Of a stretch of 64,000 nt of DNA, positions 1-64,000 are shown piece after piece. Below the pieces are notes generated by a model. It was not told the origin of the DNA. It worked only from the letters and a program-made list of their open reading frames with translations, and did no database searches. Location: positions 62,001 to 126,000 of the forward strand of contig CAIVQH010000060.1 of the NCBI GenBank assembly GCA_903907995.1. The letters are read 5' to 3'. Within the stretch, counting starts at the first letter, position 1. Every line of letters starts with the position of its first letter. A program made the translations under genes and the position numbers. Source of the stretch: an uncultured Verrucomicrobiota bacterium (GTDB taxonomy: Bacteria; Verrucomicrobiota; Verrucomicrobiia; Limisphaerales; UBA9464).

Positions 1-672
1 CCCGCCGAGACCGCTCGTGACCACATTATGGCCGGCGAGGATGCCCGGGCTGTTTTGCAGGGTCCGCAGGACGACGAAGCCGTCACCCACGGCGGCGGAC
101 CGGGCTTCCTGGATCACGGCGTTGTCCCGCGTTTCGCTGACGATCACGGAGACGCCACACTCGGGATCGCCAATCAGAGCCACCTTGCTCTGGGTCGGCT
201 CGACCGAGCGTATGCGTCCGACCAGCCCTTCGCTCGTGAGCACCGGCTGATTGACCTGGGCTCCGTCGCGGCTGCCGTAGTCGATGGCAATCACCCGCCA
301 GAAGGTGGTGGGTTCACGGCCGATGACGTGAGAGGGATGAAGCTTCCAGGGCGCGCGCGGGGCCCAGCCCAAGCTGGCCCGGAGGCGGGCGTTCTCCGCG
401 AGGGTGTCGCGGGCCTGCGAGTTGGCGAGGCGAAGCTGCTCGTTCTCCTTCCGCAGGCGTTCCACCTCGCCGATGAGGGTGTCGCGGGTGAGCAGGCTGT
501 AGCTGGCGCGGTCCACGAAGGACTGGCCGCTGCCGGCCAGCCCGAAGAGCGGGAGGAACAGCCCGCTGACGGCGAGCTTGAACCGGCCCGCCGTGTTGGG
601 GGGCAGATTCAACAGCACCAGCAACAGCACCGTGATGGTGCCGAGGGCGACGTAATGCGCGCGTTTGAACAA
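1..672 (-). CDS. mreC: Rod shape-determining protein MreC (3' part beyond left edge)
   Basis: MreC is a bitopic inner-membrane protein that links cytoplasmic MreB to the periplasmic wall-elongation machinery. The 224 codons visible read from a TTG start whose best support is a GGAG ribosome-binding sequence about six bases upstream. No ATG is available in frame before mreB ends. The protein opens with a short basic stretch, then a hydrophobic helix (about residues 8-23), then a heptad-like coiled-coil segment (about 65-105, rich in Glu/Leu/Arg), then the start of the beta-rich MreC domain with the family-typical VIGREP and GLVGRI patches. It lies 43 bases downstream of mreB on the same strand, the usual mreBCD order. 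The C-terminus runs off the window. A plus-strand open frame over this region is only its shadow. Confidence 0.93.
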   Translation of the reverse strand, partial: MFKRAHYVALGTITVLLLVLLNLPPNTAGRFKLAVSGLFLPLFGLAGSGQSFVDRASYSLLTRDTLIGEVERLRKENEQLRLANSQARDTLAENARLRASLGWAPRAPWKLHPSHVIGREPTTFWRVIAIDYGSRDGAQVNQPVLTSEGLVGRIRSVEPTQSKVALIGDPECGVSVIVSETRDNAVIQEARSAAVGDGFVVLRTLQNSPGILAGHNVVTSGLGG

Positions 673-715
673 AGTTCGCTCCGACAGTTTCGGGGCGAAC
701 GCAGGGCCGGGGAGA

Positions 716-1744
716 TCAGGATGTCGAACTGGACGCGACGCGTTTCAGGAAGCTGAGTTCCTGCAGCACCCGTCCGGTGCCCGTGGCCACGGCCGTCAAC
801 GGGTCGTCCGCGATGTGGACGGGCAGGCCCGTCTCCTTCGCGATCAACCGGTCGATGTTCCGTAGCAGGGCGCCGCCGCCGGCCATCATGATGCCCCGGT
901 CGACAAGGTCGGCCGAGAGTTCAGGCGGGCAGCGTTCCAACGTGATGCGGACAGACTCAAGGATGCTGGAAAGCGGTTCCTGGAGGGCTTGGCGGATCTC
1001 CTCGGAATGCACGAGAACGGTCTTGGGAAGGCCGGCCGCGAGGTCGCGTCCCTTGACTTCCATGGTCAGTTCCTGTTCGAGGGGAAAGGCAGAGCCAATA
1101 CGAATCTTGATCTCCTCGGCGGTGCGTTCGCCGATCATTAAATTATGGGCACGCTTCAGATGCGCGACGATGGTGTCATCGAATTCATCCCCACCGACGC
1201 GGACGCTCCGGCTGAACACGATGCCGGCGAGCGAGATGATTGCGATTTCGCAGGTGCCGCCGCCGATGTCCACGATCATGTTGCCGGCCGGTTCGTGCAC
1301 CGGGAGGCCGACGCCGATGGCCGAGGCCATGGGCTGTTCGATGAGGTAGACTTCGCGCGCCCCCGCGTGGGTGGCCGAATCTTTCACGGCGCGTTTCTCG
1401 ACTTCCGTGATGCCACTGGGAACGGCCACGACGACGCGCGGGGCGATCAGCTTCCGATGATGAACCTTCTGGATGAAATGCCGCAGCATCGCCTCGGTGA
1501 TCTCGAAATCCGCGATCACACCGTCCTTCATGGGACGGATGGCGACGATGTTGCCGGGGGTGCGGCCGAGCATGCGCTTGGCCTCTTCGCCCACGGCGAG
1601 AACGTTGGTCGTGCCGGCCTGGATGGCCACCACGGAAGGTTCACGAAGCACGATGCCCTGATCCCGCACGTAAACGAGCGAGTTCGCGGTGCCGAGGTCG
1701 ATCCCGATGTCGTTAGAGAAGAGACCTTTGAGTTGCGCAAACAT
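716..1744 (-). CDS. mreB: Rod shape-determining protein MreB (actin homologue)
   Basis: MreB is the bacterial actin that polymerises under the inner membrane and positions lateral wall synthesis. The 342-residue product has the normal family length. The actin phosphate-1 loop ([15 protein letters not shown]) is at residues 12-26, VDIGGGT is the phosphate-2 motif, and the adenosine motif MAGGGALL is near the C-terminus. The start at 1744 fits the family, beginning [18 protein letters not shown]. It is followed directly by mreC on the same strand. A hairpin at 1801-1837 separates it from the upstream ECF-sigma operon, so mreBC probably has its own promoter in the roughly 130-base gap. Confidence 0.97.
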
Positions 1745-1800
1745 GAAGTGTGCCCAAAAGCACGCCGCAACGATGGCGGCAGCGGGGAAAGGGGGTCAAG

Positions 1801-1837
1801 GGAAAGCCAAATAAGTTGTGAACAACTTTTGCTTTCC
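1801..1837 (-). terminator. Hairpin between the sigma operon and mreB
   Basis: An outer stem pairs GGAAAGC (1801-1807) with GCTTTCC (1831-1837). An inner stem pairs AAGTTG with CAACTT around a TGAA loop. It lies 38 bases after the last gene of the minus-strand sigma operon, so it could end that transcript. There is no clean T-run after the outer stem, so termination is an inference from position and pairing. Confidence 0.45.
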
Positions 1838-1874
1838 AAGGCCGGGAGGCCCCGATGTCCGACGGACGGTTGGC

Positions 1875-2315
1875 TTACTTGCCGGGCGGGGGTGAGCCGG
1901 GTTCCGGGGGGGGGGCGCGACGGTCGCCGCGGCCATCCCGCGAGAATTTCTCCTCCCGTTTCTTTTCCAGCTTCTCGAACTCGAGCTTCTGCTCGGGCGT
2001 GAGAATGGCCGCGATGCGGTCATGGCCTTTTTTGAACAGGTCATGGATGCGGTCCATGTGTTCCCGGTGACAGGCCCCAAATTCATCCATCCCCTGTCTG
2101 ATGATCGAATCCAGCTGCATCGCCTGTTCGGCCGATAGGCCTAACTCCCTGGTGTAGCGCTCTTTCTGCTCCTGTCGCATGGCTTCCGGATCGAACCGGC
2201 GGGGGGGCTGCTTCCGGCCATACGTGTAGCTGACTGCCCCGCCGGCCACCGCGCCGATCGCGAAGATGGCGGCGACATAGAGCGCGGCGACGGTTTTGGT
2301 GACGGGAAGCCTCAT
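1875..2315 (-). CDS. CnrX/CpxP-like periplasmic sensor, membrane-anchored
   Basis: Starting at the ATG that overlaps the upstream stop codon, the product has 146 residues. There is one N-terminal membrane helix (about 9-29), then a helical periplasmic part with a LSAEQ...LTPEQ pattern typical of the Spy/CpxP/CnrX fold (heavy-metal-resistance type). A Cys/His cluster (C82, H83, H86, H91, H98) lies in the central helix and could bind metal. The tail is charged and then proline-rich. It is the last gene of a three-gene unit with an ECF sigma factor and a putative anti-sigma protein, the same set of parts as the CnrYXH cobalt/nickel-sensing system. The ligand here is unknown. Longer upstream readings in this frame lack membrane-protein character and were not used. 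Confidence 0.72.
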   Translation of the reverse strand: MRLPVTKTVAALYVAAIFAIGAVAGGAVSYTYGRKQPPRRFDPEAMRQEQKERYTRELGLSAEQAMQLDSIIRQGMDEFGACHREHMDRIHDLFKKGHDRIAAILTPEQKLEFEKLEKKREEKFSRDGRGDRRAPPPEPGSPPPGK

Positions 2316-2614
2316 TGCAGCATGGCAACGTCGGCCCGGGCGTTGGAGAGAATCATCTCGTCGGCGGTTTCCGACTGCACGCCATGCCAGCTCGCCCCGA
2401 TGGCGATCATGGCGACGGCGCAAGCGCAGGCGAGGCCCAGGCGGAAACAGCGGATGAGGCCGAACAGGTCGCCCCCTTCGGCCCGGCTGGCGCGCCAGGC
2501 TGCCAGCACGCGGGCCTGGGCCGGGAAGGGGAGCTCCGCCGCCGATTCAGCCGGCCGGGAGGCGGCGGAGGCGCTGCGTAGCAGGCGTTCGAGTTGTTGG
2601 TCGAGATTGCTCAT
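2312..2614 (-). CDS. Putative membrane anti-sigma factor
   Basis: This 100-residue protein has an acidic/polar N-terminal half and a single membrane helix at about residues 58-75, followed by a short outer tail. The start codon overlaps the stop of the ECF sigma gene (ATGA), and its own stop overlaps the start of the CnrX-like gene, so the three are translationally coupled. Size, topology and position fit a small anti-sigma protein that holds the sigma factor at the membrane, as CnrY does. I recognise no family motif, so the function is inferred from context alone. Confidence 0.6.
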   Translation of the reverse strand: MSNLDQQLERLLRSASAASRPAESAAELPFPAQARVLAAWRASRAEGGDLFGLIRCFRLGLACACAVAMIAIGASWHGVQSETADEMILSNARADVAMLQ

Positions 2615-3198
2615 GGGCGGGTCTCTTTCAAAAGTTCTTCCAAATGCTTCTTCATCTTCTGCCGGGCCCGGAAGGCCCGGACTTTGACCAGAGCCGTGCT
2701 CCAGCCGGTGACCTGCTTCACTTCTTCAACGCTGCGACCTTCCATGTGAAGGAGATTAATGACCAGCCGGTCCGCCGGATTCAATTTTGCCAGCATTTTC
2801 TCCACCAGCTCGCGGGAAGCGAGACTTTGCTCGGCCGGCAGGTCCCCGCTCTCGGTCGCCAGATTCTCGATGACAGCCACCTCATCCTCGCTCAGGTCGG
2901 CGTGGCGGAACTCGGGCCGGATCTTCTCGTGCGAGATCTGGTTGAGGCAGGTGTTCACGGCAATCCGCGAAACCCAGTGTTCCAGCGGCACCGCGCCGCC
3001 GAACTGGTCGAGCTTTGTGAACACTTTGACGAATACTGACTGCACAAGATCCTCTTCACTGGCGCGCCGCGGCAGGTGTGACCGGACTATTTTCATGACG
3101 AGCGGCGTCAGATGGGCCAAGAGCACCCGGGCCGATTCCTCGTCGCCCGTGCGCACCCGTGCCACGCACGCCGCCACGTCCAAAACCGGTTCATCCAT
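2611..3198 (-). CDS. ECF-type RNA polymerase sigma factor
   Basis: This 195-residue sigma-70 family protein has the ECF architecture. Region 2 is at about residues 25-95, with the core-binding patch LVQSVFVKVFTKLDQF followed by HWVSRIAVNTCLN. A linker follows, then region 4 at about 135-190, including LNPADRLVINLLHMEG and a helix-turn-helix ending VKVRAFRARQKMKKHL. It lacks regions 1 and 3, as expected. It heads an operon with an anti-sigma-like membrane protein and a periplasmic sensor, so it likely responds to an envelope or metal signal and activates its own promoter. The 160-base gap to the divergent gene at 3359 should hold that promoter. Confidence 0.92.
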   Translation of the reverse strand: MDEPVLDVAACVARVRTGDEESARVLLAHLTPLVMKIVRSHLPRRASEEDLVQSVFVKVFTKLDQFGGAVPLEHWVSRIAVNTCLNQISHEKIRPEFRHADLSEDEVAVIENLATESGDLPAEQSLASRELVEKMLAKLNPADRLVINLLHMEGRSVEEVKQVTGWSTALVKVRAFRARQKMKKHLEELLKETRP

Positions 3199-3358
3199 GC
3201 CTGTGTGGCCGCATTCTCATCAGTGAAGACCTCAGCGCAAGCACGCCGGTTACGGAACTGGGTGGAAATTCACGAACGTTCCGCCGCCAGCATTGTCTTC
3301 ACTTACGGTTTGCCCTCGCAAACGAAGGCCGACTACAACACCCGGCGCAGCGCCAATC

Positions 3359-5569
3359 ATGATCCGCCTTAGACCGACCCCTGCCGCCCTACGCTTCTGG
3401 CTTGGCTGTTTGCTTGGGCTGCTGACGGGGTCACTTGCCCAGGGCAAGATCCAGTTTGATGTCTTTGCGGGCTATGGGGATGCGGGCGGTGGAATGGTCC
3501 GGGCCGGTGGTTGGTATCCTGTGGCCATCGAGGTTTTTAATGACGGACCGACCTTTGACGCGGTCATCGAAATCACCGCGGGCCAGTTTGGCAGCCAGAC
3601 GCAGCGCATCCCGGTCGAACTGCCCACGAACACCCGCAAACGTCTGGTGGTGCCCTTCTTTTGCGCCTCCGCCGGCTACCTGACGCTGGATGCACGCCTC
3701 AAGGACAGCAACGGGAAGGTGCGCGACGAACGGCTCGGCACCCGCCTGAGCATCATCCAGTGGGAAACACCCCTGATGGGGGCGTTGCCGGCTTCCTATG
3801 GCGGCATGCCGACGTTCCCCACGGACCGCCAGCGCCGGTCCGAATGGCAGCCGACCGTGGCCCGTTTGCAGAGCGAGTTCGTGCCCGACAACCCGATCGC
3901 CCTGGAGGGGCTTAACACGATCTATCTCAACACGGCCAAGGCGTTGGAACTCAAGGAGCCGCAGATCAATGCGCTGCTGTCCTGGCTGCAGGCCGGCGGG
4001 CATCTGGTGGTGGCGGTGGATCAGCCGGCCGACCTCACCGCCGCCGGTTGGCTCCGCGAGATTCTTCCGGCCGAAGTGGCGGGCGGTAACAGTCTGCGCG
4101 CCGGCCCGGCACTGCATCACTGGCTGTCGGCGGAGGAATGGGCACCGTTATACGGCTATGCGCCGCCCTTGCCGGCCAATTCACCGTCCCACCCCCTGGT
4201 GCGCCCGGCTTCGAAGCCGAACAAGTCCAAGCCGGTGGCGGAGCCGGGAAACCCGTTCACCGAACTGGCGGCGGAGAGCGAATTTGGCACCGCCGAACTG
4301 CCGCTGCTCGCCCTGCGGCCGCAGGCCGGCCAGGTCGCCTTGAAGTCCGGCAACGTGCCGCTGATCGTTTCCGGCTCTCGCGGGCGTGGGCTGGTCACGC
4401 TGCTGGCCTTCAATCCCGAGCGTGAGCCTTTCCGCGGCTGGAAGCTCCGGCCCTGGTTCTGGGCGCGCCTCACGGACGTGCCGCACGTGATGCTGGGGAA
4501 GGCCGATTTCAATGTGTACGGCGGGCGTAGCCTTGATGCCGTCTTCGGCGGCATGGTGGAGACCCGGCAGATCCGCAAGCTGCCCGTCGGCTTCCTGCTG
4601 CTCCTGCTGGTGGTCTATCTCGTGGTCATCGGTCCCCTGGACCAGTGGTGGCTGCGCAAGATCAACCGGCCGATGCTCACCTGGATCACCTTTCCGGCTT
4701 ACGTCGCACTGTTCTCGCTGCTGATCTACCTCATCGGCTACAAGCTCCGCGCCGGCCAGATCGAATGGAACGAAATGCACATCGTGGATGTCCTGCCCCA
4801 GGGCGACGGCAGCCGCGCGGTGCTGCGGGGGCGGACTTTTGCCGGCATCTATTCACCCCGTAACGATGCCTACAAGGTGGCCACCGACCTCCAGTATGCG
4901 ACGTTCCGCGCAGAGTTCCAGGGCCTCTGGGGCAATGGCAACGACAACGGCAAGGTCAGCCTCCTGTCCAAGCCGGTCGGCTTTGAGGCCGAGGTGTTTG
5001 TGCCCGTGTGGACCAGCCAGATGAACGTGGCCGACTGGCAGGACACGGGGGAACCGCCCCTGCTGGCCAAGCTGGGCAGCAATGGCCGCAACTCGACCAT
5101 CCGCCTGGAAAACCGCAGCGGGCACCGGATCGGCCGTGTCTGGGTGGTGTCGGCGGGCGGGCCCATTTCCGAATTGGGGGACTTGCCGGACGGGGCGGCG
5201 AAGGAATTTGAGCTGGCGGGGGCCGGAGCCACCTCGCTCCAGCCGTTTGTGGCCGCGCATGACGCCGAGTTTCAGTCGGTCGTGGCCCGGCGGGGGGAGA
5301 CCTTCGGCGACAGCGGGAAGGCCCACATCGACGACTGGGCCGGCGCGTCGGTGGCGGCGTCGTTTGGTTCGCTGCTGCACCTGAACAATGGTGACTCCCG
5401 GGAGTTCGTGTGGCCGGCGGGCATGGACCTCACATCCTTGTTCCAACGCAACGATACCATTGTGCTGGCCTGGATTCCCGACGCCTCACTGGTGGCGCCC
5501 TTCAACAAGTTCACCCCCAAGCGCCAACAGAACGGCACGTTGCTGCGGCTCGTGATTCCCTCCCGCTGA
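3359..5569 (+). CDS. Large membrane protein with glutamine-amidotransferase-like domain
   Basis: This 736-residue protein has an N-terminal signal sequence (hydrophobic core around residues 11-26). A long extracytoplasmic beta-rich region follows, then an alpha/beta segment (about residues 180-235, LSWLQAGGHLVVAVDQ) like the class-I amidotransferase-type domains in gliding/ABC-associated proteins. Two adjacent membrane helices lie at about 408-428 and 439-461, and a second extracytoplasmic part ends the protein. The ATG at 3359 directly precedes the signal peptide and was preferred to an earlier in-frame start. It is followed 29 bases later by an ABC-2 type ATPase, so the two probably form one unit. 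No enzyme residues can be assigned; the function is unknown. Confidence 0.75.
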   Translation: MIRLRPTPAALRFWLGCLLGLLTGSLAQGKIQFDVFAGYGDAGGGMVRAGGWYPVAIEVFNDGPTFDAVIEITAGQFGSQTQRIPVELPTNTRKRLVVPFFCASAGYLTLDARLKDSNGKVRDERLGTRLSIIQWETPLMGALPASYGGMPTFPTDRQRRSEWQPTVARLQSEFVPDNPIALEGLNTIYLNTAKALELKEPQINALLSWLQAGGHLVVAVDQPADLTAAGWLREILPAEVAGGNSLRAGPALHHWLSAEEWAPLYGYAPPLPANSPSHPLVRPASKPNKSKPVAEPGNPFTELAAESEFGTAELPLLALRPQAGQVALKSGNVPLIVSGSRGRGLVTLLAFNPEREPFRGWKLRPWFWARLTDVPHVMLGKADFNVYGGRSLDAVFGGMVETRQIRKLPVGFLLLLLVVYLVVIGPLDQWWLRKINRPMLTWITFPAYVALFSLLIYLIGYKLRAGQIEWNEMHIVDVLPQGDGSRAVLRGRTFAGIYSPRNDAYKVATDLQYATFRAEFQGLWGNGNDNGKVSLLSKPVGFEAEVFVPVWTSQMNVADWQDTGEPPLLAKLGSNGRNSTIRLENRSGHRIGRVWVVSAGGPISELGDLPDGAAKEFELAGAGATSLQPFVAAHDAEFQSVVARRGETFGDSGKAHIDDWAGASVAASFGSLLHLNNGDSREFVWPAGMDLTSLFQRNDTIVLAWIPDASLVAPFNKFTPKRQQNGTLLRLVIPSR

Positions 5570-5598
5570 CTTTCGATCATTAGCAATCCCTTCACGCC

Positions 5599-6549
5599 AT
5601 GTCCGCCCCTCCCGATATCCCCGCCGTACAGACCGTCGACCTGAGCCGCGTGTATGGCAGCATGGTGGCGCTCAGTTCGCTGAACCTGACCATCAATCGC
5701 GGCGATCTCTTCGGGTTCATCGGCTCCAACGGCGCGGGCAAGACCACCACGTTGCGCATCTTGGCGACCTTTCTGACGCCCTCCAGCGGGCGGGCCGAAG
5801 TGCTGGGCTATGATGTCGTGCGGGACGCCGACCGGGTACGGCACCTGATCGGCTACATGCCGGACTTTTTCGGCGTGTACAAGGACATGGAGGTGACCGA
5901 GTACCTCGATTTCTTTGGCGCCTGCTACAAGATCCCGACAGCCCAGCGTGAAAAGACGGTGGCCGACGTCCTCGAACTGGTCGGTCTGAGCGAGAAAAAG
6001 GGTTCCCTCATCGGTTCGCTCAGCCGGGGCATGCAGCAGCGACTGGGTCTGGCGCGGGTGCTCATCCACGATCCCCAACTGCTCCTGCTCGATGAGCCCG
6101 CCAGCGGTCTCGATCCCCGGGCGCGGATCGAGATGATGGCGATCCTGCAGGAGCTCCAGCGGATGGGGAAGACCATCATCATCTCCTCCCACATCCTTTC
6201 CGAGCTGCAAACCCTCTGCAACCGCTGCTGCATCATCGAACGCGGCAAGCTCATCTACAGCGGACCGATCAAGGGGGCGCAGACGCAGTTGGCCGATGTC
6301 CGTGCCTTCTGGGTGCGCGTTGGCAGCCCGCTCGTGACCGCTCGCGACCTGCTGGCGGCCCGGCCCGAGACTTACAGTGTGGAAGTCACCGATGACCGGC
6401 TCAAGGTGGTGCTCGCCAATTCCAGCTCGGACCCGAGCTACATCCCGGAAACCTTGGTAAACGCCGGGGTCCGCCTGCTGGAATTCCGCGAGGATGAGAT
6501 CGGCCTAGAGGAAGTATTCCTCCGGGTGACCAAGGGCGAGACCCAGTAG
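5599..6549 (+). CDS. ABC transporter ATP-binding protein, ABC-2 type
   Basis: This 316-residue ATPase has a Walker A motif (GSNGAGKTT, about residues 42-50), the signature LSRGMQQ (about 141-147), Walker B with catalytic Glu (LLLLDEP, 161-167) and the switch His in ISSHILSEL. The roughly 75-residue extension after the nucleotide-binding domain and the LIGYMPD patch resemble ATPases of ABC-2 exporters and of gliding-type (GldA) systems. No permease gene follows; the preceding membrane protein at 3359 is the only candidate partner in the window, and a true permease may be encoded elsewhere. The next gene, 197 bases on, is a histidine kinase. Confidence 0.9.
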   Translation: MSAPPDIPAVQTVDLSRVYGSMVALSSLNLTINRGDLFGFIGSNGAGKTTTLRILATFLTPSSGRAEVLGYDVVRDADRVRHLIGYMPDFFGVYKDMEVTEYLDFFGACYKIPTAQREKTVADVLELVGLSEKKGSLIGSLSRGMQQRLGLARVLIHDPQLLLLDEPASGLDPRARIEMMAILQELQRMGKTIIISSHILSELQTLCNRCCIIERGKLIYSGPIKGAQTQLADVRAFWVRVGSPLVTARDLLAARPETYSVEVTDDRLKVVLANSSSDPSYIPETLVNAGVRLLEFREDEIGLEEVFLRVTKGETQ

Positions 6550-6745
6550 GCGCTCGTGCCTGGGTGCAAACGGTCCCTTGAAGGGCGGCCCAAGTGGATC
6601 CCAATGGGATCTTTCCAGATCCCTTGATAAGCCAATTCGGTCGGCCTCATGCCTGCCCGGCTACTGGGTGCTCAAGGCAACGCTTGGCGATGCCGATGAA
6701 CCGATAGGCATTCTCGGCTGACGAGGGTGCCGGATCGTAGACGTC

Positions 6746-8998
6746 ATGCAGGCATCAAGAATGTCAGGAGCGCCGCTTATGTCGGTGGAGGGGTTGGTCC
6801 GCAGCCCGCGAACGGCCTGGCTGGTGCTCGCAGTCGGTGTCGGCGTCTCCAGTGTGCCCTGGCTGACCGCGCTCGTGCATGGCACACCGGAGAATTTTGC
6901 GTCGTTGCTCACGCTGGTCTTGGGAAGCATCGCCAGCCTGCTCGTCTTTTCCTGGATGCGGATACTGCTCGCGGCGCAGGAGCGGGCAGTGGCATTGGCC
7001 GGGGAGATGATCGCCAGCCTCCGGGACAATGAGGACCGCTTCCGGCTCATCACCGAGAACATGGCGGACCTCATCGTGGTCGCCGATGCCAGCAGCCGGA
7101 GGCTTTACACGAGCCCTTCGCACGAGCGGCTGCTGGGGCACGAGCTGGATGGGCTCGGACGGGCTCCGCTGACTGCCCATGTTCATCCCGACGACCAGCC
7201 GCGCCTGATCGAGGCCAATGAAATGGCCCTGGCCAGCGGTGAACCGTCGATGGTGGAACTGCGGCTGGCCTGTCGCGACGGTTCCTGGCGCACGTTGGAA
7301 TCGCGTATCAGCACCATCACCGACGCTCTGGGGCAGGTGCGTCTGCTGACGGTGGCGCGCGACATTACCGAGCGGCAGCAGGCCTGGGATGCGGTCAAAG
7401 TCTCACAGTCGTTTCTTCAGTCCCTGGTGGAAAGCCTGCCACAACGTGTTCTGCGCAAGGACCGGAAAGGGCGCTTCACGTTCGTGAACTCGCTTTTTGC
7501 CCAGTCGCTGAACCGGCCGGCGAATGAAATTCTGGGACGAAATGATCACGATTTTTTTCCGCCGGAACTGGCGGAGAAATATCAGGCGGATGACCAGCAG
7601 GTGATGAACGAGCGCAGGACGACGGATTTCGTCGAGACCTATCAGGGAGCGGACGGAAACCCCCGTTGGATCCAGGTCATCAAGACCCCTTTGTTTGACC
7701 TGAACGACGAGGTGAATGGCGTTCAGATCATGTTCTGGGATGTTTCCGCCCGGGAGCTGGCCCAGGTCGAGCTGCGCCGGTCCCACGAGGAAATCGAACT
7801 GCTGCTCGCCTCCATTTCCACCGTGCTGATAGGGGTGGACCGGCAGGGGCGGGTGTCACGTTGGAACCGCGCCGCCGAAGCGGCCTTCGGCATTTCCAGC
7901 GCGCAGGCGATCGGAAGCCTGTTCATGGAATGCCGTATTCCATGGGACTGGAGCAAGGTGCGTCAGGCCATCATGGATTGCTCCCTGGGCAGCAAGACCG
8001 TGGAACTGCAGAACATATCCTGCCCCGGAGCGGACGGAAAAGAGCGTCTGTTCCATCTCATCTTCAATGCCAGCAACGACAATGGCGCGCGACAGCTCGC
8101 TTTCATCGTGCTGGCCACTGACACGACCCGCGGGCGGATGATGGAAGCCCAGCTGCGCCAGGCGCAGAAGCTGGAGTCCATCGGCCAGCTCGCGGCGGGC
8201 ATCGCCCACGAGATCAACACCCCGACGCAGTTCATTGGCGACAACCTCCACTTCCTCCGGGATGCGTTTACCGACCTTATGCCCGTGCTGCGGTGCGCCA
8301 CGTTTTTTTCCAGCCAGCCGGCGGGCACCGAGCCGCCCCCTTCCATGCTCGAAGCATTGAGGGATTCGCTGGCCAAGGCGGATGTCGGATACCTGTTGGA
8401 CGAGATGCCCAAAGCCATCAGCCAGTCGGAGGAGGGCATCGACCGCGTCGCCCGGATCGTCAAGGCGATGAAGGAATTTTCCCATCCCGATGTGGATGAG
8501 ATGTCGCCCGTGGATCTCAACCGGGCCATCGAGAGCACCATCGCGGTGGCCCGCAATGAGTGGAAGTATGTGGCGGACCTCGTGACGGATTACGACCCGC
8601 AGCTGCCGTTGGTCCCCTGTTTTCCTGGAGATGTGAATCAGGTGATCCTCAACTTGATCGTGAATGCCGCCCACGCCATCGCCGCCACTCCGGCGGTGGA
8701 GAGCGGCGGCAAGGGGGTGATCACGTTGCAGACGCGCCTGTTCCCGACCGAGGTGGAGATCCGGGTGCAGGACACCGGCACGGGTATCCCGGAGGGGATA
8801 CGTGACAAGATTTTCAACCCGTTTTTCACCACCAAAGAAGTTGGCAAGGGGACCGGTCAGGGCCTGTTCCTGGCCCACAACGTGGTGGTGGAAAAGCACG
8901 GCGGCTCGATCTGCTTTGAGACTCAGCCGGGACAGGGTACAGTGTTTATCATCCGGCTGCCGCTCAAGGCCCAGAAAAGGGCCAAGAAAACCCCATGA
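6746..8998 (+). CDS. Triple-PAS membrane sensor histidine kinase
   Basis: This 750-residue kinase has two hydrophobic segments near the N-terminus (about residues 24-44 and 52-72), then three successive PAS domains (about 95-215, 225-345, 350-465). The phosphoacceptor domain contains GIAHEINTP with His488. The ATPase domain has an N-box (NLIVNAAHA), G1 (DTGTGIP) and G2 (GTGQGLFL). The insert between the H-box helix and the ATPase domain is longer than usual ([14 protein letters not shown] region). Its stop overlaps the start of the next gene (ATGA), coupling it to a REC-HDOD response regulator. PAS ligands cannot be predicted from what I see. An alternative start lies at the fifth codon after the chosen one. 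Confidence 0.93.
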
Positions 8999-10200
8999 AA
9001 CGGCGCATCCTGTTCGTGGACGATGAGGCGATGGTGCTTCAGGGGCTGCAACGGATGTTGCGGGCCAAGCGTGACGATTGGGACATGCAGTTCGCCAACG
9101 GCGGGCCGGAAGCCTTGGCCGCCCTGGCCGACCGGCCGGCGGACCTGGTGGTATCGGACATGCGCATGCCGGGAATGAGCGGCGCGCAGCTGTTGCGGGA
9201 AGTGTCGCGGCGATATCCGCAGACGGTCCGCTTTGTTCTCTCGGGGCATTCTGACACGGAGCTGGTCTTGCAATGCGTGGGGACCGCGCACCAGTTCCTC
9301 TCCAAACCCTGCGATGCGGAAACGCTCAAGACGGCCATCACGCGCGCCTTTGCGCTCAACGACATCCTGCAGGAGAATGGCCTTCGGCAGCTGGTCACGC
9401 AGCTGGCCTCGGTGCCAAGTCCTCCCACGATCTACAACCGGCTGCACGAACAGCTCGCCCTGCCGGATGCTTCCGTGGAAAAAGTTGGACGGATCATCGG
9501 CGACGATCCGGCCATGACCGTGCGGATATTGCAGCTCGTCAACTCGGCGTTCTTCGGCCTGAGCCGCAAGATTTGCAGCCCGACCGAGGCGGCGACTTTG
9601 CTCGGCATGGAAACCATCAAGGCGCTTGTTTTGTGGACCCATATCTTCTCGGGGCAGAGTTCGCCGGACCTCCGCCGCCTGGCCGATGAGGTTTCCCGGC
9701 ATTCCCTGCTCACGGCCCAGTTGGCCCGGCAGATCATCGAGTGGGAGGAGGGCGACAACGGGACCAAGGAAAGCGCCATGACTGCCGGACTGCTGCACGA
9801 TGTGGGCAAGCTGATCCTTGCGTTCAATTGTCCGGCCCAATACCGGCAGGCGACCTTGCTCGCTGCGCAGGAGCGGATTTCGTCTTGGGAAGCGGAATCC
9901 CGGATCTTTGGAACGACCCATGCCGAGGTGGGTGCGTATTTGCTGGGTCTCTGGGGACTCCCGTTCGATCTGGTGGAGGCGGTCGCTTTTCACCATGCGC
10001 CCAGCCGAGGTGGCAACCGGGCGGTTTCAGGTCTGGCCGCAGTTCACATCGCGGATGTCCTGCAGCACGAAACACAGCCGGCGAGTCGTGTCCAGCAGTC
10101 CGCTTTGGATCAGGGTTACTTGGAATCTCTCGGATTGAGCTCGCGTATCGGGCAATGGCGAGATGCGCTGAAACAGGGTCCGGCAGCTGGCCAGCCATGA
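8995..10200 (+). CDS. Response regulator with REC and HDOD output domain
   Basis: This 401-residue protein has an N-terminal receiver domain (acidic pocket FVDDE, phospho-acceptor Asp55 in VVSDMRMPG, Lys in LSKPCD). An HDOD domain (about 130-330) follows, containing LPSPP-like TIYNRL, LQLVNSAFFG, the HSLLTAQLA helix and GLLHDVGKL. HDOD domains are non-catalytic relatives of HD hydrolases that act as scaffolds in signalling. The gene is coupled to the upstream kinase and to the downstream REC protein by four-base ATGA overlaps, so all three are probably made at linked rates and work in one pathway. Confidence 0.92.
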   Translation: MKRRILFVDDEAMVLQGLQRMLRAKRDDWDMQFANGGPEALAALADRPADLVVSDMRMPGMSGAQLLREVSRRYPQTVRFVLSGHSDTELVLQCVGTAHQFLSKPCDAETLKTAITRAFALNDILQENGLRQLVTQLASVPSPPTIYNRLHEQLALPDASVEKVGRIIGDDPAMTVRILQLVNSAFFGLSRKICSPTEAATLLGMETIKALVLWTHIFSGQSSPDLRRLADEVSRHSLLTAQLARQIIEWEEGDNGTKESAMTAGLLHDVGKLILAFNCPAQYRQATLLAAQERISSWEAESRIFGTTHAEVGAYLLGLWGLPFDLVEAVAFHHAPSRGGNRAVSGLAAVHIADVLQHETQPASRVQQSALDQGYLESLGLSSRIGQWRDALKQGPAAGQP

Positions 10201-11348
10201 AAAAAGTCCTCTTCGTCGATGACGACCCGAATATCCTGGCGGCCTTCCAGCGGCAGCTGCGCAAGGAGTTGCCCATTGAAACGGCGCTGGGGCCGGAGCA
10301 GGGGCTGACCGCTCTGGACAGTGGCGACGGTTACGCCGTGGTCGTCGCCGACATGAACATGCCGGGCATGAACGGCGTGGACTTTTTACGGGCGGCTCGG
10401 ACCAAGACTCCCGATTCCGTCCGGGTGATGCTCACCGGCAACGCGGACCAGCATACCGCGATTGAGGCGGTGAACGAGGGCGCGGTTTTCCGTTTCCTGA
10501 CCAAGCCCTGTCCGCCCGACAAGCTGCTTCAGGTGTTGCGCGATGCGCTGCGCCAGCACGAGCTGATCAGGGCGGAGCACGAGCTGCTCGACCGCACGCT
10601 GCGGGGCTGTGTGAACTCGCTGATGGAAATTCTCTCGATGGCCGATCCGCGTGCGTTTGGTCATGCCCGGCAATTGCGTGATCTCGCGTTGGAGCTGGCC
10701 CGAAACATGGGCCTGACCAAGACGTGGGATCTGGAAGTCGCGGCCCTGCTTTCCCCCATCGGCAATGTCACGCTCCCGTCCGGTCTGGTGGCGCGGGCCT
10801 GGGAACAGCAACCGCTCAGCCCGCCGGAGGCCAAGATGCTGGGCCGGGTGCCGGCCATCGGCTGCGAACTGCTCCAGCAGATTCCGCGACTGGAAGGGGT
10901 CGCCCGCACGATCCTTTATCAGGGCAAAGGTTATGACGGCAGCGGAACCCCGGAAGATGAAGTTGCGGGATCGCGGATTCCCCTCCACGCCCGGCTGCTG
11001 AAAGTGGTGTGCGATCTCTCGCTCTCCGAGCATCGCGGGCTGACGCGGGCCGCCGCCCTGGAGGAATTGCGCCGACACCGGGGCTGGTATGATCCGGAGG
11101 TGCTGGCGACCGCCATCCGCTGCTTCGGCGGGACTGCCTCAACCGCGGAAATGGGCGCGGAAAACAGGGCCATGCTTTTGCCAGAGCTCACCATCGGGCA
11201 GGTCCTGGCGGCCGATGTCGAAACCGCCCATGGAATGCTGATTGTCTCCGCCGGCCAGACAATCACCGAGCCCTTGCTGAGGCGTTTGCAGAACTTCGCC
11301 ACCCTCAGTGGCATCCGGCAGCCAATCCTGGTTCACGCCCCCACCTGA
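10197..11348 (+). CDS. REC domain protein with degenerate HD-GYP-like domain
   Basis: This 383-residue protein begins at the ATG overlapping the previous stop. The receiver domain has FVDDD and phospho-acceptor Asp52 (VVADMNMPG), with Lys in LTKPC. The second part (about 130-310) aligns with HD-GYP phosphodiesterases over DPRAFGHARQL, IPLHARLLKVVCD and FDP-like YDPEVL. The metal ligands are missing, however: the HD motif reads LSPIGN, the following His is replaced in LGRVPAIG, and the HHE motif reads YQGKGYDGSG. It is therefore probably not an active cyclic-di-GMP phosphodiesterase but a binding or scaffold domain. A short C-terminal domain (about 325-383) resembles those at the ends of other two-component HD proteins. 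Longer in-frame readings upstream overlap the HDOD gene and were rejected. Confidence 0.88.
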   Translation: MKKVLFVDDDPNILAAFQRQLRKELPIETALGPEQGLTALDSGDGYAVVVADMNMPGMNGVDFLRAARTKTPDSVRVMLTGNADQHTAIEAVNEGAVFRFLTKPCPPDKLLQVLRDALRQHELIRAEHELLDRTLRGCVNSLMEILSMADPRAFGHARQLRDLALELARNMGLTKTWDLEVAALLSPIGNVTLPSGLVARAWEQQPLSPPEAKMLGRVPAIGCELLQQIPRLEGVARTILYQGKGYDGSGTPEDEVAGSRIPLHARLLKVVCDLSLSEHRGLTRAAALEELRRHRGWYDPEVLATAIRCFGGTASTAEMGAENRAMLLPELTIGQVLAADVETAHGMLIVSAGQTITEPLLRRLQNFATLSGIRQPILVHAPT

Positions 11349-11590
11349 GTCGGACGTTTCGCCTCCAGCAGTTGCTCAGCTTCCAGGAGCACCGCCTGCA
11401 GCAGTTCGAGGCGGACCGGCTTGGTCAGGTAGCCGTCCATGCCCGCTGCCTAGCACTTTTCACGGTTGCGATCCATGGCGTCCGCCGTGAGTGCGACGAG
11501 GCGGAGCGGGTGGCGGTTGTGCGGGGCCAGACGCGGGTTGGCTCGGAGTCGTTGCGCGGTGTCGAAGCCATCTAGCTCGGGACCTCGTTG
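11333..11590 (-). pseudogene. Decayed receiver (REC) domain, truncated and with an in-frame stop
   Basis: Read on the minus strand, this stretch encodes the second half of a receiver domain of the kind found at the C-terminus of hybrid kinases: ELDGFDTAQRLRAN, then LVALTADAMD, REKC, a TAG stop at 11450-11452, then AAGMDGYLTKP (with the conserved Lys), LELLQAVLLEAEQLL, and a final TGA at 11333-11335. In intact relatives a Leu normally stands where TAG is. Upstream (above about 11590) the similarity ends abruptly, so the phospho-acceptor Asp and the rest of the protein are missing. The 3' end overlaps the REC-HD gene on the other strand by 16 bases. It is a relic of a lost hybrid kinase next to living ones. 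Confidence 0.8.
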
Positions 11591-11937
11591 CCGTTGCCGG
11601 CGACATCCGACTGATAGCAGCAGCCGGTGTGGTGGGTTGTGGAACATCTGTCCTCGGCCATTGTTGCCTACTTGGTAGGGCAAACGGGAGACATGGGCAA
11701 ATCCCCCGATTTACTTCAGTTTCACCCGATTTTGCCGATGTGGTGAGTTGGGAAGGGAGTGCCGCCGCGACACCGCTTGGGAGGGCAAGTCTCACCTTGG
11801 ATTTTCAGATTCCCAGGTGGCCTTTTCTTTTGTGCTGCGGTGATGAGGATTTCCATTATACATCGGCAACGGGCGGATGGGTCTGATAACAGATAGTTCC
11901 TGCCGTATGAGGCGGCCCATCCGCAGCCCAATCTGTC
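11591..11937. other. Non-coding stretch before the hybrid kinase
   Basis: About 350 bases with no credible reading frame on either strand. Some of it may be further decayed sequence from the REC relic. The lower-GC part around 11840-11900 (ATTTCCATTATACATCGG and ATAACAGATAG) is the likeliest place for the promoter of the kinase at 11938, but no clear -35/-10 pair or operator is visible. Confidence 0.4.
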
Positions 11938-13965
11938 ATGATGGCTCTTTCCAGCGAACTGTTTGGCACCGACGGGTTCACGCCGCCGTGGCAGGGGCCT
12001 GCGTGGTCGAAGCTGCATGGCTGGGTCCAGGTCGGAGCGGATCTGCTGCTTTTTGGCGCCTTCGTGGCGATGGCAGCCTGCATCCTCTGCTACGTCATCC
12101 GCCGCCGTGACCTGTATTTCCCGCGCCTTTACTGGCTGTTTGCGAGCTTCATCCTCGTCTGCGGCCTAATATTCTTGGTGGATGCCAGCCTGTCCTGGCA
12201 GCCGTGGTACCGGTTTTCTGCCCTGATCAAGCTGTTTGCCGGGGTTGTTGCCTGGACCACGGTCGTGGCGGTGGTCCGGGTGCTGCCGCGCGCCCTGGCG
12301 CTGCCTAGCGCGATGCGGCTCAATGAGGAGTTGCGATCCGAGGTCGAGGAGCGCAAATGGGCTGAGGAGGAGGTCCGACATCTTAACGCCGCCCTTCAGC
12401 ACCGGGTCGAGGAGCTGGAAACGCTGCTGAACGTCCTGCCGGTCGGCATCGGCATCGCGTCCGACCGGGAATGCCGGCACATCCGCGCGAACACCGCGCT
12501 GCACCGGCTCCTGCGTTCTTCGGAAGGGGGCAACGTTTCCCTCTCGGCCGGGCGTGCGGAAGTGCCGAAACATTTTCAGGTCTTTGTCGCGGGCCGGCTG
12601 GTGCCGCCCGATCAGCTGCCCATGCAGCTGGCCGCCGCCAACGATGAGGTCATCCGGGATATGGAGGAGGAGGTGCGCTTCGCAGACGGCAGCGTGCTGC
12701 ATCTGCTGGCCTACGCCGCTCCCCTGCGCGACGGCGAAAAGAGGATCCGGGGCGCGGTCGGGGCGTTTATCGACATCACGACACGCAAGCAGGCGGAAAC
12801 CGAGCGCCAGCTGATCGAGCGCAAGATGCTGGAGACGCAGAAGCTGGAAAGCCTGGGCGTGCTGGCCGGCGGGATTGCCCATGACTTCAACAACCTGCTC
12901 ACCGGCGTAGTGGGCAACGCGTCGCTCGCCAGAATGCAGATGGACCCTGCCTCGCAGTTGGCGGGGCATCTGGACCAGATCCAGCAGGCTGCCCTGCAGG
13001 CGGGCGATTTGTGCCATCAGCTGCTGGCCTATGCCGGAAAGGGGCGGTTTGTGGTCGAACCCCTTGATCTGAGCCATCTGGTGCGGGAATCCGTGTTTCT
13101 GCTGCAGAGCTCGATCAGCAAGTCGGCCGTGCTCTCCTATGAGCTGGCGGAACAGCTGCCCCGGGTGAAGGCCGATGCCAGCCAGCTCCGCCAGATCGTC
13201 ATGAATCTGGTCATCAACGCCTCGGAAGCACTGGAAGGGAAAGCCGGAGTCATCCGGATTCAGACGGGCCGGTTGCTGGCGGACCGCAATTACCTCGACC
13301 ACACCCTTGGTACGCCGGAACTGCCGGTGGGTGACTACGTGTTTCTGGAGGTGGGAGACAATGGCTGCGGCATTCCACCCGACAAACTGGGACGCATTTT
13401 CGAGCCGTTCTTCAGCACGAAGTTTACCGGACGCGGTCTGGGGTTGGCCGCCGTCCTCGGCATCGTCCGTGGGCATCGGGGCGGGGTGAAAGTGTACAGT
13501 GAGCCCGGCCGGGGCACGACCTTCAAGGTGCTGCTGCCCATCTCCACCCAAAGCGATGAGGAAAGCCATGCCGCTGCCTATGAGGCTTCTGACTGGCGCG
13601 GGTCTGGCCTCGCGCTCGTGGTGGACGATGACGATTCGGTCCGCAGCATCGCCGTGAAAATGATGGAGTTCCTCGGGTTCGAGGTGCTCCAGGCCCGCAA
13701 TGGGGCCGAGGCGCTCGGCCTGTTTCAGCAGCATCAGGAGCGCATCGCGATGGTCCTGCTCGATCTCACCATGCCCATGATGGATGGGGAGGAGGCCTTC
13801 CGGCGCATCCGGGCGATCAAGCCGGAGATGCGGGTGGTGCTCATGAGCGGCTTTAGCGAGCAGGAGGCCTTGCAGCGTTTCCTGGGACGCGGGCTGGCCG
13901 GATTTCTGCAGAAACCGTTCACCGCCGAACTGCTCCGTGAGAAGTTGCGCGCCGTCCTGGCCTGA
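11938..13965 (+). CDS. Hybrid histidine kinase with ethylene-receptor-like membrane domain
   Basis: This 675-residue protein has three N-terminal membrane helices (about residues 31-128). Their sequence pattern (D35 in the first helix, RRRDLYFPRLYWLF, FILVCGL, LPRALALPSA) matches the membrane domain of ETR1-type ethylene receptors. D35, I72 and C75 have the same spacing as Asp25, Ile62 and Cys65 of ETR1, but the copper-ligand His position is Phe79 and the Tyr32 position is Phe42. A coiled-coil, a PAS-like domain (about 160-285), HisKA with His315 (GGIAHDFNN), an ATPase domain (VINASEA, DNGCGIP, GRGLGLAA) and a C-terminal receiver with Asp609 (LLDLTMPMMDG) follow. Copper or ethylene binding is therefore doubtful; the signal is unknown. 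Confidence 0.88.
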   Translation: MMALSSELFGTDGFTPPWQGPAWSKLHGWVQVGADLLLFGAFVAMAACILCYVIRRRDLYFPRLYWLFASFILVCGLIFLVDASLSWQPWYRFSALIKLFAGVVAWTTVVAVVRVLPRALALPSAMRLNEELRSEVEERKWAEEEVRHLNAALQHRVEELETLLNVLPVGIGIASDRECRHIRANTALHRLLRSSEGGNVSLSAGRAEVPKHFQVFVAGRLVPPDQLPMQLAAANDEVIRDMEEEVRFADGSVLHLLAYAAPLRDGEKRIRGAVGAFIDITTRKQAETERQLIERKMLETQKLESLGVLAGGIAHDFNNLLTGVVGNASLARMQMDPASQLAGHLDQIQQAALQAGDLCHQLLAYAGKGRFVVEPLDLSHLVRESVFLLQSSISKSAVLSYELAEQLPRVKADASQLRQIVMNLVINASEALEGKAGVIRIQTGRLLADRNYLDHTLGTPELPVGDYVFLEVGDNGCGIPPDKLGRIFEPFFSTKFTGRGLGLAAVLGIVRGHRGGVKVYSEPGRGTTFKVLLPISTQSDEESHAAAYEASDWRGSGLALVVDDDDSVRSIAVKMMEFLGFEVLQARNGAEALGLFQQHQERIAMVLLDLTMPMMDGEEAFRRIRAIKPEMRVVLMSGFSEQEALQRFLGRGLAGFLQKPFTAELLREKLRAVLA

Positions 13966-14028
13966 CCTGTCAGGGCGATTGTTTCGTCAGGTGCTCCGTT
14001 ACCTGGGGTAGGGGATCCGTTTACACAG

Positions 14029-15090
14029 ATGTCGGGAGATTCCACTTGGGGGCATCCTCCGATGGGAGTAACAAGCGTCCATCCAATTATGAATATCCTT
14101 GCCGGCTGTCTCCTCGGGTTCGTGGCTTGGTTTCTGGTCCGCTACGTGGTGGCCGGCCTCTACACGGTCAACCAGAACGAGCGCGCCGTGAAAACAAGTT
14201 TTGGGCGCGCCCAGCGGGTGGGCGAGCAGACGACCGCAGACGATCCCATTTCCGAACCGCTCAGCGCCGACGAAAAGCTGCGCTACACGTATCCGCAGGT
14301 GCGCGTCATTCCGCCCGGCGGGCCGTACTTCCGCTGGCCCTGGGAACGGGTTTACAAGGTCTCCATCGCCACGGAGACGGTGAACATGGCCTGGGATCCG
14401 ATGGACGTCTCGGCCAACGGTCGCGGCACGATCCTAGAGGCGGTCACGAAGGATCAGCTGAACACCGGCCTGACCGGGCAGATCCGCTACCGGGTCTCGG
14501 AGCGGAATCTCTATGCGTATCTCTTCGGTGTGAAGCGTCCGATCGCCCACGTCATGGGGTACTTCGTCTCCGTGCTCCGTGAGCGCATCGCCAACTTTGA
14601 GGCGCCGCATCCATCGACTTTGGCGGTCGCAGTCCCGGCGATTGGCGGGCCGGATGCCACGATCGTGACCGGCATCTCCATCAATGACATCCGCAAGAAC
14701 ATGCGCGACCTCAACGAGCACATGGACCGGGAATGCCGCTCCTCGGCCGCGCGCTACGGCATGGTGCTGGACGCCTCGCTGATCACCGGAATTGACCCGC
14801 CCCCGGAGGTCGAGTCGGCGCTGGCTGCCATCAACACCGCGTACAACCAGGTGTCGTCCGACATCAGTCTCGCCCAGGCCGGCGCCGATCAGAAGATCGT
14901 GCAGTCCCGCCGGGCGGTGGAAATCGAGACGCTGCGCGCGCAGGCGGAGGTCGAGCCGCTGATGCGCCAGGCCGAACAGCTCGGTGAGCTGAAGCGCAGC
15001 GGTTCCGGCGTGCTGGCCGCCTATGTCCGCAACGTCCGCCTGTCGCTGTTCGACAAGGCCCAGAAAATCTTTGTGGAGGCCAAGCTATGA
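14029..15090 (+). CDS. SPFH/Band 7 membrane protein A
   Basis: This protein has up to 353 residues, with one membrane helix near the N-terminus (about 22-46). An SPFH (stomatin/prohibitin/flotillin/HflK) domain follows (VNQNERAVKTSFGRAQRV, YKVSIATETVNM, LTGQIRYRVSERNLYAYLFG), then a charged helical segment rich in Glu/Arg/Ala (about 270-330) typical of oligomerising SPFH proteins. The start is uncertain: ATG codons at 14029, 14062 and 14089 are all in frame, and none has a clear ribosome-binding site at ideal spacing. Its last codons overlap the next SPFH gene (ATGA). Paired SPFH proteins often form mixed membrane rings, as HflK/HflC do, but no protease gene accompanies this pair. Confidence 0.85.
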   Translation: MSGDSTWGHPPMGVTSVHPIMNILAGCLLGFVAWFLVRYVVAGLYTVNQNERAVKTSFGRAQRVGEQTTADDPISEPLSADEKLRYTYPQVRVIPPGGPYFRWPWERVYKVSIATETVNMAWDPMDVSANGRGTILEAVTKDQLNTGLTGQIRYRVSERNLYAYLFGVKRPIAHVMGYFVSVLRERIANFEAPHPSTLAVAVPAIGGPDATIVTGISINDIRKNMRDLNEHMDRECRSSAARYGMVLDASLITGIDPPPEVESALAAINTAYNQVSSDISLAQAGADQKIVQSRRAVEIETLRAQAEVEPLMRQAEQLGELKRSGSGVLAAYVRNVRLSLFDKAQKIFVEAKL

Positions 15091-16055
15091 TTCCATTCCT
15101 GATAGCCGCCGGTGCCACGTTTTTCGCCGGATTTGTCCTGATGCCCGCGCTGCTGGTGCTGGCCCGTCTGTTGGGGCTCTACGCGGTCGTGCCGGAGCGC
15201 CGCTGCTTCGTTTACATGCTCTTCGGCAAGGTGGTGGCCACCATCGACGAACCCGGGCTGCATATCCTGATCACCCGGATGGGCTGGCGCGCCCTGATCG
15301 TGAACTGGATGGGCACGCGCCACGTGCTCGACATGCGGCTGGATCAGGAATACCTGCGCAGCCAGCCGGTGAATTCCGAGGAAGGCGCGCCCATGGGCAT
15401 CGGCATCTGGTACGAGATGTTCATCAGCGATCCGGTTTCCTACCTCTTCAAGAACACCGACCCGCGCGGTTCGCTGGCGGCCAACGTGAGCAACTCGACC
15501 GTGCGCTGCCTCAGCAACCTGCCGCTGGCCGACATGCTGATCAACCGCCACGCCATGAGCAGCACGGTGCGGGCGGAAGTCTCACCGAAGTCGCACGAGT
15601 GGGGCTACAAGCTCGGCTCCGTGTACATCCGCAAGGTTCACTTCCGCGATGTCGCCATGATCAAGCAGATCGAGAGCAAGGTGGTGAACCGGCTCCGGCA
15701 GGTGACCTCCGCGATCAAGCAGGACGGAGCCAACCAGGTCAGCATCATCACCAGCACGGCGGACCGGCAGGCGGCGGTGGAGTTCGCCAAGGCCAGCGCC
15801 ATGCGCCCGCATATCGTGGGGGCCGCCTTGGACCAGATTTCCCAGGACGCGGAAGTGGCCAACGCCCTGTTCGCCGTGCTGGAGACACAAAAGATCCTGC
15901 ACTCCGAAGGACGGGTCACGCTCATGCCCGCTTCCTCGCCGCTGCTCGCGCAGTTGCTGGCGGCCCAGGTGACGCCAAGCACCCAGTCGCCGGCTCCGAA
16001 GGCGGCCACGGTATCACCGCCCGTGACACCGCCACCGACGTTTTATACCTCCTGA
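15087..16055 (+). CDS. SPFH/Band 7 membrane protein B
   Basis: This 322-residue protein has a long N-terminal hydrophobic segment (about 4-32), then an SPFH domain (YAVVPERRCFVYMLFGKVV at the start, MGIGIWYEMFISDPVSYLFKN in the middle), then a helical part (IKQIESKVVNRLRQVTSAI, DRQAAVEFAKA). It ends in a Pro/Thr/Ala-rich tail. Translation is coupled to the preceding SPFH gene by a four-base overlap, so the two proteins are probably made in equal amounts and assemble together. It converges with the minus-strand DsrE-like cluster, leaving only 30 bases between stop codons. Confidence 0.85.
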   Translation: MIPFLIAAGATFFAGFVLMPALLVLARLLGLYAVVPERRCFVYMLFGKVVATIDEPGLHILITRMGWRALIVNWMGTRHVLDMRLDQEYLRSQPVNSEEGAPMGIGIWYEMFISDPVSYLFKNTDPRGSLAANVSNSTVRCLSNLPLADMLINRHAMSSTVRAEVSPKSHEWGYKLGSVYIRKVHFRDVAMIKQIESKVVNRLRQVTSAIKQDGANQVSIITSTADRQAAVEFAKASAMRPHIVGAALDQISQDAEVANALFAVLETQKILHSEGRVTLMPASSPLLAQLLAAQVTPSTQSPAPKAATVSPPVTPPPTFYTS

Positions 16056-16085
16056 GACCGTCGGCAGTCTCCGCGCGGAATGGTG

Positions 16086-16265
16086 CTACCAGGTGGCAAC
16101 GGAATCGGCCGCGAAAACCTTCTCCACCAGCGCCTTGTAATCCGGCTCGGGCAGCGTCAGGTCCACGACCTCGACTTCGCATACAGGTGATTTGCGCTGC
16201 TCCTCGATCAGGCTGCAGGCGAGTTCATCGGCGGGCTGCGTAAGGATGTGAAGCTGCCTGGGCAT
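16086..16265 (-). CDS. Small protein (59 residues), possible TusB/DsrH-like
   Basis: A short reading frame begins MPRQLHILTQPADE and ends FAADSVATW. It lies two bases after the DsrF-like gene and in the same direction. The start pattern LHIL, the central alternation of hydrophobic strands (VCEVEVVDLTLPEP) and the final Trp recall DsrH/TusB, the third subunit of the DsrEFH/TusBCD sulfur-relay complex. At 59 residues it is clearly shorter than the roughly 95 usual for that family. Tight spacing and amino-acid usage support a real gene. The family assignment is tentative. Confidence 0.55.
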   Translation of the reverse strand: MPRQLHILTQPADELACSLIEEQRKSPVCEVEVVDLTLPEPDYKALVEKVFAADSVATW

Positions 16266-16267
16266 GG

Positions 16268-16618
16268 TCAGAAGCGGAGGACGTAGTTGGACTGCGCGGC
16301 CAGCTCGGCGAGCCGTGTGCCGTCAATTTCCTCAAAAGCGTGGGTGGTCTCGCCGAGGTTGGCCAGCTCCTTGGCCCCACGCTGCACATAGATGGGACGG
16401 CCAAATTCACCGACGATGGGCAGGTAGCGCGTGAAATTGTCCTCGTCCACCAGTTCGTCCACCCATTCACCGAGGGCCAGCACGGCGGACCCTTGGAGAT
16501 AAAGCGTCACGTCCGTTTTTTTCCAGGTGCCCACGCCGGCGGCGATGCGGATGGCTTCCGCCGGGCGCGCGCTGGTGCGCGGATCGCTGGTGACGAGGAG
16601 GAGCAGGCGGGGGTTCAT
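16268..16618 (-). CDS. DsrE/DsrF-like family protein
   Basis: This 116-residue protein opens with LLLLVTSDPRTSARPAEAIRIAAGV, has a middle strand DVTLYLQGSAVLALGE and then YVQRGAKELANLG, in the Rossmann-like DsrE/DsrF pattern. The family includes sulfur-relay subunits (TusC/DsrF) and related small proteins of unknown role. No cysteine is present in the product, so a direct persulfide-carrier role is unlikely. It follows the DsrE-like gene by one base and precedes the 59-residue gene by two, forming a compact three-gene unit. Confidence 0.68.
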   Translation of the reverse strand: MNPRLLLLVTSDPRTSARPAEAIRIAAGVGTWKKTDVTLYLQGSAVLALGEWVDELVDEDNFTRYLPIVGEFGRPIYVQRGAKELANLGETTHAFEEIDGTRLAELAAQSNYVLRF

Positions 16619-16619
16619 G

Positions 16620-16937
16620 TCAGTTGAAGCTCACAAAGCGCTCCGTCCCCGCCACGAGATCGCTGACGACGGTCAGTCCGGCGAAGGCGGCGGCATCGTT
16701 CACCGGGATTTCGCGCCGGTGGGCGCCGTAGGCGCAGGCGTAGAGTTTGAGGCCCCGGCCGCGCAAGGCCTGAAGATCGGCGCGGGCCACCCCGAGGACC
16801 GCGTCGTCGATGCAATAAAGATAGACGTCGCAGCCGGCCGCGAGCGCTGCCGCCGCAAATTTCACCCCGTGCGTGAACGCTGCCGCCTCCGGTTTTCCCG
16901 AAAGCAGCACGCCGATTTTTTTTCCTGTCAGCGACAC
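16620..16937 (-). CDS. DsrE/TusD-like family protein
   Basis: With a GTG start at 16937, the product has 105 residues: a first strand KKIGVLLSGKPEAAAFTHGV, then DVYLYCIDDAVLGV with a cysteine at the end of the second strand, near where TusD/DsrE carry their sulfur-accepting Cys. Then come LKLYACAYGAHRRE and GLTVVSDLVAGTERFVSF. This is a typical DsrE fold. The start is inferred from the fold, since longer readings lack family similarity and no strong ribosome-binding site is seen. It heads the minus-strand cluster and is divergent from the DUF4912 gene, 99 bases away. Confidence 0.72.
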   Translation of the reverse strand: MSLTGKKIGVLLSGKPEAAAFTHGVKFAAAALAAGCDVYLYCIDDAVLGVARADLQALRGRGLKLYACAYGAHRREIPVNDAAAFAGLTVVSDLVAGTERFVSFN

Positions 16938-17036
16938 GATGCACCAGAGATAGCGGCTGGCCGGTCCTGCTCCAAGCCGCAATCGTCCTTGCAAAACCGT
17001 TGCACCCGGCGCGCAGACCGCCGACTCTCCGCCCCG

Positions 17037-19235
17037 GTGAAGACTCCGTCCAAACCGGGTTCGCCGGCTTCTGGCTCTGGCCCCAAACCCAGTTCCCCCG
17101 CCGCCTCTCCGGCAACCCGACCCGCCAAGAAAACCGTTAAGGCCGTGCCGTCGGCTTCCCCCACGCTCCCCAAGACCGAAGCCAAGGTTGGTCAAACCCT
17201 GCCAAAAACGAAATCAGGTCCGGCTGTTAGCGATACGAAAAAGGCTGTGGCCCTCGTCAAACCGGCGAAAATGCCTGCACCCCCGCCCAACGCTCCGGCG
17301 AAGGCGGAAATACTGCCTGCGCCCACCGCCAAACCTGTCAAATCGGTGCCAACAAAAGCGGCGAAAAAGGTACCCAAAGCAAACGCAGCAGTAATGGCGG
17401 CGGTGGCAACTGTGTCCAAAGTTGAACCGCTTAAAGCCAAGGAAATGAAACCGTTGGCGGCGGCCAAGTCCGGCACATCGAGCCCAACGGTGACTTTGCC
17501 TGCCCAAGCTCCTGCAGCGCCGCCGCCCTCGGCTACTGCTGCCAAAGCTGAACCGGTCAAGCTCAAGACAACGGGCAAGGTTGCGCAGAAATCCGGGACT
17601 GAAAAACCGGCGGCCTCAATTCCGTTGGCACCTCTTCCAGCTCCAAAGTTGGCCTCGGACAAGTCCAAAACGGCCATGCTAGACGCAACGAAGGCGTTAG
17701 CTGCCGCCAAGCTTGAACCTGCCAAACTCAAGAACGAGGCGAAGAGTGAGACCGTATCAATAAAACCGGTGGTTGCCAGCCCGGTTGCGCCTGCGCCAGT
17801 TACGAAGTCAAGGAAGGAGGTGCCCAAGCCCGAAGTTGCCGTGCCTCCAGTGTCATCGCCGGTTTCTGCGGTTAAGTCGAAAAAATCTCCGGTTAAGGGC
17901 AACGTTTTCAGCAGGTCAGCAGCGATGAACAAGCCTGCCACTCGAGTGCCCGTGGGTGGAGGGGCGAGTGCAATCGCCACCCCGGAGGAAAAGATCACAC
18001 CGCCGCCCACAAAGGCAGCCGCACCGACGGCCACTTTACATGCCAATCTATTCTCCTCAGCACCGACGATCATGATCCCGCCCATTCCGCCAATCCTGCT
18101 GGAAGGTGATCACCCGGTGAAACTGCCTGGCTCGGCTCCCGCAGTATCCGCCGTCGCGACGCCCACCCCAACTGCGGCCAATTCCCAGCCGCCCGGAGTG
18201 CCGCCGGCGGCGGTTGCCGCAATCGTGAAGTCGGAATCCAAACGGGTGTGGACGGCCGCCGTTGAACCGAAGTTTGCGGTCCCTTTCCCGGGTGCCGGCT
18301 CCCTATGGCTGGTGGCCCGTGATCCCTTTGATCTTTGCGCGCATTGGAATCTCGATGTGGCGGCTTTGGCCGCTTACGCCGCCGATCACCAAGGCACTTG
18401 GCGGCTGCGCGTGTGGGTGGAGATGCCGGGAGCCTGGCTGGCCAATGATCAGCTCCTGCCGCTGGGCGCGTCGCATCGTTTTGTGCCCGTGCTGATGCCC
18501 GCGACCAGGTATGTTGCCGAAGTGGGCTTCGAGGCCAAGGACGGCTCCTGGCAGGGGCTCGCCGTGAGCCAGCCCGTTTCAACCCCCGCCGATGCGGTGT
18601 CCATGGACACCGAAGTGACCATGGCGACCGTGGCCCCGGAGCCGGTCACACCCGAGGTGCTGCGCCGGCTCCAACCGGATGCGGCGGCGGTCCCAACTGC
18701 GGGCTTCCCCTTGCTCTCACTGCCGGATCTGGCCAAGGCCTCGCAGCTTACCGCGCTGGTCTGGCGGGCGCTTTCCCAGTCGGGCGTGGGCAATTCTGGG
18801 GAAGTCACGGAGCTGGTGGGCGAGCACGTGATCTTGCCCGGTGGAGCCCGGCTTGGACCCACGGCGGGAGGGCCGGAGCTGGCGGTGGAAGCTCTGCCGA
18901 GCAGCGAATCCGTGCCGTTGCCGCCGACTGCACCCGCCCGCAACTTCTGGTTCAACGTCAACGCGGAAGTGATTCTCTACGGCAGCACCGAACGCGACGC
19001 GCGCGTTACCATCGGCGGACGCCCGGTGAAGCTGCGCGACGATGGCTCATTCTCCTTCCGCTTCGCCCTGCCAGATGGCGAATTCAAACTGCCAGTCGTG
19101 GCCATCAGCTCGGCCGGTGATGACCAGCGCGCCGCCGATGTCACTTTTGCCCGCAGCACCGCACTGCGGGGTGACGTAGGCGCGCATCCCACCGACAAGA
19201 GCCTGCGCCCGCCGACCGCCGACGCGGTGAGCTGA
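17037..19235 (+). CDS. DUF4912 protein with long Lys/Pro/Ala-rich N-terminal region
   Basis: With a GTG start at 17037 the product has 732 residues. The first roughly 350 are a low-complexity region of Lys, Ala, Pro, Ser and Val with recurring PAKxxP, KTxxK and AAKxEP units, like a histone-H1-type tail. A DUF4912 domain begins near residue 420 (LWLVARDPFDLCAHWNLD, then TWRLRVWVEMPG). It carries the RDP...W core of that family. A later part has FWFNVNAEVILYGSTERDARVTIGG, a beta-sandwich-like segment. The basic tail suggests DNA, RNA or polyanion binding; the domain function is unknown. Earlier in-frame codons back to 16527 overlap the divergent DsrE-like gene and were excluded. Confidence 0.78.
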   Translation: MKTPSKPGSPASGSGPKPSSPAASPATRPAKKTVKAVPSASPTLPKTEAKVGQTLPKTKSGPAVSDTKKAVALVKPAKMPAPPPNAPAKAEILPAPTAKPVKSVPTKAAKKVPKANAAVMAAVATVSKVEPLKAKEMKPLAAAKSGTSSPTVTLPAQAPAAPPPSATAAKAEPVKLKTTGKVAQKSGTEKPAASIPLAPLPAPKLASDKSKTAMLDATKALAAAKLEPAKLKNEAKSETVSIKPVVASPVAPAPVTKSRKEVPKPEVAVPPVSSPVSAVKSKKSPVKGNVFSRSAAMNKPATRVPVGGGASAIATPEEKITPPPTKAAAPTATLHANLFSSAPTIMIPPIPPILLEGDHPVKLPGSAPAVSAVATPTPTAANSQPPGVPPAAVAAIVKSESKRVWTAAVEPKFAVPFPGAGSLWLVARDPFDLCAHWNLDVAALAAYAADHQGTWRLRVWVEMPGAWLANDQLLPLGASHRFVPVLMPATRYVAEVGFEAKDGSWQGLAVSQPVSTPADAVSMDTEVTMATVAPEPVTPEVLRRLQPDAAAVPTAGFPLLSLPDLAKASQLTALVWRALSQSGVGNSGEVTELVGEHVILPGGARLGPTAGGPELAVEALPSSESVPLPPTAPARNFWFNVNAEVILYGSTERDARVTIGGRPVKLRDDGSFSFRFALPDGEFKLPVVAISSAGDDQRAADVTFARSTALRGDVGAHPTDKSLRPPTADAVS

Positions 19236-19277
19236 GCCAGCTTCGCCTGTCGCCGGTTCTCCCGGGAACGGGACAGT

Positions 19278-19958
19278 TTAAGACTGCTCCACGACCGCAC
19301 CGTTTCTCAGCCGCAGGATGTGCCGGCAGCGTCTGGCCAGCTCGAGGTCGTGCGTGACCAGCACCAGCGCGGTGCCGGCAGCGGCGTTCAGCTCGAAGAG
19401 CATGTCCACCACGAGCCGCGCCGTGTCGCCATCGAGGTTTCCGGTGGGCTCGTCGGCAAAAAGGATCTGCGGACGGTTCACGAACGCGCGGGCCAACGCC
19501 ACGCGCTGCTGTTCGCCACCGCTGAGTTGCGCCGGATAGTGGTGCAGCCGATCGCCCAGCCCGACCCGGGCCAGCAGTTCTTCCGCAGTTTTCTGCGAGG
19601 AGTTTTGGCCGCGCAGTTCCAGCGGGATGAGCACATTTTCCAGAGCGGTGAGCGTCGCGAGCAGTTGAAAATTCTGGAAGATGAAGCCCACCGAGGCATT
19701 GCGGACGAGCGCCCGGGCATCCTCATCGAGCGCGCCCAATTCTTGTCCCGCCAAAGTGACGGTGCCGGTGGTGGCCCGGTCGAGTCCGGCGCAGAGGCCG
19801 AGCAGGGTGGTCTTGCCGCTGCCGCTCGGCCCGACGATGGCCAGGGTGTCACCGGTCGCGAGCGAGAAGCTGACGTCGCGGAGCACCGTGAGCGGCGCGT
19901 CCGCGCGACCGTAGGTCTTGGTCAGCGCGCGGGCTTCAAGGATGGGCGAGGCAGGCAC
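19278..19958 (-). CDS. ABC transporter ATPase, LolD/MacB-YbbA type
   Basis: This 226-residue stand-alone ATPase has Walker A GPSGSGKTT (about 43-51), signature LSGGEQQRVALARA, Walker B with LFADEPTGNLD and the switch His in LVTHDLELA. The ADEPTGNLD wording and the short length are typical of LolD, FtsE-like and YbbA ATPases, which drive lipoprotein release or other transmembrane mechanical work through FtsX/MacB-type permeases. No such permease is nearby. The gene converges with the DUF4912 gene and is divergent from the amino-acid transporter. Confidence 0.9.
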   Translation of the reverse strand: MPASPILEARALTKTYGRADAPLTVLRDVSFSLATGDTLAIVGPSGSGKTTLLGLCAGLDRATTGTVTLAGQELGALDEDARALVRNASVGFIFQNFQLLATLTALENVLIPLELRGQNSSQKTAEELLARVGLGDRLHHYPAQLSGGEQQRVALARAFVNRPQILFADEPTGNLDGDTARLVVDMLFELNAAAGTALVLVTHDLELARRCRHILRLRNGAVVEQS

Positions 19959-20060
19959 GGGCGGAGGTTGCGGGAGGAAATGGCAGCGTCAAATCCGATG
20001 CCACAGATTGTCCGCAAATTATGCTTGTGATTTGCGCGGTCTGACCGCTTATCGCGACCT

Positions 20061-21611
20061 GTGCAAATCGCCGGTCTCGCGGCCGCCTCTGGCCGCCGGT
20101 CCCACTGGAGTTTTCACCGCGGCTGGCGGTGCCTCCGCCTCGCCCTGATCACGCTGCTCAGCCTGCCATTGCTGACGGCCCGCGCCGATCTTTCCGAACT
20201 CCTCCAGCGAGGAGTCCTGCGTTGGGGCAATGACGCCGAGGGAGGCGCCCCCTACATTTACCACGACCCGGATCACGCTGACCGCCTCATCGGTTTCGAG
20301 GTGGAATTTGCGGAGGCATTGGCCGGTCGGCTGGGTGTGAAGTCCGAGTTCGTGCAGAACAACTGGGATATGCTCGTGCCCGCGCTCGGCGACGGCACGA
20401 AGTTCGATGTGATCATCGCCGGCTTGGAACGCTCGCCGGAGAATCTGGGCAAGCTCGCCATGAGCCGCCCCTATTTCATCTTCGGCCAGCAACTCGTGGT
20501 GCGCGCCGACGTGACGAATGTTACCTCGCTCGATGATTTGCGGGGCAGGGCGGTGGGGGTGCTTTCCGCCTCGGGCTCGCATCATCTGGTGGAACGCCAC
20601 GGCGGAATCGAGGCGAAGGTTTATCAGGACAACGTGAATTACTTCCGCGATCTGGAGGTGGGCCGTCTCGATGCTGTGCTGACCGACTCCCCCATTGCCC
20701 AGGTCAACCTCGTGGAAAACACGAAGCTCAAGCTGGCGGGGAAGCCCTTCGCGCCCGGTTATTACGCGGTCGGCGTGCGGCGCGAAGATCCGTTGGTGTT
20801 GGCAAAAATCGATGAAGCCATCGCCGCCATGATTGCGGATGGCACGCTGGAGCGCATTTACACGAAGTACGGCCTTTGGTCCGCCGATCAGGGTGCATTG
20901 CGCGACTGGAAGGCGGACCGCGCGGACGCCGCCGCCGCCGCGCGGACGCAGCACTCGGCCTTGCGCGATTGGCGGACGTACATGCCTCTATTGCTCCGCG
21001 CCTCGGTGACGACGATCTGGATCACCTGCGCGGGCATGGTGCTGGCGGTGGTCTGGGGGCTGGCCCTGGCGCTGTTCCGCATGTATGGGCCCGCACCCGT
21101 GCGCTGGTTGTCGGTCGCCTACATCGAGGTCTTTCGCGGCACGCCGCTGCTGCTGCAGATCTACTTCATCTATTTCGGCCTTGCGCAGCAGCTCGGGCTG
21201 AAGCTGTCCGCCGGCGTGGCTGCCGTGGTTTCGCTCGGGCTGAATTACGCGGCGACCGAGGCGGAGAATTATCGGGCCGGTCTGCAGGCCGTCCCCAAAG
21301 GCCAGACCGAGGCCGCGCTCGCCTTGGGCATGACGCGCGCGCTGACGGTTCGCCGGGTGATCCTGCCGCAGGCGCTGCGCATCAGCCTGCCGAGCGTGAC
21401 CAACGACTTCATCGCGATGTTCAAGGATTCGTCCATCGTGTCCGTCATCGCGCTGGTCGAGCTGACGAAGGAATACCAGATCCGCGCGATCGATTCGGGC
21501 GACTACATCGGCATGGGTCTGATGACCGCCGCCATCTATTTTGTGATGAGCTATCTCGCGTCGCTCGGCGCCCGTGCTATCGAAAGGAGGATGAACCGTG
21601 ATCACCGTTGA
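20061..21611 (+). CDS. Amino-acid ABC transporter: binding protein fused to permease
   Basis: This 516-residue protein joins two parts normally made separately. After a signal-like hydrophobic segment (about 26-41), a type-3 solute-binding domain (about 45-280) has RWGNDAEGGAPYIY, GFEVEFAEALAGRL and DVIIAGLERSPE. A linker leads to a permease domain of the HisM/GlnP family (about 305-510) with several membrane helices, FRGTPLLLQIYFIYFGLAQQ and the EAA loop with ALALGMT. The start is GTG at 20061, preceding the signal sequence. The 3' end overlaps the ATPase gene by 14 bases. Such fusions are known for polar amino-acid importers; the exact substrate cannot be told from sequence. Confidence 0.93.
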   Translation: MQIAGLAAASGRRSHWSFHRGWRCLRLALITLLSLPLLTARADLSELLQRGVLRWGNDAEGGAPYIYHDPDHADRLIGFEVEFAEALAGRLGVKSEFVQNNWDMLVPALGDGTKFDVIIAGLERSPENLGKLAMSRPYFIFGQQLVVRADVTNVTSLDDLRGRAVGVLSASGSHHLVERHGGIEAKVYQDNVNYFRDLEVGRLDAVLTDSPIAQVNLVENTKLKLAGKPFAPGYYAVGVRREDPLVLAKIDEAIAAMIADGTLERIYTKYGLWSADQGALRDWKADRADAAAAARTQHSALRDWRTYMPLLLRASVTTIWITCAGMVLAVVWGLALALFRMYGPAPVRWLSVAYIEVFRGTPLLLQIYFIYFGLAQQLGLKLSAGVAAVVSLGLNYAATEAENYRAGLQAVPKGQTEAALALGMTRALTVRRVILPQALRISLPSVTNDFIAMFKDSSIVSVIALVELTKEYQIRAIDSGDYIGMGLMTAAIYFVMSYLASLGARAIERRMNRDHR

Positions 21612-22344
21612 AGCCCTGACCAAGAGCTTTGGTTCCACCCGCGTGCTGGATGGTCTGGATCACCGCCAGGCCGCTGGCGAAACCGTGGCGCTGATCGGTC
21701 CGAGCGGCTGTGGTAAGAGCACGTTCCTGCGCTGCCTCAATCAGCTCGAGACGCACGACACCGGGCGCATCACGATCGGCGATCTGACGCTGGAAGGTGG
21801 CCGCGCCGCCACGACGGAACAGCAACGCCAGCTCCGGCTGCGGGCGGGCATGGTATTCCAGCAGTTTCACCTTTTCCCGCACCGCACGGCGCTGGAGAAC
21901 GTGATGGAGGGGCCGCTGCACATCCTGCGTGAACCCCGCGCCGAGGTGGAGGCACGCGCCCGTGAACTGCTTGCCAAGGTGGACCTTTCCGCCCGGGCCG
22001 ATCATCTGCCCGGGCAGCTCTCGGGCGGTCAGCAGCAGCGTGTCGCGATTGCGCGAGCGCTGGCCATGCGTCCTCAGCTGTTGCTGCTGGATGAGCCGAC
22101 TAGCGCGCTCGACCCGGAGCTGCGCGATGAGGTTCGAAGCGTGCTGCGGCAACTGGCGGAGGAGGGGATGACCATGCTCGTCGTCACGCACGATATGCAG
22201 CTCGCGCGCGAGGTCGCCGACCAGGTGGTGTTCCTGCATCAGGGGCGCGTCGCGGAGTCGGGCACGGCCGAGGCGATTTTCCAAGCGCCGCAACATGAGC
22301 GGACGCGGGATTTTCTGCGAAGAGTGCGGAGCGCGGGTCTGTGA
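21598..22344 (+). CDS. Amino-acid ABC transporter ATP-binding protein (GlnQ type)
   Basis: This 248-residue ATPase has Walker A GPSGCGKST (about 34-42), MVFQQFHLFPHRTALENV (Q-loop wording typical of GlnQ/HisP), signature LSGGQQQRVAIARAL and Walker B LLLLDEPTSALDPEL. The GTG start lies inside the end of the permease gene (14-base overlap). The first strand reads LDGLDHRQAAGE, slightly unusual at a position that is normally VxLxV. The last codons (Arg-Ser-Ala-Gly-Leu-stop) are provided by a REP-like hairpin, exactly mirrored in the convergent Nudix gene. Confidence 0.93.
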   Translation: MITVEALTKSFGSTRVLDGLDHRQAAGETVALIGPSGCGKSTFLRCLNQLETHDTGRITIGDLTLEGGRAATTEQQRQLRLRAGMVFQQFHLFPHRTALENVMEGPLHILREPRAEVEARARELLAKVDLSARADHLPGQLSGGQQQRVAIARALAMRPQLLLLDEPTSALDPELRDEVRSVLRQLAEEGMTMLVVTHDMQLAREVADQVVFLHQGRVAESGTAEAIFQAPQHERTRDFLRRVRSAGL

Positions 22345-22364
22345 CCCGCAGCAACCTCCGAACT
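22327..22364 (+). repeat. REP-like palindromic element, copy 1
   Basis: A 7-bp perfect hairpin (GCGGGTC, loop TGT, GACCCGC at 22333-22349) is preceded by CGGAGC and followed by GCAGCAACCTCCGAACT. The same arrangement is found inverted at 22391-22435. The loop and right stem contain the TGA stop of the glnQ-type gene. Relative to copy 2, one base pair of the stem is swapped (G-C for C-G) on both sides, so pairing is kept. Confidence 0.8.
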
Positions 22365-22390
22365 GCCGGTCGCTTCCCTTTCATTAGTCA

Positions 22391-22435
22391 GCTTCGAACT
22401 GGAGGAGCTGCTGCGGCTCACAGAGCCGCGCTCCG
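22391..22435 (-). repeat. REP-like palindromic element, copy 2 (inverted)
   Basis: On the minus strand this reads CGGAGC, then a perfect hairpin (GCGGCTC, loop TGT, GAGCCGC at 22413-22429), then GCAGCAGCTCCTCCAGTTCGAA. It matches copy 1 in inverted orientation, with only small insertions in the trailing part. The hairpin contains the TGA stop of the Nudix gene. The two copies together could act as a bidirectional terminator between convergent genes. Confidence 0.8.
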
Positions 22436-22867
22436 TCGAAACTCCGGCGCGCCCTGCAACGACGCCAGCAATCCGGCGTCCGCAGCAGGAAACGAATAAC
22501 GCCCCAGCTCCTCGGCCGTGACCCAGGCCAGTGCGGCACAGTCGAGGGGCTGGGGTTCGCCGGAGATCAGCGAGCACACGAAGAAGCGCAGGTGCACGGT
22601 CTTCTCCGGATAGGCGTGGGTGACCTCATTGAAGAGGCGTTCCACACCGACGTCGATGGCCAGTTCTTCGCGGAGTTCGCGGCGCAGGCAGTCCGCCCAT
22701 AACTCGCCCGGCTCGCGCTTGCCGCCCGGGAATTCCCAGAGTCCGGCCAGATGCGAGCCTGCCTTGCGCTGGGTGATGAGCAGCTTGCCGTCGCGAAACA
22801 AGAGGCCTGCCGCCACGTCGATGACCGCGCAGGGAGTTTCCTGCGGTTTGCGGGGTAGGTCGCTCAC
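22418..22867 (-). CDS. Nudix hydrolase, MutT (8-oxo-dGTP diphosphatase) type
   Basis: This protein of about 149 residues has the Nudix box GGKREPGELWADCLRRELREEL, preceded by LITQRKAGSHLAGLWEFPGG as in MutT and the A/G-specific glycosylase C-domain. It likely removes oxidised nucleotides or a similar substrate. GTG codons at 22867 and 22873 are both possible starts; longer readings overlap the ugd gene and look non-coding. The C-terminus (Arg-Ser-Ala-Ala-Leu-stop) comes from the REP-like element. The gene lies downstream of ugd on the same strand, about 41 bases after it. Confidence 0.88.
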   Translation of the reverse strand: MSDLPRKPQETPCAVIDVAAGLLFRDGKLLITQRKAGSHLAGLWEFPGGKREPGELWADCLRRELREELAIDVGVERLFNEVTHAYPEKTVHLRFFVCSLISGEPQPLDCAALAWVTAEELGRYSFPAADAGLLASLQGAPEFRRSAAL

Positions 22868-22908
22868 GATCACAGACAGGGGTGGCAGGCCGTGACTTCG
22901 GACGCAAT

Positions 22909-24207
22909 TCAGCGTCCGATGCTCTTGTAGATGAAACCAAGCTTCTCCATCTCCGCCGGGTCGAACAGGTTCCGGCCGTCGAAGATGATGGGCGTGCGCA
23001 TGGACTTCCGGGCACGCGCGAGATCCAGCTTGGTGAATTGCGGCCATTCGGTGGCGATGGCCAGTGCGTCGACCCCGTCTGTCACGGCGTCCATGTCGGC
23101 GACGTATTCCACGGTGTCCGACGCGGGCAGCAGCGCCTTCGCCTTCTCCATCGCCTCCGGATCGTACACCCGCAGCTTGGCGCCCTCTTTGAGGAGGCGC
23201 TGGCAGAGGTCGATGGCCGGCGAGGTGCGGACGTCGTCGGTGTTCTGCTTGAAGGCAAGTCCCAGCACGCCGATGCGCTTGTCGCGGAGCACCCAGAGGT
23301 TGTCCTGGATCTTCTTCACGAAGCGCGCCATCTGGTCGGCATTGATGCGCTGGACCTCCTTGAGCAATTGGAAATCGTAGCCCAGCTCCTCGGAGATGTG
23401 GATGAAGGCCGAGAGATCTTTTGGGAAGCAGGAGCCGCCGAATCCAAGGCTCGCCTGCAGGAAGCGCGTGCCGATGCGGTTGTCCAGGCCCATGCCGCGG
23501 GTGACTTCCTGCACGTTGGCGCCGGCGGCCTCGCAGATGACGGAGAGCGCGTTGGCGTAAGAGATTTTGAGCGCGAGGAAGGAATTCGCGGCGTGCTTGA
23601 TCAGCTCGGCCGAATTGGTGTCGGTGACGATGATCGGGGCGTTGAAAGGGCTGTAAATCTCCTTCATCGCCGCCACCGGACGCTGGCTGCTGACGCCGAT
23701 GACGACGCGGTCCGGTTTCATCAGGTCCTCGACCGCGAAGCCTTCGCGCAGGAACTCGGGATTACTGACGACGTCAAAGTCCACGCTGGTCTTGCGGTAG
23801 CGCTTGATGGTTTCTGTGACCTTCTCGCCGGTCTTCACCGGCACCGTGCTCTTGTCCACGATGATGCGGTAGGCGGTGAGATGGCCGGCGACTTCGCGGG
23901 CGACCGACTCGATGTAGCTCATGTCCACCGAGCCGTCGGGCTGCGGCGGCGTGGGCACCGCGATGAAGATGACCTCGGAATTGGCCACGCCCTCGCCGGT
24001 GGATTGCGTGAAGAGCAGCCGGCCGGCCGCCACGTTGCGGCGCACCACCTCGTCCAGTCCCGGCTCATAGATGGGGATGCCGCCGGCCTGAAGCAGGGCC
24101 ACCTTTTTGGGGTCGGCATCGACGCAGGTGACGGTGTGGCCAACTTCGGCGAAGCAGGCGCCCGTGACGAGACCAACGTATCCGGTTCCAATGATCGTAA
24201 TTTTCAT
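22909..24207 (-). CDS. ugd: UDP-glucose 6-dehydrogenase
   Basis: The enzyme oxidises UDP-glucose to UDP-glucuronate with two NAD molecules, supplying acidic sugars for surface polysaccharides. The 432 residues include the NAD-binding loop GTGYVGLVTG (7-16), VAVPTPP-like IAVPTPPQPDG, SNPEFLREG, the catalytic Cys260 in GFGGSCFPKD, and the C-terminal UDP-binding FKQNTDDVRTSPA. Length and motif order are those of the TuaD/Ugd family. A terminator hairpin lies just upstream, so it is probably transcribed on its own or with the Nudix gene. Confidence 0.96.
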   Translation of the reverse strand: MKITIIGTGYVGLVTGACFAEVGHTVTCVDADPKKVALLQAGGIPIYEPGLDEVVRRNVAAGRLLFTQSTGEGVANSEVIFIAVPTPPQPDGSVDMSYIESVAREVAGHLTAYRIIVDKSTVPVKTGEKVTETIKRYRKTSVDFDVVSNPEFLREGFAVEDLMKPDRVVIGVSSQRPVAAMKEIYSPFNAPIIVTDTNSAELIKHAANSFLALKISYANALSVICEAAGANVQEVTRGMGLDNRIGTRFLQASLGFGGSCFPKDLSAFIHISEELGYDFQLLKEVQRINADQMARFVKKIQDNLWVLRDKRIGVLGLAFKQNTDDVRTSPAIDLCQRLLKEGAKLRVYDPEAMEKAKALLPASDTVEYVADMDAVTDGVDALAIATEWPQFTKLDLARARKSMRTPIIFDGRNLFDPAEMEKLGFIYKSIGR

Positions 24208-24223
24208 GGGTGGCTAAACAAAC

Positions 24224-24246
24224 AACGGCGGTCTGAGACCGCCGTT
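24224..24246 (-). terminator. Rho-independent terminator after the TPR gene
   Basis: A perfect 10-bp stem (AACGGCGGTC at 24224-24233 paired with GACCGCCGTT at 24237-24246, loop of three bases) is followed on the minus strand by the T-rich GTTTGTTTA. It sits 32 bases past the end of the TPR gene and just before ugd. Confidence 0.85.
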
Positions 24247-24277
24247 GGGGGTGAAAGTTCAATTCAGTCCCGCCGGT

Positions 24278-24982
24278 TCATTTGGCCGGGACCGCAACCG
24301 CGTTGGTCGTCGAGGGCTTCTCCAGTTCCGGGTGCTGCTGAAGCAGGCGGGCGCGGGAAAGCACCACGGCTTCACGGGATAAGGATGCCGTATCATTGAG
24401 CGCCTCGTCGTACAGGGCGAGCGCCTGGGCAGGCTGATTGGCGGCCTCGTGGAGGCGGGCCTTTGCCAGCCGGGCCTGGTTGGCCACGGCGTCAGTCCGG
24501 TAGGTGGAGATCACGTGATCGTAGGCGGCGATGGCCTCGGTGGTCTTGTTCTGGGCGTCGAGGGCGCTGGCGACACCGAGTTCAGCGGTGGGCACGAGCG
24601 GACTGGCCGCGAAATCAGCGATGAACTTCGCAAATTCGGACTGAGCCTCCGCATACTTGCCCTCGGCAAAGAGCTGGCCGCCGGCCAGCAGGCGGGCGCG
24701 TTCCGCGGCGTGCGTGCCGGCATGGGCCGCCGCCACCTGGAGCAGCGCCTGGCTGCTGATGGCGCTTTCGGTGGCCGTGGCGGTGTGCAGCGCGCGTCCA
24801 CCCTCGGCTTCGCTCTGCCCCCGCCGCCAGTTCATGATCATGAAGGCGAGCACGGCCGCCACCACGGCGGCCAGCACGATGGCAATGGCCTTCTTGTAAA
24901 GCTCGAACCAGGTCAGGAAATCGAATTCTGGGCCCTGCTTTTCCGGGGCGGCGGGTGACGGCGAAACGGTCGATGAACTCAT
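24278..24982 (-). CDS. Membrane-anchored TPR protein (YfgM-like)
   Basis: This 234-residue protein has a Ser/Pro-rich cytoplasmic N-terminus (MSSSTVSPSP), one membrane helix at about 32-50, and a periplasmic helical part with repeated TPR-like pairs (GGQLFAEGKYAEAQSEFAKFI, ALDAQNKTTEAIAAYDHVI, AANQPAQALALYDEALN). The topology (LTWFELYKKAIAIVLAAV before the helix) resembles YfgM, the SecYEG/BamB-associated chaperone factor. It ends with a Val/Pro/Ala tail. The ATG at 24982 was chosen because the upstream extension has no membrane-protein or family features. Confidence 0.75.
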   Translation of the reverse strand: MSSSTVSPSPAAPEKQGPEFDFLTWFELYKKAIAIVLAAVVAAVLAFMIMNWRRGQSEAEGGRALHTATATESAISSQALLQVAAAHAGTHAAERARLLAGGQLFAEGKYAEAQSEFAKFIADFAASPLVPTAELGVASALDAQNKTTEAIAAYDHVISTYRTDAVANQARLAKARLHEAANQPAQALALYDEALNDTASLSREAVVLSRARLLQQHPELEKPSTTNAVAVPAK

Positions 24983-25197
24983 AAAAGAGGCCGCGATATT
25001 TCGGGCGGAAGGCCAAAACACAAGCCCCTTTTGCCGGGCTCTGACCGCAAGCCGTCCTTTGGCTGGCCATTCGGGCTGCCTCTCGATGGGCCGATGGCGA
25101 AACACTTATGGGCGGTTGGACGGGCCGAGCGGGGCCGAAAAAGCTGCTCTGGCGGCTTCAGGGTTGCGTGTGCTTCGCGCTCTGGAATTGTTCGGCG

Positions 25198-25851
25198 GTG
25201 ACCGCCCGTTATGAAGACCGCTTCCGGCATGAGCGCGAGCTGTTCGCGACCGGCCTGACGCGTCTGGCCGGCGTGGACGAGGCGGGTCGGGGACCGCTGG
25301 CAGGGCCGGTGGTCGCGGCGGCGGTGATTTTTCCAAGTGCATGGTTTGCCGCAGGAATTCCGTACGAACTGAGGGAGCTGAACGACTCAAAGCAGCTCAC
25401 CGAGGCCCAGCGTGAGCGGTTCTTTGACCTGCTGACCCAATGCGAAGAGGTCGAGCACGCCGTGGCCATCGTCGGGGCGGAGGTGATCGACGCGATCAAC
25501 ATCCTGCAGGCGACGCATCGGGCGATGAACGACGCGCTGCGGCCGTTGCGGACGCAACATGCTTTGGTGGACGGCCTGCTGGTAAAGTCGCTCACCGTGC
25601 CGCAGCTGCCGTTGGTGAAGGGGGACGCCCGCAGCTACTCCATCGCCGCCGCGAGCGTGCTGGCCAAGGTCACCCGTGACCGTCTGATGGTGGTCGCCGA
25701 CTCGACTTGGCCGGGCTACGGCTTTGCCCGGCACAAGGGCTACGGCACCCCGGAACATCTGGCCGCACTGGCGACTCTGGGTCCGTGCCCGATCCACCGC
25801 CGCAGCTTTGCGCCGCTGAAGCAGCCGGAGCCGGAATTGTTTCCGGCATGA
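25198..25851 (+). CDS. rnhB: Ribonuclease HII
   Basis: This enzyme cuts RNA in RNA-DNA hybrids and single ribonucleotides in DNA. From the GTG at 25198 the protein has 217 residues. The catalytic block GVDEAGRGPLAGPV holds Asp27 and Glu28. Asp in ALVDGLLV and the Asp in KVTRDRLM complete the site, and HKGYGTPEH is the family's C-terminal signature. A longer reading starts at an ATG at 25108, but that extension is not family-like, so 25198 is preferred with moderate certainty. Its stop overlaps the start of the ADP-ribosylglycohydrolase gene. Confidence 0.94.
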   Translation: MTARYEDRFRHERELFATGLTRLAGVDEAGRGPLAGPVVAAAVIFPSAWFAAGIPYELRELNDSKQLTEAQRERFFDLLTQCEEVEHAVAIVGAEVIDAINILQATHRAMNDALRPLRTQHALVDGLLVKSLTVPQLPLVKGDARSYSIAAASVLAKVTRDRLMVVADSTWPGYGFARHKGYGTPEHLAALATLGPCPIHRRSFAPLKQPEPELFPA

Positions 25852-26969
25852 TCGAGCCAAGGAAGCCAGGCCCTGAGAAGCGCAGCCGGCCTCAGGAACC
25901 TGCCGTGGTTCGGGCCATCACCGCAGATCGGCTTGAAGGAGTGCTTCTCGGCACGGCGGTGGGTGACGCGTTAGGACTTCCCGCAGAGAATCTTTCCCCC
26001 GGGCGAATCAGGAAGTTTTGGCCGGGGGAATGGGAAATGCGCTTCCTTGGCAGTTACGGAATGGTCAGCGACGACACGGAACACACCCTTCTGGTCGCTC
26101 AAAGCCTGCTTGCCCAACCGTCCGACCCTGAGGCATTCCAGCGATCCCTCGCCTGGAAGTTTCGCTGGTGGTTCGCCGCTCTGCCTGCCGGGACGGGCAT
26201 GGCCACCGCAAGGGCCTGCTTGAAACTTTGGCTCGGGTTTCCCCTCCGGATGTCGGCGGTCAGGTCGGCTGGCTCTGGCCCCGCAATGCGCTGCGCCATT
26301 CTCGGTGCGTACTTTGCTGAGGATATGGAGCGGCGTCGGAACTTCGTATCGGTCTCGTCAAGGCTGACTCATCGGAGCTGGCAGGCCGAGGCCGCCGCCC
26401 ACGCTGTCTCCGAGTGCGTTGCAAGCGCAGTCCGTAACCAAGTTCAACCCAAAGTCACGGAAGTGTTGGCGTTGTTGCGACCAATTTCGGCCGAACTTGA
26501 ATGGGAGGACCTCCTCTCAAGAATTGAGACCGGGTTATCTGAAAGCCTGTCTGTCGCCGAGTTTGCCCAGAGGCTCGGGTTGGCAGGCGGCGTTACCGGT
26601 TATTCTCTGCACTTGGTTCCGGTGTCCATCTACGCCTGGCTCCGTCATCCCAACGACTTTCATGGCTCCCTGATTGCGGCGCTCGACTGCGGGGGTGACA
26701 CGGACACCGTGGGGGCGGTCGTGGGGGCGCTGGCCGGGGCAGTGATTGGCAGCCGAGGAATTCCAGCCGCATGGGTGGACAGCATCCACGAGTGGCCCAG
26801 GTCGGTTGGATTCATGCGAATCTTGGCGAAGCGGCTATCTGACCAGTACATTTCAGCAGAGCCATTGGGTCCGGTGCCCTATTGTTGGCCGGGGGTGTTG
26901 CTCCGGAACCTCCTATTCTTTGCCGTGGTTTTGGGCCACGGATTCCGCCGGTTGTTCCCGCCTTACTGA
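25848..26969 (+). CDS. ADP-ribosylglycohydrolase family protein
   Basis: This 373-residue protein of the DraG/ARH family removes ADP-ribose from proteins or other acceptors using two Mg ions. The first metal-binding region reads GTAVGDALGLPAE (about 32-44) followed by SDDTEHTLL. The second reads CGGDTDTVGAVVGALAGA near residue 285. Glycine-rich turns and helical content fit. The start overlaps the rnhB stop (ATGA), so it is co-translated with RNase HII. The C-terminal 20 residues are hydrophobic (LLRNLLFFAVVLGHGF), which is unusual and could associate it with the membrane. The substrate is unknown. Confidence 0.85.
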   Translation: MIEPRKPGPEKRSRPQEPAVVRAITADRLEGVLLGTAVGDALGLPAENLSPGRIRKFWPGEWEMRFLGSYGMVSDDTEHTLLVAQSLLAQPSDPEAFQRSLAWKFRWWFAALPAGTGMATARACLKLWLGFPLRMSAVRSAGSGPAMRCAILGAYFAEDMERRRNFVSVSSRLTHRSWQAEAAAHAVSECVASAVRNQVQPKVTEVLALLRPISAELEWEDLLSRIETGLSESLSVAEFAQRLGLAGGVTGYSLHLVPVSIYAWLRHPNDFHGSLIAALDCGGDTDTVGAVVGALAGAVIGSRGIPAAWVDSIHEWPRSVGFMRILAKRLSDQYISAEPLGPVPYCWPGVLLRNLLFFAVVLGHGFRRLFPPY

Positions 26970-27104
26970 ACAGCCCGGAGGCTGATCATCCTCGTATCAC
27001 AGCGATGGGGGTCGCGAAAAAGCCGGCAATCGAGTTGGACCGCCGGCTGCGCATTTGACTCGTCAAGGGAGCGCCGCTTACAGCGGACGCTCACTGCGCC
27101 CTCA

Positions 27105-27125
27105 GCCCGACGGCAAACGTCGGGC
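27105..27125 (-). terminator. Hairpin after the AhpD-like gene
   Basis: A perfect 8-bp stem (GCCCGACG, loop of five, CGTCGGGC) begins 18 bases past the AhpD-like gene on its strand. No T-run follows, so the call rests on position and stem strength. Confidence 0.5.
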
Positions 27126-27142
27126 CGGCGGCGGAACGGAGG

Positions 27143-27445
27143 TCAAAGCAGGGCGTGGGTGGCGTGCGTGACTGCGGCTCCGGCCCGCAACGCTGCGGCG
27201 ATCATCGCGGCTTCGCCGAGCTCGGTTTCGGTCGCGCCCGCCTTGCGCGCATTGCCGGTGTGGATGTCGATGCAATACGGGCATTGCGTGGTGAGCGCCA
27301 CGGCGACGGCAATCAGCTCCTTGTACTTCACTGGAATCGCGCCATCGGCAACCGCGGCGCGGTCAAACGCCCAGAAGGCCTTCATCACTTCCGGGGCGAG
27401 CTCGTTCAGCTGCTTCAACTTGGTCAGATTTTCTTTTTGATACAT
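27143..27445 (-). CDS. AhpD-like / carboxymuconolactone decarboxylase family protein
   Basis: This 100-residue protein starts at MYQKENLTKLKQLNE, behind a GGAG ribosome-binding sequence about ten bases upstream. The family signature is QCPYCIDIHTGNARKAGAT, with the C-x2-C-x3-H motif of AhpD-type alkylhydroperoxidases, a small redox-active helical fold. It probably reduces peroxides or has a related thiol role; the partner is not visible here. Length and helical content fit the family well. A longer in-frame upstream ATG was rejected since the added residues are not family-like. Confidence 0.9.
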   Translation of the reverse strand: MYQKENLTKLKQLNELAPEVMKAFWAFDRAAVADGAIPVKYKELIAVAVALTTQCPYCIDIHTGNARKAGATETELGEAAMIAAALRAGAAVTHATHALL

Positions 27446-27695
27446 ACGTTCTTTTCTCCTGGGATGGTTGAACCCGTACTTCGACGGATGTGTTCCGGTT
27501 GTGCTGGCGGAAACACCTGACGGGGTTGGCACCTCAGGTCAATTCCGTATCAGCGGGCCGCTTTCCCGTCGAGCCGTGGTGTCGAAACAAGGGTGCATCT
27601 TTTCTCCATGTCTGGCCTCGGGCAATCGGAGCGCGATGAGATGGAGAGGCTGCCCGGCCACGCTTTGGTCCGCACAACCTGTGCATGATGCCACG

Positions 27696-27717
27696 TCGGA
27701 GGATTACCCTCCTCCGA
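27696..27717 (-). terminator. Possible terminator after the LRR-SUMF gene
   Basis: An 8-bp perfect stem (TCGGAGGA and TCCTCCGA, six-base loop) lies 17 bases after the stop of the LRR-SUMF gene on the minus strand. No T-run follows it. The roughly 240 bases between this and the AhpD-like gene hold no credible gene on either strand. Confidence 0.5.
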
Positions 27718-27733
27718 AATATTGGCCGGGCGT

Positions 27734-30025
27734 TCAGCGATCCGTAACGAGCACGACCCGGAACCCGATGACGAAGTCGCTGATGAACGGGCTGGCTCCC
27801 TCAATGTTACGGCTGGCGGAGCGGCAATCGAGCTCGGAAGCTTCCCAGGCACCGCCCCGAATCACTTTCCAACCGACCGGACTCGAAGCAGGCCCTGAGG
27901 GATCGGTTACGGATCCGCCCGGATAATTGCCGTACCAGTCCTGACACCATTCCCAGACATTTCCTTCCATGTCGTAGAGGCCCCAGCCATTCGGCTGCTT
28001 TTGGCCGACCGGATGCGTCGTGGCGCCGTCGTGGGCGCCGAACCACGCGTAGTTGGACAGGCTGCTCAGGCCCGGATCGTCACCGTAATAGAAACGCGTC
28101 GAGGTTCCGGCGCGGGCCGCGCATTCCCACTCCGCTTCGGTCGGCAGCCGATAATGGGTGCCGGGCGGGATACGCCCCGCCGACTGATCCTGCAGGGTGA
28201 GTTGCGCGCAATAATTGGAGGCCGCGAAGAAGGAGACGCTTTCTACCGGCCGGTTCAGATCTCCGGGAAATCCACTGGGATTTTCACCGGTGACGGCCAG
28301 GTACTCGCCTTGCGTCACCGGATATTTCCCGATCCAGAAGCCATGGCTGAGCGTCACGACCATCTGCGGGCCTTCATCTCCCTCATGTCCCACTTCGCTG
28401 TCGGGGCTGCCCATTGTGAACGTGTTTGGCGCGATGAACACCATATTTGCCGGCACGGTCTGCGGCTGCACCAGGTAATACTTTTGCGGTGAGACTTGGG
28501 CCGTTGTGTCCGTGAAAAAGATGCTGCCGAGCGGGTTGGACGAGACAGCCAGCTCACTCCAATCCACGAGATTGGTGGAGCCGAAGACCGTATAATCACC
28601 CGGCGGCCCGGTGATCGCGAACCGGAACGTGCCATCTTCCAGGCGATGCTGTTCCTCGACCTGAACGGTCAGCGGGTAGGTGATCACCGGGATCCCCATT
28701 CCCTGCATCTCCGCGACCGTTTCGGCCACGCTGGCAGCCTCCGGTTCCGACAGGACGAGCTGTGTCAGCGGATTGCCGTTCAGAACCAACGAATCCAAAT
28801 GTGTCATGTCCGGTGGCAGCGTCAGGTTGGTCAGTTGGTTGCCACTGAGGATCAGATTGGTCAGGCTGTTCAAGCCCCGAGGCAGATCGATGCTGCTGAG
28901 CTGGTTCCCCAGCGCATCGAGCTGGATGAGCTGATTGAGATCGGGGGGCAGGGTGAGGTTCGTAAGGCCGTTGGACCGCAGAAAAACCCCGGTCAGGTTG
29001 GTCATGCCCGGCGGCAGGGTGAGCCGGCCCAAGTTCGTGTTCCCGGAAATCCGCAGGAAATTCAGGCGTCCCAAGCCCGATGGCAGACGGGCGCTCCGGA
29101 GCTGGTTTGCGCCCAGGTCGAGCAAAATCAGGGACCTCAGGTCGTTGGGAAGGTCAATGCCGGTGAGCTGATTGGAGCGCACGTAGAGAAAACCCAGGCC
29201 GGTGAGATTTGCGGGCAGATCGAGGCTGGTGAGCTGGTTGTTACCGAGATCCAGACTGATCAGATGCTGCTGGTCCGAGGGCAGGGCAAGTTCGTTGAGC
29301 CCGTTGAAGGACAGATCAAGCGAGTGCAGGTTGGTCACACCCGCCGGCAGCGTGAAGCGGGTGAGCTCGTTTTGGTCGAGGTAAAGCTGCGCCAGGCGGC
29401 CCAGGCCCGTCGGCACGTTGAAATTGGTGAGAGAATTGCCGCTCAGGCTGAGCAGGGTCAAATTGGTCAAGCCGCCGGGGAGGGAGAAATTGGTGAGAGC
29501 GTTGAACCCAAGGTCCAGCGTGCCCAATCCGGTGAGCGTGGACGGTAGCTCAAAACTCACGAGGTCATTGTTGTTCACATTCAGCTCTTCCAGCCGGGTC
29601 AGATCGGCCGGCAGGGTGAGCTGGGCCAGCCCGTTGTCGGCGAGAAGCAGCGAGAACAGGTTCGTCATGCGGGCCGGTACGGTCACGTTGGTCAGGAAAT
29701 TGTCGCCCAGATCGAGCATCGCCAGATTCATCCAGGCTGAAAGGTCGATGCTGTGGACGTGATTCCCATGCAGCAGCAGCGTGTTCAAATTGCTGGCGGC
29801 TTCCAACCCGGCGAGAGTGCTGATATTGCGGTCATGGGCGTTCAGGACCGTCAACCCGAGCAGATCCGTCTGGGTCAGGGTCCCGGTGGGCTTTTGCAGG
29901 GCGTCACGGACGGCGGCGTCCAGTCCGGGGTCGGGAATCGACACGGTCTGGGCCACCGCAGCGGCCATGAAGCCGGAAAAAGCCAGTGTCATGGCAGTTC
30001 GAAAGAGGGTCCTAAAGTTTGTCAT
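27734..30025 (-). CDS. Secreted leucine-rich-repeat protein with SUMF1-like C-terminal domain
   Basis: Starting at the ATG at 30025 (MTNFRTLFRTAMTLAFSG), the product has 763 residues. A signal peptide (cleavage likely after AAAVAQ) is followed by about 16 or more leucine-rich repeats of roughly 23 residues (LxxLxLxxNxLTxxxLPxxL), spanning about 60-445. Next comes an Ig-like stretch (GSTNLVDW wording common in Verrucomicrobiota) and, from about 540, a domain of the formylglycine-generating-enzyme/SUMF1 fold (FTMGSPDSEVGHEGD, YPVTQGEYLAVTG, RLPTEAEWECAARAG, GLYDMEGNVWEWCQDW, VIRGGAWEAS, GFRVV). Of the two catalytic cysteines of true FGE, one position is Ala729 and the other Cys734, so it is probably not an active FGE. 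Confidence 0.88.
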   Translation of the reverse strand: MTNFRTLFRTAMTLAFSGFMAAAVAQTVSIPDPGLDAAVRDALQKPTGTLTQTDLLGLTVLNAHDRNISTLAGLEAASNLNTLLLHGNHVHSIDLSAWMNLAMLDLGDNFLTNVTVPARMTNLFSLLLADNGLAQLTLPADLTRLEELNVNNNDLVSFELPSTLTGLGTLDLGFNALTNFSLPGGLTNLTLLSLSGNSLTNFNVPTGLGRLAQLYLDQNELTRFTLPAGVTNLHSLDLSFNGLNELALPSDQQHLISLDLGNNQLTSLDLPANLTGLGFLYVRSNQLTGIDLPNDLRSLILLDLGANQLRSARLPSGLGRLNFLRISGNTNLGRLTLPPGMTNLTGVFLRSNGLTNLTLPPDLNQLIQLDALGNQLSSIDLPRGLNSLTNLILSGNQLTNLTLPPDMTHLDSLVLNGNPLTQLVLSEPEAASVAETVAEMQGMGIPVITYPLTVQVEEQHRLEDGTFRFAITGPPGDYTVFGSTNLVDWSELAVSSNPLGSIFFTDTTAQVSPQKYYLVQPQTVPANMVFIAPNTFTMGSPDSEVGHEGDEGPQMVVTLSHGFWIGKYPVTQGEYLAVTGENPSGFPGDLNRPVESVSFFAASNYCAQLTLQDQSAGRIPPGTHYRLPTEAEWECAARAGTSTRFYYGDDPGLSSLSNYAWFGAHDGATTHPVGQKQPNGWGLYDMEGNVWEWCQDWYGNYPGGSVTDPSGPASSPVGWKVIRGGAWEASELDCRSASRNIEGASPFISDFVIGFRVVLVTDR

Positions 30026-30272
30026 GCTCGAAGAAATTGCGGTCAACACCGGCTTCCGAAATGGTATGGGACTCAAGAACTGCCGCCAAATTCAGACGGA
30101 GGATTGCCGCCTCGGCCGAAGGCTTTGGGATAATGTTGAATCGTGTGGAAAACCGCAATTACGCCCGATGAACTTTACCGTGACAGACGCGCGCACGGGC
30201 CAAAAGCCCCGCTACCACTCGCAGTGAAGGCAAGCCTGGGATGGTGTCCGGGTTTGTTTTCCACGTCTGCCT

Positions 30273-30722
30273 ATGCTGGATTCGTGCCGGGTGAGCCTGA
30301 TCGCAAAACTGAAAGCATGCTTTGGCCGTAAGGCCGAGCCGGAGCATCTGCGGCGGGGCAGACTTGGGGAGCGCGCTGCGAAGAAACACCTGCAGGCTCA
30401 GGGGCTGAAGTTTCTCGCCGCCAATTTCCGTTCGGAGCACGGCGAGATCGACCTTGTCTTCCGTGACGGCGACTGCCTCGTCTTCGTCGAGGTGAAAGCG
30501 CGCTCATCGGAAGAATGGACCCGCCCGGCGGCGGCGGTGGATGCGCGCAAGCGACGGTTGCTTTCGCTCACCGCCGAGGTGTATTTGCGCAAGCTGGACG
30601 ACCGCCGGGTGAAATGGCGCTTCGACATCGTGGAGGTGCTGCTGGCGGACGGGGAGGTCCGCGAGGTGCGGCAGGTGGCAAATGCCTTCGTGGCCGACAC
30701 CCGCCGGCCACGAAGACGGTGA
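30273..30722 (+). CDS. yraN: UPF0102 family protein YraN
   Basis: This 149-residue nuclease-like protein carries the PD-(D/E)xK-type core EHGEIDLVFRDGDCLVFVEVKAR, preceded by LGERAAKKHLQAQGLKFLAANFR, as in YraN/UPF0102 proteins related to archaeal Holliday-junction resolvases. The family function is not settled. The N-terminus (about 28 residues before the conserved RRGRLGERAA) is longer than typical, so a later start is possible. It converges with the TonB-dependent receptor gene, four bases apart. Confidence 0.9.
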   Translation: MLDSCRVSLIAKLKACFGRKAEPEHLRRGRLGERAAKKHLQAQGLKFLAANFRSEHGEIDLVFRDGDCLVFVEVKARSSEEWTRPAAAVDARKRRLLSLTAEVYLRKLDDRRVKWRFDIVEVLLADGEVREVRQVANAFVADTRRPRRR

Positions 30723-30726
30723 GGCA

Positions 30727-32805
30727 TCAGAACCGAAGTTGGGCGCCGGCCACCGCGCCGCGACCCGGGAGCGGAGCCAGATCCTTGAGGAAGGACACCT
30801 GGTTGCGCTCCTCCTGGTTGAGTAGGTTTGTGCCCCGGAGGAACAGCGTCAGCGTGGTGTGCCCCACCGGGGTGCTGTAGCTCACGCTGGCATTGAGCTG
30901 GGTGTAGCCGGCGGAAGGCGTTTCCCCGGCGGCGACCTGTGACTGAGGTTCGTAGCGGAGCGCTTCCAGACGCGCCCCAAAGCCGCCCTCGTCATAGCTC
31001 ACACCGCCTCCGTAGCGGAGCGGTGAAATGCGGGGCAGGGGCTCGCCGGTGGCGCGGTTGCGGGCTTCCAGCCAGTCGGTGCGAACGTCGAGGTGGACCT
31101 TCCGCTGCGCGGTGTCTACGAGATGCAGCACCAGTTCGGCCTCCGTGCCGTAAAACTCCGCCGGCACGCCGGTGTAGTCGTAGATCGGCACCTGGAAATT
31201 CGGATCGTTCACGCCGGTCGGGACCAGGGCGATGAAGCGCTCGAAGCGGTTGTAGAAGGCGCCAATGCTGCCGGTGATCCGGCCTTCTTTGCGGCGCAGC
31301 GAGAAGTCCAGGCCGAGCGACTCTTCAATCCCCAGCCTGCGGTCACCGACCTCGAAGGCATCAGTCGCCAGGTGCGGTCCATCGGCGTAAAGCTCCTGAT
31401 AATTTGGAGCCCGTTGCGTGTAGGCGACGGACAGCGCGGCGGCGTAATGCTCGTGAAACGTATAGACGATCCCGGCGGACCCGCTGCCGGTGGCGAAGTT
31501 GTGGGAAGCGGCCGGGCCGAAAGCAGGGTCAGCGTCGGCGTCCACGGTCTGGTAGTCGAACCGGCCGCCGAACTGCAGGCGGACCGGATCGAAGTTCACC
31601 TCCTCGAAGACGAAGGCAGAATTTACCAGCGTCGAGGTCGGGGGTAGAAAAGCCTCTTCACCCAGCGCGGAAAAATCGCTGCGCTGGCTCTGGAAGCCCA
31701 CGGCCCCTTCGAAGCGACCCAACTGGGCGTGCAACAGTTCCACCCGCCCGTCATAGCCGCGATTATTGAAGACCGTGCCAGGATCGGGTCCTTCGTACTC
31801 AGTATGCCGGTAGTCCGAGAGGCCGAGCTTGAACTTGATCGCATTGATGCTCTCGCTGGGCGCGTCAATTTCGCCGGCAACGTCCACCCGGCGCTGATGC
31901 AGGCGGATGGTGACATCCGGTTCGGCGACGGTGCCGTAGGCGGTGTTGAAACCGGAAACGGACGCTCCGACGTGGCCCTTGTCCCAGATGTAGGAAAGGC
32001 CGGCGGCCCCGCCGTCGGACTGTGAGGCACTGTTGGGCAGAAAGTCCCGCGCTTCCATCGTGCCGGGCGGCAGGGGATCACTGGCCCGCAGGCGCTCCGA
32101 GCGGGCAAAACCCGGGATGCTCAGGTCCGAGGTGGAGCGCGTGAAGCCATCGAGATGGTAGGCGAAGTTGCCCGCGCCGCCTTCGATGATGCCCGAGCCG
32201 GATGTCGAATTGTCCGCCGACCCGTAACGCCCTTCGATGGCGCCGGTGACAGATGATGTGATCCGCTCGTCCGGGATGCGGTTGTTGATCACGTTGACCG
32301 CGCCGCCCACGGCCGAGCTGCCGTAGAGCAGGGTGGCCGGACCGCGGACGACCTCAACGCGCCGGATCGTCAGGGGGTCGCTGCTGACCGCGTGATCCAC
32401 GCTGGTGGCGGAGGCATCAATGAGGCCAATGCCATTCTCCAGCACACGGATGTGATCGCCATCGAGTCCGCGGATAACCGGTCGGCTGGCATTTGGCCCG
32501 TAGTAGGTAGAACTGACACCGGGCAGCGCGGCGACGGTTTCGCCCAGGGTGGACTGGGTACGGATCGCCAACTCCTGGTCGGACAAGACGCTGACCGGGG
32601 TGGCGAGTTCGAATAGCGTGCGGCTGAGCGGTGTGCCGGTGATGACCGTACGGTCCATCACATGCGGCTCGCCGGCGGTCGGGGCATTGGTGCCTTCCGC
32701 GTGGGCGGCGTTGAGCGTCAGCGCCGCCAACATGGGCGGCAACCAGATGCGGAATTGGGGCAGGGCAGAAACGACAATACGGGACGAAGCAGAGTAAAAT
32801 TTCAT
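30727..32805 (-). CDS. TonB-dependent outer-membrane receptor
   Basis: This 692-residue receptor has a signal peptide (ending around LNAAHA), a plug domain (about 50-165: VITGTPLSRTLFELATPVSVLSDQ, TLGETVAALPGVSS, RPVIRGLDGDHIRVLENGIG, VEVVRGPATLLYGSSAVGGAVNVI) and a 22-strand-type barrel ending with Phe (VAGAQLRF), the classic outer-membrane C-terminus. The plug wording and the histidine-containing loops resemble zinc receptor ZnuD and related metal receptors, but the substrate is not proven. A His/Cys-containing small membrane protein is encoded upstream on the same strand. No TonB-ExbBD genes are in the window. Confidence 0.92.
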   Translation of the reverse strand: MKFYSASSRIVVSALPQFRIWLPPMLAALTLNAAHAEGTNAPTAGEPHVMDRTVITGTPLSRTLFELATPVSVLSDQELAIRTQSTLGETVAALPGVSSTYYGPNASRPVIRGLDGDHIRVLENGIGLIDASATSVDHAVSSDPLTIRRVEVVRGPATLLYGSSAVGGAVNVINNRIPDERITSSVTGAIEGRYGSADNSTSGSGIIEGGAGNFAYHLDGFTRSTSDLSIPGFARSERLRASDPLPPGTMEARDFLPNSASQSDGGAAGLSYIWDKGHVGASVSGFNTAYGTVAEPDVTIRLHQRRVDVAGEIDAPSESINAIKFKLGLSDYRHTEYEGPDPGTVFNNRGYDGRVELLHAQLGRFEGAVGFQSQRSDFSALGEEAFLPPTSTLVNSAFVFEEVNFDPVRLQFGGRFDYQTVDADADPAFGPAASHNFATGSGSAGIVYTFHEHYAAALSVAYTQRAPNYQELYADGPHLATDAFEVGDRRLGIEESLGLDFSLRRKEGRITGSIGAFYNRFERFIALVPTGVNDPNFQVPIYDYTGVPAEFYGTEAELVLHLVDTAQRKVHLDVRTDWLEARNRATGEPLPRISPLRYGGGVSYDEGGFGARLEALRYEPQSQVAAGETPSAGYTQLNASVSYSTPVGHTTLTLFLRGTNLLNQEERNQVSFLKDLAPLPGRGAVAGAQLRF

Positions 32806-32973
32806 GAGAACGGGGAGTTAAACGGAACGGAAGTGAATCGCGGCACGAGTGTGCGCGACTTAGGGAATCGGTGATGAAGCCAAGGCCGGCTCAAATCCGG
32901 GAGGACAAGGCCAGACGAGGGTGTCCGCCGAAGAGCGGTGACAATTCAGCCCGCGCACAGAGGCGCTATGGCT

Positions 32974-33303
32974 TCAGCCGATCAGGGGAGGACCGCGCGT
33001 GGGACAGGTGCGCCCGTTAACAGAGGTGAGCTTCGCCGAGACCGGCGGCAGGAGCGTTAGCGGCAGACCGACGAAGGCCACGACGATCAGGACGGGAGCG
33101 GCCGTGGCGGCCACACCGCCGGAGGCAAAGAGATCGATGGCGCAACCCGCTTCCGAATCGTGCCCGGTCTGGGCGTGGACCCAGCGATGGCCGGCCTCGC
33201 TGGAGGCCAGCGTCCCGCACAGCAGGATCAGCAGGCAAAGCACACCCGCCATCGCCGCTTGGAACGGCGAGACCCGGGAATTGCGCTGACGAGCCAGTTG
33301 CAA
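32974..33303 (-). CDS. Small membrane protein with His/Cys motif, upstream of the receptor
   Basis: This 109-residue protein has an N-terminal signal/anchor helix (about 14-33), then an outside segment with HRWVHAQTGHDSEAGCAIDLF, i.e. three His and one Cys that could bind a metal, then a second hydrophobic helix (about 65-88). It ends TCPTRGPPLIG. It is on the same strand as the TonB-dependent receptor, about 170 bases upstream. I do not recognise a named family. Similar H...H...C small proteins are encoded next to metal receptors in related bacteria as far as I recall, so a metal-uptake accessory role is an inference. Confidence 0.6.
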   Translation of the reverse strand: MQLARQRNSRVSPFQAAMAGVLCLLILLCGTLASSEAGHRWVHAQTGHDSEAGCAIDLFASGGVAATAAPVLIVVAFVGLPLTLLPPVSAKLTSVNGRTCPTRGPPLIG

Positions 33304-33456
33304 ACCTGTCTTTTCAATAAACCGCTGCCCCTGCCAGAAGCAAGCGGAAGCCGGTCCGGACCGTTATCGTGACCTGTTTTCCACCATGGAAGCCGCATTG
33401 GTTGAATTACCCGCTTTCGTTTTGGTCTGTCGGCAGGTAATCAACGACGCCAGACC

Positions 33457-34761
33457 ATGAAGCGAATCGCATCCCTCCTTGCCGCCCTCGCGTGCGGAAC
33501 TGCGGCACTGGCCGCCAGCGGTGAAAACTGGCCGCAGTGGCGCGGACCCAACTTCAACGGCTCAACCAAGGCGACCGGCCTTCCGGCTTCCGTTGCCAAG
33601 GAAGACGCCAAATGGGTGGCGGCCCTGCCGGGCAAGAGCGGGGCCACCCCGGTGGTCTGGGGCGACCATGTGTTCGTCAGCAGTGCCGACGCGCAAAGAC
33701 AGCTCAACCTGCTGTGCTTTGACCGGGCCAGCGGCAAGCCGCTCTGGGCGCAGACGGTTGCGGTCGGTGACAAGGAGGTCGGCCGGAACAACATGGCCGC
33801 GCCGTCGCCGGTGACGGATGGCAAGCGGGTCATCGCGCTGTTCGGCACGGGTGACCTGGTGGCGTTTGATTTTGCGGGCAAGGAACTGTGGCGGCGGAAT
33901 CTGGGGAAGGATTACGGCAGCTTCGGCATCATGTGGCTCTATGGTTCGAGCCCGTTGCTGACCGATGGCCAGCTGATCATCCCGGTACTGCAGCGTGATG
34001 AGCTGCCGCCCGATTACCCGCTTTTCGACGGCAAGCCCCAGCGCGAGTCCTTCCTGCTGTCGCTGGACCCGGCCACCGGCAAGACACTTTGGAAGCAGGT
34101 CCGTGCTACGGATTCGACCAAGGAATCGCATGAGTCCTACGCCACGCCGATCCCCTATGCCGGCAAAAACGGCGAGGAACTGATCGTCGTCGGCGGCGAC
34201 CATGTCAGCGGTCACAGCCTGAAAGATGGCACGGAACTCTGGCGCGCGCGGCTCTACGAGAAGCGGGATGACTGGTACCGCATCGTCACTTCGCCGGTGG
34301 CCTATGACGGGCTGATCTACGCCAGCGGTCCCAAGGGCCAGCCGGTCGTCGCCTTCAAGGATGGCGGCAAGGGCAACGTCACCGACACCCACGTCGCCTG
34401 GCGCTTCGCCGAGAACCCGACCGACTGGAGCACGCCGCTGGTTTACGATGGCAAGCTGTTCGTCCTTGATGGCAACAAGCGCGTCATCACCCGTCTCGAT
34501 CCCAAGACGGGCGAAAAGAAGTGGAGCGGCAAGCTGGCGGGCAGCGGACCGATCTGGGGTTCGCCGACCGGAGCCGATGGTAAAATTTACGTGGTCAGCG
34601 AAGATGGAATGGCCAGCGTGGTGGACGCAGGGGACGAGTTCAAAGTCCTCGGAACCTGCCTGTTTGACGGCGAAGGACCGTGCAAGAGCAGCGTGACGGT
34701 GGCCCACGGCCAGATTTTCATCCGCACGGCGAAGAACCTGTATGCCTTCGGTGGCAAATGA
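33457..34761 (+). CDS. PQQ-type beta-propeller protein, exported
   Basis: This 434-residue protein has a cleavable signal peptide (cleavage near LAASG) and several PQQ/BamB-like blades with the tell-tale GKxLWxxxV wording (LDPATGKTLWKQV, KDGTELWRARLY, LDPKTGEKKWSG) and NWPQWRGPNFNG at the start. The last phrase is a hallmark of the large propeller family in Verrucomicrobiota and Planctomycetota. PQQ itself is probably not bound, since no quinoprotein dehydrogenase residues or cytochrome domain are present. It is divergent from the small membrane protein. The precise role is unknown. Confidence 0.85.
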   Translation: MKRIASLLAALACGTAALAASGENWPQWRGPNFNGSTKATGLPASVAKEDAKWVAALPGKSGATPVVWGDHVFVSSADAQRQLNLLCFDRASGKPLWAQTVAVGDKEVGRNNMAAPSPVTDGKRVIALFGTGDLVAFDFAGKELWRRNLGKDYGSFGIMWLYGSSPLLTDGQLIIPVLQRDELPPDYPLFDGKPQRESFLLSLDPATGKTLWKQVRATDSTKESHESYATPIPYAGKNGEELIVVGGDHVSGHSLKDGTELWRARLYEKRDDWYRIVTSPVAYDGLIYASGPKGQPVVAFKDGGKGNVTDTHVAWRFAENPTDWSTPLVYDGKLFVLDGNKRVITRLDPKTGEKKWSGKLAGSGPIWGSPTGADGKIYVVSEDGMASVVDAGDEFKVLGTCLFDGEGPCKSSVTVAHGQIFIRTAKNLYAFGGK

Positions 34762-34829
34762 ACGGACCAACCCTGACGCACTGCGGTCATCCTGCCTGAC
34801 GAGCAAAGGCTGATTCTGGTCCAGCACCC

Positions 34830-35171
34830 ATGACCCCTGACGCATTCCGTCGTCTCGCCCTGGCACTGCCGGAAGCGGTCGAGTCCGCGCACATGAACCA
34901 TCCGGATTTTCGTGTCGGCGGCAAAATCTTCGCCACGCTGGGTTATCCCGACGAACACTGGGGCATGCTCAAGCTCACCCCGGAACAGCAGGCGGCCGTG
35001 GTCGCCAAAACCCCGCAAATGTTCCAACCGGTGAAGGGTGCCTGGGGCCGTCAGGGTTCGACCAACGTCCATCTGCCTTCCGCGCGCGTGGGACCGGTCC
35101 GCGCCGCCATGAAGGTGGCCTGGGTCAATCTTGCCGATTCCGCTCCTCGCACGCGACGCAATGCCCGCTGA
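34830..35171 (+). CDS. MmcQ/YjbR family protein
   Basis: This 113-residue protein of the YjbR fold contains FRRLALALPEAVESAHMNHPDFRVGGKIFATL near the start and MFQPVKGAWGRQGSTNVHL in the middle, matching the family core. These proteins are often called DNA-binding because of their fold, but the function is not established. It lies between the propeller and the cell-wall amidase genes on the same strand, without overlap. Confidence 0.88.
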   Translation: MTPDAFRRLALALPEAVESAHMNHPDFRVGGKIFATLGYPDEHWGMLKLTPEQQAAVVAKTPQMFQPVKGAWGRQGSTNVHLPSARVGPVRAAMKVAWVNLADSAPRTRRNAR

Positions 35172-35220
35172 ACCGCCTCGCTTGCCCTTTTCATCCCAGC
35201 ATCGGCACAGTCCGCCGCAC

Positions 35221-36234
35221 ATGGATCGTGCCTTGCTGGGCTTGCTGATCGTTTTCTTGCTGGTGACTGCAAATGCGGTTGCCAAACCCGCGCCTGCAAA
35301 AAGCCCGTCCAGCGGCCGCACCTCGAAAACGATTCTTAACGGGCGGATTTATTCCGACCTGGGCTCGTGGGCGGCAGCGAACGGATTTGTCTCCCGTTGG
35401 GATGCCCGTTCGGGCGAACTGCTGGTCTCCAACCGCTGGTCGCGGCTGCTGTTCAAGGCCGACACCAAGCGTGTGGAGATGGACGGGGTGACGGTATGGC
35501 TTTCGTATTCGATCTTGCGCGGCGGCGACCACCTCTACTTCGCCCAATACGATGAGGATTCCACGCTGCGTCCGCTCCTGAATCCTCCCCGGAACGATCC
35601 GAAAAAGAAGATCACCACCATCGCCATCAATGCGGGGCACGGCGGCAAGGACCCCGGCAATATCGAGGGAACTCGCCAGGAAAAGCTCTACACGTTGCAG
35701 CTCGCGCTCGAAGTCGAGCGCCAGCTCAAGCGGGCGGGCTTGAAAGTGGTGATGATCCGCGACACGGACAAGTTCGTGACGCTGGAAGACCGGCCGGCCA
35801 TCGCCAGGGCGCGCGGGGCCGACATGTTTGTCAGCTTGCACTACAACTGCTCACCGAGCGGCGGCGAAGCCCAGGGTGTGGAGACCTTCTGCCTGACACC
35901 GGCCGGTGCCAGCTCCACCAATGACCGGGGCGGCAACAGCGCCGGATTCCTTCCGGGCAACCGCAATGACCGCGAAAATCTCTGCCTCGCGTATGAACTG
36001 CACCGGGCGGTGCGGCGGGAAGTGGATCTCGCCGATCGCGGCGTGCGCCGGGCGCGTTTCCGCGAGCTGACGCTGGCCACGATGCCGGCCGTTCTGATCG
36101 AGGGCGGTTTCATGACCAACAACGATGATGCCAGGCGGATCTACTCCGAAACTGGCCGGTCACGCTATGCCACCGCAATTGTGGATGGCATCCTGTCGTA
36201 CAAGCGGCTGGTCGAACGCGGCCAGCCGGAGTGA
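35221..36234 (+). CDS. N-acetylmuramoyl-L-alanine amidase (Amidase_3), exported
   Basis: This 337-residue enzyme cleaves the peptide side chain from peptidoglycan glycan strands. A signal peptide (hydrophobic core around 5-18) is followed by an N-terminal region with a possible beta-rich wall-targeting part. The Amidase_3 domain starts at INAGHGGKDPGN, with the zinc His, and continues through a Glu in the ALEVERQL helix, the second His in FVSLHYN, and the catalytic Glu in VLIEGGFMTNNDD. The ATG at 35221 directly precedes the signal peptide. A GGATGAA repeat follows the stop codon almost immediately. Confidence 0.92.
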   Translation: MDRALLGLLIVFLLVTANAVAKPAPAKSPSSGRTSKTILNGRIYSDLGSWAAANGFVSRWDARSGELLVSNRWSRLLFKADTKRVEMDGVTVWLSYSILRGGDHLYFAQYDEDSTLRPLLNPPRNDPKKKITTIAINAGHGGKDPGNIEGTRQEKLYTLQLALEVERQLKRAGLKVVMIRDTDKFVTLEDRPAIARARGADMFVSLHYNCSPSGGEAQGVETFCLTPAGASSTNDRGGNSAGFLPGNRNDRENLCLAYELHRAVRREVDLADRGVRRARFRELTLATMPAVLIEGGFMTNNDDARRIYSETGRSRYATAIVDGILSYKRLVERGQPE

Positions 36235-36239
36235 GGCGG

Positions 36240-36270
36240 AAGGATGAATCAGGAAGGATGAATGATGAAG
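36240..36270 (+). repeat. GGATGAA heptamer repeat, copy 1
   Basis: Imperfect heptamer repeats (GGATGAA twice plus a related ATGATGAAG) directly follow the amidase stop codon. A closely similar stretch follows the glycosyltransferase stop codon at 61486-61516. The two differ at a few positions only. Confidence 0.6.
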
Positions 36271-36325
36271 GGGGTAGGGAAATGGAGCGAGTTGGCTACG
36301 GTGAACTGCCGCACCGGCCCCCTGC

Positions 36326-37684
36326 CTACTTCGTAGCTTCGACCACCAGTACCCAGTCGCCATCGCCAGTCGCATTGCGTTCCGGGGGCGTAAAATCGTC
36401 GGGACCGAGATTGGCCTCGGGTGAGCCGGGGGCGTCCGTGATTTTGCCCGAAGTGGGGTCCAGCCAACGCACGTGAACCGGCGCGCGAAACTTGGCCAAG
36501 TCCACCGTGATCCGGCGCGCGGTCGGCAGATAGGCTAGCAGCAGGCCCCGGTTCGCCCCGAACATCGCGGTGGCATAGTCGTCGCCGCCCGGTTCGCAGG
36601 TGTCGTTGAACGTTCCGAAACCGGCAGTGAGCACCTGATGCTTGAAGTCCGGCGTGAGTTCCCCCCAAGGGCGTGTCCGCAGGAAGGCGGCGAGCACGGC
36701 ATGATCGCGGCTGCCGGGTGACTTCAGCTCGCGTTCCCAGCCCTCCCGCAGCGGCCAGACCTTCCCGTTGCCCAGCGCCGTGCCGAAGGCCCCGCTGAGC
36801 ATGCTCCACCAGGCCTGTCGCCGGACTTTCTGGGGCGAGGCGTGGTGCTCCAGCTCGTAGGTGGATTCGATCAGGAAAAACGGCGCGCTCGGCTCCCGGA
36901 GATAGTCCAGGCGTGCGCGCTGATAGACATGAAACTGCTTCGTCCAGGCGCCGACGTGGTCGGTTGAGTAGGTGTAGGTGGCATTGACGTCCAGCCACGG
37001 CTCGCCGGCATACACATCCAGCGCTGAATGGGTGGAGCTGGGATGGGCCGTATGCAGTTGGGAGGGAGCGTTGGCTTTCAAACCTTCGGCGATGGCACGG
37101 ACGAATTCCAACCACCGGCCCGGATCACGGTCACCGCCATCGAGCCAGAGCAGGTTCGGGTTCGCCGCAAAACGCCGGCCCAGCTGTTCACCATAGGCGC
37201 GACACTTGGCGACGCCGTTGGTTTTCAGCACATCGCGCCAACCGCCGTCACAGCAGCCGAGCCAGACGGGGTTCATGACCACCAAAAGGCCCTGCTGCTC
37301 GGCCTGGTGCAAAACACGTTCAACGTGCGCGAGATATTTCTCGTTCAGCGTGGCGAGGTCGTAAGGCTGGAGGAAAATTGGTTCGCCCAGACGGTTTGTG
37401 ACCCCGCCGTCGGCACCTTCCGGCACCAGTTGGAGCTGGATCGCGGTAAACCCCTGCGCAGAGCGCTCCGACAGATAGCGCCCGGTTTCATCCGGAGTGA
37501 GCTGCGTCAGCAAATGCCAGGGCGTGTCGGCAACGTAGAGGAACGGGCGTCCCGAGCTGTCTTCGAGGAAGCGGTGATTGGCACTGACCCGTAACGGAAA
37601 GGCGGGTTTGCCGCCTTTGGATTCGGCGGCGTGCGCCAATCCGGCCAACGCGAGCAGGAGACAGCCGAGACGAACAAGATTCAT
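36326..37684 (-). CDS. DUF4038 glycoside-hydrolase-like protein, exported
   Basis: This 452-residue protein has a signal peptide (cleavage near AHAAES) and a TIM-barrel-type DUF4038 domain from about residue 30: RFLEDSSGRPFLYVADTPWHLL, then FTAIQLQLVPE, LVVMNPVWLG, LLWLDGGDRDPGRW with an Asp, and FFLIESTYE with a Glu as possible catalytic residues. A C-terminal beta domain (about 365-452: LLLAYLPTARRITVDL, VRWLDPTSGK) is like the putative collagen-binding domain that usually follows DUF4038. The family includes apiosidase-type GH140 enzymes. The substrate is unknown; polysaccharide degradation is likely. Confidence 0.85.
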   Translation of the reverse strand: MNLVRLGCLLLALAGLAHAAESKGGKPAFPLRVSANHRFLEDSSGRPFLYVADTPWHLLTQLTPDETGRYLSERSAQGFTAIQLQLVPEGADGGVTNRLGEPIFLQPYDLATLNEKYLAHVERVLHQAEQQGLLVVMNPVWLGCCDGGWRDVLKTNGVAKCRAYGEQLGRRFAANPNLLWLDGGDRDPGRWLEFVRAIAEGLKANAPSQLHTAHPSSTHSALDVYAGEPWLDVNATYTYSTDHVGAWTKQFHVYQRARLDYLREPSAPFFLIESTYELEHHASPQKVRRQAWWSMLSGAFGTALGNGKVWPLREGWERELKSPGSRDHAVLAAFLRTRPWGELTPDFKHQVLTAGFGTFNDTCEPGGDDYATAMFGANRGLLLAYLPTARRITVDLAKFRAPVHVRWLDPTSGKITDAPGSPEANLGPDDFTPPERNATGDGDWVLVVEATK

Positions 37685-37708
37685 GCAGGTGATTCTGCGT
37701 CGGCATTC

Positions 37709-38842
37709 TCAATGCCGGTGACCAAAGAAAATCACCATGACGACGAAGGCCAGAACTAGGAGGACGGCAAAGAAAATCTTCACCCAGCTCTTCGGATAGC
37801 GGCCCGCGATGGCTCCCGTATAACCGTTCACGACCACCTGAAAGCTCTTGCCGTGGTAGTCATAGGTGAGCAGCCAGACCGGGGTCAGGATGTGCTTGAA
37901 GGTCTGTCCGGACCAGTTGGCGCTGACCTGCAGGTTCCGGTGCGTGTCCCCGGGCACCTGCGCGGCGCAAAGTTGCTCGAGCTTTGCGCTCATCACTTCG
38001 CGGCTGCGCTGCGCGGCGGCGACGAGGTCGATCTGGTAGCGTTCCACCACCCAGCCGGCGAGGAAGCCGGCCTGATACGGCACGAGTTCCTTGGTCGGGT
38101 AGTTTTCCACCTCGTCCAGCAGTTCGTGATCGACCCCTTTCGAGGCGCACACCAGTTCATCGTCGAAGAAATGGGAGAGCTCACCCCAGCTCGGTTCCCA
38201 GCGGGTGCGCTGAACCTCCCGCGTTTGCTCACGGCCGTTGCTGTCGGTGTAAATTTCCGTCTCGTAATAGTAATAGCCGCTCTCGGCCTGCCAGCTGGCC
38301 TGCGTCTGCGCGTCAAACGTCCAATACGGGACGTAGATGCCCTTGAGCTGGTCCGTCATCGCACGGCTGCCGAGCGCACGGGGAGCCCAAAACCGGCGGC
38401 CATACCATTCGCGCACGGCGTCGCGCACCTGCGAATCGCTGAGCTTGAAGGGCAGCAGGCTCTCGGGGCGGAAGGCCTCCTTGACCTCCTCGTAAGGCAC
38501 CAGCGCCGAGGAGCCGCAGAAGTCGCAGCGTTGACCGACCCGCGCGGGATCGAAGACTGAGATGGCCTGGCAGCTCTGGCACCGCACTTCCACACGCTCG
38601 GCCTGCCAGCCCCGGTCGCCATCCATTCCGCGCAACGCGGCGACGAGGTCGTGTTCCTTGATCACGGCATCATTGCCCGGCGTTTGGTCGAGCTGTGCGG
38701 GCGATTCTGTCCCGCAGAAGCCGCAGACCAATGCCTGCTTGGCCGGATTCCAAGTCGCCTCCGCGCCGCAGCTGGGGCAGTGGAACTTCTGCTGTGCCGT
38801 CGCGGACGGGGTCGGCAGGGGCGGAGGGACGGGTTCACTCAT
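37709..38842 (-). CDS. Double zinc-ribbon membrane protein
   Basis: This 377-residue protein has two zinc ribbons at the N-terminus (C22/C25/C40/C43 and C88/C91/C106/C109, each CxxC...CxxC), then an alpha/beta part with DQLKGIYVPYWTFDAQTQASW and an acidic stretch. A single membrane helix lies near the C-terminus (about 350-372), followed by a His-rich end. Such proteins have been mislabelled as PriA-like helicases because of the zinc ribbons; no helicase motif is present. The arrangement resembles membrane proteins with cytoplasmic zinc ribbons of unknown function. Confidence 0.75.
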   Translation of the reverse strand: MSEPVPPPLPTPSATAQQKFHCPSCGAEATWNPAKQALVCGFCGTESPAQLDQTPGNDAVIKEHDLVAALRGMDGDRGWQAERVEVRCQSCQAISVFDPARVGQRCDFCGSSALVPYEEVKEAFRPESLLPFKLSDSQVRDAVREWYGRRFWAPRALGSRAMTDQLKGIYVPYWTFDAQTQASWQAESGYYYYETEIYTDSNGREQTREVQRTRWEPSWGELSHFFDDELVCASKGVDHELLDEVENYPTKELVPYQAGFLAGWVVERYQIDLVAAAQRSREVMSAKLEQLCAAQVPGDTHRNLQVSANWSGQTFKHILTPVWLLTYDYHGKSFQVVVNGYTGAIAGRYPKSWVKIFFAVLLVLAFVVMVIFFGHRH

Positions 38843-38887
38843 GGTGATGTTGAAGTTGGAGTCAGAGGCGATGCCTGGGAGAGGGGA

Positions 38888-39577
38888 TCACGAATAGCAA
38901 AACACCTTCATGCGCGCAAACCAGTCGGCCAAACGGGGAAGATCGGGCGGGAAGGGGTTCCAGTCGTTGAAGGTCAGGTTGGCGAGCACGCCGAACAGCG
39001 CGAAGTCCGTGTAAACCGGCTGGGACCCCAGCAGAAAAGGCTGGCTGAACAACATCCGCTCGAAGGGAACCAACAAGGCGCCAGCCTGTGCAAAGAGCGC
39101 CCCGCGATTCGCCCGCCACTGGTCCAGGCAGCCGCGCCCATAGCGCCGCTCCTTGTGCCGGATCGTGATCGTCCGCTCCACCAGGTCGGCGATGGCGGGC
39201 ACATAATGGATGTCCGTGAGCTTGAACATCACCCCCTCCAGTTCGCCCTCGATGTGCGGCACCAGCAGGGATTGCAGGCCCTCCAACGGTTGAGGGAACA
39301 GGCGGCCAGCACCCCACAGGCGTTCAACGTACCGGGCCACGTCGAGGCCGTCGGGCTCGCCTTCGCTGCCCTCGTGGACCAGCCGGCAGTTTTGCGGGGA
39401 ATCACCATGCGCGAGCACCGGCACCTGGTAGTGGGCGCCGTTCGTGAGCTGGATGACCTCGCTGCGGTCGGCCTTGGAGAGGTTGAGCACCTCAAACCCC
39501 ACCTGCAGCGCGGCCAGTGCGCGCGTGATCGGCAGGCAATAGGGACTGTGCGGCAGCTGATAAACGACGAGGCTCAT
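38888..39577 (-). CDS. Glutathione S-transferase family protein
   Basis: From ATG 39577, the 229-residue protein starts MSLVVYQLPHSPYCLPITRALAAL, a thioredoxin-like N-terminal domain with a Cys at residue 12 in the position of omega/zeta-type GSTs. It is followed by NGAHYQVPVLAHGD (the cis-Pro and substrate loop) and an all-helical C-terminal domain (VYTDFALFGVLANLTF). It probably conjugates or reduces a small molecule. The longer upstream reading was rejected since MSLVVYQL begins the fold. Confidence 0.85.
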   Translation of the reverse strand: MSLVVYQLPHSPYCLPITRALAALQVGFEVLNLSKADRSEVIQLTNGAHYQVPVLAHGDSPQNCRLVHEGSEGEPDGLDVARYVERLWGAGRLFPQPLEGLQSLLVPHIEGELEGVMFKLTDIHYVPAIADLVERTITIRHKERRYGRGCLDQWRANRGALFAQAGALLVPFERMLFSQPFLLGSQPVYTDFALFGVLANLTFNDWNPFPPDLPRLADWFARMKVFCYS

Positions 39578-39735
39578 GACGGCGACGATAGGAGCGGGAG
39601 ATCGTGTTGAATTGACTGGCGCCAGAGTAAAACGATCGGGCCGCAAAGTGAACGTGGGAACTGCGGGATATTTTTCCACCTCCCTGGACCGCATTTTCGG
39701 TTGAAGCGCCCATTCTCGGGCGGCACGTTGCCTTG

Positions 39736-39966
39736 ATGGAATTGGTAACTGTTGCGCGCTTCTTCAACGCGGCCGAGGCCGACCTGGCATCCGCCCGGTT
39801 GGAGTCCGCCGGCTTCGCGGTGCTGCGCCATAGCGAATACTCCGGGGTGATTGAAAGTTTTCCGGCTACGGTGGGTGGCATTCGCATCCAGGTGCCCGCC
39901 GACCAGGCCGAGGATGCCCGGGCCTTGCTGGGCAGTGATGAGGCGGGCGCGACCGAAGTGCCATGA
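39736..39966 (+). CDS. DUF2007 family protein
   Basis: This 76-residue protein, MELVTVARFFNAAEADLASARLES and IRIQVPADQAEDARALL, has the ferredoxin-like pattern of the DUF2007 family (putative signal-transducing protein). It starts at ATG 39736, one codon after a TTG. The stop overlaps the start of the GlcD-type gene (ATGA). The function is unknown. Confidence 0.8.
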   Translation: MELVTVARFFNAAEADLASARLESAGFAVLRHSEYSGVIESFPATVGGIRIQVPADQAEDARALLGSDEAGATEVP

Positions 39967-41339
39967 AAGTGCCGACCCTTTTCCGCCCGCTGGCGAAACA
40001 GCTGGCCCCGGACGAACTCAGTTTCGATCCCGGCATCCTCAAGGCCCACAGCGGGGACAAATGGTTTGCCAGCCATCTGCCTGAGGCGGTGGCGTTGCCG
40101 CGTGATACCACCTCGGTCGCGCGGGTACTGGCATTCGCCAATCAGCGGCAGATTCCCGTCACGCCGCGGGGCGCAGGGCACGGCTATGTCGGTGGCTGCG
40201 TGCCGAGTCAGGGAGGCATCGCCCTGTCGCTCGCGCGGATGAACCAGATTTTGGAAATCGCCGGGGCTGACTTCGTCGCGGTGGTTCAGCCCGGAGTCAT
40301 CACGGCCAAGTTGCAGGAGGAAGTGGAGAAACGGGGGCTTTATTACCCGCCTGATCCGGCCAGCCGGGCTGATTGTTCGCTCGGGGGCAACATCGCCACC
40401 AATGCGGGTGGCCCGCGCTGCCTGAAGTACGGCGTCACCCGTGATTACGTGCTTGGCCTGCAAGTCGTGCTGGCAGACGGAACCATTGTCCGGCTCGGCG
40501 GGCGCACGCACAAAAACAAGACGGGCTTCGACCTGCACCGCCTGTTTGTGGGCAGCGAAGGGCTGCTGGGTGTGGTCACCGAGGCGACGCTGAAGCTGAT
40601 TCCGTTACCGCCGTTCCGAGCGTGCCTGGGTGTTGGTTTCAGTGACATGAAATTTGCGACCCGGGCGATCCGGGCGGTCTTCGCCGCCGGCTTCTTGCCC
40701 AGCGCGTTGGAACTGGCGGACGCATTTACCCTCGCGGCGGCGCGCAAGCGCACTGGCTCGACCCGGCTCTCCGGCTGCAACGCGCACATGATCATTGAGC
40801 TGGATGGTCAGGAGCGCAGCGTGCGGGGTGAGTTGCGCGTGCTGGCCGGGGTGCTCAAGGAGTTTAAGCCGATCTTTGTGGATCGGGGCTTTGGCACTGA
40901 GGGATGCGAACAGCTCTGGCAGCTCCGGCGGCAGTTCAGTTACGCCCTGCGGGACACGGGGCTGACCAAACTGAATGAGGACATCGTCGTCCCGCGCGGG
41001 CGGTTGGAGGAGTTGTTCAGCTTTGCCGCCGCATTGCAGAAGAAGCATGGCATCCAGGTTGCCTGCTTTGGCCATGCGGGTGACGGCAACATCCACGTCA
41101 ACCTGATGGTGGATGACAAGGACCCCGCGCAACGTGCCCGCAGCGAGGCGGCGTTGGACGAACTCTTTCACGGCGTGCTGGCGCTGGGCGGGGCGATCAC
41201 CGGTGAACACGGCGTCGGCCTGGCCAAGCAGCCCTGGTGGCCGGATGCCGTTTCGGCGGAGGCGCAAGCACTGCACCAAACGGTCAAGCGCGCGCTGGAC
41301 CCGAATGGCATTCTGAACCCCGGGAAATTCTTGGGCTGA
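39963..41339 (+). CDS. FAD-linked oxidase, glycolate oxidase GlcD type
   Basis: This 458-residue flavoprotein oxidises a 2-hydroxy acid such as glycolate or D-lactate. The FAD-binding PCMH domain (about 40-215) contains VTPRGAGHGYVGG and SLGGNIATNAGGPRCLKYGVTRDY. The C-terminal FAD-linked oxidase domain includes FGHAGDGNIHVNLMVD and TGEHGVGLAKQPW, with the substrate-binding His residues. It is coupled to the DUF2007 gene. GlcE and GlcF partners are not in the window, so it may be a single-subunit or separately encoded enzyme. The gene ends ten bases before an intergenic repeat region. Confidence 0.92.
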   Translation: MKVPTLFRPLAKQLAPDELSFDPGILKAHSGDKWFASHLPEAVALPRDTTSVARVLAFANQRQIPVTPRGAGHGYVGGCVPSQGGIALSLARMNQILEIAGADFVAVVQPGVITAKLQEEVEKRGLYYPPDPASRADCSLGGNIATNAGGPRCLKYGVTRDYVLGLQVVLADGTIVRLGGRTHKNKTGFDLHRLFVGSEGLLGVVTEATLKLIPLPPFRACLGVGFSDMKFATRAIRAVFAAGFLPSALELADAFTLAAARKRTGSTRLSGCNAHMIIELDGQERSVRGELRVLAGVLKEFKPIFVDRGFGTEGCEQLWQLRRQFSYALRDTGLTKLNEDIVVPRGRLEELFSFAAALQKKHGIQVACFGHAGDGNIHVNLMVDDKDPAQRARSEAALDELFHGVLALGGAITGEHGVGLAKQPWWPDAVSAEAQALHQTVKRALDPNGILNPGKFLG

Positions 41340-41352
41340 TTTTCGGGTGGCT

Positions 41353-41516
41353 GTGAGTCAGCAGGGGTGGGGAAAAGAGCAGGGGAGAAAGGGAGCAGGG
41401 GTGCAGGGAAGGCAAGGGCACTTGTTCACTCTCCCGCTCACTTTCCACTTACTGACTCACTGGCTCACTGACTCACTGCATCGCCCCCGCACCCCCGCTC
41501 CCTTTCTCCCCTGCTC
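41353..41516. repeat. Palindromic intergenic element with 28-base inverted arms
   Basis: The arms at 41377-41404 and 41489-41516 are inverted copies of each other with 27 of 28 positions matching (GAGCAGGGGAGAAAGGGAGC... against its complement). They are separated by 84 bases. The outer part has GTGAGTCAG at 41353, whose complement CTGACTCAC is at 41452, inside a run of ACTGACTCAC-like tandem units (41449-41479). No gene is inside. It resembles a small non-autonomous or MITE-like element or a very long hairpin. Confidence 0.75.
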
Positions 41517-41579
41517 ACGGCACAGCTGCTCCCGAAAATCCTTCACCGGCGACCGCAGGCGGTGTCTGCTCTTCGGCGC

Positions 41580-42737
41580 ATGAATCCCCGTTCCATCGTC
41601 CGCATTGTTCGGTTCGCTTCTGCGCTTGTGCCTGCCGTTGTGCTTTCGTTCTCCGTCCACGCCGACAAGTTCATTGCTTACGTCGGCACCTACACCGGGC
41701 CGAAGAGCGACGGCATCTACGCCTATCGCTTTGATTCGGACACCGGGAAGGCGGAGTCGCTGGGACTCGTGGCGACCACGCAGAACCCGACCTTTCTGGC
41801 GGTGCATCCCGATGGGAAACACCTCTATGCGGCCAATGAAACGGACCAGTGGAAGGGGCAGCCGGGCGGTTATGTGACCGCCTACGGCATTGATACGGCC
41901 TCGGGTAAGCTCACCGAACTCAATGCCCAGTCCACGGTCGGTGGCGGCCCTTGCAACGTGAACGTGGACGCAACCGGGCGGACCCTGATTGCTGCCAATT
42001 ACGGTGGAGGCAGCGTGGTGTCCTTCCCGATCGCGGCCGACGGCTCGCTTCAGCCGCACGCCAGCTTCATCCAGCACACCGGGTCCAGCGTGAACCCGCA
42101 GCGACAGAAAGAGGCCCACGCCCACTCGGCCAACCTGTCGCCCGACAACCGCCTTGTCTTTGTGTGCGACCTCGGCATGGACAAGGTCATGATCTATGAC
42201 CTGGATGCGGCCAAAGCCACGCTCACGGCCCATCAGCCGGCGTATGCCCGGCTGGCACCGGGAGCGGGTCCGCGGCACTTCGCCTGGTCGCCCGACGGTA
42301 AATTTGCGTTCGTGAACGGGGAGATGCAGAGCACCCTGACAAGTTTCAGCTATGATGCGGCGAAGGGCTCGCTGATGCCGGTCCACACCGCCCCGACACT
42401 GCCGGCCGATTTCAAAGCGGACAGCACCACGGCGGAAGTGCGGATGCATCCCAACGGGAAGTTTGTTTATGTTTCGAACCGTGGGCACGACTCGATCACG
42501 GTGTTTCGCACGGATGGCAAGGGTGGCCTGAGCGCCGTTGAGCATGTTTCCACGCAGGGGAAAACGCCCCGCAACTTCAACTTCGATCCCTCCGGCAAGT
42601 GGCTTTGGGCGGAGAACCAGGAGTCCGGCTCGATTTTCATTTTCGCCGTCAATGCCGACACTGGCCATCTGACTCCCACCGGGCAGAAGCTGGAGGTGGG
42701 CGCACCGGTTTGTGTGCGTTTTGTGGCCAACCACTGA
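41580..42737 (+). CDS. Lactonase family protein (6-phosphogluconolactonase-type propeller), exported
   Basis: This 385-residue protein starts at the ATG at 41580. A signal peptide (cleavage near SVHADK) is followed by a seven-bladed beta-propeller of the YbhE/Pgl type, with FIAYVGTYTGPKSDGIYAYRF, PTFLAVHPDGKHLYAANE, GGGPCNVNVDATGR and AGPRHFAWSPDGKFAFV. Cytoplasmic members hydrolyse 6-phosphogluconolactone. The signal peptide argues for a different, envelope substrate. The intergenic palindrome lies just upstream. Confidence 0.88.
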   Translation: MNPRSIVRIVRFASALVPAVVLSFSVHADKFIAYVGTYTGPKSDGIYAYRFDSDTGKAESLGLVATTQNPTFLAVHPDGKHLYAANETDQWKGQPGGYVTAYGIDTASGKLTELNAQSTVGGGPCNVNVDATGRTLIAANYGGGSVVSFPIAADGSLQPHASFIQHTGSSVNPQRQKEAHAHSANLSPDNRLVFVCDLGMDKVMIYDLDAAKATLTAHQPAYARLAPGAGPRHFAWSPDGKFAFVNGEMQSTLTSFSYDAAKGSLMPVHTAPTLPADFKADSTTAEVRMHPNGKFVYVSNRGHDSITVFRTDGKGGLSAVEHVSTQGKTPRNFNFDPSGKWLWAENQESGSIFIFAVNADTGHLTPTGQKLEVGAPVCVRFVANH

Positions 42738-42761
42738 GCGGGCTGCCCGGCAGGCTCTCGC

Positions 42762-43625
42762 ATGTCGGTTCAACCGGACGGAGTCCGACGCGAAATCCCA
42801 TTCGCCCGCTTCACCGCCTGCGATACCCTGTCTGCCATGGCCGGTTTTACCAATCCAGCACTGTACGCGTTTGTGGCCTTGATCGGCGAAGGTTGCACCC
42901 TGGCCGAGGTCCGGATCACTCCACACTGCGGCGGATTCGACCTGCGGCATGTGGCGGACTCCTCGGCTTCCGACGATGATCTTCTTCTGATGGAAATTGC
43001 GGCCCTTCGTGCGCTGGCTCAGGCCACGGCGGAAGGGGATTTCCGGCCGAACAAGGCGGCGCCCAATCTGCGGCGGGGGTGGCGCTGCTCAGTGCGAGAT
43101 GTGCAAGAATTGGAGTCGGCGCTCCGGCAGCTCTACCCCGGGGCGCTGGCCGACTGGTATGCCGCGCAATCACCAACTCCCCCCATCACGTCATATCGGG
43201 ATTTGGCTGCCCGCCAAACCGGGCTTTATCGGATCACCCAAATCCTGCCGGATACTCTGGCGGCCCAAGCCACTGTTGCCTGCTGCGATTCACGGTTTTG
43301 CCTGCGCCGCCGCCTATGGACAGTGCCGGGACTCCCACCGGATCCGGTGGAGGCGAAGTCAGTCATCCCCTGTCTGGAGCCGTGTTCGCAGCTGCTCGAT
43401 TTCGCCCGCTGTGCGATGAAGCTGGAGCAGCAACCGAAGGCCGAGTTCACACCGGCTGAAGGAGATGTTGCGGTGTTGGTGAACGCGCTGGAAACCGCGC
43501 TGGAGAATCCGAAGCCCGGTGTCCGCGAGGGAAGTTCCGCCGATCCGGCCAACCCCCGACGGCTGCGGCTCCTGCTGGAAAAACTCCGGCCGTTGTTGCC
43601 CGCCGGAGTCAAAGCGGAGGAGTGA
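42762..43625 (+). CDS. Stand-alone DR2241-type 4Fe-4S domain protein
   Basis: This 287-residue protein has a C-terminal half that matches the iron-sulfur part of the Deinococcus DR2241 family: YPGALADWYAAQ, SYRDLAARQTGLYRI and VACCDSRFCLRRRLW, then VIPCLEPCS. Cys174, Cys175, Cys180, Cys204 and Cys208 could ligate a 4Fe-4S cluster. In DR2241-type proteins this region follows a CbiX-like chelatase domain. Here the N-terminal 110 residues (LRHVADSSASDDDLLL region) are not chelatase-like, so the Fe-S domain stands alone. The role, perhaps in siroheme or cobalamin metabolism, is unknown. A later start at residue 26 is possible. Confidence 0.75.
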   Translation: MSVQPDGVRREIPFARFTACDTLSAMAGFTNPALYAFVALIGEGCTLAEVRITPHCGGFDLRHVADSSASDDDLLLMEIAALRALAQATAEGDFRPNKAAPNLRRGWRCSVRDVQELESALRQLYPGALADWYAAQSPTPPITSYRDLAARQTGLYRITQILPDTLAAQATVACCDSRFCLRRRLWTVPGLPPDPVEAKSVIPCLEPCSQLLDFARCAMKLEQQPKAEFTPAEGDVAVLVNALETALENPKPGVREGSSADPANPRRLRLLLEKLRPLLPAGVKAEE

Positions 43626-43664
43626 GAACTTAGCCGGGCCCATGCCCAAGCGACGCGAGTGATC

Positions 43665-44105
43665 TCAGGGGGCGGGAACGGCGTTGGTGGCGGCAGCCGC
43701 GCGGGCCTGCCGTTCCTGCCGCTCTTTCAGCTTCTCGGTGTACACGATCACGCCCGCGCCCAGGATGATCAGCAGGACACCGCACCAGCGCAGACCGCTG
43801 ACGGGCTCGTGCAGGATGAATCTGGCGGCCAGAGTGGTCATGACAAAGCTGAGCGCGGTCAACGGCCAGACGAAACTGACATCGCCTCGCGACAGCAGGT
43901 ATAGGAGCACGCCAAAGAAGGCCGCCTCAAAGGCGACACCCAGCACGACGTCCCGGTTCGTGGCCCCGCGGCCAATCAGGCGGACGATCTCGCTCACGCT
44001 TACCTGGGCCATATCTCCGATCTCCTTGATGCCCTTGCTCAGCAGCACGACACCAATCGCCTCCATCACCAGGCCGGCCAGTAGCACGAGAAGAAGACGG
44101 ATCAT
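43665..44105 (-). CDS. Small DMT/SMR-type membrane protein
   Basis: This 146-residue protein has four predicted membrane helices (about 3-22, 55-72, 78-98, 103-122) with the GVLLIILGAGVIVYTEKLKE pattern of the EamA/SMR (drug-metabolite) superfamily. It is half the size of a ten-helix EamA protein, so it may act as a dimer. It follows hpnK with one base between them and is co-directional with the hopanoid pair. Hopanoid lipid transport is possible from context only. Confidence 0.75.
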   Translation of the reverse strand: MIRLLLVLLAGLVMEAIGVVLLSKGIKEIGDMAQVSVSEIVRLIGRGATNRDVVLGVAFEAAFFGVLLYLLSRGDVSFVWPLTALSFVMTTLAARFILHEPVSGLRWCGVLLIILGAGVIVYTEKLKERQERQARAAAATNAVPAP

Positions 44106-44106
44106 G

Positions 44107-44946
44107 TCAGAGGTCGGAGTAACGGATGAGTTCGATGCCGCGTTGGCGGATGAGTTCCTTGACCTTCGGGCTGGTCAGGGCGGCCAGCTCGTGCTCGTGC
44201 TCATCCTCGTCCGGATGGCAGAAGATTTCGAAGGTTCCCGGCCACAGATTTTCCAGCAGGCGTAGCAGATACTTCTCGGTCAGGCGGCTGTTCTGCAGCA
44301 GTCCAAAGGTGTAGTCGGTGTGCCGGATGTCGCGTCGTTCCAGCGACTCGACCGCATGGGAGGAAAGCTGGTCGAAGATGAAGGCGTGGCTGAGCCGGTA
44401 GAAGTAGTGACCAAAGGCCAGCCGCAGGTTGATCAGCAGCGGTTCCCGTGTCAGCCGCATCGTCGTGATGCCCCACGTCCGGTAGTGGCGCTTGATGTGT
44501 GCGAAGATCGTCGGGTGCAGGTGGAAATGGAGGTGCCCGTTGACGTGATCGAGCTGCAGGCCGGCCGTGCGGAACTCGCGGAACTGGGCGTCGATCTCCT
44601 GCTTCAGGAAATGGTCGAGGTCCCGGTTGAAGAAGTAGCGCAGGCCGGCGCGGATGGGTGACTCGTCGAATTCGAAGCGCTGGTTCACCACACCGATGAT
44701 CTCGCTGGGCTTCAGGGTGGATTTCCCGTTGACGAGTGTCAGGTGCAGGCCGATGGCGAGGGTGGGGACTTCTCGCGCAAGGGAGAGGGCGTTGTTCGCG
44801 GCGTCGCCGTTCACCATGAGGCTGGCGGAGGTCAGGATGCCTTCCCGGTGCGCCTTGACGATGGCCCGGTTCGCCCCGTGGGAAATGCCGAAATCATCGG
44901 CATTCACGATCACGCGGATGCGTGGGTCAAAAGGCTCAAACACCAT
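44107..44946 (-). CDS. hpnK: Hopanoid-associated deacetylase HpnK (ChbG/YdjC family)
   Basis: This 279-residue member of the ChbG/YdjC carbohydrate-deacetylase fold has the metal-binding NADDFGIS motif (about 15-22), HxN-type LDHVNGHLHFH with several His, and HPDEDEHEHEL near the end. In hopanoid clusters this member (HpnK) is thought to act on the polar head group. It starts inside the end of hpnD (11-base overlap) and is followed by the DMT protein, so the three form one unit. Confidence 0.88.
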   Translation of the reverse strand: MVFEPFDPRIRVIVNADDFGISHGANRAIVKAHREGILTSASLMVNGDAANNALSLAREVPTLAIGLHLTLVNGKSTLKPSEIIGVVNQRFEFDESPIRAGLRYFFNRDLDHFLKQEIDAQFREFRTAGLQLDHVNGHLHFHLHPTIFAHIKRHYRTWGITTMRLTREPLLINLRLAFGHYFYRLSHAFIFDQLSSHAVESLERRDIRHTDYTFGLLQNSRLTEKYLLRLLENLWPGTFEIFCHPDEDEHEHELAALTSPKVKELIRQRGIELIRYSDL

Positions 44947-45808
44947 AGCGCACGAGGGGAATCCCCGTTTTGACCCGACACCACGCCAGGAGAATGAGGA
45001 TGATTTTCTGGAGCTTGCCCAGGCGGGTCGGCTCCGGGGCCAGCACGGGAAATCCGTGGGTTTCCAGTTTGCGCAGGAGCCGCCAATAAACGGTGCCCAT
45101 CAGCTCGGCCGCAACCATTGACCGCCGGTCGCCGGGGGGCAGGACGGAGCGGGCACGGGAATAAAATCCACGCGCTCGGAGAGCCACGCTGGCGGCCAAC
45201 TTCTGGAAGCGCTCCGAGGGCTGGTTTTGGAGAATCTCCTGTTCCGAGACACCGAAGCGTTCCAGCTCCGTCTGGGGCACGTAGATGCGTCCGCGGGCCG
45301 CATCGTTGCCGATGTCGCGCAGGATGTTGGTCAGTTGCAGCGCCTTGCCCAGGGCATCGGCATAGTCGCGGCAGCGGGCGTCGGAGTACCCGAAGATTTC
45401 CACACTGAGCAGCCCGACGACCGAGGCGACCCGGTAGCAGTAGGCTTCGAGGGCGTCGTAATCGGGATACCGGGTCTGGACGAGATCCATTTCGACTCCG
45501 CAGATCAGCTCTTCGAAGAGACTGAAAGGCAGACGGAACTCGGAGATGAAGGGCTGCAGTTCCCGGTTCACGGCGAACTCGGTCTTGCCCCCTTCACAGG
45601 CGCGCCGGATGTCCTCGCGCCAGGCAGCCAGCCGCCGGCGCCGCTGATCAACCGGCACGGTTTCCTCGTCAGCCACATCGTCCACTTCCCGGCAAAACGC
45701 GTACAGCGCGCTCATGGAGGCGCGTTTGTGGCGTGGCAGCACCACAAACGCCAGCGCCAGATTGGAGGCGCTTTTTTGGGTGATCTGGTCGCTGACCTCG
45801 GTGCTCAC
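44936..45808 (-). CDS. hpnD: Presqualene diphosphate synthase HpnD
   Basis: This 290-residue prenyl-condensing enzyme of the squalene/phytoene synthase family joins two farnesyl diphosphates to presqualene diphosphate. The two Asp-rich sites are visible: FCREVDDVADEE (about 38-49) and LGKALQLTNILRDIGNDA (about 150-168, DxxxD-type). RVASVVGLLSVEIFG is also typical. The GTG start overlaps the preceding gene's stop (GTGA). HpnC and HpnE are not in the window. Confidence 0.92.
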   Translation of the reverse strand: MSTEVSDQITQKSASNLALAFVVLPRHKRASMSALYAFCREVDDVADEETVPVDQRRRRLAAWREDIRRACEGGKTEFAVNRELQPFISEFRLPFSLFEELICGVEMDLVQTRYPDYDALEAYCYRVASVVGLLSVEIFGYSDARCRDYADALGKALQLTNILRDIGNDAARGRIYVPQTELERFGVSEQEILQNQPSERFQKLAASVALRARGFYSRARSVLPPGDRRSMVAAELMGTVYWRLLRKLETHGFPVLAPEPTRLGKLQKIILILLAWCRVKTGIPLVRYGV

Positions 45809-46167
45809 AGTGGCGGGGAACCCGAATCTCCGGCACCGAGCGGGGGCAGTCCACCAGTTTCAGCAAGCGTGGGATTACGAGGACGTTTTTTCTCGCGACG
45901 GCGACGGCGACGGCCGGATTTGGACCCGGAATCCTCGGCGACAGGGGGTTTATGCTTCGACTCGATCAGCCGGCCCCGCTTACGCCGACCCTGCGGTTTG
46001 CGCAAAAATACGGCCCAACCCACGAGCAGGCAGACGAGCACCAGCATCGCCGCAATCACGGGGATCACTCCGCCCAGCACCTGGCGTGAGGAGCCATCCA
46101 GCGCGCTGGGCAGGGGAACCCCATTATCCACAGCCGCCATCAACAAGGTATTTCCTACGGGCAACAT
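45805..46167 (-). CDS. Small basic membrane protein
   Basis: From the ATG at 46167 the product has about 120 residues. It has one membrane helix (VLGGVIPVIAAMLVLVCLLVGWAVFL), then a strongly basic tail (RRKRGRL, SGRRRRRREKKRPR) and a Pro/Gly-rich end. The stop codon overlaps the hpnD GTG start (GTGA), suggesting coupling to the hopanoid unit. No family is recognised; the basic tail could bind acidic phospholipids or nucleic acid. Confidence 0.6.
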   Translation of the reverse strand: MLPVGNTLLMAAVDNGVPLPSALDGSSRQVLGGVIPVIAAMLVLVCLLVGWAVFLRKPQGRRKRGRLIESKHKPPVAEDSGSKSGRRRRRREKKRPRNPTLAETGGLPPLGAGDSGSPPL

Positions 46168-46186
46168 TGACGTGAAAGTATGACCC

Positions 46187-47611
46187 TTACGCGGCTTCGT
46201 CGTCAACGCCGCCGTCCACCTGCAAGCTGAGACGGCTCATGCGGTAGCGCAAGGCGTGACGCGAGAGGTCCAGCTGACTGGCCGCACGCGTCAAATTGCC
46301 CCCGCTGCGCTGGATCGCGGCCAAAATCAGATCCCGCTCAAACTGTACCAGGGCTTCGCTCAGCGATCCCGGCGCGGGAGAGCCGGCTCCGGTGGAGAGG
46401 GTGCCGGATGCCGGCAGATCACCTTGGCGCAGGCGCGATTCAACCTCGAAATCGGGCAGGCTGGCGGGCCGGATCTCCTCCGCCGTTTCGAGAATGACCG
46501 CCCGCTCGATGACATTCCGCAGTTCGCGGACGTTGCCAGGCCACGAATGAGCCAGCAGCGCTGACTGGGCCGGCTCACTGATCGTCCGGATGTTCCGCCC
46601 GAGTCGCAGGCAGAACTGCCGGAGGAAGTGGTTCGCCAGCAGCAGTATATCCGGGCCGCGCTCGCGCAACGGCGGGGGGCGGAACTGCATGACGTTCAGG
46701 CGGTGGAAGAGGTCTTCACGGAACTCGTTCTTCAGGATGGCATCAACGATGTTCTTGTTGGTGGCGGCGATGAGGCGGACGTTGACGCGCAGTTCCTGCG
46801 TGCCGCCGACCCGCGTGAATGAGCCGTCCTCCAGAAAGCGCAACAGCTTTGCCTGCAGGGGCCGGCTCATGTCCCCGATTTCATCGAGGAAGATGGTGCC
46901 ACCATCAGCTTCCTCGACGTAGCCCCGCTTGGTCCGGTGCGCCCCGGTGAAGGCACCCTTTTCGTAACCGAACAGCTCGCTTTCCAACAAGGTCTCGGGA
47001 ATGGCGGCGCAATTCAGGCGCACATAGGTCTGACCGGCGCGCTTGCTCAGGGAGTGAAGCGCCCCGGCGATCAGCTCCTTGCCCGTACCGCTCTCACCCA
47101 GGATGAGCACGGTGGCATCCGTCGGGGCGACGGTCTGAATGAGCTGGCGGAGCTCCCGGACTTTGGGGGCGTCGCCGATGATGTGCTCGATCCGGTAGGC
47201 TTCGCCGGCGCGGGCCTTGAGGGCGGCGTTTTCGGCCAGCAGCTGATGCCGTTCGGCGCAGCGGGCCACGGCGTGGATCAGCTCATCCGGGTCAAACGGC
47301 TTGGCCAGATAGTCGATGGCGCCGTTCTTGATCGCCTCCACGGCCAGTTTGGGCGTGGCGTAGGCGGTCATCATCAGGATGGGCAGGCCGGGCTTGCGCT
47401 TGGCGGCTTCCTTGAGGAATTCGTAGCCGCTCATGCCGCCGAGACGGGCGTCGGTGATGACCATGAACAGCTCCTCCTCGGACAGCAGTTTCAGGGCGGC
47501 CTCGGCGGATTCGGCGAGGCGCACCTCGTGCCCTTCCGCCCGGAGCACCGTTTCGAGGGAGAGGCGCATGTTCTTTTCGTCGTCCACGACGAGGAGGGGT
47601 GGCAGTTTCAT
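46187..47611 (-). CDS. Sigma-54-dependent NtrC-type response regulator
   Basis: This 474-residue regulator has a receiver domain with Asp54 (VITDARLGGMSG) and the Lys in LAKPFD. The AAA+ domain has Walker A GESGTGKE (172-179), the sigma-54 contact loop GAFTGA (219-224), Walker B GGTIFLDEIG and the arginine finger region FREDLFHRLNV. A C-terminal Fis-type helix-turn-helix contains NLTRAASQLDLSRHALRYRM. The start codon overlaps the stop of the upstream kinase gene, so the two form one two-component system. It activates sigma-54 promoters, none of which I could place nearby. Confidence 0.95.
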   Translation of the reverse strand: MKLPPLLVVDDEKNMRLSLETVLRAEGHEVRLAESAEAALKLLSEEELFMVITDARLGGMSGYEFLKEAAKRKPGLPILMMTAYATPKLAVEAIKNGAIDYLAKPFDPDELIHAVARCAERHQLLAENAALKARAGEAYRIEHIIGDAPKVRELRQLIQTVAPTDATVLILGESGTGKELIAGALHSLSKRAGQTYVRLNCAAIPETLLESELFGYEKGAFTGAHRTKRGYVEEADGGTIFLDEIGDMSRPLQAKLLRFLEDGSFTRVGGTQELRVNVRLIAATNKNIVDAILKNEFREDLFHRLNVMQFRPPPLRERGPDILLLANHFLRQFCLRLGRNIRTISEPAQSALLAHSWPGNVRELRNVIERAVILETAEEIRPASLPDFEVESRLRQGDLPASGTLSTGAGSPAPGSLSEALVQFERDLILAAIQRSGGNLTRAASQLDLSRHALRYRMSRLSLQVDGGVDDEAA

Positions 47612-49032
47612 TTTCGAAGTCGCATCAGTGAGCGGACGGGCAGCTTGATGGTAAAGGTGGTACCCTTGCCAAGCTGCGATTCCACGGAAACCGTGCCGCC
47701 GTAAAGATCGGTGTTGTGCCGTACGATGGCGAGACCCAGGCCGGTGCCCTTCGCCTTGGTGGTAAAGTAGGGCTCAAAAATCTGCTTCAGCTTGTCGACC
47801 GGGATGCCCGGGCCGGTGTCACGGATCATGATTTCCACGGACAGATCGGGACCCGCATGCGCGGAGACAAACAGATCCCCACGCCCGTCCATCGCCTCTC
47901 GCGCATTGGTCAGGAGGTTGGTGAAGATCTCGGAAAAATGTCCCCGCTGACCGAGCAGAGGCGGCAGGCCGAGATCGTAATCGCGGTGGACCTGGATGTC
48001 GAATTTGGCCCCTTCGGGCAGCACCAGCGTCAGCGCGTGATCCAGCTCTTCGGTAATCAGCACACGCTCGACTTTGCCCTCGGCCAGCCGGGCGTAGCCC
48101 ATCAGCTCCGTGATAATCCGGTCCGAGCGGTCCACCTCCTCGCGGATGATGGCGATTTGCTGGGTGATGGTTTTCCCTTCCTTGACCGTTTTTTGAAGCG
48201 TGTAGGCCGCGTTGTTGATGATGCCCAAAGGATTCTTGAGCTGGTGGGCGATCTCCGCCGCCAACCGGCCGGCGGCCGCCAACTGATGCTCTTTGAGGGC
48301 AAATTCGCGCTCTTCAACCTCCTTTTCCCGTTGGCGGTCGATCAGCATCTGGATGCCGTAGCAGCAGAGCGTCATCAGCAGGAGCAGCAGCACCCGTAGC
48401 AGCAGCGATTCGGCGGAAATCTGCGTTGGCACCTCGGACCAGCCCTCTCCCAGACCGCCGCGCCCCACGGTACGGACGACCTGCTGCTCCATTTTTTCCA
48501 GGGCCACATCCAGCAGGCCGGCAATGACATAGCAGACGCTGACCGTCAGATTGACGACGATCTGGACGTCGGCATGTGGAATGATCGCCGCGTTGCGGAT
48601 GATCAGCCCGATGAAGACGTAATAGAGGGCGCTGTCGAAGCCGCCGGTCACCAGGGTCAGGGCGGCCAGCACCGCCCCATCGAGGATGGCCATGCTATAA
48701 ACGGCCCGTTCCAGCAGCCGGGGCGAAATCTCGTCCATGCCCCAGAGCATGATTCCCGTACCCACATTGAGGGCCAGATAGACGAGAAAGAAGTTCCGCA
48801 GGCCGTTCAGGGCATCCTCCCGCGGCGGAGTCAGGTTTACGAACCAGTGGGCGAAGAACAGGAAGTAAACCAGCAGGAGCAGCATCACCGCCTTCACCGG
48901 AAGCGTCACCCCACGCTCCACAAAACGCACCCGCTGCAGAAACACCGCCTCATCCGGCGGCGGCGAGTTCGCCAAGCGGCGCCACCGGGCCAGCATTTGG
49001 CGGGTCGCAGTCCAGGTTTTGGCGAATGACAT
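47608..49032 (-). CDS. Membrane sensor histidine kinase (partner of the NtrC-type regulator)
   Basis: This 474-residue kinase has five or six membrane helices in the first 235 residues, with no extracytoplasmic sensor domain of note, so it may sense within the membrane. HisKA has His263 in EIAHQLKNPLG. The N-box is in FTNLLTNAREAMDGRG, then RDTGPGIP and KGTGLGLAIV. Its stop overlaps the start of the response regulator gene. Confidence 0.92.
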   Translation of the reverse strand: MSFAKTWTATRQMLARWRRLANSPPPDEAVFLQRVRFVERGVTLPVKAVMLLLLVYFLFFAHWFVNLTPPREDALNGLRNFFLVYLALNVGTGIMLWGMDEISPRLLERAVYSMAILDGAVLAALTLVTGGFDSALYYVFIGLIIRNAAIIPHADVQIVVNLTVSVCYVIAGLLDVALEKMEQQVVRTVGRGGLGEGWSEVPTQISAESLLLRVLLLLLMTLCCYGIQMLIDRQREKEVEEREFALKEHQLAAAGRLAAEIAHQLKNPLGIINNAAYTLQKTVKEGKTITQQIAIIREEVDRSDRIITELMGYARLAEGKVERVLITEELDHALTLVLPEGAKFDIQVHRDYDLGLPPLLGQRGHFSEIFTNLLTNAREAMDGRGDLFVSAHAGPDLSVEIMIRDTGPGIPVDKLKQIFEPYFTTKAKGTGLGLAIVRHNTDLYGGTVSVESQLGKGTTFTIKLPVRSLMRLRK

Positions 49033-49065
49033 GTGAACCCGGGGAGGCAGTTTCCGTGCCGACCT

Positions 49066-49614
49066 TCAGGCCAGCAACGACATCGCGTGGGTCACGATTT
49101 GGTCCACCGGCCAAAGCCGGCCAATACCTTCATAGCCGCAGGAAAGCAGGCCTTCCTCCGGGCCGATGAATTCCACACCCCGTGACTTCAGGGTCGCAAC
49201 GTTCGCCTGCGTGGCGGGGTGCAGCCACATCTTGCCATTCATCGCCGGCGCCAGCAGCACCTTGGCTTTGGGGTTCAGGGCCAGGGTGATGCAGGACAAC
49301 GCGTCATCGGCGAGGCCGTGGGCGAATTTCGCGAGACTGTTGGCCGTCGCCGGCGCGATCAGGAGCAGGTCCGCCTCGTCCGCCAGGCGGATATGGGTCG
49401 GTTTCCAGCCTTCCTCCTCGTCGTAGAGATCGGTCACGACCGGGTTCCGCGAAAGCGTCTTGAAACCGAGCGTGGTCACGAACTTCTGCGCGTCGGCCGT
49501 CAGCACCACATTCACGTTGGCACCGGCCTTCGTGAGCTGGCTCGCCAGATCAATCGCCTTGTGCGCGGCGATGGAGCCGGTGACCCCCAGCACGATGTTT
49601 TTCGGACTGCTCAT
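49066..49614 (-). CDS. coaC: Phosphopantothenoylcysteine decarboxylase-type flavoprotein
   Basis: This 182-residue FMN-binding protein matches the CoaC half of CoaBC: VTGSIAAHKAIDLASQL at the start, the active-site His in THIRLADEADLLLIAPATANSLAKFAHGLAD, the PxMNxxMW motif (APAMNGKMW) and GLLSCGYEGIGRL with the proton-donor Cys. The CoaB (ligase) domain that normally follows is absent; the next gene downstream is a kinase. CoaB must be separate or the protein may be another flavin decarboxylase. Confidence 0.88.
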   Translation of the reverse strand: MSSPKNIVLGVTGSIAAHKAIDLASQLTKAGANVNVVLTADAQKFVTTLGFKTLSRNPVVTDLYDEEEGWKPTHIRLADEADLLLIAPATANSLAKFAHGLADDALSCITLALNPKAKVLLAPAMNGKMWLHPATQANVATLKSRGVEFIGPEEGLLSCGYEGIGRLWPVDQIVTHAMSLLA

Positions 49615-49693
49615 GCGTGAACCTTAACCAGACTTGAACCTCGGTGAACATACATGGCTGCGGCAAGGCTCCAAACGCTGACAGCGGATCGAT

Positions 49694-50308
49694 TCACGGT
49701 ATCAGCGCAAATACCGCCCGCTCGCTCCGCAGGCGTTCCGCGTCGTAGATCGCCTGCATCCGCCGGGAGTCCTCCGCGCGGGTGTTGCTGACCACGAGAT
49801 AATCGAATTCACCCCAGCGGCCAGCCTCGCTCCTCGCCTCGGCCAACCGGCGGGCAATGACTTCCTCCGAGTCAGAACCGCGACTACGCAGGCGGGATTC
49901 CAGTTCGGCGAGTGTTTCCGGGGTGAGAAACACCGTCACCAGGGCCCGTCCCAGCACCGGATCGTTCGCTGCCACCTGTCGCACGGAAGCCGCCCCTTGG
50001 ACATCGATGTTGAGGAGCACGTCGTGGCCGGCCGCGAGCAGTTCGAGCACCGACGATTTCAAGGTGCCGTAGGAACGGTCATAAACGCTGGCGTGCTCGA
50101 GGAATTCGCCGGCTGCGAGCCGGCGTGCGAATTCTTCGGGGCTGAAAAAATGATAATCCACGCCGTGCCGTTCTCCCGGCCGTGCCGGCCGGGTGGTACT
50201 GGTCACCACGCGCCGCAGGTTGGGGTTCGTCGCCAGCAGGGCGTTGCAGACGGTGGTCTTGCCGGCACCGGACGGGGCTGAGATCAGGAAAATGATCGGC
50301 GCGCTCAT
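49694..50308 (-). CDS. gmk: Guanylate kinase
   Basis: This 204-residue enzyme phosphorylates GMP to GDP. It has the P-loop APSGAGKTT (about 11-19), STTRPARPGERHGVDYHF (GMP-binding), LNIDVQG and the lid RLRSRGSDSEEVIARRL. Length is normal. It follows yicC by one base. The rpoZ gene that often comes next in other bacteria is not present: the 79-base gap before coaC holds no gene. Confidence 0.96.
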   Translation of the reverse strand: MSAPIIFLISAPSGAGKTTVCNALLATNPNLRRVVTSTTRPARPGERHGVDYHFFSPEEFARRLAAGEFLEHASVYDRSYGTLKSSVLELLAAGHDVLLNIDVQGAASVRQVAANDPVLGRALVTVFLTPETLAELESRLRSRGSDSEEVIARRLAEARSEAGRWGEFDYLVVSNTRAEDSRRMQAIYDAERLRSERAVFALIP

Positions 50309-50309
50309 T

Positions 50310-51185
50310 TCATTCGACGTTTTGCGCCTGCTCCCGGAAGCGTTCCAGCTCTGTTTTCAGAAGCACCACGTCGGCGGAAATCAGCGCATCATTGGCCTTG
50401 GAGCCGATGGTGTTGATCTCGCGGTTCATTTCCTGGGCCAGGAAATCCAGCTTGCGCCCGACGGGTTCGGCGGACTTCCGGCAATCCTCAAACTGTGTGA
50501 AGTGGCTTTCCAGTCGCGCCAGCTCCTCCGAAATGTCCGAGCGGTCGGAGAAGAACACGACTTCTTTGATCACCCTTTCGTCTTCGGCGGAAACGTTTTC
50601 CAGACCGGCCACCTTGATGCGCTGCAGCAGCTGTTCGCGGAAGCGTTTCAGCACCTCGGGCGAGTGGACCCGCACGCGGGCGACCGCCGCGTTCAGATTG
50701 GCAATGCGCAGGGCCAGATCCGCCGCCATGGCCGCGCCCTCACGATCCCGCATGCCGTTGAAGGCCGCCAGCGCGCCGCGCAGCGCCGGCTCAATGAGGG
50801 GCCAGAAGGCTTCGGCCTGGGGCGCATCACTGTTCGTCTCAACCACCCCGGGGCAGCGCATGAGCGCCTCGAGCGTCACGTCACCGGCCAGCCTGAGCTG
50901 CCGTACGAGTCCGCGCAATTCCTCGGTGTAGGCGGCGGCCAGCTCGCGATTGATCTTGGCCGCTGCCGAGGCTCCCGGCTGTTCCAGGGAAACCTGAACC
51001 TCGACCCTTCCACGGGCGACGGTCTTGTTGACCTCCTCGCGGATGCGCGTTTCCAAGGCTTCCAGTTCACGCGGCAGGCGGAGGACGACTTCCGCCTGTT
51101 TGCGGTTCACCGCCTTCAGCTCAACGGTCGCCTTGGTGCCTTCAATGGAATGTTCACCCCGGCCGTAGCCGGTCATGGATCGCAT
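50310..51185 (-). CDS. yicC: YicC-family endoribonuclease
   Basis: This 291-residue protein starts MRSMTGYGRGE, the conserved YicC N-terminus. The end has GRKLDFLAQEMNREINTIGSKANDA, the DUF1732 C-terminal hallmark. YicC acts on RNA (a stress-linked endoribonuclease in E. coli). It is the first gene of a yicC-gmk unit, the usual pairing, with the stop one base before the gmk start region. It is divergent from murJ, 156 bases apart. Confidence 0.94.
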   Translation of the reverse strand: MRSMTGYGRGEHSIEGTKATVELKAVNRKQAEVVLRLPRELEALETRIREEVNKTVARGRVEVQVSLEQPGASAAAKINRELAAAYTEELRGLVRQLRLAGDVTLEALMRCPGVVETNSDAPQAEAFWPLIEPALRGALAAFNGMRDREGAAMAADLALRIANLNAAVARVRVHSPEVLKRFREQLLQRIKVAGLENVSAEDERVIKEVVFFSDRSDISEELARLESHFTQFEDCRKSAEPVGRKLDFLAQEMNREINTIGSKANDALISADVVLLKTELERFREQAQNVE

Positions 51186-51341
51186 GGGCCAAGGATGGGC
51201 GATGCGGTTGCCAGGGGCGATGATTTTTCCCGAATGCCATCGGGATGGCGAATTACGGGCCGCCTACCGCCTCCCCCATTTTGTGTCACCGCTCACCCTT
51301 TGCCTTGCCCTTGGCCGCGCAGGCGGGATTCTCCGCGGCTC

Positions 51342-52916
51342 ATGTCACGTTTGCTGAAGTCATCCGGTTCGGTCGGCGCCGCCACGCTGATCAGTCGTGT
51401 GCTCGGTTTTGCCCGGGAATCGGTCTATGCCGCGTTCATGGGTGACAGCGCGATTGCCAGCGCGTTCCTTTATGCGCTGGGCATTCCGAACCTGTTCCGG
51501 CGGCTGCTGGGCGAGGGCGCGCTCACGGCGGCCTTCATCCCCATCTTCAAGCAGAAGGAGGTCAACGAGGGGGATGAGTCGATGTGGCGCGGGGCGTCGG
51601 CGGTGCTTTCGGGGCTGGCCGTGGTCAGTGCGGGGCTTGTCCTGCTGACCCTGCTGGGACTGACGCTGGCCCTGAAGTTCCTTTCGCTCGAGGTGCATAC
51701 CCTGCTCATCCTGCGGCTCCTGCGGGTAATGTTTCCGTACGTCGGCCTGGTCTGCATCGCGGCGGTGTTCATCGGGATGCTGAACGCGCGCGGGCATTAC
51801 TTCCTGCCGGCCATCGGGGCGACAGTGCTCAATGTGGTGATGATCGGCTCCGTCTGGTTTCTGGCCCCGCTGTTTGGGCCTTTGCTGGTGGATCAGGTTT
51901 TTGGACTGGCGGTAGGACTGGTCATTGCGGGCTTTTTGCAGGCCGCCTTTCAGCTGCCGGCCTTGCACCGGGAGGGGTTCCGCTGGCGTTGGGTGACCCC
52001 ATGGCGCGATCCGACTGTGCGGCAGGTCGTGCAAAAGATGGCACCCGCAACCATCGGCGTGGCCGCCTACCAGATCAACGTGCTGCTGACCCAGACCTTT
52101 GCGCTCAATGTGGACCCGCACATTGTGGCCTCCTTCAACTACGCGGTTCGCCTGATGGAGCTTCCGCAGGGGGTCGTCGGCGTTTCCCTCGCGACGTATC
52201 TGCTCACGGAGCTCAGCCATCTGGCCGCCGAAAAGAAGTTCCCCGAGTTTCGCGCGGCGCTGGGGGAAGGGCTGCGGCAGGTCCTGTTCATCAACGGCCT
52301 CGCCTGCGTGATGCTCATCATGCTGGCCACGCCGATCATGCGGCTGCTGTTTGAACACGGCAAATTCACGGCAGATTCCACCGCCCGGGCCAGTTTTGCG
52401 CTGGTGTTTCTGGCGCCGGGGCTGGTCGCCTACTCGGTGAACAACATCCTCGCGCGGGCCTTTTACGCGCTGGGCGACACGCGGACGCCCATGCGCATCT
52501 CGCTGCTCTGCCTGGTCATCAATCTCACGCTGGCCGTGCCCCTGATATACCTGATGCGGCAGGGTGGCATGGGGCTGGCCAACACCATCAGCGCCGCGAC
52601 CAACAGCGCCCTGCTGTTTTATGCGCTCAAGCGGGCGCTGCCGAAGTTCAGCCTGCGCGAGTTCCTTCCCAACGTCATTGCGGTGTCCGGGTCGGCCGTC
52701 CTGGCCGGGGCGATGGCCTGGGGCAGTCATGTGCTCTGGGAACGTTGGCTGGGACATGCGCATCTGGCCCAGCAGCTGGGGGCGGTCTTTGTGCCCATGG
52801 CCTTGGCCGGAGTGGTTTACCTGACCCTGGCGCTGTGGCTGAAACTTCCGCAGGCGCACGAAATCCTGGGCCTTGTCCGCAGCCGTGTCCAGAAACCGGC
52901 GGCGACCGAGAAATGA
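51342..52916 (+). CDS. murJ: Lipid II flippase MurJ
   Basis: This 524-residue integral membrane protein flips lipid II for peptidoglycan synthesis. About 14 helices are visible. Family wording includes ISRVLGFARESVYAAFMG, GIPNLFRRLLGEGALTAAFIPIF and RAFYALGDTRTPMRIS. The ATG at 51342 starts SRLLKSSGSVGAATLISR, the normal N-terminus. The frame stays open for another 1.1 kb upstream, over yicC and gmk, but that part is a shadow. Confidence 0.95.
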   Translation: MSRLLKSSGSVGAATLISRVLGFARESVYAAFMGDSAIASAFLYALGIPNLFRRLLGEGALTAAFIPIFKQKEVNEGDESMWRGASAVLSGLAVVSAGLVLLTLLGLTLALKFLSLEVHTLLILRLLRVMFPYVGLVCIAAVFIGMLNARGHYFLPAIGATVLNVVMIGSVWFLAPLFGPLLVDQVFGLAVGLVIAGFLQAAFQLPALHREGFRWRWVTPWRDPTVRQVVQKMAPATIGVAAYQINVLLTQTFALNVDPHIVASFNYAVRLMELPQGVVGVSLATYLLTELSHLAAEKKFPEFRAALGEGLRQVLFINGLACVMLIMLATPIMRLLFEHGKFTADSTARASFALVFLAPGLVAYSVNNILARAFYALGDTRTPMRISLLCLVINLTLAVPLIYLMRQGGMGLANTISAATNSALLFYALKRALPKFSLREFLPNVIAVSGSAVLAGAMAWGSHVLWERWLGHAHLAQQLGAVFVPMALAGVVYLTLALWLKLPQAHEILGLVRSRVQKPAATEK

Positions 52917-52952
52917 CGCCGGTATTCCTGCGCGCAATAATCTCTCTTAACC

Positions 52953-53264
52953 ATGACCGACCCGCTAACCCGTCAGCGCCAAATGGTGGCGCAGCACCCG
53001 CAGAATGAACTGGCCCGCTATAGCCTGGGCCGGGCGCTGTTTGATCGCGGAGAATTCACGGAAGCCAAGTTGTACCTCCAGATTGCCCTCGAAAAGAAGC
53101 CGGACTGGATGGTCGTACAAATTCTCGTCGGGAAATGCGATTTGGAACTCGGTGACCGGGCTGCCGCCGTGACCGCCTTCGTCCGAGCCCGTGATCTGGC
53201 GATCGCCCAGCATCACGAAGGCCCGCTGGCTGAAATGGAACAGCTGCTTTCGGAGTTGTCTTGA
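52953..53264 (+). CDS. Small TPR protein
   Basis: This 103-residue, all-helical protein has about two tetratricopeptide repeats: NELARYSLGRALFDRGEFTEAKLYLQIALEKKPDW, then VGKCDLELGDRAAAVTAFVRARDLA. It is cytoplasmic by composition. It likely mediates protein contacts; no partner is obvious. It lies between murJ and the pseudopilin gene. Confidence 0.75.
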   Translation: MTDPLTRQRQMVAQHPQNELARYSLGRALFDRGEFTEAKLYLQIALEKKPDWMVVQILVGKCDLELGDRAAAVTAFVRARDLAIAQHHEGPLAEMEQLLSELS

Positions 53265-53309
53265 GGGGGATCTGGGTTAGTGTTTGGCGGTCCACCAACA
53301 GTAATTCAA

Positions 53310-54173
<864 letters not shown>

Positions 54174-54270
54174 TCCCGGCATGCTGCAGTTCCCCGGGCA
54201 GGCGCCATTCCGTCGCCTCCTTGGTCAGGCTCGACAGGTCGGCTGATTCGATAATCTACTGTCCCCGAAG

Positions 54271-54915
54271 ATGAAGTCACTCGCCGAGTGCCGGCTCTAC
54301 ACCTTTGTGGATACCGCCTACCTTGCCGGTCGTGATCCGGCAGTTTTGACGCGCCAGCTCTGCGAAGGGGGTTCCGACCTGATTCAGTTGCGGGCAAAGG
54401 GAGCCCCAGAGTCGGAGGTGCGCCGATTGGCGGTAGCCATTCACCCGATCACCCATGCGGCAGGCGTGCGCCTGGTCATCAACGATCATCTCGCCATCGC
54501 CTGCGAAACAGGCGCGGAAGTCTGTCATCTGGGGCAGGAAGATTTCTTCGATTCCGGCCATGCCCATGTCACGCAACTCCGGACCGGCGGGCATCGCCCC
54601 GAGATCGGTCTGAGTACGCATGCGCCCGAGCAGGCCAAGCGCGCCCTGGGGGCCGGAGCCGATTACATTGCCATCGGGCCGGTCTTTGCGACCGGCACGA
54701 AGCCGACGGCGGCGCCCGTGACGCTGCAGTACGTGCGCTGGGCGGCGGCGAATGTTCCGGTGCCGTGGTTCGCCATCGGCGGAATCACTCTGGACAATCT
54801 GGATGCGGTGCTCGCGGCCGGCGCGACGCGCATCTGCGTGGTTTCGGCAATTCTTAACGCGTCCGACGTGGCGGCGGCCTGCCGTGAATTCCGACGTCGG
54901 CTGCCGGGGGGGTAG
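54271..54915 (+). CDS. thiE: Thiamine-phosphate synthase
   Basis: This 214-residue TIM barrel joins the thiazole and pyrimidine halves of thiamine. Motifs include DLIQLRAKGA, LVINDHLAIACETGAEVCHLGQEDF, IGLSTHAPEQAKRALGAGADYIAIGPVFATGTKP (phosphate-binding and the GPVF..T loop) and WFAIGGITLDNL. It has no other thiamine gene beside it. It converges with the YggU gene, seven bases apart. Confidence 0.93.
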   Translation: MKSLAECRLYTFVDTAYLAGRDPAVLTRQLCEGGSDLIQLRAKGAPESEVRRLAVAIHPITHAAGVRLVINDHLAIACETGAEVCHLGQEDFFDSGHAHVTQLRTGGHRPEIGLSTHAPEQAKRALGAGADYIAIGPVFATGTKPTAAPVTLQYVRWAAANVPVPWFAIGGITLDNLDAVLAAGATRICVVSAILNASDVAAACREFRRRLPGG

Positions 54916-54922
54916 AAATTCG

Positions 54923-55219
54923 CTAAAATCCCAGGCGCTTGGCTGCCAGCTCCAGGCTCAGCCCCTCCGCTCGGAAGACCTTGTGGGGTGAGGTCTGCCC
55001 CCTGATCAGGGACACCGCCCGGCGCGGGCAGCCCAGCGTGGTGGCGATGAAATCTGTCAACGCCTCATTGGCGGCGTGATCAACCGGCCGAGCCGTGATC
55101 CGGATCTTCAGTTCAGTCCCCAGAAGGCCCGCAATCTCATTGCGACGGGCGCGTGGCTGGGCCTTCACGCTGAGCCAGAGCGCCCCGTCGTGTTCGCTCA
55201 GGCAGGGAGGAGGGTTCAT
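54923..55219 (-). CDS. YggU-family (DUF167) protein
   Basis: This 98-residue protein contains LWLSVKAQPRARRNEIAG and ITARPVDHAANEALTDFIA, the DUF167 core. The start at 55219 overlaps the YggT stop by four bases (ATGA), the usual YggT-YggU linkage. The function is unknown. Longer in-frame readings upstream lie inside yggT and were rejected. Confidence 0.88.
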   Translation of the reverse strand: MNPPPCLSEHDGALWLSVKAQPRARRNEIAGLLGTELKIRITARPVDHAANEALTDFIATTLGCPRRAVSLIRGQTSPHKVFRAEGLSLELAAKRLGF

Positions 55220-56058
55220 CGGCCGAGCCACTGGTAGGCTTCTATGAGCGCGATTTTCAGAGCCTCGCCCGTGACGAGCACCAGGACGGCGGCGATCAAC
55301 GGGTTGAAATCGAACCGCCCGATGCGGGCGGGCAGCCATTCCAAGGGACGCAGCAGACGTCCGCCGGTGCTGCGGACAAATTCCCAAAGTGAGTGATCAC
55401 CCAGATAGACATAGTCATGCACGAGCCGGAGCACCAGCAAGGTGGCCAGCAGCCACCGTATCGGCAGCCAGACGGCCAGCCCCACCACCGACGACTGGGT
55501 GAGGAGGCGTCCGATCGTGAGGGGCTCCGGCGGCAGCACGCCAATCTGTCGCAGTCCCAGGGTAATCATGATCCAGGCAATCGCCATGGTCAGGATGGGT
55601 GCGAGCAGAACTGCCGCCAGCGGCCATTGGGCGGTGGAACCGGCCAGCTCGCGCACCCAGCGTGACAATCCGGCCGGATCGCCTTCGCGACGCCCCAGCG
55701 AGGCCAGCAGCATCAGGCCGGCCCGAAACAGCAGCAGGCACCAGGCGAAACTGAGGAACGAGAAGGCCAGCAGCCGCTTCGGATCATCCGCGCGAAAGGC
55801 CAGCGATACCGGCCCGGGAGCCAGGGTGGGAGTCCAGTCCAGCACCGGAGCAAGCGTCGCGTAGAGCAGGGGCCGGATGGCCAGCAGCACCACGAGGGCC
55901 AGCGGATAGAGCCAGCGGCGGGCCCGGCGTGTCTCCACGGGCTTGAGATTGGAGAGCAATGTGCCCGCCCCACGAATCTGTGCCGGCTGCCCGTCACTGT
56001 GCCAGGAAAGCCAGAGCACCAAACCGATCAGGTTCAGGAGCTGGTCAATGAGCGCCAT
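55216..56058 (-). CDS. YggT family membrane protein
   Basis: This 280-residue protein has several membrane helices and the YggT signature at the end: LRPLEWLPARIGRFDFNPLIAAVLVLV. YggT proteins are thought to be involved in membrane homeostasis or osmotic tolerance. It is coupled to the YggU gene downstream. The sequence upstream of the start holds the terminator of sucD. Confidence 0.85.
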   Translation of the reverse strand: MALIDQLLNLIGLVLWLSWHSDGQPAQIRGAGTLLSNLKPVETRRARRWLYPLALVVLLAIRPLLYATLAPVLDWTPTLAPGPVSLAFRADDPKRLLAFSFLSFAWCLLLFRAGLMLLASLGRREGDPAGLSRWVRELAGSTAQWPLAAVLLAPILTMAIAWIMITLGLRQIGVLPPEPLTIGRLLTQSSVVGLAVWLPIRWLLATLLVLRLVHDYVYLGDHSLWEFVRSTGGRLLRPLEWLPARIGRFDFNPLIAAVLVLVTGEALKIALIEAYQWLGR

Positions 56059-56139
56059 GCGTTCTGGGATTCTTTTAGGACCTTAAAGCCGACTCCGAAC
56101 TGGCCGCACCGCTTCAGCAACTTTTCTCCGGCGAGAAAA

Positions 56140-56162
56140 AGGCCGGGCGAAAAGCCCGGCCT
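56140..56162 (-). terminator. Rho-independent terminator of sucD
   Basis: A 9-bp stem (AGGCCGGGC and GCCCGGCCT, five-base loop) is followed on the minus strand directly by TTTTTCTCG. It begins 18 bases after the sucD stop and is the clearest terminator in the window. Confidence 0.92.
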
Positions 56163-56180
56163 GAGGTGGAACTGAACGGC

Positions 56181-57104
56181 TCAGGAGAGCGTCACGCCCA
56201 TGGTCTGGGCCACGCGGATGAGGGCGTCGGCCATGTCGCTGGGGGTGGCGGCGACTTCGATGCCGCACTCCTTGAAAACGGCAATCTTGGCGGCGGCGGT
56301 GTCTTCCGCGCCGCCGATGACGGCGCCGGCGTGCCCCATGCGGCGGCCGGCCGGGGCGGTCGAGCCGGCGATGAAGCCGGCGACCGGCTTCTTGCAATGG
56401 GCCTTCACCCAGCGGGCGGCCTCGACTTCGGCACTGCCGCCGATCTCGCCGATCATGATGATGCCGACGGTCTCGGGGTCGTCGTTGAAGAGTTTGATGA
56501 CGTCGAGGTGCGAGGTGCCGTTGACCGGGTCGCCACCAATGCCGACGCAGGTGCTCTGGCCGATGCCCTTGACCGTGAGCTGATACACCGCCTCGTAGGT
56601 CAAGGTGCCGGAGCGCGAAACGACGCCCACGCGGCCCTTTTTGTGGATATAACCGGGCGCTATGCCGATGCGGCAGCCGCCCTTGGAGCCCTCACCAGTG
56701 CCTGGAGTGACCACGCCGGGGCAGTTCGGGCCGACCAGCCGGGTCTTGCTGCCCTGCATGGCACGCTTCACGCGGATCATGTCCTTCACCGGAATGCCCT
56801 CGGTGATGGCCACGGCCAGTTCCAGCCCGGCCGCAACTCCCTCGAGAATGGCGTCACCGGCGAACGGCGGCGGCACGAAGATGGCCGAAACGGTCGCGCC
56901 GGTTTCGCGCGCGGCATCGGCCACGGAGTTGAAGATGGGGACCTTGTGGCCGCCATGCTCGAAGAACTGGCCGCCTTTGCCCGGGGTGACGCCGGCAACG
57001 ACCAATGTGCCGTAATCCAGCGAGAGCTTCGCGTGGCGACCGCCGAAGTCGCCGGTAATGCCCTGAACAAGAATCTTGGTTTGAGGAGTAACGAGAATGG
57101 CCAT
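56181..57104 (-). CDS. sucD: Succinyl-CoA synthetase subunit alpha
   Basis: This 307-residue subunit binds CoA and carries the phosphorylated His of the enzyme that converts succinyl-CoA to succinate with GTP/ATP formation. The CoA-binding Rossmann start is [28 protein letters not shown] follows, NCPGVVTPG is typical, and the catalytic His lies in GHAGAVIGG. The length matches the family. Its partner sucC lies upstream with a glyoxalase-family gene between, which breaks the usual sucCD adjacency. Confidence 0.96.
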
Positions 57105-57115
57105 GGGAATGAAAG

Positions 57116-57147
57116 AGTAGTCAGTAAACGGTGATCAGTGGTCAGTG
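57116..57147. repeat. TCAGT-type intergenic repeat overlapping a stop codon
   Basis: Imperfect tandem AGTAGTCAGTAAACGGTGATCAGTGGTCAGTG lies between the glyoxalase-family gene and sucD. The stop codon of the glyoxalase gene (57142-57144) is inside it. Comparable TCAGT/TCAGTGG tracts occur between genes in several bacterial groups. Confidence 0.55.
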
Positions 57148-57519
57148 CGGCGCGGCGTGGCGCTTGTGGATGCACACCACGTTTTTGTCGGGATCGAAAA
57201 TGAATGCCATCTGGCAGACGGGTGTGGGAAAGGCTTCCATTTTGAAGGCCACATTCCGGGCCTTCAGCTCGGCGATGGCGGCGTCGAAATCTTCCATTTC
57301 AAGGGCCACGCAACAGCCCTCGGAGGTCGGATTCCAACCCGGTGCCACGCCCAAGGAAAGCGTGCCGGCTCCGATGTCATATTCGGTCCACTGCATGCCG
57401 CCGGGCTCGCCGACAAGCATGGTGGGCTTCAAGCCCAGCACGCCTTCGTAGAAGGCGCGCGACCGGGCCATGTCCGTGACCGGATAGCAGGAGAAGGCGA
57501 TTTCGGCGACTTTGAGCAT
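57142..57519 (-). CDS. VOC/glyoxalase-family protein
   Basis: This 125-residue protein of the vicinal-oxygen-chelate fold has two beta-alpha-beta-beta-beta halves: FSCYPVTDMARSRAFYEGVLGLKP at the start and MAFIFDPDKNVVCIHKRH at the end. Metal-ligand residues cannot be fixed with certainty. It sits between sucC and sucD, with 32 bases to sucC and 37 bases to sucD. This is an unusual insertion into the operon; the substrate is unknown. Its stop lies in the TCAGT-type repeat. Confidence 0.85.
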   Translation of the reverse strand: MLKVAEIAFSCYPVTDMARSRAFYEGVLGLKPTMLVGEPGGMQWTEYDIGAGTLSLGVAPGWNPTSEGCCVALEMEDFDAAIAELKARNVAFKMEAFPTPVCQMAFIFDPDKNVVCIHKRHAAPH

Positions 57520-57551
57520 AAGCCGTAAGTGACTTGGCGGCCCACCAAGGA

Positions 57552-58736
57552 TTAGGCGGCGACCAGCTTCACGATCTTCTGTGCGGCATCCGCCATCGTG
57601 TCGCCGGAGACCAGCGCGAGGCCGGAGCTGGCGAGCGTGGCCTTGCCGGCGGTGACGTTGTTGCCTTCGAGGCGGACGACCAGGGGCAGCTTCAGGCCGA
57701 CTTCCTTCACCGCCTCCACAATGCCGGTGGCGATCACGTTGCAGTCCATGATGCCGCCGAAGATGTTCACCAGGATGCCCTTCACGTTGGTATCGCCGAG
57801 GATGATCTTGAAGGCCGCGACGACCTGTTCCTTCGAAGCTCCACCCCCGACGTCCAGGAAGTTGGCCGGCGTGCCGCCGAAATGCTTGATGATGTCCATC
57901 GTGCTCATCGCGAGGCCTGCGCCGTTTACGAGGCAGGCGATGTTGCCATCGAGCGCGATGTAGCTGAGCGAGTGCTTGGAGGCCTCGATTTCCTTCGGGT
58001 CTTCCTCATTGAGGTCCCGGAGCCCGGTGATGAGCGGGTGCCGGTAGAGGCCGTTGTCGTCGAACGACACCTTCGCATCCAGCGCGAGCACCTCGTCGGT
58101 CGGTGTGGTGATGAGCGGGTTGATCTCGATCATCGCGGCATCGGTCTCCCAATACATCGTGTAGAGGGCGCGGATCAGCTTGCCGGCGTTCTTCCCCTCG
58201 GCGGCATTGAAGCCGAGCTTGAAGATCAGCTCACGCACCTGGAAATCAGCCAGGCCGTAGGCGGGATCGACATGGACCTTGTGGATTTTCTCCGGCGTTT
58301 CGTGCGCGACCTTCTCAATTTCCACACCGCCTTCGGTCGAGGCGACAATGACCGGGCGCGACGTGGCGCGATCCAGCAGGATGGCGAGGTAGTATTCCTT
58401 TTTGATCTCGCTTGCGACCGTGAAGTAGATCGTCTGCACCTTGCGGCCGGCCGGGCCGGTTTGGGCGGTGACGAGGGTGTTGCCCAGCATCTTGCCGGCA
58501 ATCTCCTTCGCGTCCGCCTTGGTCTTGCAGAACTTCACGCCACCCTTGAAGCCGTCGGTGAACGTGCCCTTACCGCGTCCGCCGGCGTGAATCTGCGACT
58601 TCACCATGGTCGGGCCGTCGGGAAGCCGGGTGAGCGCGGTGATGAAATCCTCGGGCGTGGTGGCGGCGGCACCACGGGGGACGGGCACGCCGTACTTCTC
58701 GAGCAGGGCCTTGGCTTGGTATTCGTGAATGTTCAT
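57552..58736 (-). CDS. sucC: Succinyl-CoA synthetase subunit beta
   Basis: This 394-residue subunit has an N-terminal ATP-grasp domain (MNIHEYQAKALLEKYGVPVPRG, KSQIHAGGRGKG, GGVEIEKVAHETPE) and a C-terminal CoA-ligase domain (ARLEGNNVTAGKATLASSG). It provides the nucleotide-binding half for the sucD product. The start at 58736 is the classic MNIHEYQAK. The vapC gene ends nine bases upstream. Confidence 0.96.
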   Translation of the reverse strand: MNIHEYQAKALLEKYGVPVPRGAAATTPEDFITALTRLPDGPTMVKSQIHAGGRGKGTFTDGFKGGVKFCKTKADAKEIAGKMLGNTLVTAQTGPAGRKVQTIYFTVASEIKKEYYLAILLDRATSRPVIVASTEGGVEIEKVAHETPEKIHKVHVDPAYGLADFQVRELIFKLGFNAAEGKNAGKLIRALYTMYWETDAAMIEINPLITTPTDEVLALDAKVSFDDNGLYRHPLITGLRDLNEEDPKEIEASKHSLSYIALDGNIACLVNGAGLAMSTMDIIKHFGGTPANFLDVGGGASKEQVVAAFKIILGDTNVKGILVNIFGGIMDCNVIATGIVEAVKEVGLKLPLVVRLEGNNVTAGKATLASSGLALVSGDTMADAAQKIVKLVAA

Positions 58737-58745
58737 GAAAGTCGG

Positions 58746-59162
58746 TCAGCGCAGATCGTCCAGTGAATTGAGGACCCGCAGATTGGGAACGTCGTAGAAG
58801 TGATTGTCGAGCGTCAGAACGGCGGCGTCCAGCCTTTGGGCGCTGGCCGCGATGATGAGGTCCTGGGCGGGCAGGGTGATGCCCTTGCGGTCGAGCTGCC
58901 AGGCGATGTCGGTGGCGGCATCCCACATGCGGAAATCTGTGGAAGCGTAAAGCATCACCGACATGAACCGGCGAAGGGCGTCGCGAAGCCGCGGTGTCCG
59001 CATGCCACGCAACACCTCCATCTGCACCATGCCGCACGTGGCCAGGTCCATGTGCCGGGCACGGCTGGAAAGCTCAAAAGCAGGATCCTTTTGCTGACGC
59101 AGCAGTTGAATGAACATGCTGCTATCCACCAACACCGCCGTGATCTCACGGTCATTTTCCAT
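58746..59162 (-). CDS. vapC: PIN-domain toxin VapC
   Basis: This 138-residue PIN-domain ribonuclease has the conserved acidic residues in LVDSSMFIQLL (Asp13), VQMEVLRGM (Glu50), and AQDLIIAASA and LDNHFYD (Asp residues). Such toxins cleave specific RNAs. It overlaps the antitoxin gene by 11 bases. The pair sits between sucC and gltA, where a toxin-antitoxin module is unexpected. Confidence 0.88.
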   Translation of the reverse strand: MENDREITAVLVDSSMFIQLLRQQKDPAFELSSRARHMDLATCGMVQMEVLRGMRTPRLRDALRRFMSVMLYASTDFRMWDAATDIAWQLDRKGITLPAQDLIIAASAQRLDAAVLTLDNHFYDVPNLRVLNSLDDLR

Positions 59163-59391
59163 GCCGTGCGGTCTTCACTCCCCGGCTGGCGAGGATGTCA
59201 TAGCCAGGCTCGACGGCTTCGTTAAGTTCGGCCGCAGTGAACCCCAACCCGGTCTTGGCGTAGGCCCGCAATTTGTACCGCCGGTCCATTTCGTGGAGCG
59301 CGGCATTGATCGTCTCGGTCTTGCTTTCGAAGCCGTAAGCCCCTTTCACCTCTTCGAGCAGGGCTTCGTCAATGTGCATCGTCATCTTCAT
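59152..59391 (-). CDS. vapB: VapB-type antitoxin
   Basis: From ATG 59391, the 79-residue antitoxin starts KMTMHIDEALLEEVKGAYGFESKTETINAALHEMDRRYKL, a ribbon-helix-helix DNA-binding part followed by a C-terminal tail expected to bind VapC. A longer reading (59427) adds 12 residues but overlaps the operator palindrome. The next start (59385) is also possible. The palindrome at the start is the likely self-repression site. Confidence 0.85.
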   Translation of the reverse strand: MKMTMHIDEALLEEVKGAYGFESKTETINAALHEMDRRYKLRAYAKTGLGFTAAELNEAVEPGYDILASRGVKTARHGK

Positions 59392-59410
59392 GCCATACTC
59401 AGTATGGCAT
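59390..59410. promoter_or_regulatory. Palindromic operator at the vapBC start
   Basis: A perfect 10-bp inverted repeat (ATGCCATACT, one central base, AGTATGGCAT) overlaps the vapB start codon region. It is the expected position for VapB/VapBC autorepression. The sequence upstream (TTGCGG ... CATACT, spacing 15) could be the promoter, so repressor binding would block it. No experimental proof. Confidence 0.7.
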
Positions 59411-59448
59411 ATTCTGGTTTGCCGCAATCGTTTTTTCCATTCAGCGGG

Positions 59449-60591
59449 TCACCGCTGCGCGATCGGCACGACTTTCAGCCCGACCGGCCCGGTATAAACG
59501 GACTGAGGACGGATGAGCCGGTTGTCGGCGAGTTGCTCCAGGACGTGCGCCGTCCAGCCGCTGGTGCGGGCGATGGCAAAGATCGGGGTGAACAGGTCGG
59601 TGGGGATGCCGAGGCTGTAATAGACCGTCGCGCTGTAGAAATCGACGTTCGCGTTCAGGCCCTTTTCCTTGAGCATCAGCTCGGCGATCCGCTCCGACAT
59701 CTGGATCCATTTGGAATCGCCCAGCTCGGCGCTCAGGATCAGGGCCATGCGCTTGAGGTGCGGCGCGCGGGGGTCCAGCACTTTGTAAACGCGGTGCCCA
59801 ATGCCCATGATCTTGCGCTTTTGCGCGAGGCAGTCGGCGACATAGGCATCCACCTTGTCGAGCGAACCGATCTCCTGAAGCATCTTGATGACCCCCTCGT
59901 TGGCCCCGCCGTGCAGCGGCCCCTTGAGCGTGCCAATGGCCGTGGTGATGGCCGAATACATGTCGCTGAGCGTCGCGATGGTCACGCGGGCGCTGAACGT
60001 CGAGGCGTTCATGCCGTGGTCCGCATGGAGCACGTAGCACAGGTCCATCGTGTTGATCTTCTCGGCGGACGGCTTTTCACCGTCGATCATCCAGAGGAAA
60101 TTGGCGGCTTCACCCAGTGTGGGATCGGGATGCACCAGGGGGAGGCCCTGCCGGGAACGGTGGAAATAGGCCATCACCACCGGAATCTGGGCGATCAGGC
60201 GCTGCGCCTTGCGGCGCTGGGCATCCATCGTGTCATCGTCGGCGATGCTGTCATAGCAGCCGAGCGCGCTCACCCCGGTGCGGAGCGCGTGCATCGGGGG
60301 GCAGTCCTTCGGCAGCTTGGTGATCAGCTCGACCACGCCCTGCGGGATCTCGCGATAACCGGCGAGCACCGTCTTTAAATGGGCCAGCTCCTTCTCATTC
60401 GGCAGATGGTTGTGATGGAGCAGATGGACGACCTCCTCGTAGCTGACCTTGCCGGCCAGCTCGTCGATGTCGTAGCCGCAGTAAATGAGCTGCCCGATGT
60501 CACCGCGCACATCACTCAGTCGCGTATGCGCGGCGATGACGCCTTCGAGGCCTTTGGAGACGGCGGATGGACTGGCGGCAGGCGGGGTCAT
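59449..60591 (-). CDS. gltA: Citrate synthase
   Basis: This 380-residue dimeric-type enzyme condenses oxaloacetate and acetyl-CoA. Catalytic wording is GPLHGGANEGVIKML, MGIGHRVYKVLDPRA and NANVDFYSATVY with the active Asp. RAPHLK and the N-terminal SDVRGDIGQLIYCGYDI are typical of the short bacterial/archaeal form. The start at 60591 (MTPPAASPSAVSKG) was chosen because the longer reading adds non-family residues. It could also act as a 2-methylcitrate synthase. Confidence 0.94.
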   Translation of the reverse strand: MTPPAASPSAVSKGLEGVIAAHTRLSDVRGDIGQLIYCGYDIDELAGKVSYEEVVHLLHHNHLPNEKELAHLKTVLAGYREIPQGVVELITKLPKDCPPMHALRTGVSALGCYDSIADDDTMDAQRRKAQRLIAQIPVVMAYFHRSRQGLPLVHPDPTLGEAANFLWMIDGEKPSAEKINTMDLCYVLHADHGMNASTFSARVTIATLSDMYSAITTAIGTLKGPLHGGANEGVIKMLQEIGSLDKVDAYVADCLAQKRKIMGIGHRVYKVLDPRAPHLKRMALILSAELGDSKWIQMSERIAELMLKEKGLNANVDFYSATVYYSLGIPTDLFTPIFAIARTSGWTAHVLEQLADNRLIRPQSVYTGPVGLKVVPIAQR

Positions 60592-60692
60592 CGTTAGAAA
60601 ATCATTCCCAATTGAAACAAAAACCGGGCGGGAGTCTGTTGGCCGCTGTGAGCCAGCGTCAACGGATTTCCCGGTAACGGGCACAGCAAAGC

Positions 60693-61478
60693 ATGTCGGC
60701 AGCCAAGTTTTGGCAAATGGCGCTGCGTCCGTCACACTGCTGCCGCCCTGTTTTGAAAATCTCCATCGTCATCCCCGCCTTCAACGAGGAGAAACTGCTT
60801 TCCGCCACGCTTTCTGCGGTCCGGGTCGCCCGGGGATCTCTGACGAAACGGGGGTGGGATTCTGAGGTCATTGTCTGTGACAACAATTCCACTGACCGTA
60901 CCGCCGAGATCGCCCGCGGAGGAGGGGCGGTGGTGGTGTTTGAGCCGGTGAACCAGATTGGGCGAGCCCGTAACTGCGGGGCTGCCGCCGCGACGGGCGA
61001 TTGGATTCTGTTCGTCGATGCCGATTCGGAGCCGTCCCCGGAGCTTTTTGCCGACATGGCGGAGGCCATCGCCAGCGGGCTGGTCATGGTCGGGGGCTCC
61101 ACCTTGCGGACCGAAAAGACCGACTGGTGGTACGCCCTGTTTGCGGTCCTCTGGTGCTCGTGGAGCCGGCTGGCGAAGCATCTGGCCGGGTCCTTCATCT
61201 TCGTCGAGGCGGCGGCGTTCCGGGAGATCGGCGGCTTCTCCAACCAGTTCTTCGCGGCAGAAGAACTTGACCTCACGTTGCGTCTCAAGCGTCTGGCCCG
61301 GCAGCGGGGAAAGCGCGTGGTGATTCTCCACCGGCACCCGCTCCTGACCTCGGCGCGGAAGGCCAAGCTCTATTCGTTCCGAGAGACGATGGTTTTCCTG
61401 ATGCGGACCGTCCTGCGCCCCAAGAAGATGCTCTCCAACCGCGACGAATGCGCGATCTGGTACGACGGCCGCCGGTGA
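60693..61478 (+). CDS. Family 2 glycosyltransferase
   Basis: This protein of up to 261 residues has a GT-A fold: ISIVIPAFNEEKLLSATLSAV, VCDNNSTDRTAEIA, GRARNCGAAAATGDWILFVDADSEP (DxD-type motif), GSFIFVEAAAFREIGGF and EELDLTLRLKR. It transfers a sugar to an unknown acceptor. The core starts at residue 22 of the longest reading, and a TTG there is a possible start. It is divergent from gltA. Confidence 0.88.
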   Translation: MSAAKFWQMALRPSHCCRPVLKISIVIPAFNEEKLLSATLSAVRVARGSLTKRGWDSEVIVCDNNSTDRTAEIARGGGAVVVFEPVNQIGRARNCGAAAATGDWILFVDADSEPSPELFADMAEAIASGLVMVGGSTLRTEKTDWWYALFAVLWCSWSRLAKHLAGSFIFVEAAAFREIGGFSNQFFAAEELDLTLRLKRLARQRGKRVVILHRHPLLTSARKAKLYSFRETMVFLMRTVLRPKKMLSNRDECAIWYDGRR

Positions 61479-61485
61479 GGGCTGA

Positions 61486-61516
61486 AAGGATGAATTAGGA
61501 AGGATGAAGGATGAAA
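61486..61516 (+). repeat. GGATGAA heptamer repeat, copy 2
   Basis: Three GGATGAA units separated by short spacers lie 8 bases after the stop of the glycosyltransferase gene. It matches 36240-36270 except for a few bases. No gene lies between it and the end of marC. Confidence 0.6.
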
Positions 61517-61574
61517 CGGGGATCAGCCGGGACGGAGTACGGATGCGGGGAACCGGCAGCGCGGCTTCAGTTTC

Positions 61575-62216
61575 TTACGCCGACGGAAAGGTGATCAGTT
61601 TCAGTTCCTTGAGGGCATTGAGCAGGAACTGAAACGCGATGGCCGCCAGCAGCAGGCCCATGATGCGGGTGGTGATGCGCATCGCGATGGGGCTGATCCA
61701 TTTCGTGGTCCGCGCGCCGATCGCCAGGATCACGTAGCTCGCGAAACACACGAGCAGGATGCAGCCAAACAGGACGCCGTGGAGCACCCATGAGTCCGCC
61801 TTCGCCTGAAGGAGCACCACCGTCGAGATGGCCCCGGGCCCGGCCAGCATGGGCACGGCGAGCGGCGTCACCGCGATATCCTCCTTCACGGTGCCGGCGT
61901 CGGTTTCCTCCTGGGTCTCATGCACGCGTGAACGCTTGGCGTTAAGCATGTCCAGCGCGATGAGGAGTAGCACGACGCTGCCGGCCATCTGGAACGCCGG
62001 AATGGTGATGCCGAGGTAGTGGAAAATCCATCGGCCGGCCACGGCGAAGACCAGCAGCAGGGCGGCGCAAACCGTGCATGCGAGCCGGGCCATCTTCACC
62101 CGCTCGTCCGGGGTGTTTTGCGAGGTCATCGCCAGAAACGCCGGGACCGTCGCGACCGGATCAATAATCACGAACAGCGAGCTCAGGGCGAGCAGGGCGT
62201 ATTCGGTGAGGGACAT
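61575..62216 (-). CDS. MarC family integral membrane protein
   Basis: This 213-residue protein has six membrane helices. Family wording is IDPVATVPAFLAMTSQNTPDERVKMARLA and VTPLAVPMLAGPGAISTVVLL. It was once linked to multiple antibiotic resistance in E. coli, but the function of the family is unknown. It is next to the RND pump gene on the same strand, 151 bases away. Confidence 0.9.
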   Translation of the reverse strand: MSLTEYALLALSSLFVIIDPVATVPAFLAMTSQNTPDERVKMARLACTVCAALLLVFAVAGRWIFHYLGITIPAFQMAGSVVLLLIALDMLNAKRSRVHETQEETDAGTVKEDIAVTPLAVPMLAGPGAISTVVLLQAKADSWVLHGVLFGCILLVCFASYVILAIGARTTKWISPIAMRITTRIMGLLLAAIAFQFLLNALKELKLITFPSA

Positions 62217-62255
62217 GGGTGGAGTCGCGGTTGGCAGGGATGGTTACATTCCCAT

Positions 62256-62347
62256 CTCAATCATGCTCATGCTCTTGCTCTTGATCACTTTGCTCCAGTC
62301 CATTTTGCAGCTTAATGATCACGAGTAAGATTAAGCGCAAGCGCAAG
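62256..62347. repeat. Hexamer-periodic imperfect inverted repeat
   Basis: Left arm 62256-62287 (CTCAATCATGCTCATGCTCT...TGATCA) and right arm 62316-62347 (TGATCACGAGTAAGATTAAGCG...) are imperfect reverse complements of each other, with about 20 of 32 positions matching and full pairing at the TGATCA ends. Both show a six-base rhythm (GCTCAT/GCTCTT, AAGATT/AAGCGC). The 28-base space between holds no gene. It follows the RND gene's stop on the minus strand and could form its terminator. Confidence 0.55.
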
Positions 62348-62367
62348 ACAACGCCGGTTTATTCCAG

Positions 62368-64000
62368 CTATTTTACCGGCACCACATCATCCGGCATCGC
62401 CACCGGTTCTGGCTGCTTCCGATGGGCCTTCGCCGCGAGGTCGCTGAAGAGCGTGTACACGACCGGGATCACGAACAGCGTCAGGAACGTGCTGGTCAGC
62501 ATCCCGCCGACGACCACCACACCCATCGGACGGCGGCTCTCCGCGCCGGCACCAAAGCCGATGGCGATGGGCATGATTCCCGTGATCGTCGCCAGGGCCG
62601 TCATCAGGATCGGTCGCAGGCGGACGCGGCCGGCTTCCTGAATGGCGGTGTGGATGTCCACGCCCTTGGCGACCTGCTGGTTCGCGTATTCAACCAGCAG
62701 GATTGAGTTCTTGGTCACCAGGCCCACCAACAGCACGAGGCCGATCTGACTGAAGAGGTTGATGTTCATGGCCGGGATCGGTGGATAGAGACCGACCTTG
62801 CCGCCGAAGTTGAGCAGCCATAGCGCCCCGACCGCTCCCAGCGCCGCGAGCGGCACGGCGAGGATGACGGTGAACGGATGGACGAGGCTTTCAAACTGCG
62901 CCGCCAACGTCATATAGACGATTGCAAAGGCGAAGAGGAGCACGAGCCAGAACTCGCCTGTCGCATCCGAAAGGTTCTTGGCATCGCCTTCCCACGCGTG
63001 GAGGAAGCCGGCGGGCAGCTCCTGCGCGAGGATCGGTTCGACCTGCTTCACCACCGTCCCAATGGGCACCGCGCCGGGCGATGCGGTGATGCTCGCACTG
63101 CGCAGGCGGCTATAGTGGTTGATGGCATTGGGAGCGGCTCCCTCGCTGCGGGTGACAAGACTGCTAAGCTGGATCAGGTCGCCCGTGGTATTGCGCACGA
63201 AGATGCGATCCAGATCCGTCGGCGTAAGTCGGGAGGCGCGCTCCAACTGGGCCATCACGAGGTATTCCTTGCCCTCGACTTTGAGCCGGCTCAGGTCGAG
63301 CCCGCCGAAGAGGATCTGCATGGTGCGTGAAATGTCCTCGATGCTGACGCCGAGCGAGGCGGCGCGGCTCCGGTCGATGTTGACCCGCAGCTCGGGCTTG
63401 TTGACCTCGTAGCTGACCCGGACGTTGGTGAGCAAGGGACGCCCGGCCGAGTTGGTCAGCCCGCGCAGCCGGTTGGCCATCGCAATCGCGGTGGTGTTGA
63501 GGGCGTCCAGATCCTGGTTTTGCAGGACCAGCTCGAACGGCGAGCTGTTGAAGCTGACCTCAATGGCCTTGGGCAGGTTTGCGATGGCGATGCCGCCCTC
63601 CACCTCGGCGAAGAAGCGCTGCGCGATGCCGCCGGGACCGTTGACGATCTCCTCCGTTCCGCGCTTGCGTTCGGACCGGTCTTTGAAGGTCACGAAAATG
63701 ATGCCGAAGCTCGACTGGCCGGGACCGTTGAAGCCGGGCGCGACAATGGCACCGAAGCTCTTCACCTCCGGCGTCTCGGCGATGATCTTCTCGGCCTTCT
63801 TCAGCTGGCGGTCGGTGAATTCGCTGGTCGAGCCGTTGGGCGTGAGCACGAGCGCGAACATCCGCCCCTTGTCCTCCTGGGGCAGGTACTCCTGATCCAG
63901 CGCGAAAAACAGGGGCAGGCTGGGAGCAACGCAGCCCAGTAGGATCACGACTCCCAAGACCAGGCCGAGCACCACGCGGGCAATCCCGGGAAGCTCGCGG
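62368..64000 (-). CDS. RND-family efflux pump inner-membrane protein (3' part; start beyond right edge)
   Basis: This is the C-terminal part (about 544 residues in the window) of an HAE1-type RND pump of the AcrB/MexF kind. It has the porter domain (ALVLTPNGSTSEFTD, VNINIDRSRAASLGVSIEDI), then LFAFAIVYMTLAAQFESLVHPFTVILAVPLAALGA, VLLVGLVTKNSILLVEYANQ and RLRPILMTALATITGIMPIAIGFGAGAE. The reading frame is open to the window end. The periplasmic adaptor and outer-membrane channel genes are not in view. It exports drugs, dyes or fatty acids using the proton gradient. Confidence 0.93.
   Translation of the reverse strand, partial: RELPGIARVVLGLVLGVVILLGCVAPSLPLFFALDQEYLPQEDKGRMFALVLTPNGSTSEFTDRQLKKAEKIIAETPEVKSFGAIVAPGFNGPGQSSFGIIFVTFKDRSERKRGTEEIVNGPGGIAQRFFAEVEGGIAIANLPKAIEVSFNSSPFELVLQNQDLDALNTTAIAMANRLRGLTNSAGRPLLTNVRVSYEVNKPELRVNIDRSRAASLGVSIEDISRTMQILFGGLDLSRLKVEGKEYLVMAQLERASRLTPTDLDRIFVRNTTGDLIQLSSLVTRSEGAAPNAINHYSRLRSASITASPGAVPIGTVVKQVEPILAQELPAGFLHAWEGDAKNLSDATGEFWLVLLFAFAIVYMTLAAQFESLVHPFTVILAVPLAALGAVGALWLLNFGGKVGLYPPIPAMNINLFSQIGLVLLVGLVTKNSILLVEYANQQVAKGVDIHTAIQEAGRVRLRPILMTALATITGIMPIAIGFGAGAESRRPMGVVVVGGMLTSTFLTLFVIPVVYTLFSDLAAKAHRKQPEPVAMPDDVVPVK

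Follow-up and report, generated by a model that had tools for sequence, protein, structure and literature searches.

Two convergent genes meet in the analysed stretch of DNA (the window, 64,000 nucleotides in length), and an element made of two inverted hairpins lies across their facing ends (Table 1). In the plus-strand hairpin the arms occupy positions 22333–22339 and 22343–22349 around a TGT loop at 22340–22342, with CGGAGC at 22327–22332 in front. The minus-strand hairpin occupies 22413–22429, and its outer flank reaches 22435. The coordinates and the common architecture assigned to the two hairpins in the initial annotation proved exact when the window sequence was read again. The consensus of both ends is CGGAGC-[GCGG(G/C)TC-TGT-GA(C/G)CCGC]-AGCA, inverted around a variable stretch of about 53 bases. 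A single stem pair differs between the left and right hairpins, on both sides of the stem (G-C against C-G). Scanning the window against Rfam at gathering thresholds gave no match.

Each hairpin contains the stop codon of the gene that runs into it. The T of this TGA is the final base of the loop and its G and A open the 3′ arm, and the element encodes the C-termini ...RSAGL* of the ATPase and ...RSAAL* of the NUDIX protein. Translation of the open reading frames confirmed these C-termini and the annotated location of both stops inside the hairpins. Both genes end on hairpin TGAs because CGG AGC GCG GST CTG TGA is the sole phase with an immediate stop.

Table 1. Features of the window element and its two flanking genes
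Feature	Position	Strand	Remarks
ABC transporter ATP-binding protein, polar amino-acid type (TcyN/GlnQ-like)	21598..22344	+	below NCBIfam equivalog cut-offs; predicted GTG start
Whole REPIN	22327..22435	n/a	109 bp; inverted ends of about 28 nt, variable interior of about 53 nt
Left REP	22327..22356	+	CGGAGC, 7-bp stem GCGGGTC/GACCCGC, TGT loop, AGCAAC
ATPase stop TGA, in left hairpin	22342..22344	+	
Right REP (inverted)	22406..22435	-	CGGAGC, 7-bp stem GCGGCTC/GAGCCGC, TGT loop, AGCAGC
NUDIX stop TGA, in right hairpin	22418..22420	-	
NUDIX (MutT-like) hydrolase frame	22418..23047	-	true start probably further in

A family of dispersed hairpin pairs

The window's own draft genome (G000; 5,109,158 bases in 60 contigs, 95.67% complete) was searched for further copies. 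A strict pattern with one mismatch allowed gave 24 matches, and its reversed control gave none. A covariance model derived from 31 of the genome's own hairpins (cut-off E 0.001, 150 first-look candidates scored per genome) identified 33 hairpins. These form 16 inverted pairs, each with a spacer, and one single hairpin (C24:57132) whose partner is present in decayed form, giving about 17 elements on many contigs. REP-like paired elements, as proposed in the initial annotation, are thus dispersed and repeated in this genome. Since inverted pairs dominate among the copies, the pair rather than the single hairpin appears to be the spreading unit for this stem. A singlet of the same layout at L028 has another stem, GCGGGCA-TCC-TGCCCGC.

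With the outer C and G excluded, 14 of the 16 elements are 105–109 bp long (the window element 107 bp, or 109 bp with the outer bases), and the other two are 137 bp (L021) and 149 bp (L033). The ends are conserved and the interiors differ between elements. By eye, some interiors appear related in either orientation (the window element and L044; L042 and L044; L024, L026 and L040). Among 30 distinct sequences from this genome the tag reads CGGAGC in 19 and CGGACC in 4.

The compensatory swap noted between the two window hairpins is real and recurs across the family. At stem pair 5 the same 30 sequences have G-C in 15, C-G in 12, G-T in 2 and T-G in 1. In a set of 200 distinct hairpins, chosen by similarity and not by pairing and including related copies that are not independent, the bases at position 5 form a pair in 189, whereas shuffled sets average 94.9 and reach at most 115; for pair 4 the corresponding figures are 191, 161.1 and 170. 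The remaining five pairs are almost invariant in this set and show no excess over shuffles. In the 31-hairpin alignment the covariation score was 0.171 against 0.048 and was reached in none of 500 shuffles. Weaker measures on the same alignment were two pairs changed on both sides, reached by 31 of 500 shuffles, and three further pair types, reached by 230 of 500. The window stretch as a whole folds strongly (z -5.44). The interiors fold no better than shuffles in all 15 elements analysed (z -1.7 to 1.4), which traces the low energy of the stretch to its inverted ends.

The family also occurs beyond this genome. The strict pattern matched in 11 of 58 genomes and the covariance model in 11 of 39, both counts including G000 and the second including weak matches in G010 and G038. 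Within the genus the covariance model found 33 hairpins in G000, 14 in G005, 9 in G003 and none in five other genomes. Among the at least 80 named loci listed, three are labelled Proteobacteria or Formivibrio, and the others listed carry Verrucomicrobia, Limisphaerales, Verrucomicrobiales or Pedosphaera labels. Inverted pairs in 112 named loci measure 104–112 bp in 54 of 69 cases and 72 bp in 7. Taken together, these features identify the window element as a REPIN (REP doublet) of a Verrucomicrobia subdivision 3 family with a GGAG tag.

Two further arrangements were seen among the named loci. Back-to-back hairpins that share CTCCGGAG and point outwards, not inwards, were seen among the 60 singles listed out of 79; loci with this arrangement are L099, L101, L104, L105, L108, L111, L112, L124, L129, L138, L146 and L150, eleven of them from MAG casp150-mb.181 and one from UBA3939. 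In MAG Umea3_bin-0111 (L140, L163 and L088) family hairpins lie at or near contig ends, perhaps where the assembly breaks at repeats.

Gene ends and the sister-species locus

G003, a sister species of the same genus, has the same convergent gene pair, and its ATPase is 97% identical. Alignment of the two DNA sequences ends at 22329, two bases into the element, and restarts at 22475, 40 bases past its other end. The intervening gap in G003 contains a different inverted hairpin pair, and the window element is absent. Both proteins end differently: the ATPase with DFLRKVRG* (CGG GGC TGA) in G003 and DFLRRVRSAGL* in G000, the NUDIX protein with EFSRSTTD* and EFRRSAAL* respectively. In 15 other genomes ATPase homologues end 5–9 residues past the F of the FLR-like motif, and RSAGL occurs in none of them. 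Judged from these sequences, an insertion in the G000 lineage would be the simplest reading of the window locus. Loss of the element in G003 is a possible alternative, because the NUDIX neighbour was present in no other retrieved locus.

Fourteen further elements were traced to G003, and both flanks align in 11. L033 is common to the two species, L038 and L044 correspond to related hairpins with a long loop in the gap, and eight loci are without an element. With the window included, 9 of the 12 elements with both flanks aligned are therefore absent from G003, 1 is present and 2 correspond to related long-loop hairpins. For L022, L024 and L036 the alignment covers the left flank alone, and G003 has no copy there. 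Inspection by eye suggests other or diverged REP-type hairpins in four further G003 gaps (those of L031, L034, L038 and L044). The left flank of L033 (bases 1002–1050 of the query) contains another dispersed repeat of about 50 bp, which takes 26 of the 42 G003 matches listed. The earlier suggestion of insertion at gene ends is supported by the G003 pair, which lacks the window element and uses other stops.

Exact target sites could not be read from G003 or rebuilt, because the gaps have diverged. No target duplication was found at the exact edges of any of 15 elements, and the best matches near the edges are 2–5 bases long against a chance mean of 3.2. Absence of target duplication is expected of IS200/IS605-type chemistry.

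The gene context of 15 of the 17 elements (L049 and C46:78679 left out) was assigned by codon-usage scoring, without formal gene calls. Nine elements lie between convergent genes, four between genes in the same direction and two in unclear contexts; none is clearly divergent. The placement of these 15 elements is extragenic, typically at gene 3′ ends. Twenty-four gene ends face the 15 scored elements; 17 stop 9–43 bp short of the element, 4 stop 74–123 bp short, and 3 use the hairpin TGA, both at the window and one at L024.

The phase in which genes enter the hairpins was also counted, using mechanically defined frames that are not proven genes. At the 31 hairpin ends counted in G000 there are 9 incoming open frames with a minimum length of 150 codons. 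The TGA phase is used by 3 of them and the other two phases by 4 and 2; the window element contributes two of the three TGA-phase ends. At 43 ends from relatives' loci the TGA phase accounts for 2 of 8 frames (other phases 1 and 5), in a set that includes four G000 loci and in which the TGA-phase case L085 repeats L024. At 194 ends from named loci it accounts for 2 of 16 (other phases 7 and 7). A hairpin TGA acting as a real stop, at 3 of 31 ends in G000, is thus an exception. As the TGA phase shows no excess and is rarely used, the double TGA at the window looks like a coincidence of insertion phase. No terminator-like site (GC-rich hairpin followed by a T run) was found between 21900 and 22900, so the element does not resemble an intrinsic terminator. 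Together with the phase count, this leaves the idea of selection for a combined stop codon and terminator unsupported.

RAYT transposases beside the same stem

The initial annotation had proposed looking for a RAYT-type (Y1) transposase gene as a partner of the hairpins. Five matches to PF01797 are present in G000, and none has the window hairpin within 1.5 kb, even with 7 substitutions allowed. At 30 PF01797 loci in eight relatives' genomes no close hairpin copy was found beside the gene; the best near-matches were L212 with 5 substitutions and two others, weak, with 6. The matching RAYT subfamily surfaced only when loci were scanned for Y1 motifs. At L133 (JAQBVM010000194.1) a Y1 transposase lies between two identical 110-bp REPINs of the window's family, and its TAA stop abuts the CGGAGC of one of them. 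The protein contains NHVH and YIENNP and is a member of the Y1 HUH transposase family (PF01797, E 8.9e-10). It matches TnpArep of PDB 4er8 at E 0.0039 and scores 70.8 bits under NCBIfam REP_Tyr_transpos, below the curated cut-off of 80.

When the L133 protein was used as query, 87 of 293 genomes of the order contained a match at E 1e-30 or better. The stem GCGGNTC-NNN-GANCCGC occurs near all 8 RAYTs whose identity to the query is 72% or more and near none of the 22 at 68% identity or less; these 30 loci were examined out of a longer match list, consist of related sequences and include the query's own locus (L348), and the stem was sought within 500 bp or, at contig ends (three of the 8 and four of the 22), over the whole locus. 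The tag at the 8 stem-bearing loci is GGAGC in six and GGCGC or GGAAA in two, and three of the 8 RAYTs contain one in-frame stop. At L355 (68% RAYT identity) copies lie about 0.86 kb away. The same layout with another stem is present at at least 13 of the 22 lower-identity RAYTs (L362, L364–L369, L371–L373 and L375–L377). The stem thus changes with RAYT similarity, as would be expected of RAYTs that each recognise a REP of their own. A REP of the family also occurs singly and in frame inside the RAYT genes of L349, L351 and L353 (G222, G095 and G147), where it translates as CGSQSRAP or CGSQSRVP; insertion of a REP sequence in some proteins of one subclass is described in PMC6006769.

The expected partner is thus found in relatives, in the same genome as the REPINs and beside the same stem. 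Searches at E 1e-30 found no RAYT of the matching subfamily in G000 (a draft 95.67% complete) or in G005, which has 14 hairpins. A further search of G000 gave one weak match and a relative inside an SNF2 gene with other flanking hairpins. This RAYT-like domain (L055/L230, G000:C19:120968-121549, minus strand) lies in frame within a helicase gene with a 1438-aa frame, with GTAGGACGGG(C/T)GTCCCGCCCGTC hairpins on either side. L123, where hairpins lie near a RAYT, was rejected as a cognate locus; the RAYT there shares 83% identity with the L052 type, which in G000 is flanked by other repeats. Inspected by eye, other RAYT genes of G000 (L051–L054 and L241) have different palindromic repeats of their own around them, so this genome seems to contain several REP systems side by side.

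A second kind of in-frame Y1 domain was seen in the alanyl-tRNA synthetase gene (alaS). In 4 of 6 genomes, which were chosen because long frames gave Y1 matches, the sole alaS found includes, within a single open frame, a Y1 transposase domain near PF01411 position 263 or 375 (L223 in G003:C61, L227 in G055:C19, G039:C66 and G047:C417). Two cases were confirmed by Pfam and two are based on RAYT alignment. G043 may be a fifth, split over contigs, and alaS of G000 has no Y1 domain.

Origin of the element and known systems

We consider it highly probable that the window element is a GGAG-tagged REPIN, probably mobilised by a RAYT, and that it most likely arrived after the two species separated, replacing the last codons of both genes. 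This reading rests directly on the dispersed inverted pairs, the stem covariation, the sister locus without the element and the RAYTs of relatives beside the same stem. In the proposed mechanism the two inverted REP hairpins would together make up a short mobile element that is non-autonomous. The RAYT, a Y1 (HUH) transposase of the L133 subfamily, would recognise its GGAG-plus-hairpin ends, with GGAG as guide, and would probably move it as single-stranded DNA. The element most likely entered the short convergent gap after the split from G003, and insertion would have replaced the last codons on either side. The copies now in G000 would be orphans of such a RAYT. A host function is not needed to explain the element.

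The main alternative is a gene-end module kept by selection, supplying a stop codon and a bidirectional terminator or 3′ stabiliser to convergent genes. The predominance of convergent gaps (9 of 15), the strong fold of the window stretch and the two stops inside hairpins are in its favour, but such a fold is expected from two long inverted ends, the TGA phase is not in excess and terminator-like sites are lacking from 21900–22900. The element is also absent from most G003 gaps compared, and the 15 other ATPase homologues end without RSAGL. We therefore regard selection for such a module as very unlikely. Hardly any weight can be given to a classical MITE, the type of DNA transposon that has terminal inverted repeats and depends on a DDE transposase for its movement. 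Its short, multicopy, non-coding form and inverted ends of about 28 nt would fit, but the ends fold individually into hairpins that show compensatory changes, and in relatives such ends flank Y1 transposases on both sides. Exact-edge target duplications are absent, and near-edge matches are at chance level. Chance palindromes or a purely local duplication are effectively refuted by 33 copies on many contigs, by the copies in other genomes and by the empty reversed control.

Within the preferred reading of a RAYT-mobilised REPIN, a more speculative and rather doubtful extension is that convergent gaps serve as docking slots whose occupants can be exchanged. Between sister species one REPIN would be replaced there by a REPIN of another RAYT family, and each turnover could rewrite the flanking C-termini and stops. 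The different hairpin pair in the G003 window slot and the REP-type hairpins in four other G003 gaps suggested this idea.

In titles and the opening parts of abstracts, with most subscription journals outside the scope of the search, we found no published account of a GGAG REPIN family in Limisphaerales or Pedosphaera. The element is of a known kind, and what is new is the GGAG-tagged family in an order for which we found no description. For this largely uncultured verrucomicrobial order it adds a well-delimited REPIN family together with the matching RAYT subfamily. At the window locus nature provides a clean comparison, in which one of two sister species has the element in the gene pair, the other does not, and both protein ends are altered. 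The agreement between RAYT similarity and stem sequence makes hairpin recognition directly testable.

Bertels and Rainey (2011, PMC3116915) described REPINs as hairpin-forming REP doublets. The present family shares with those REPINs the inverted REPs, variable spacer, dispersed and mainly extragenic location and RAYT association, and its pair lengths of 72 and 104–112 bp are near the REP spacings reported for P. fluorescens SBW25 (71 and 110 bp), although measured slightly differently. It differs from them in its GGAG tag, stem, Verrucomicrobia subdivision 3 host, low copy number (about 17 elements found) and the lack of a matching RAYT among those found in G000. Di Nocera and colleagues (2013, PMC3733652) reported GTAG-tagged REPs in the PVC group, where O. 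terrae is highly enriched in them. These too are small tagged palindromes, many in inverted dimers, near gene 3′ ends and in convergent gaps, and the context in G000 agrees with published surveys in which REPs favour convergent and unidirectional gaps. Unlike them, the present family has the tag GGAG, which places it outside the GTAG superfamily, and its stop codon is a TGA that spans the loop and the 3′ arm instead of a TAG contained in the tag. A perfect stem with a 3-nt loop following a tetranucleotide is shared with TnpAREP/RAYT systems such as REPtron Sm, in which tetranucleotide and hairpin are reported to contribute unequally (PMC8266576). In contrast to those systems, one base (C) separates GGAG from the stem here, and the L133 RAYT falls short of the NCBIfam REP_Tyr_transpos cut-off. 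REPs are often very near or right after the rayt stop codon (PMC2817692), and the RAYT at L133 has the same arrangement.
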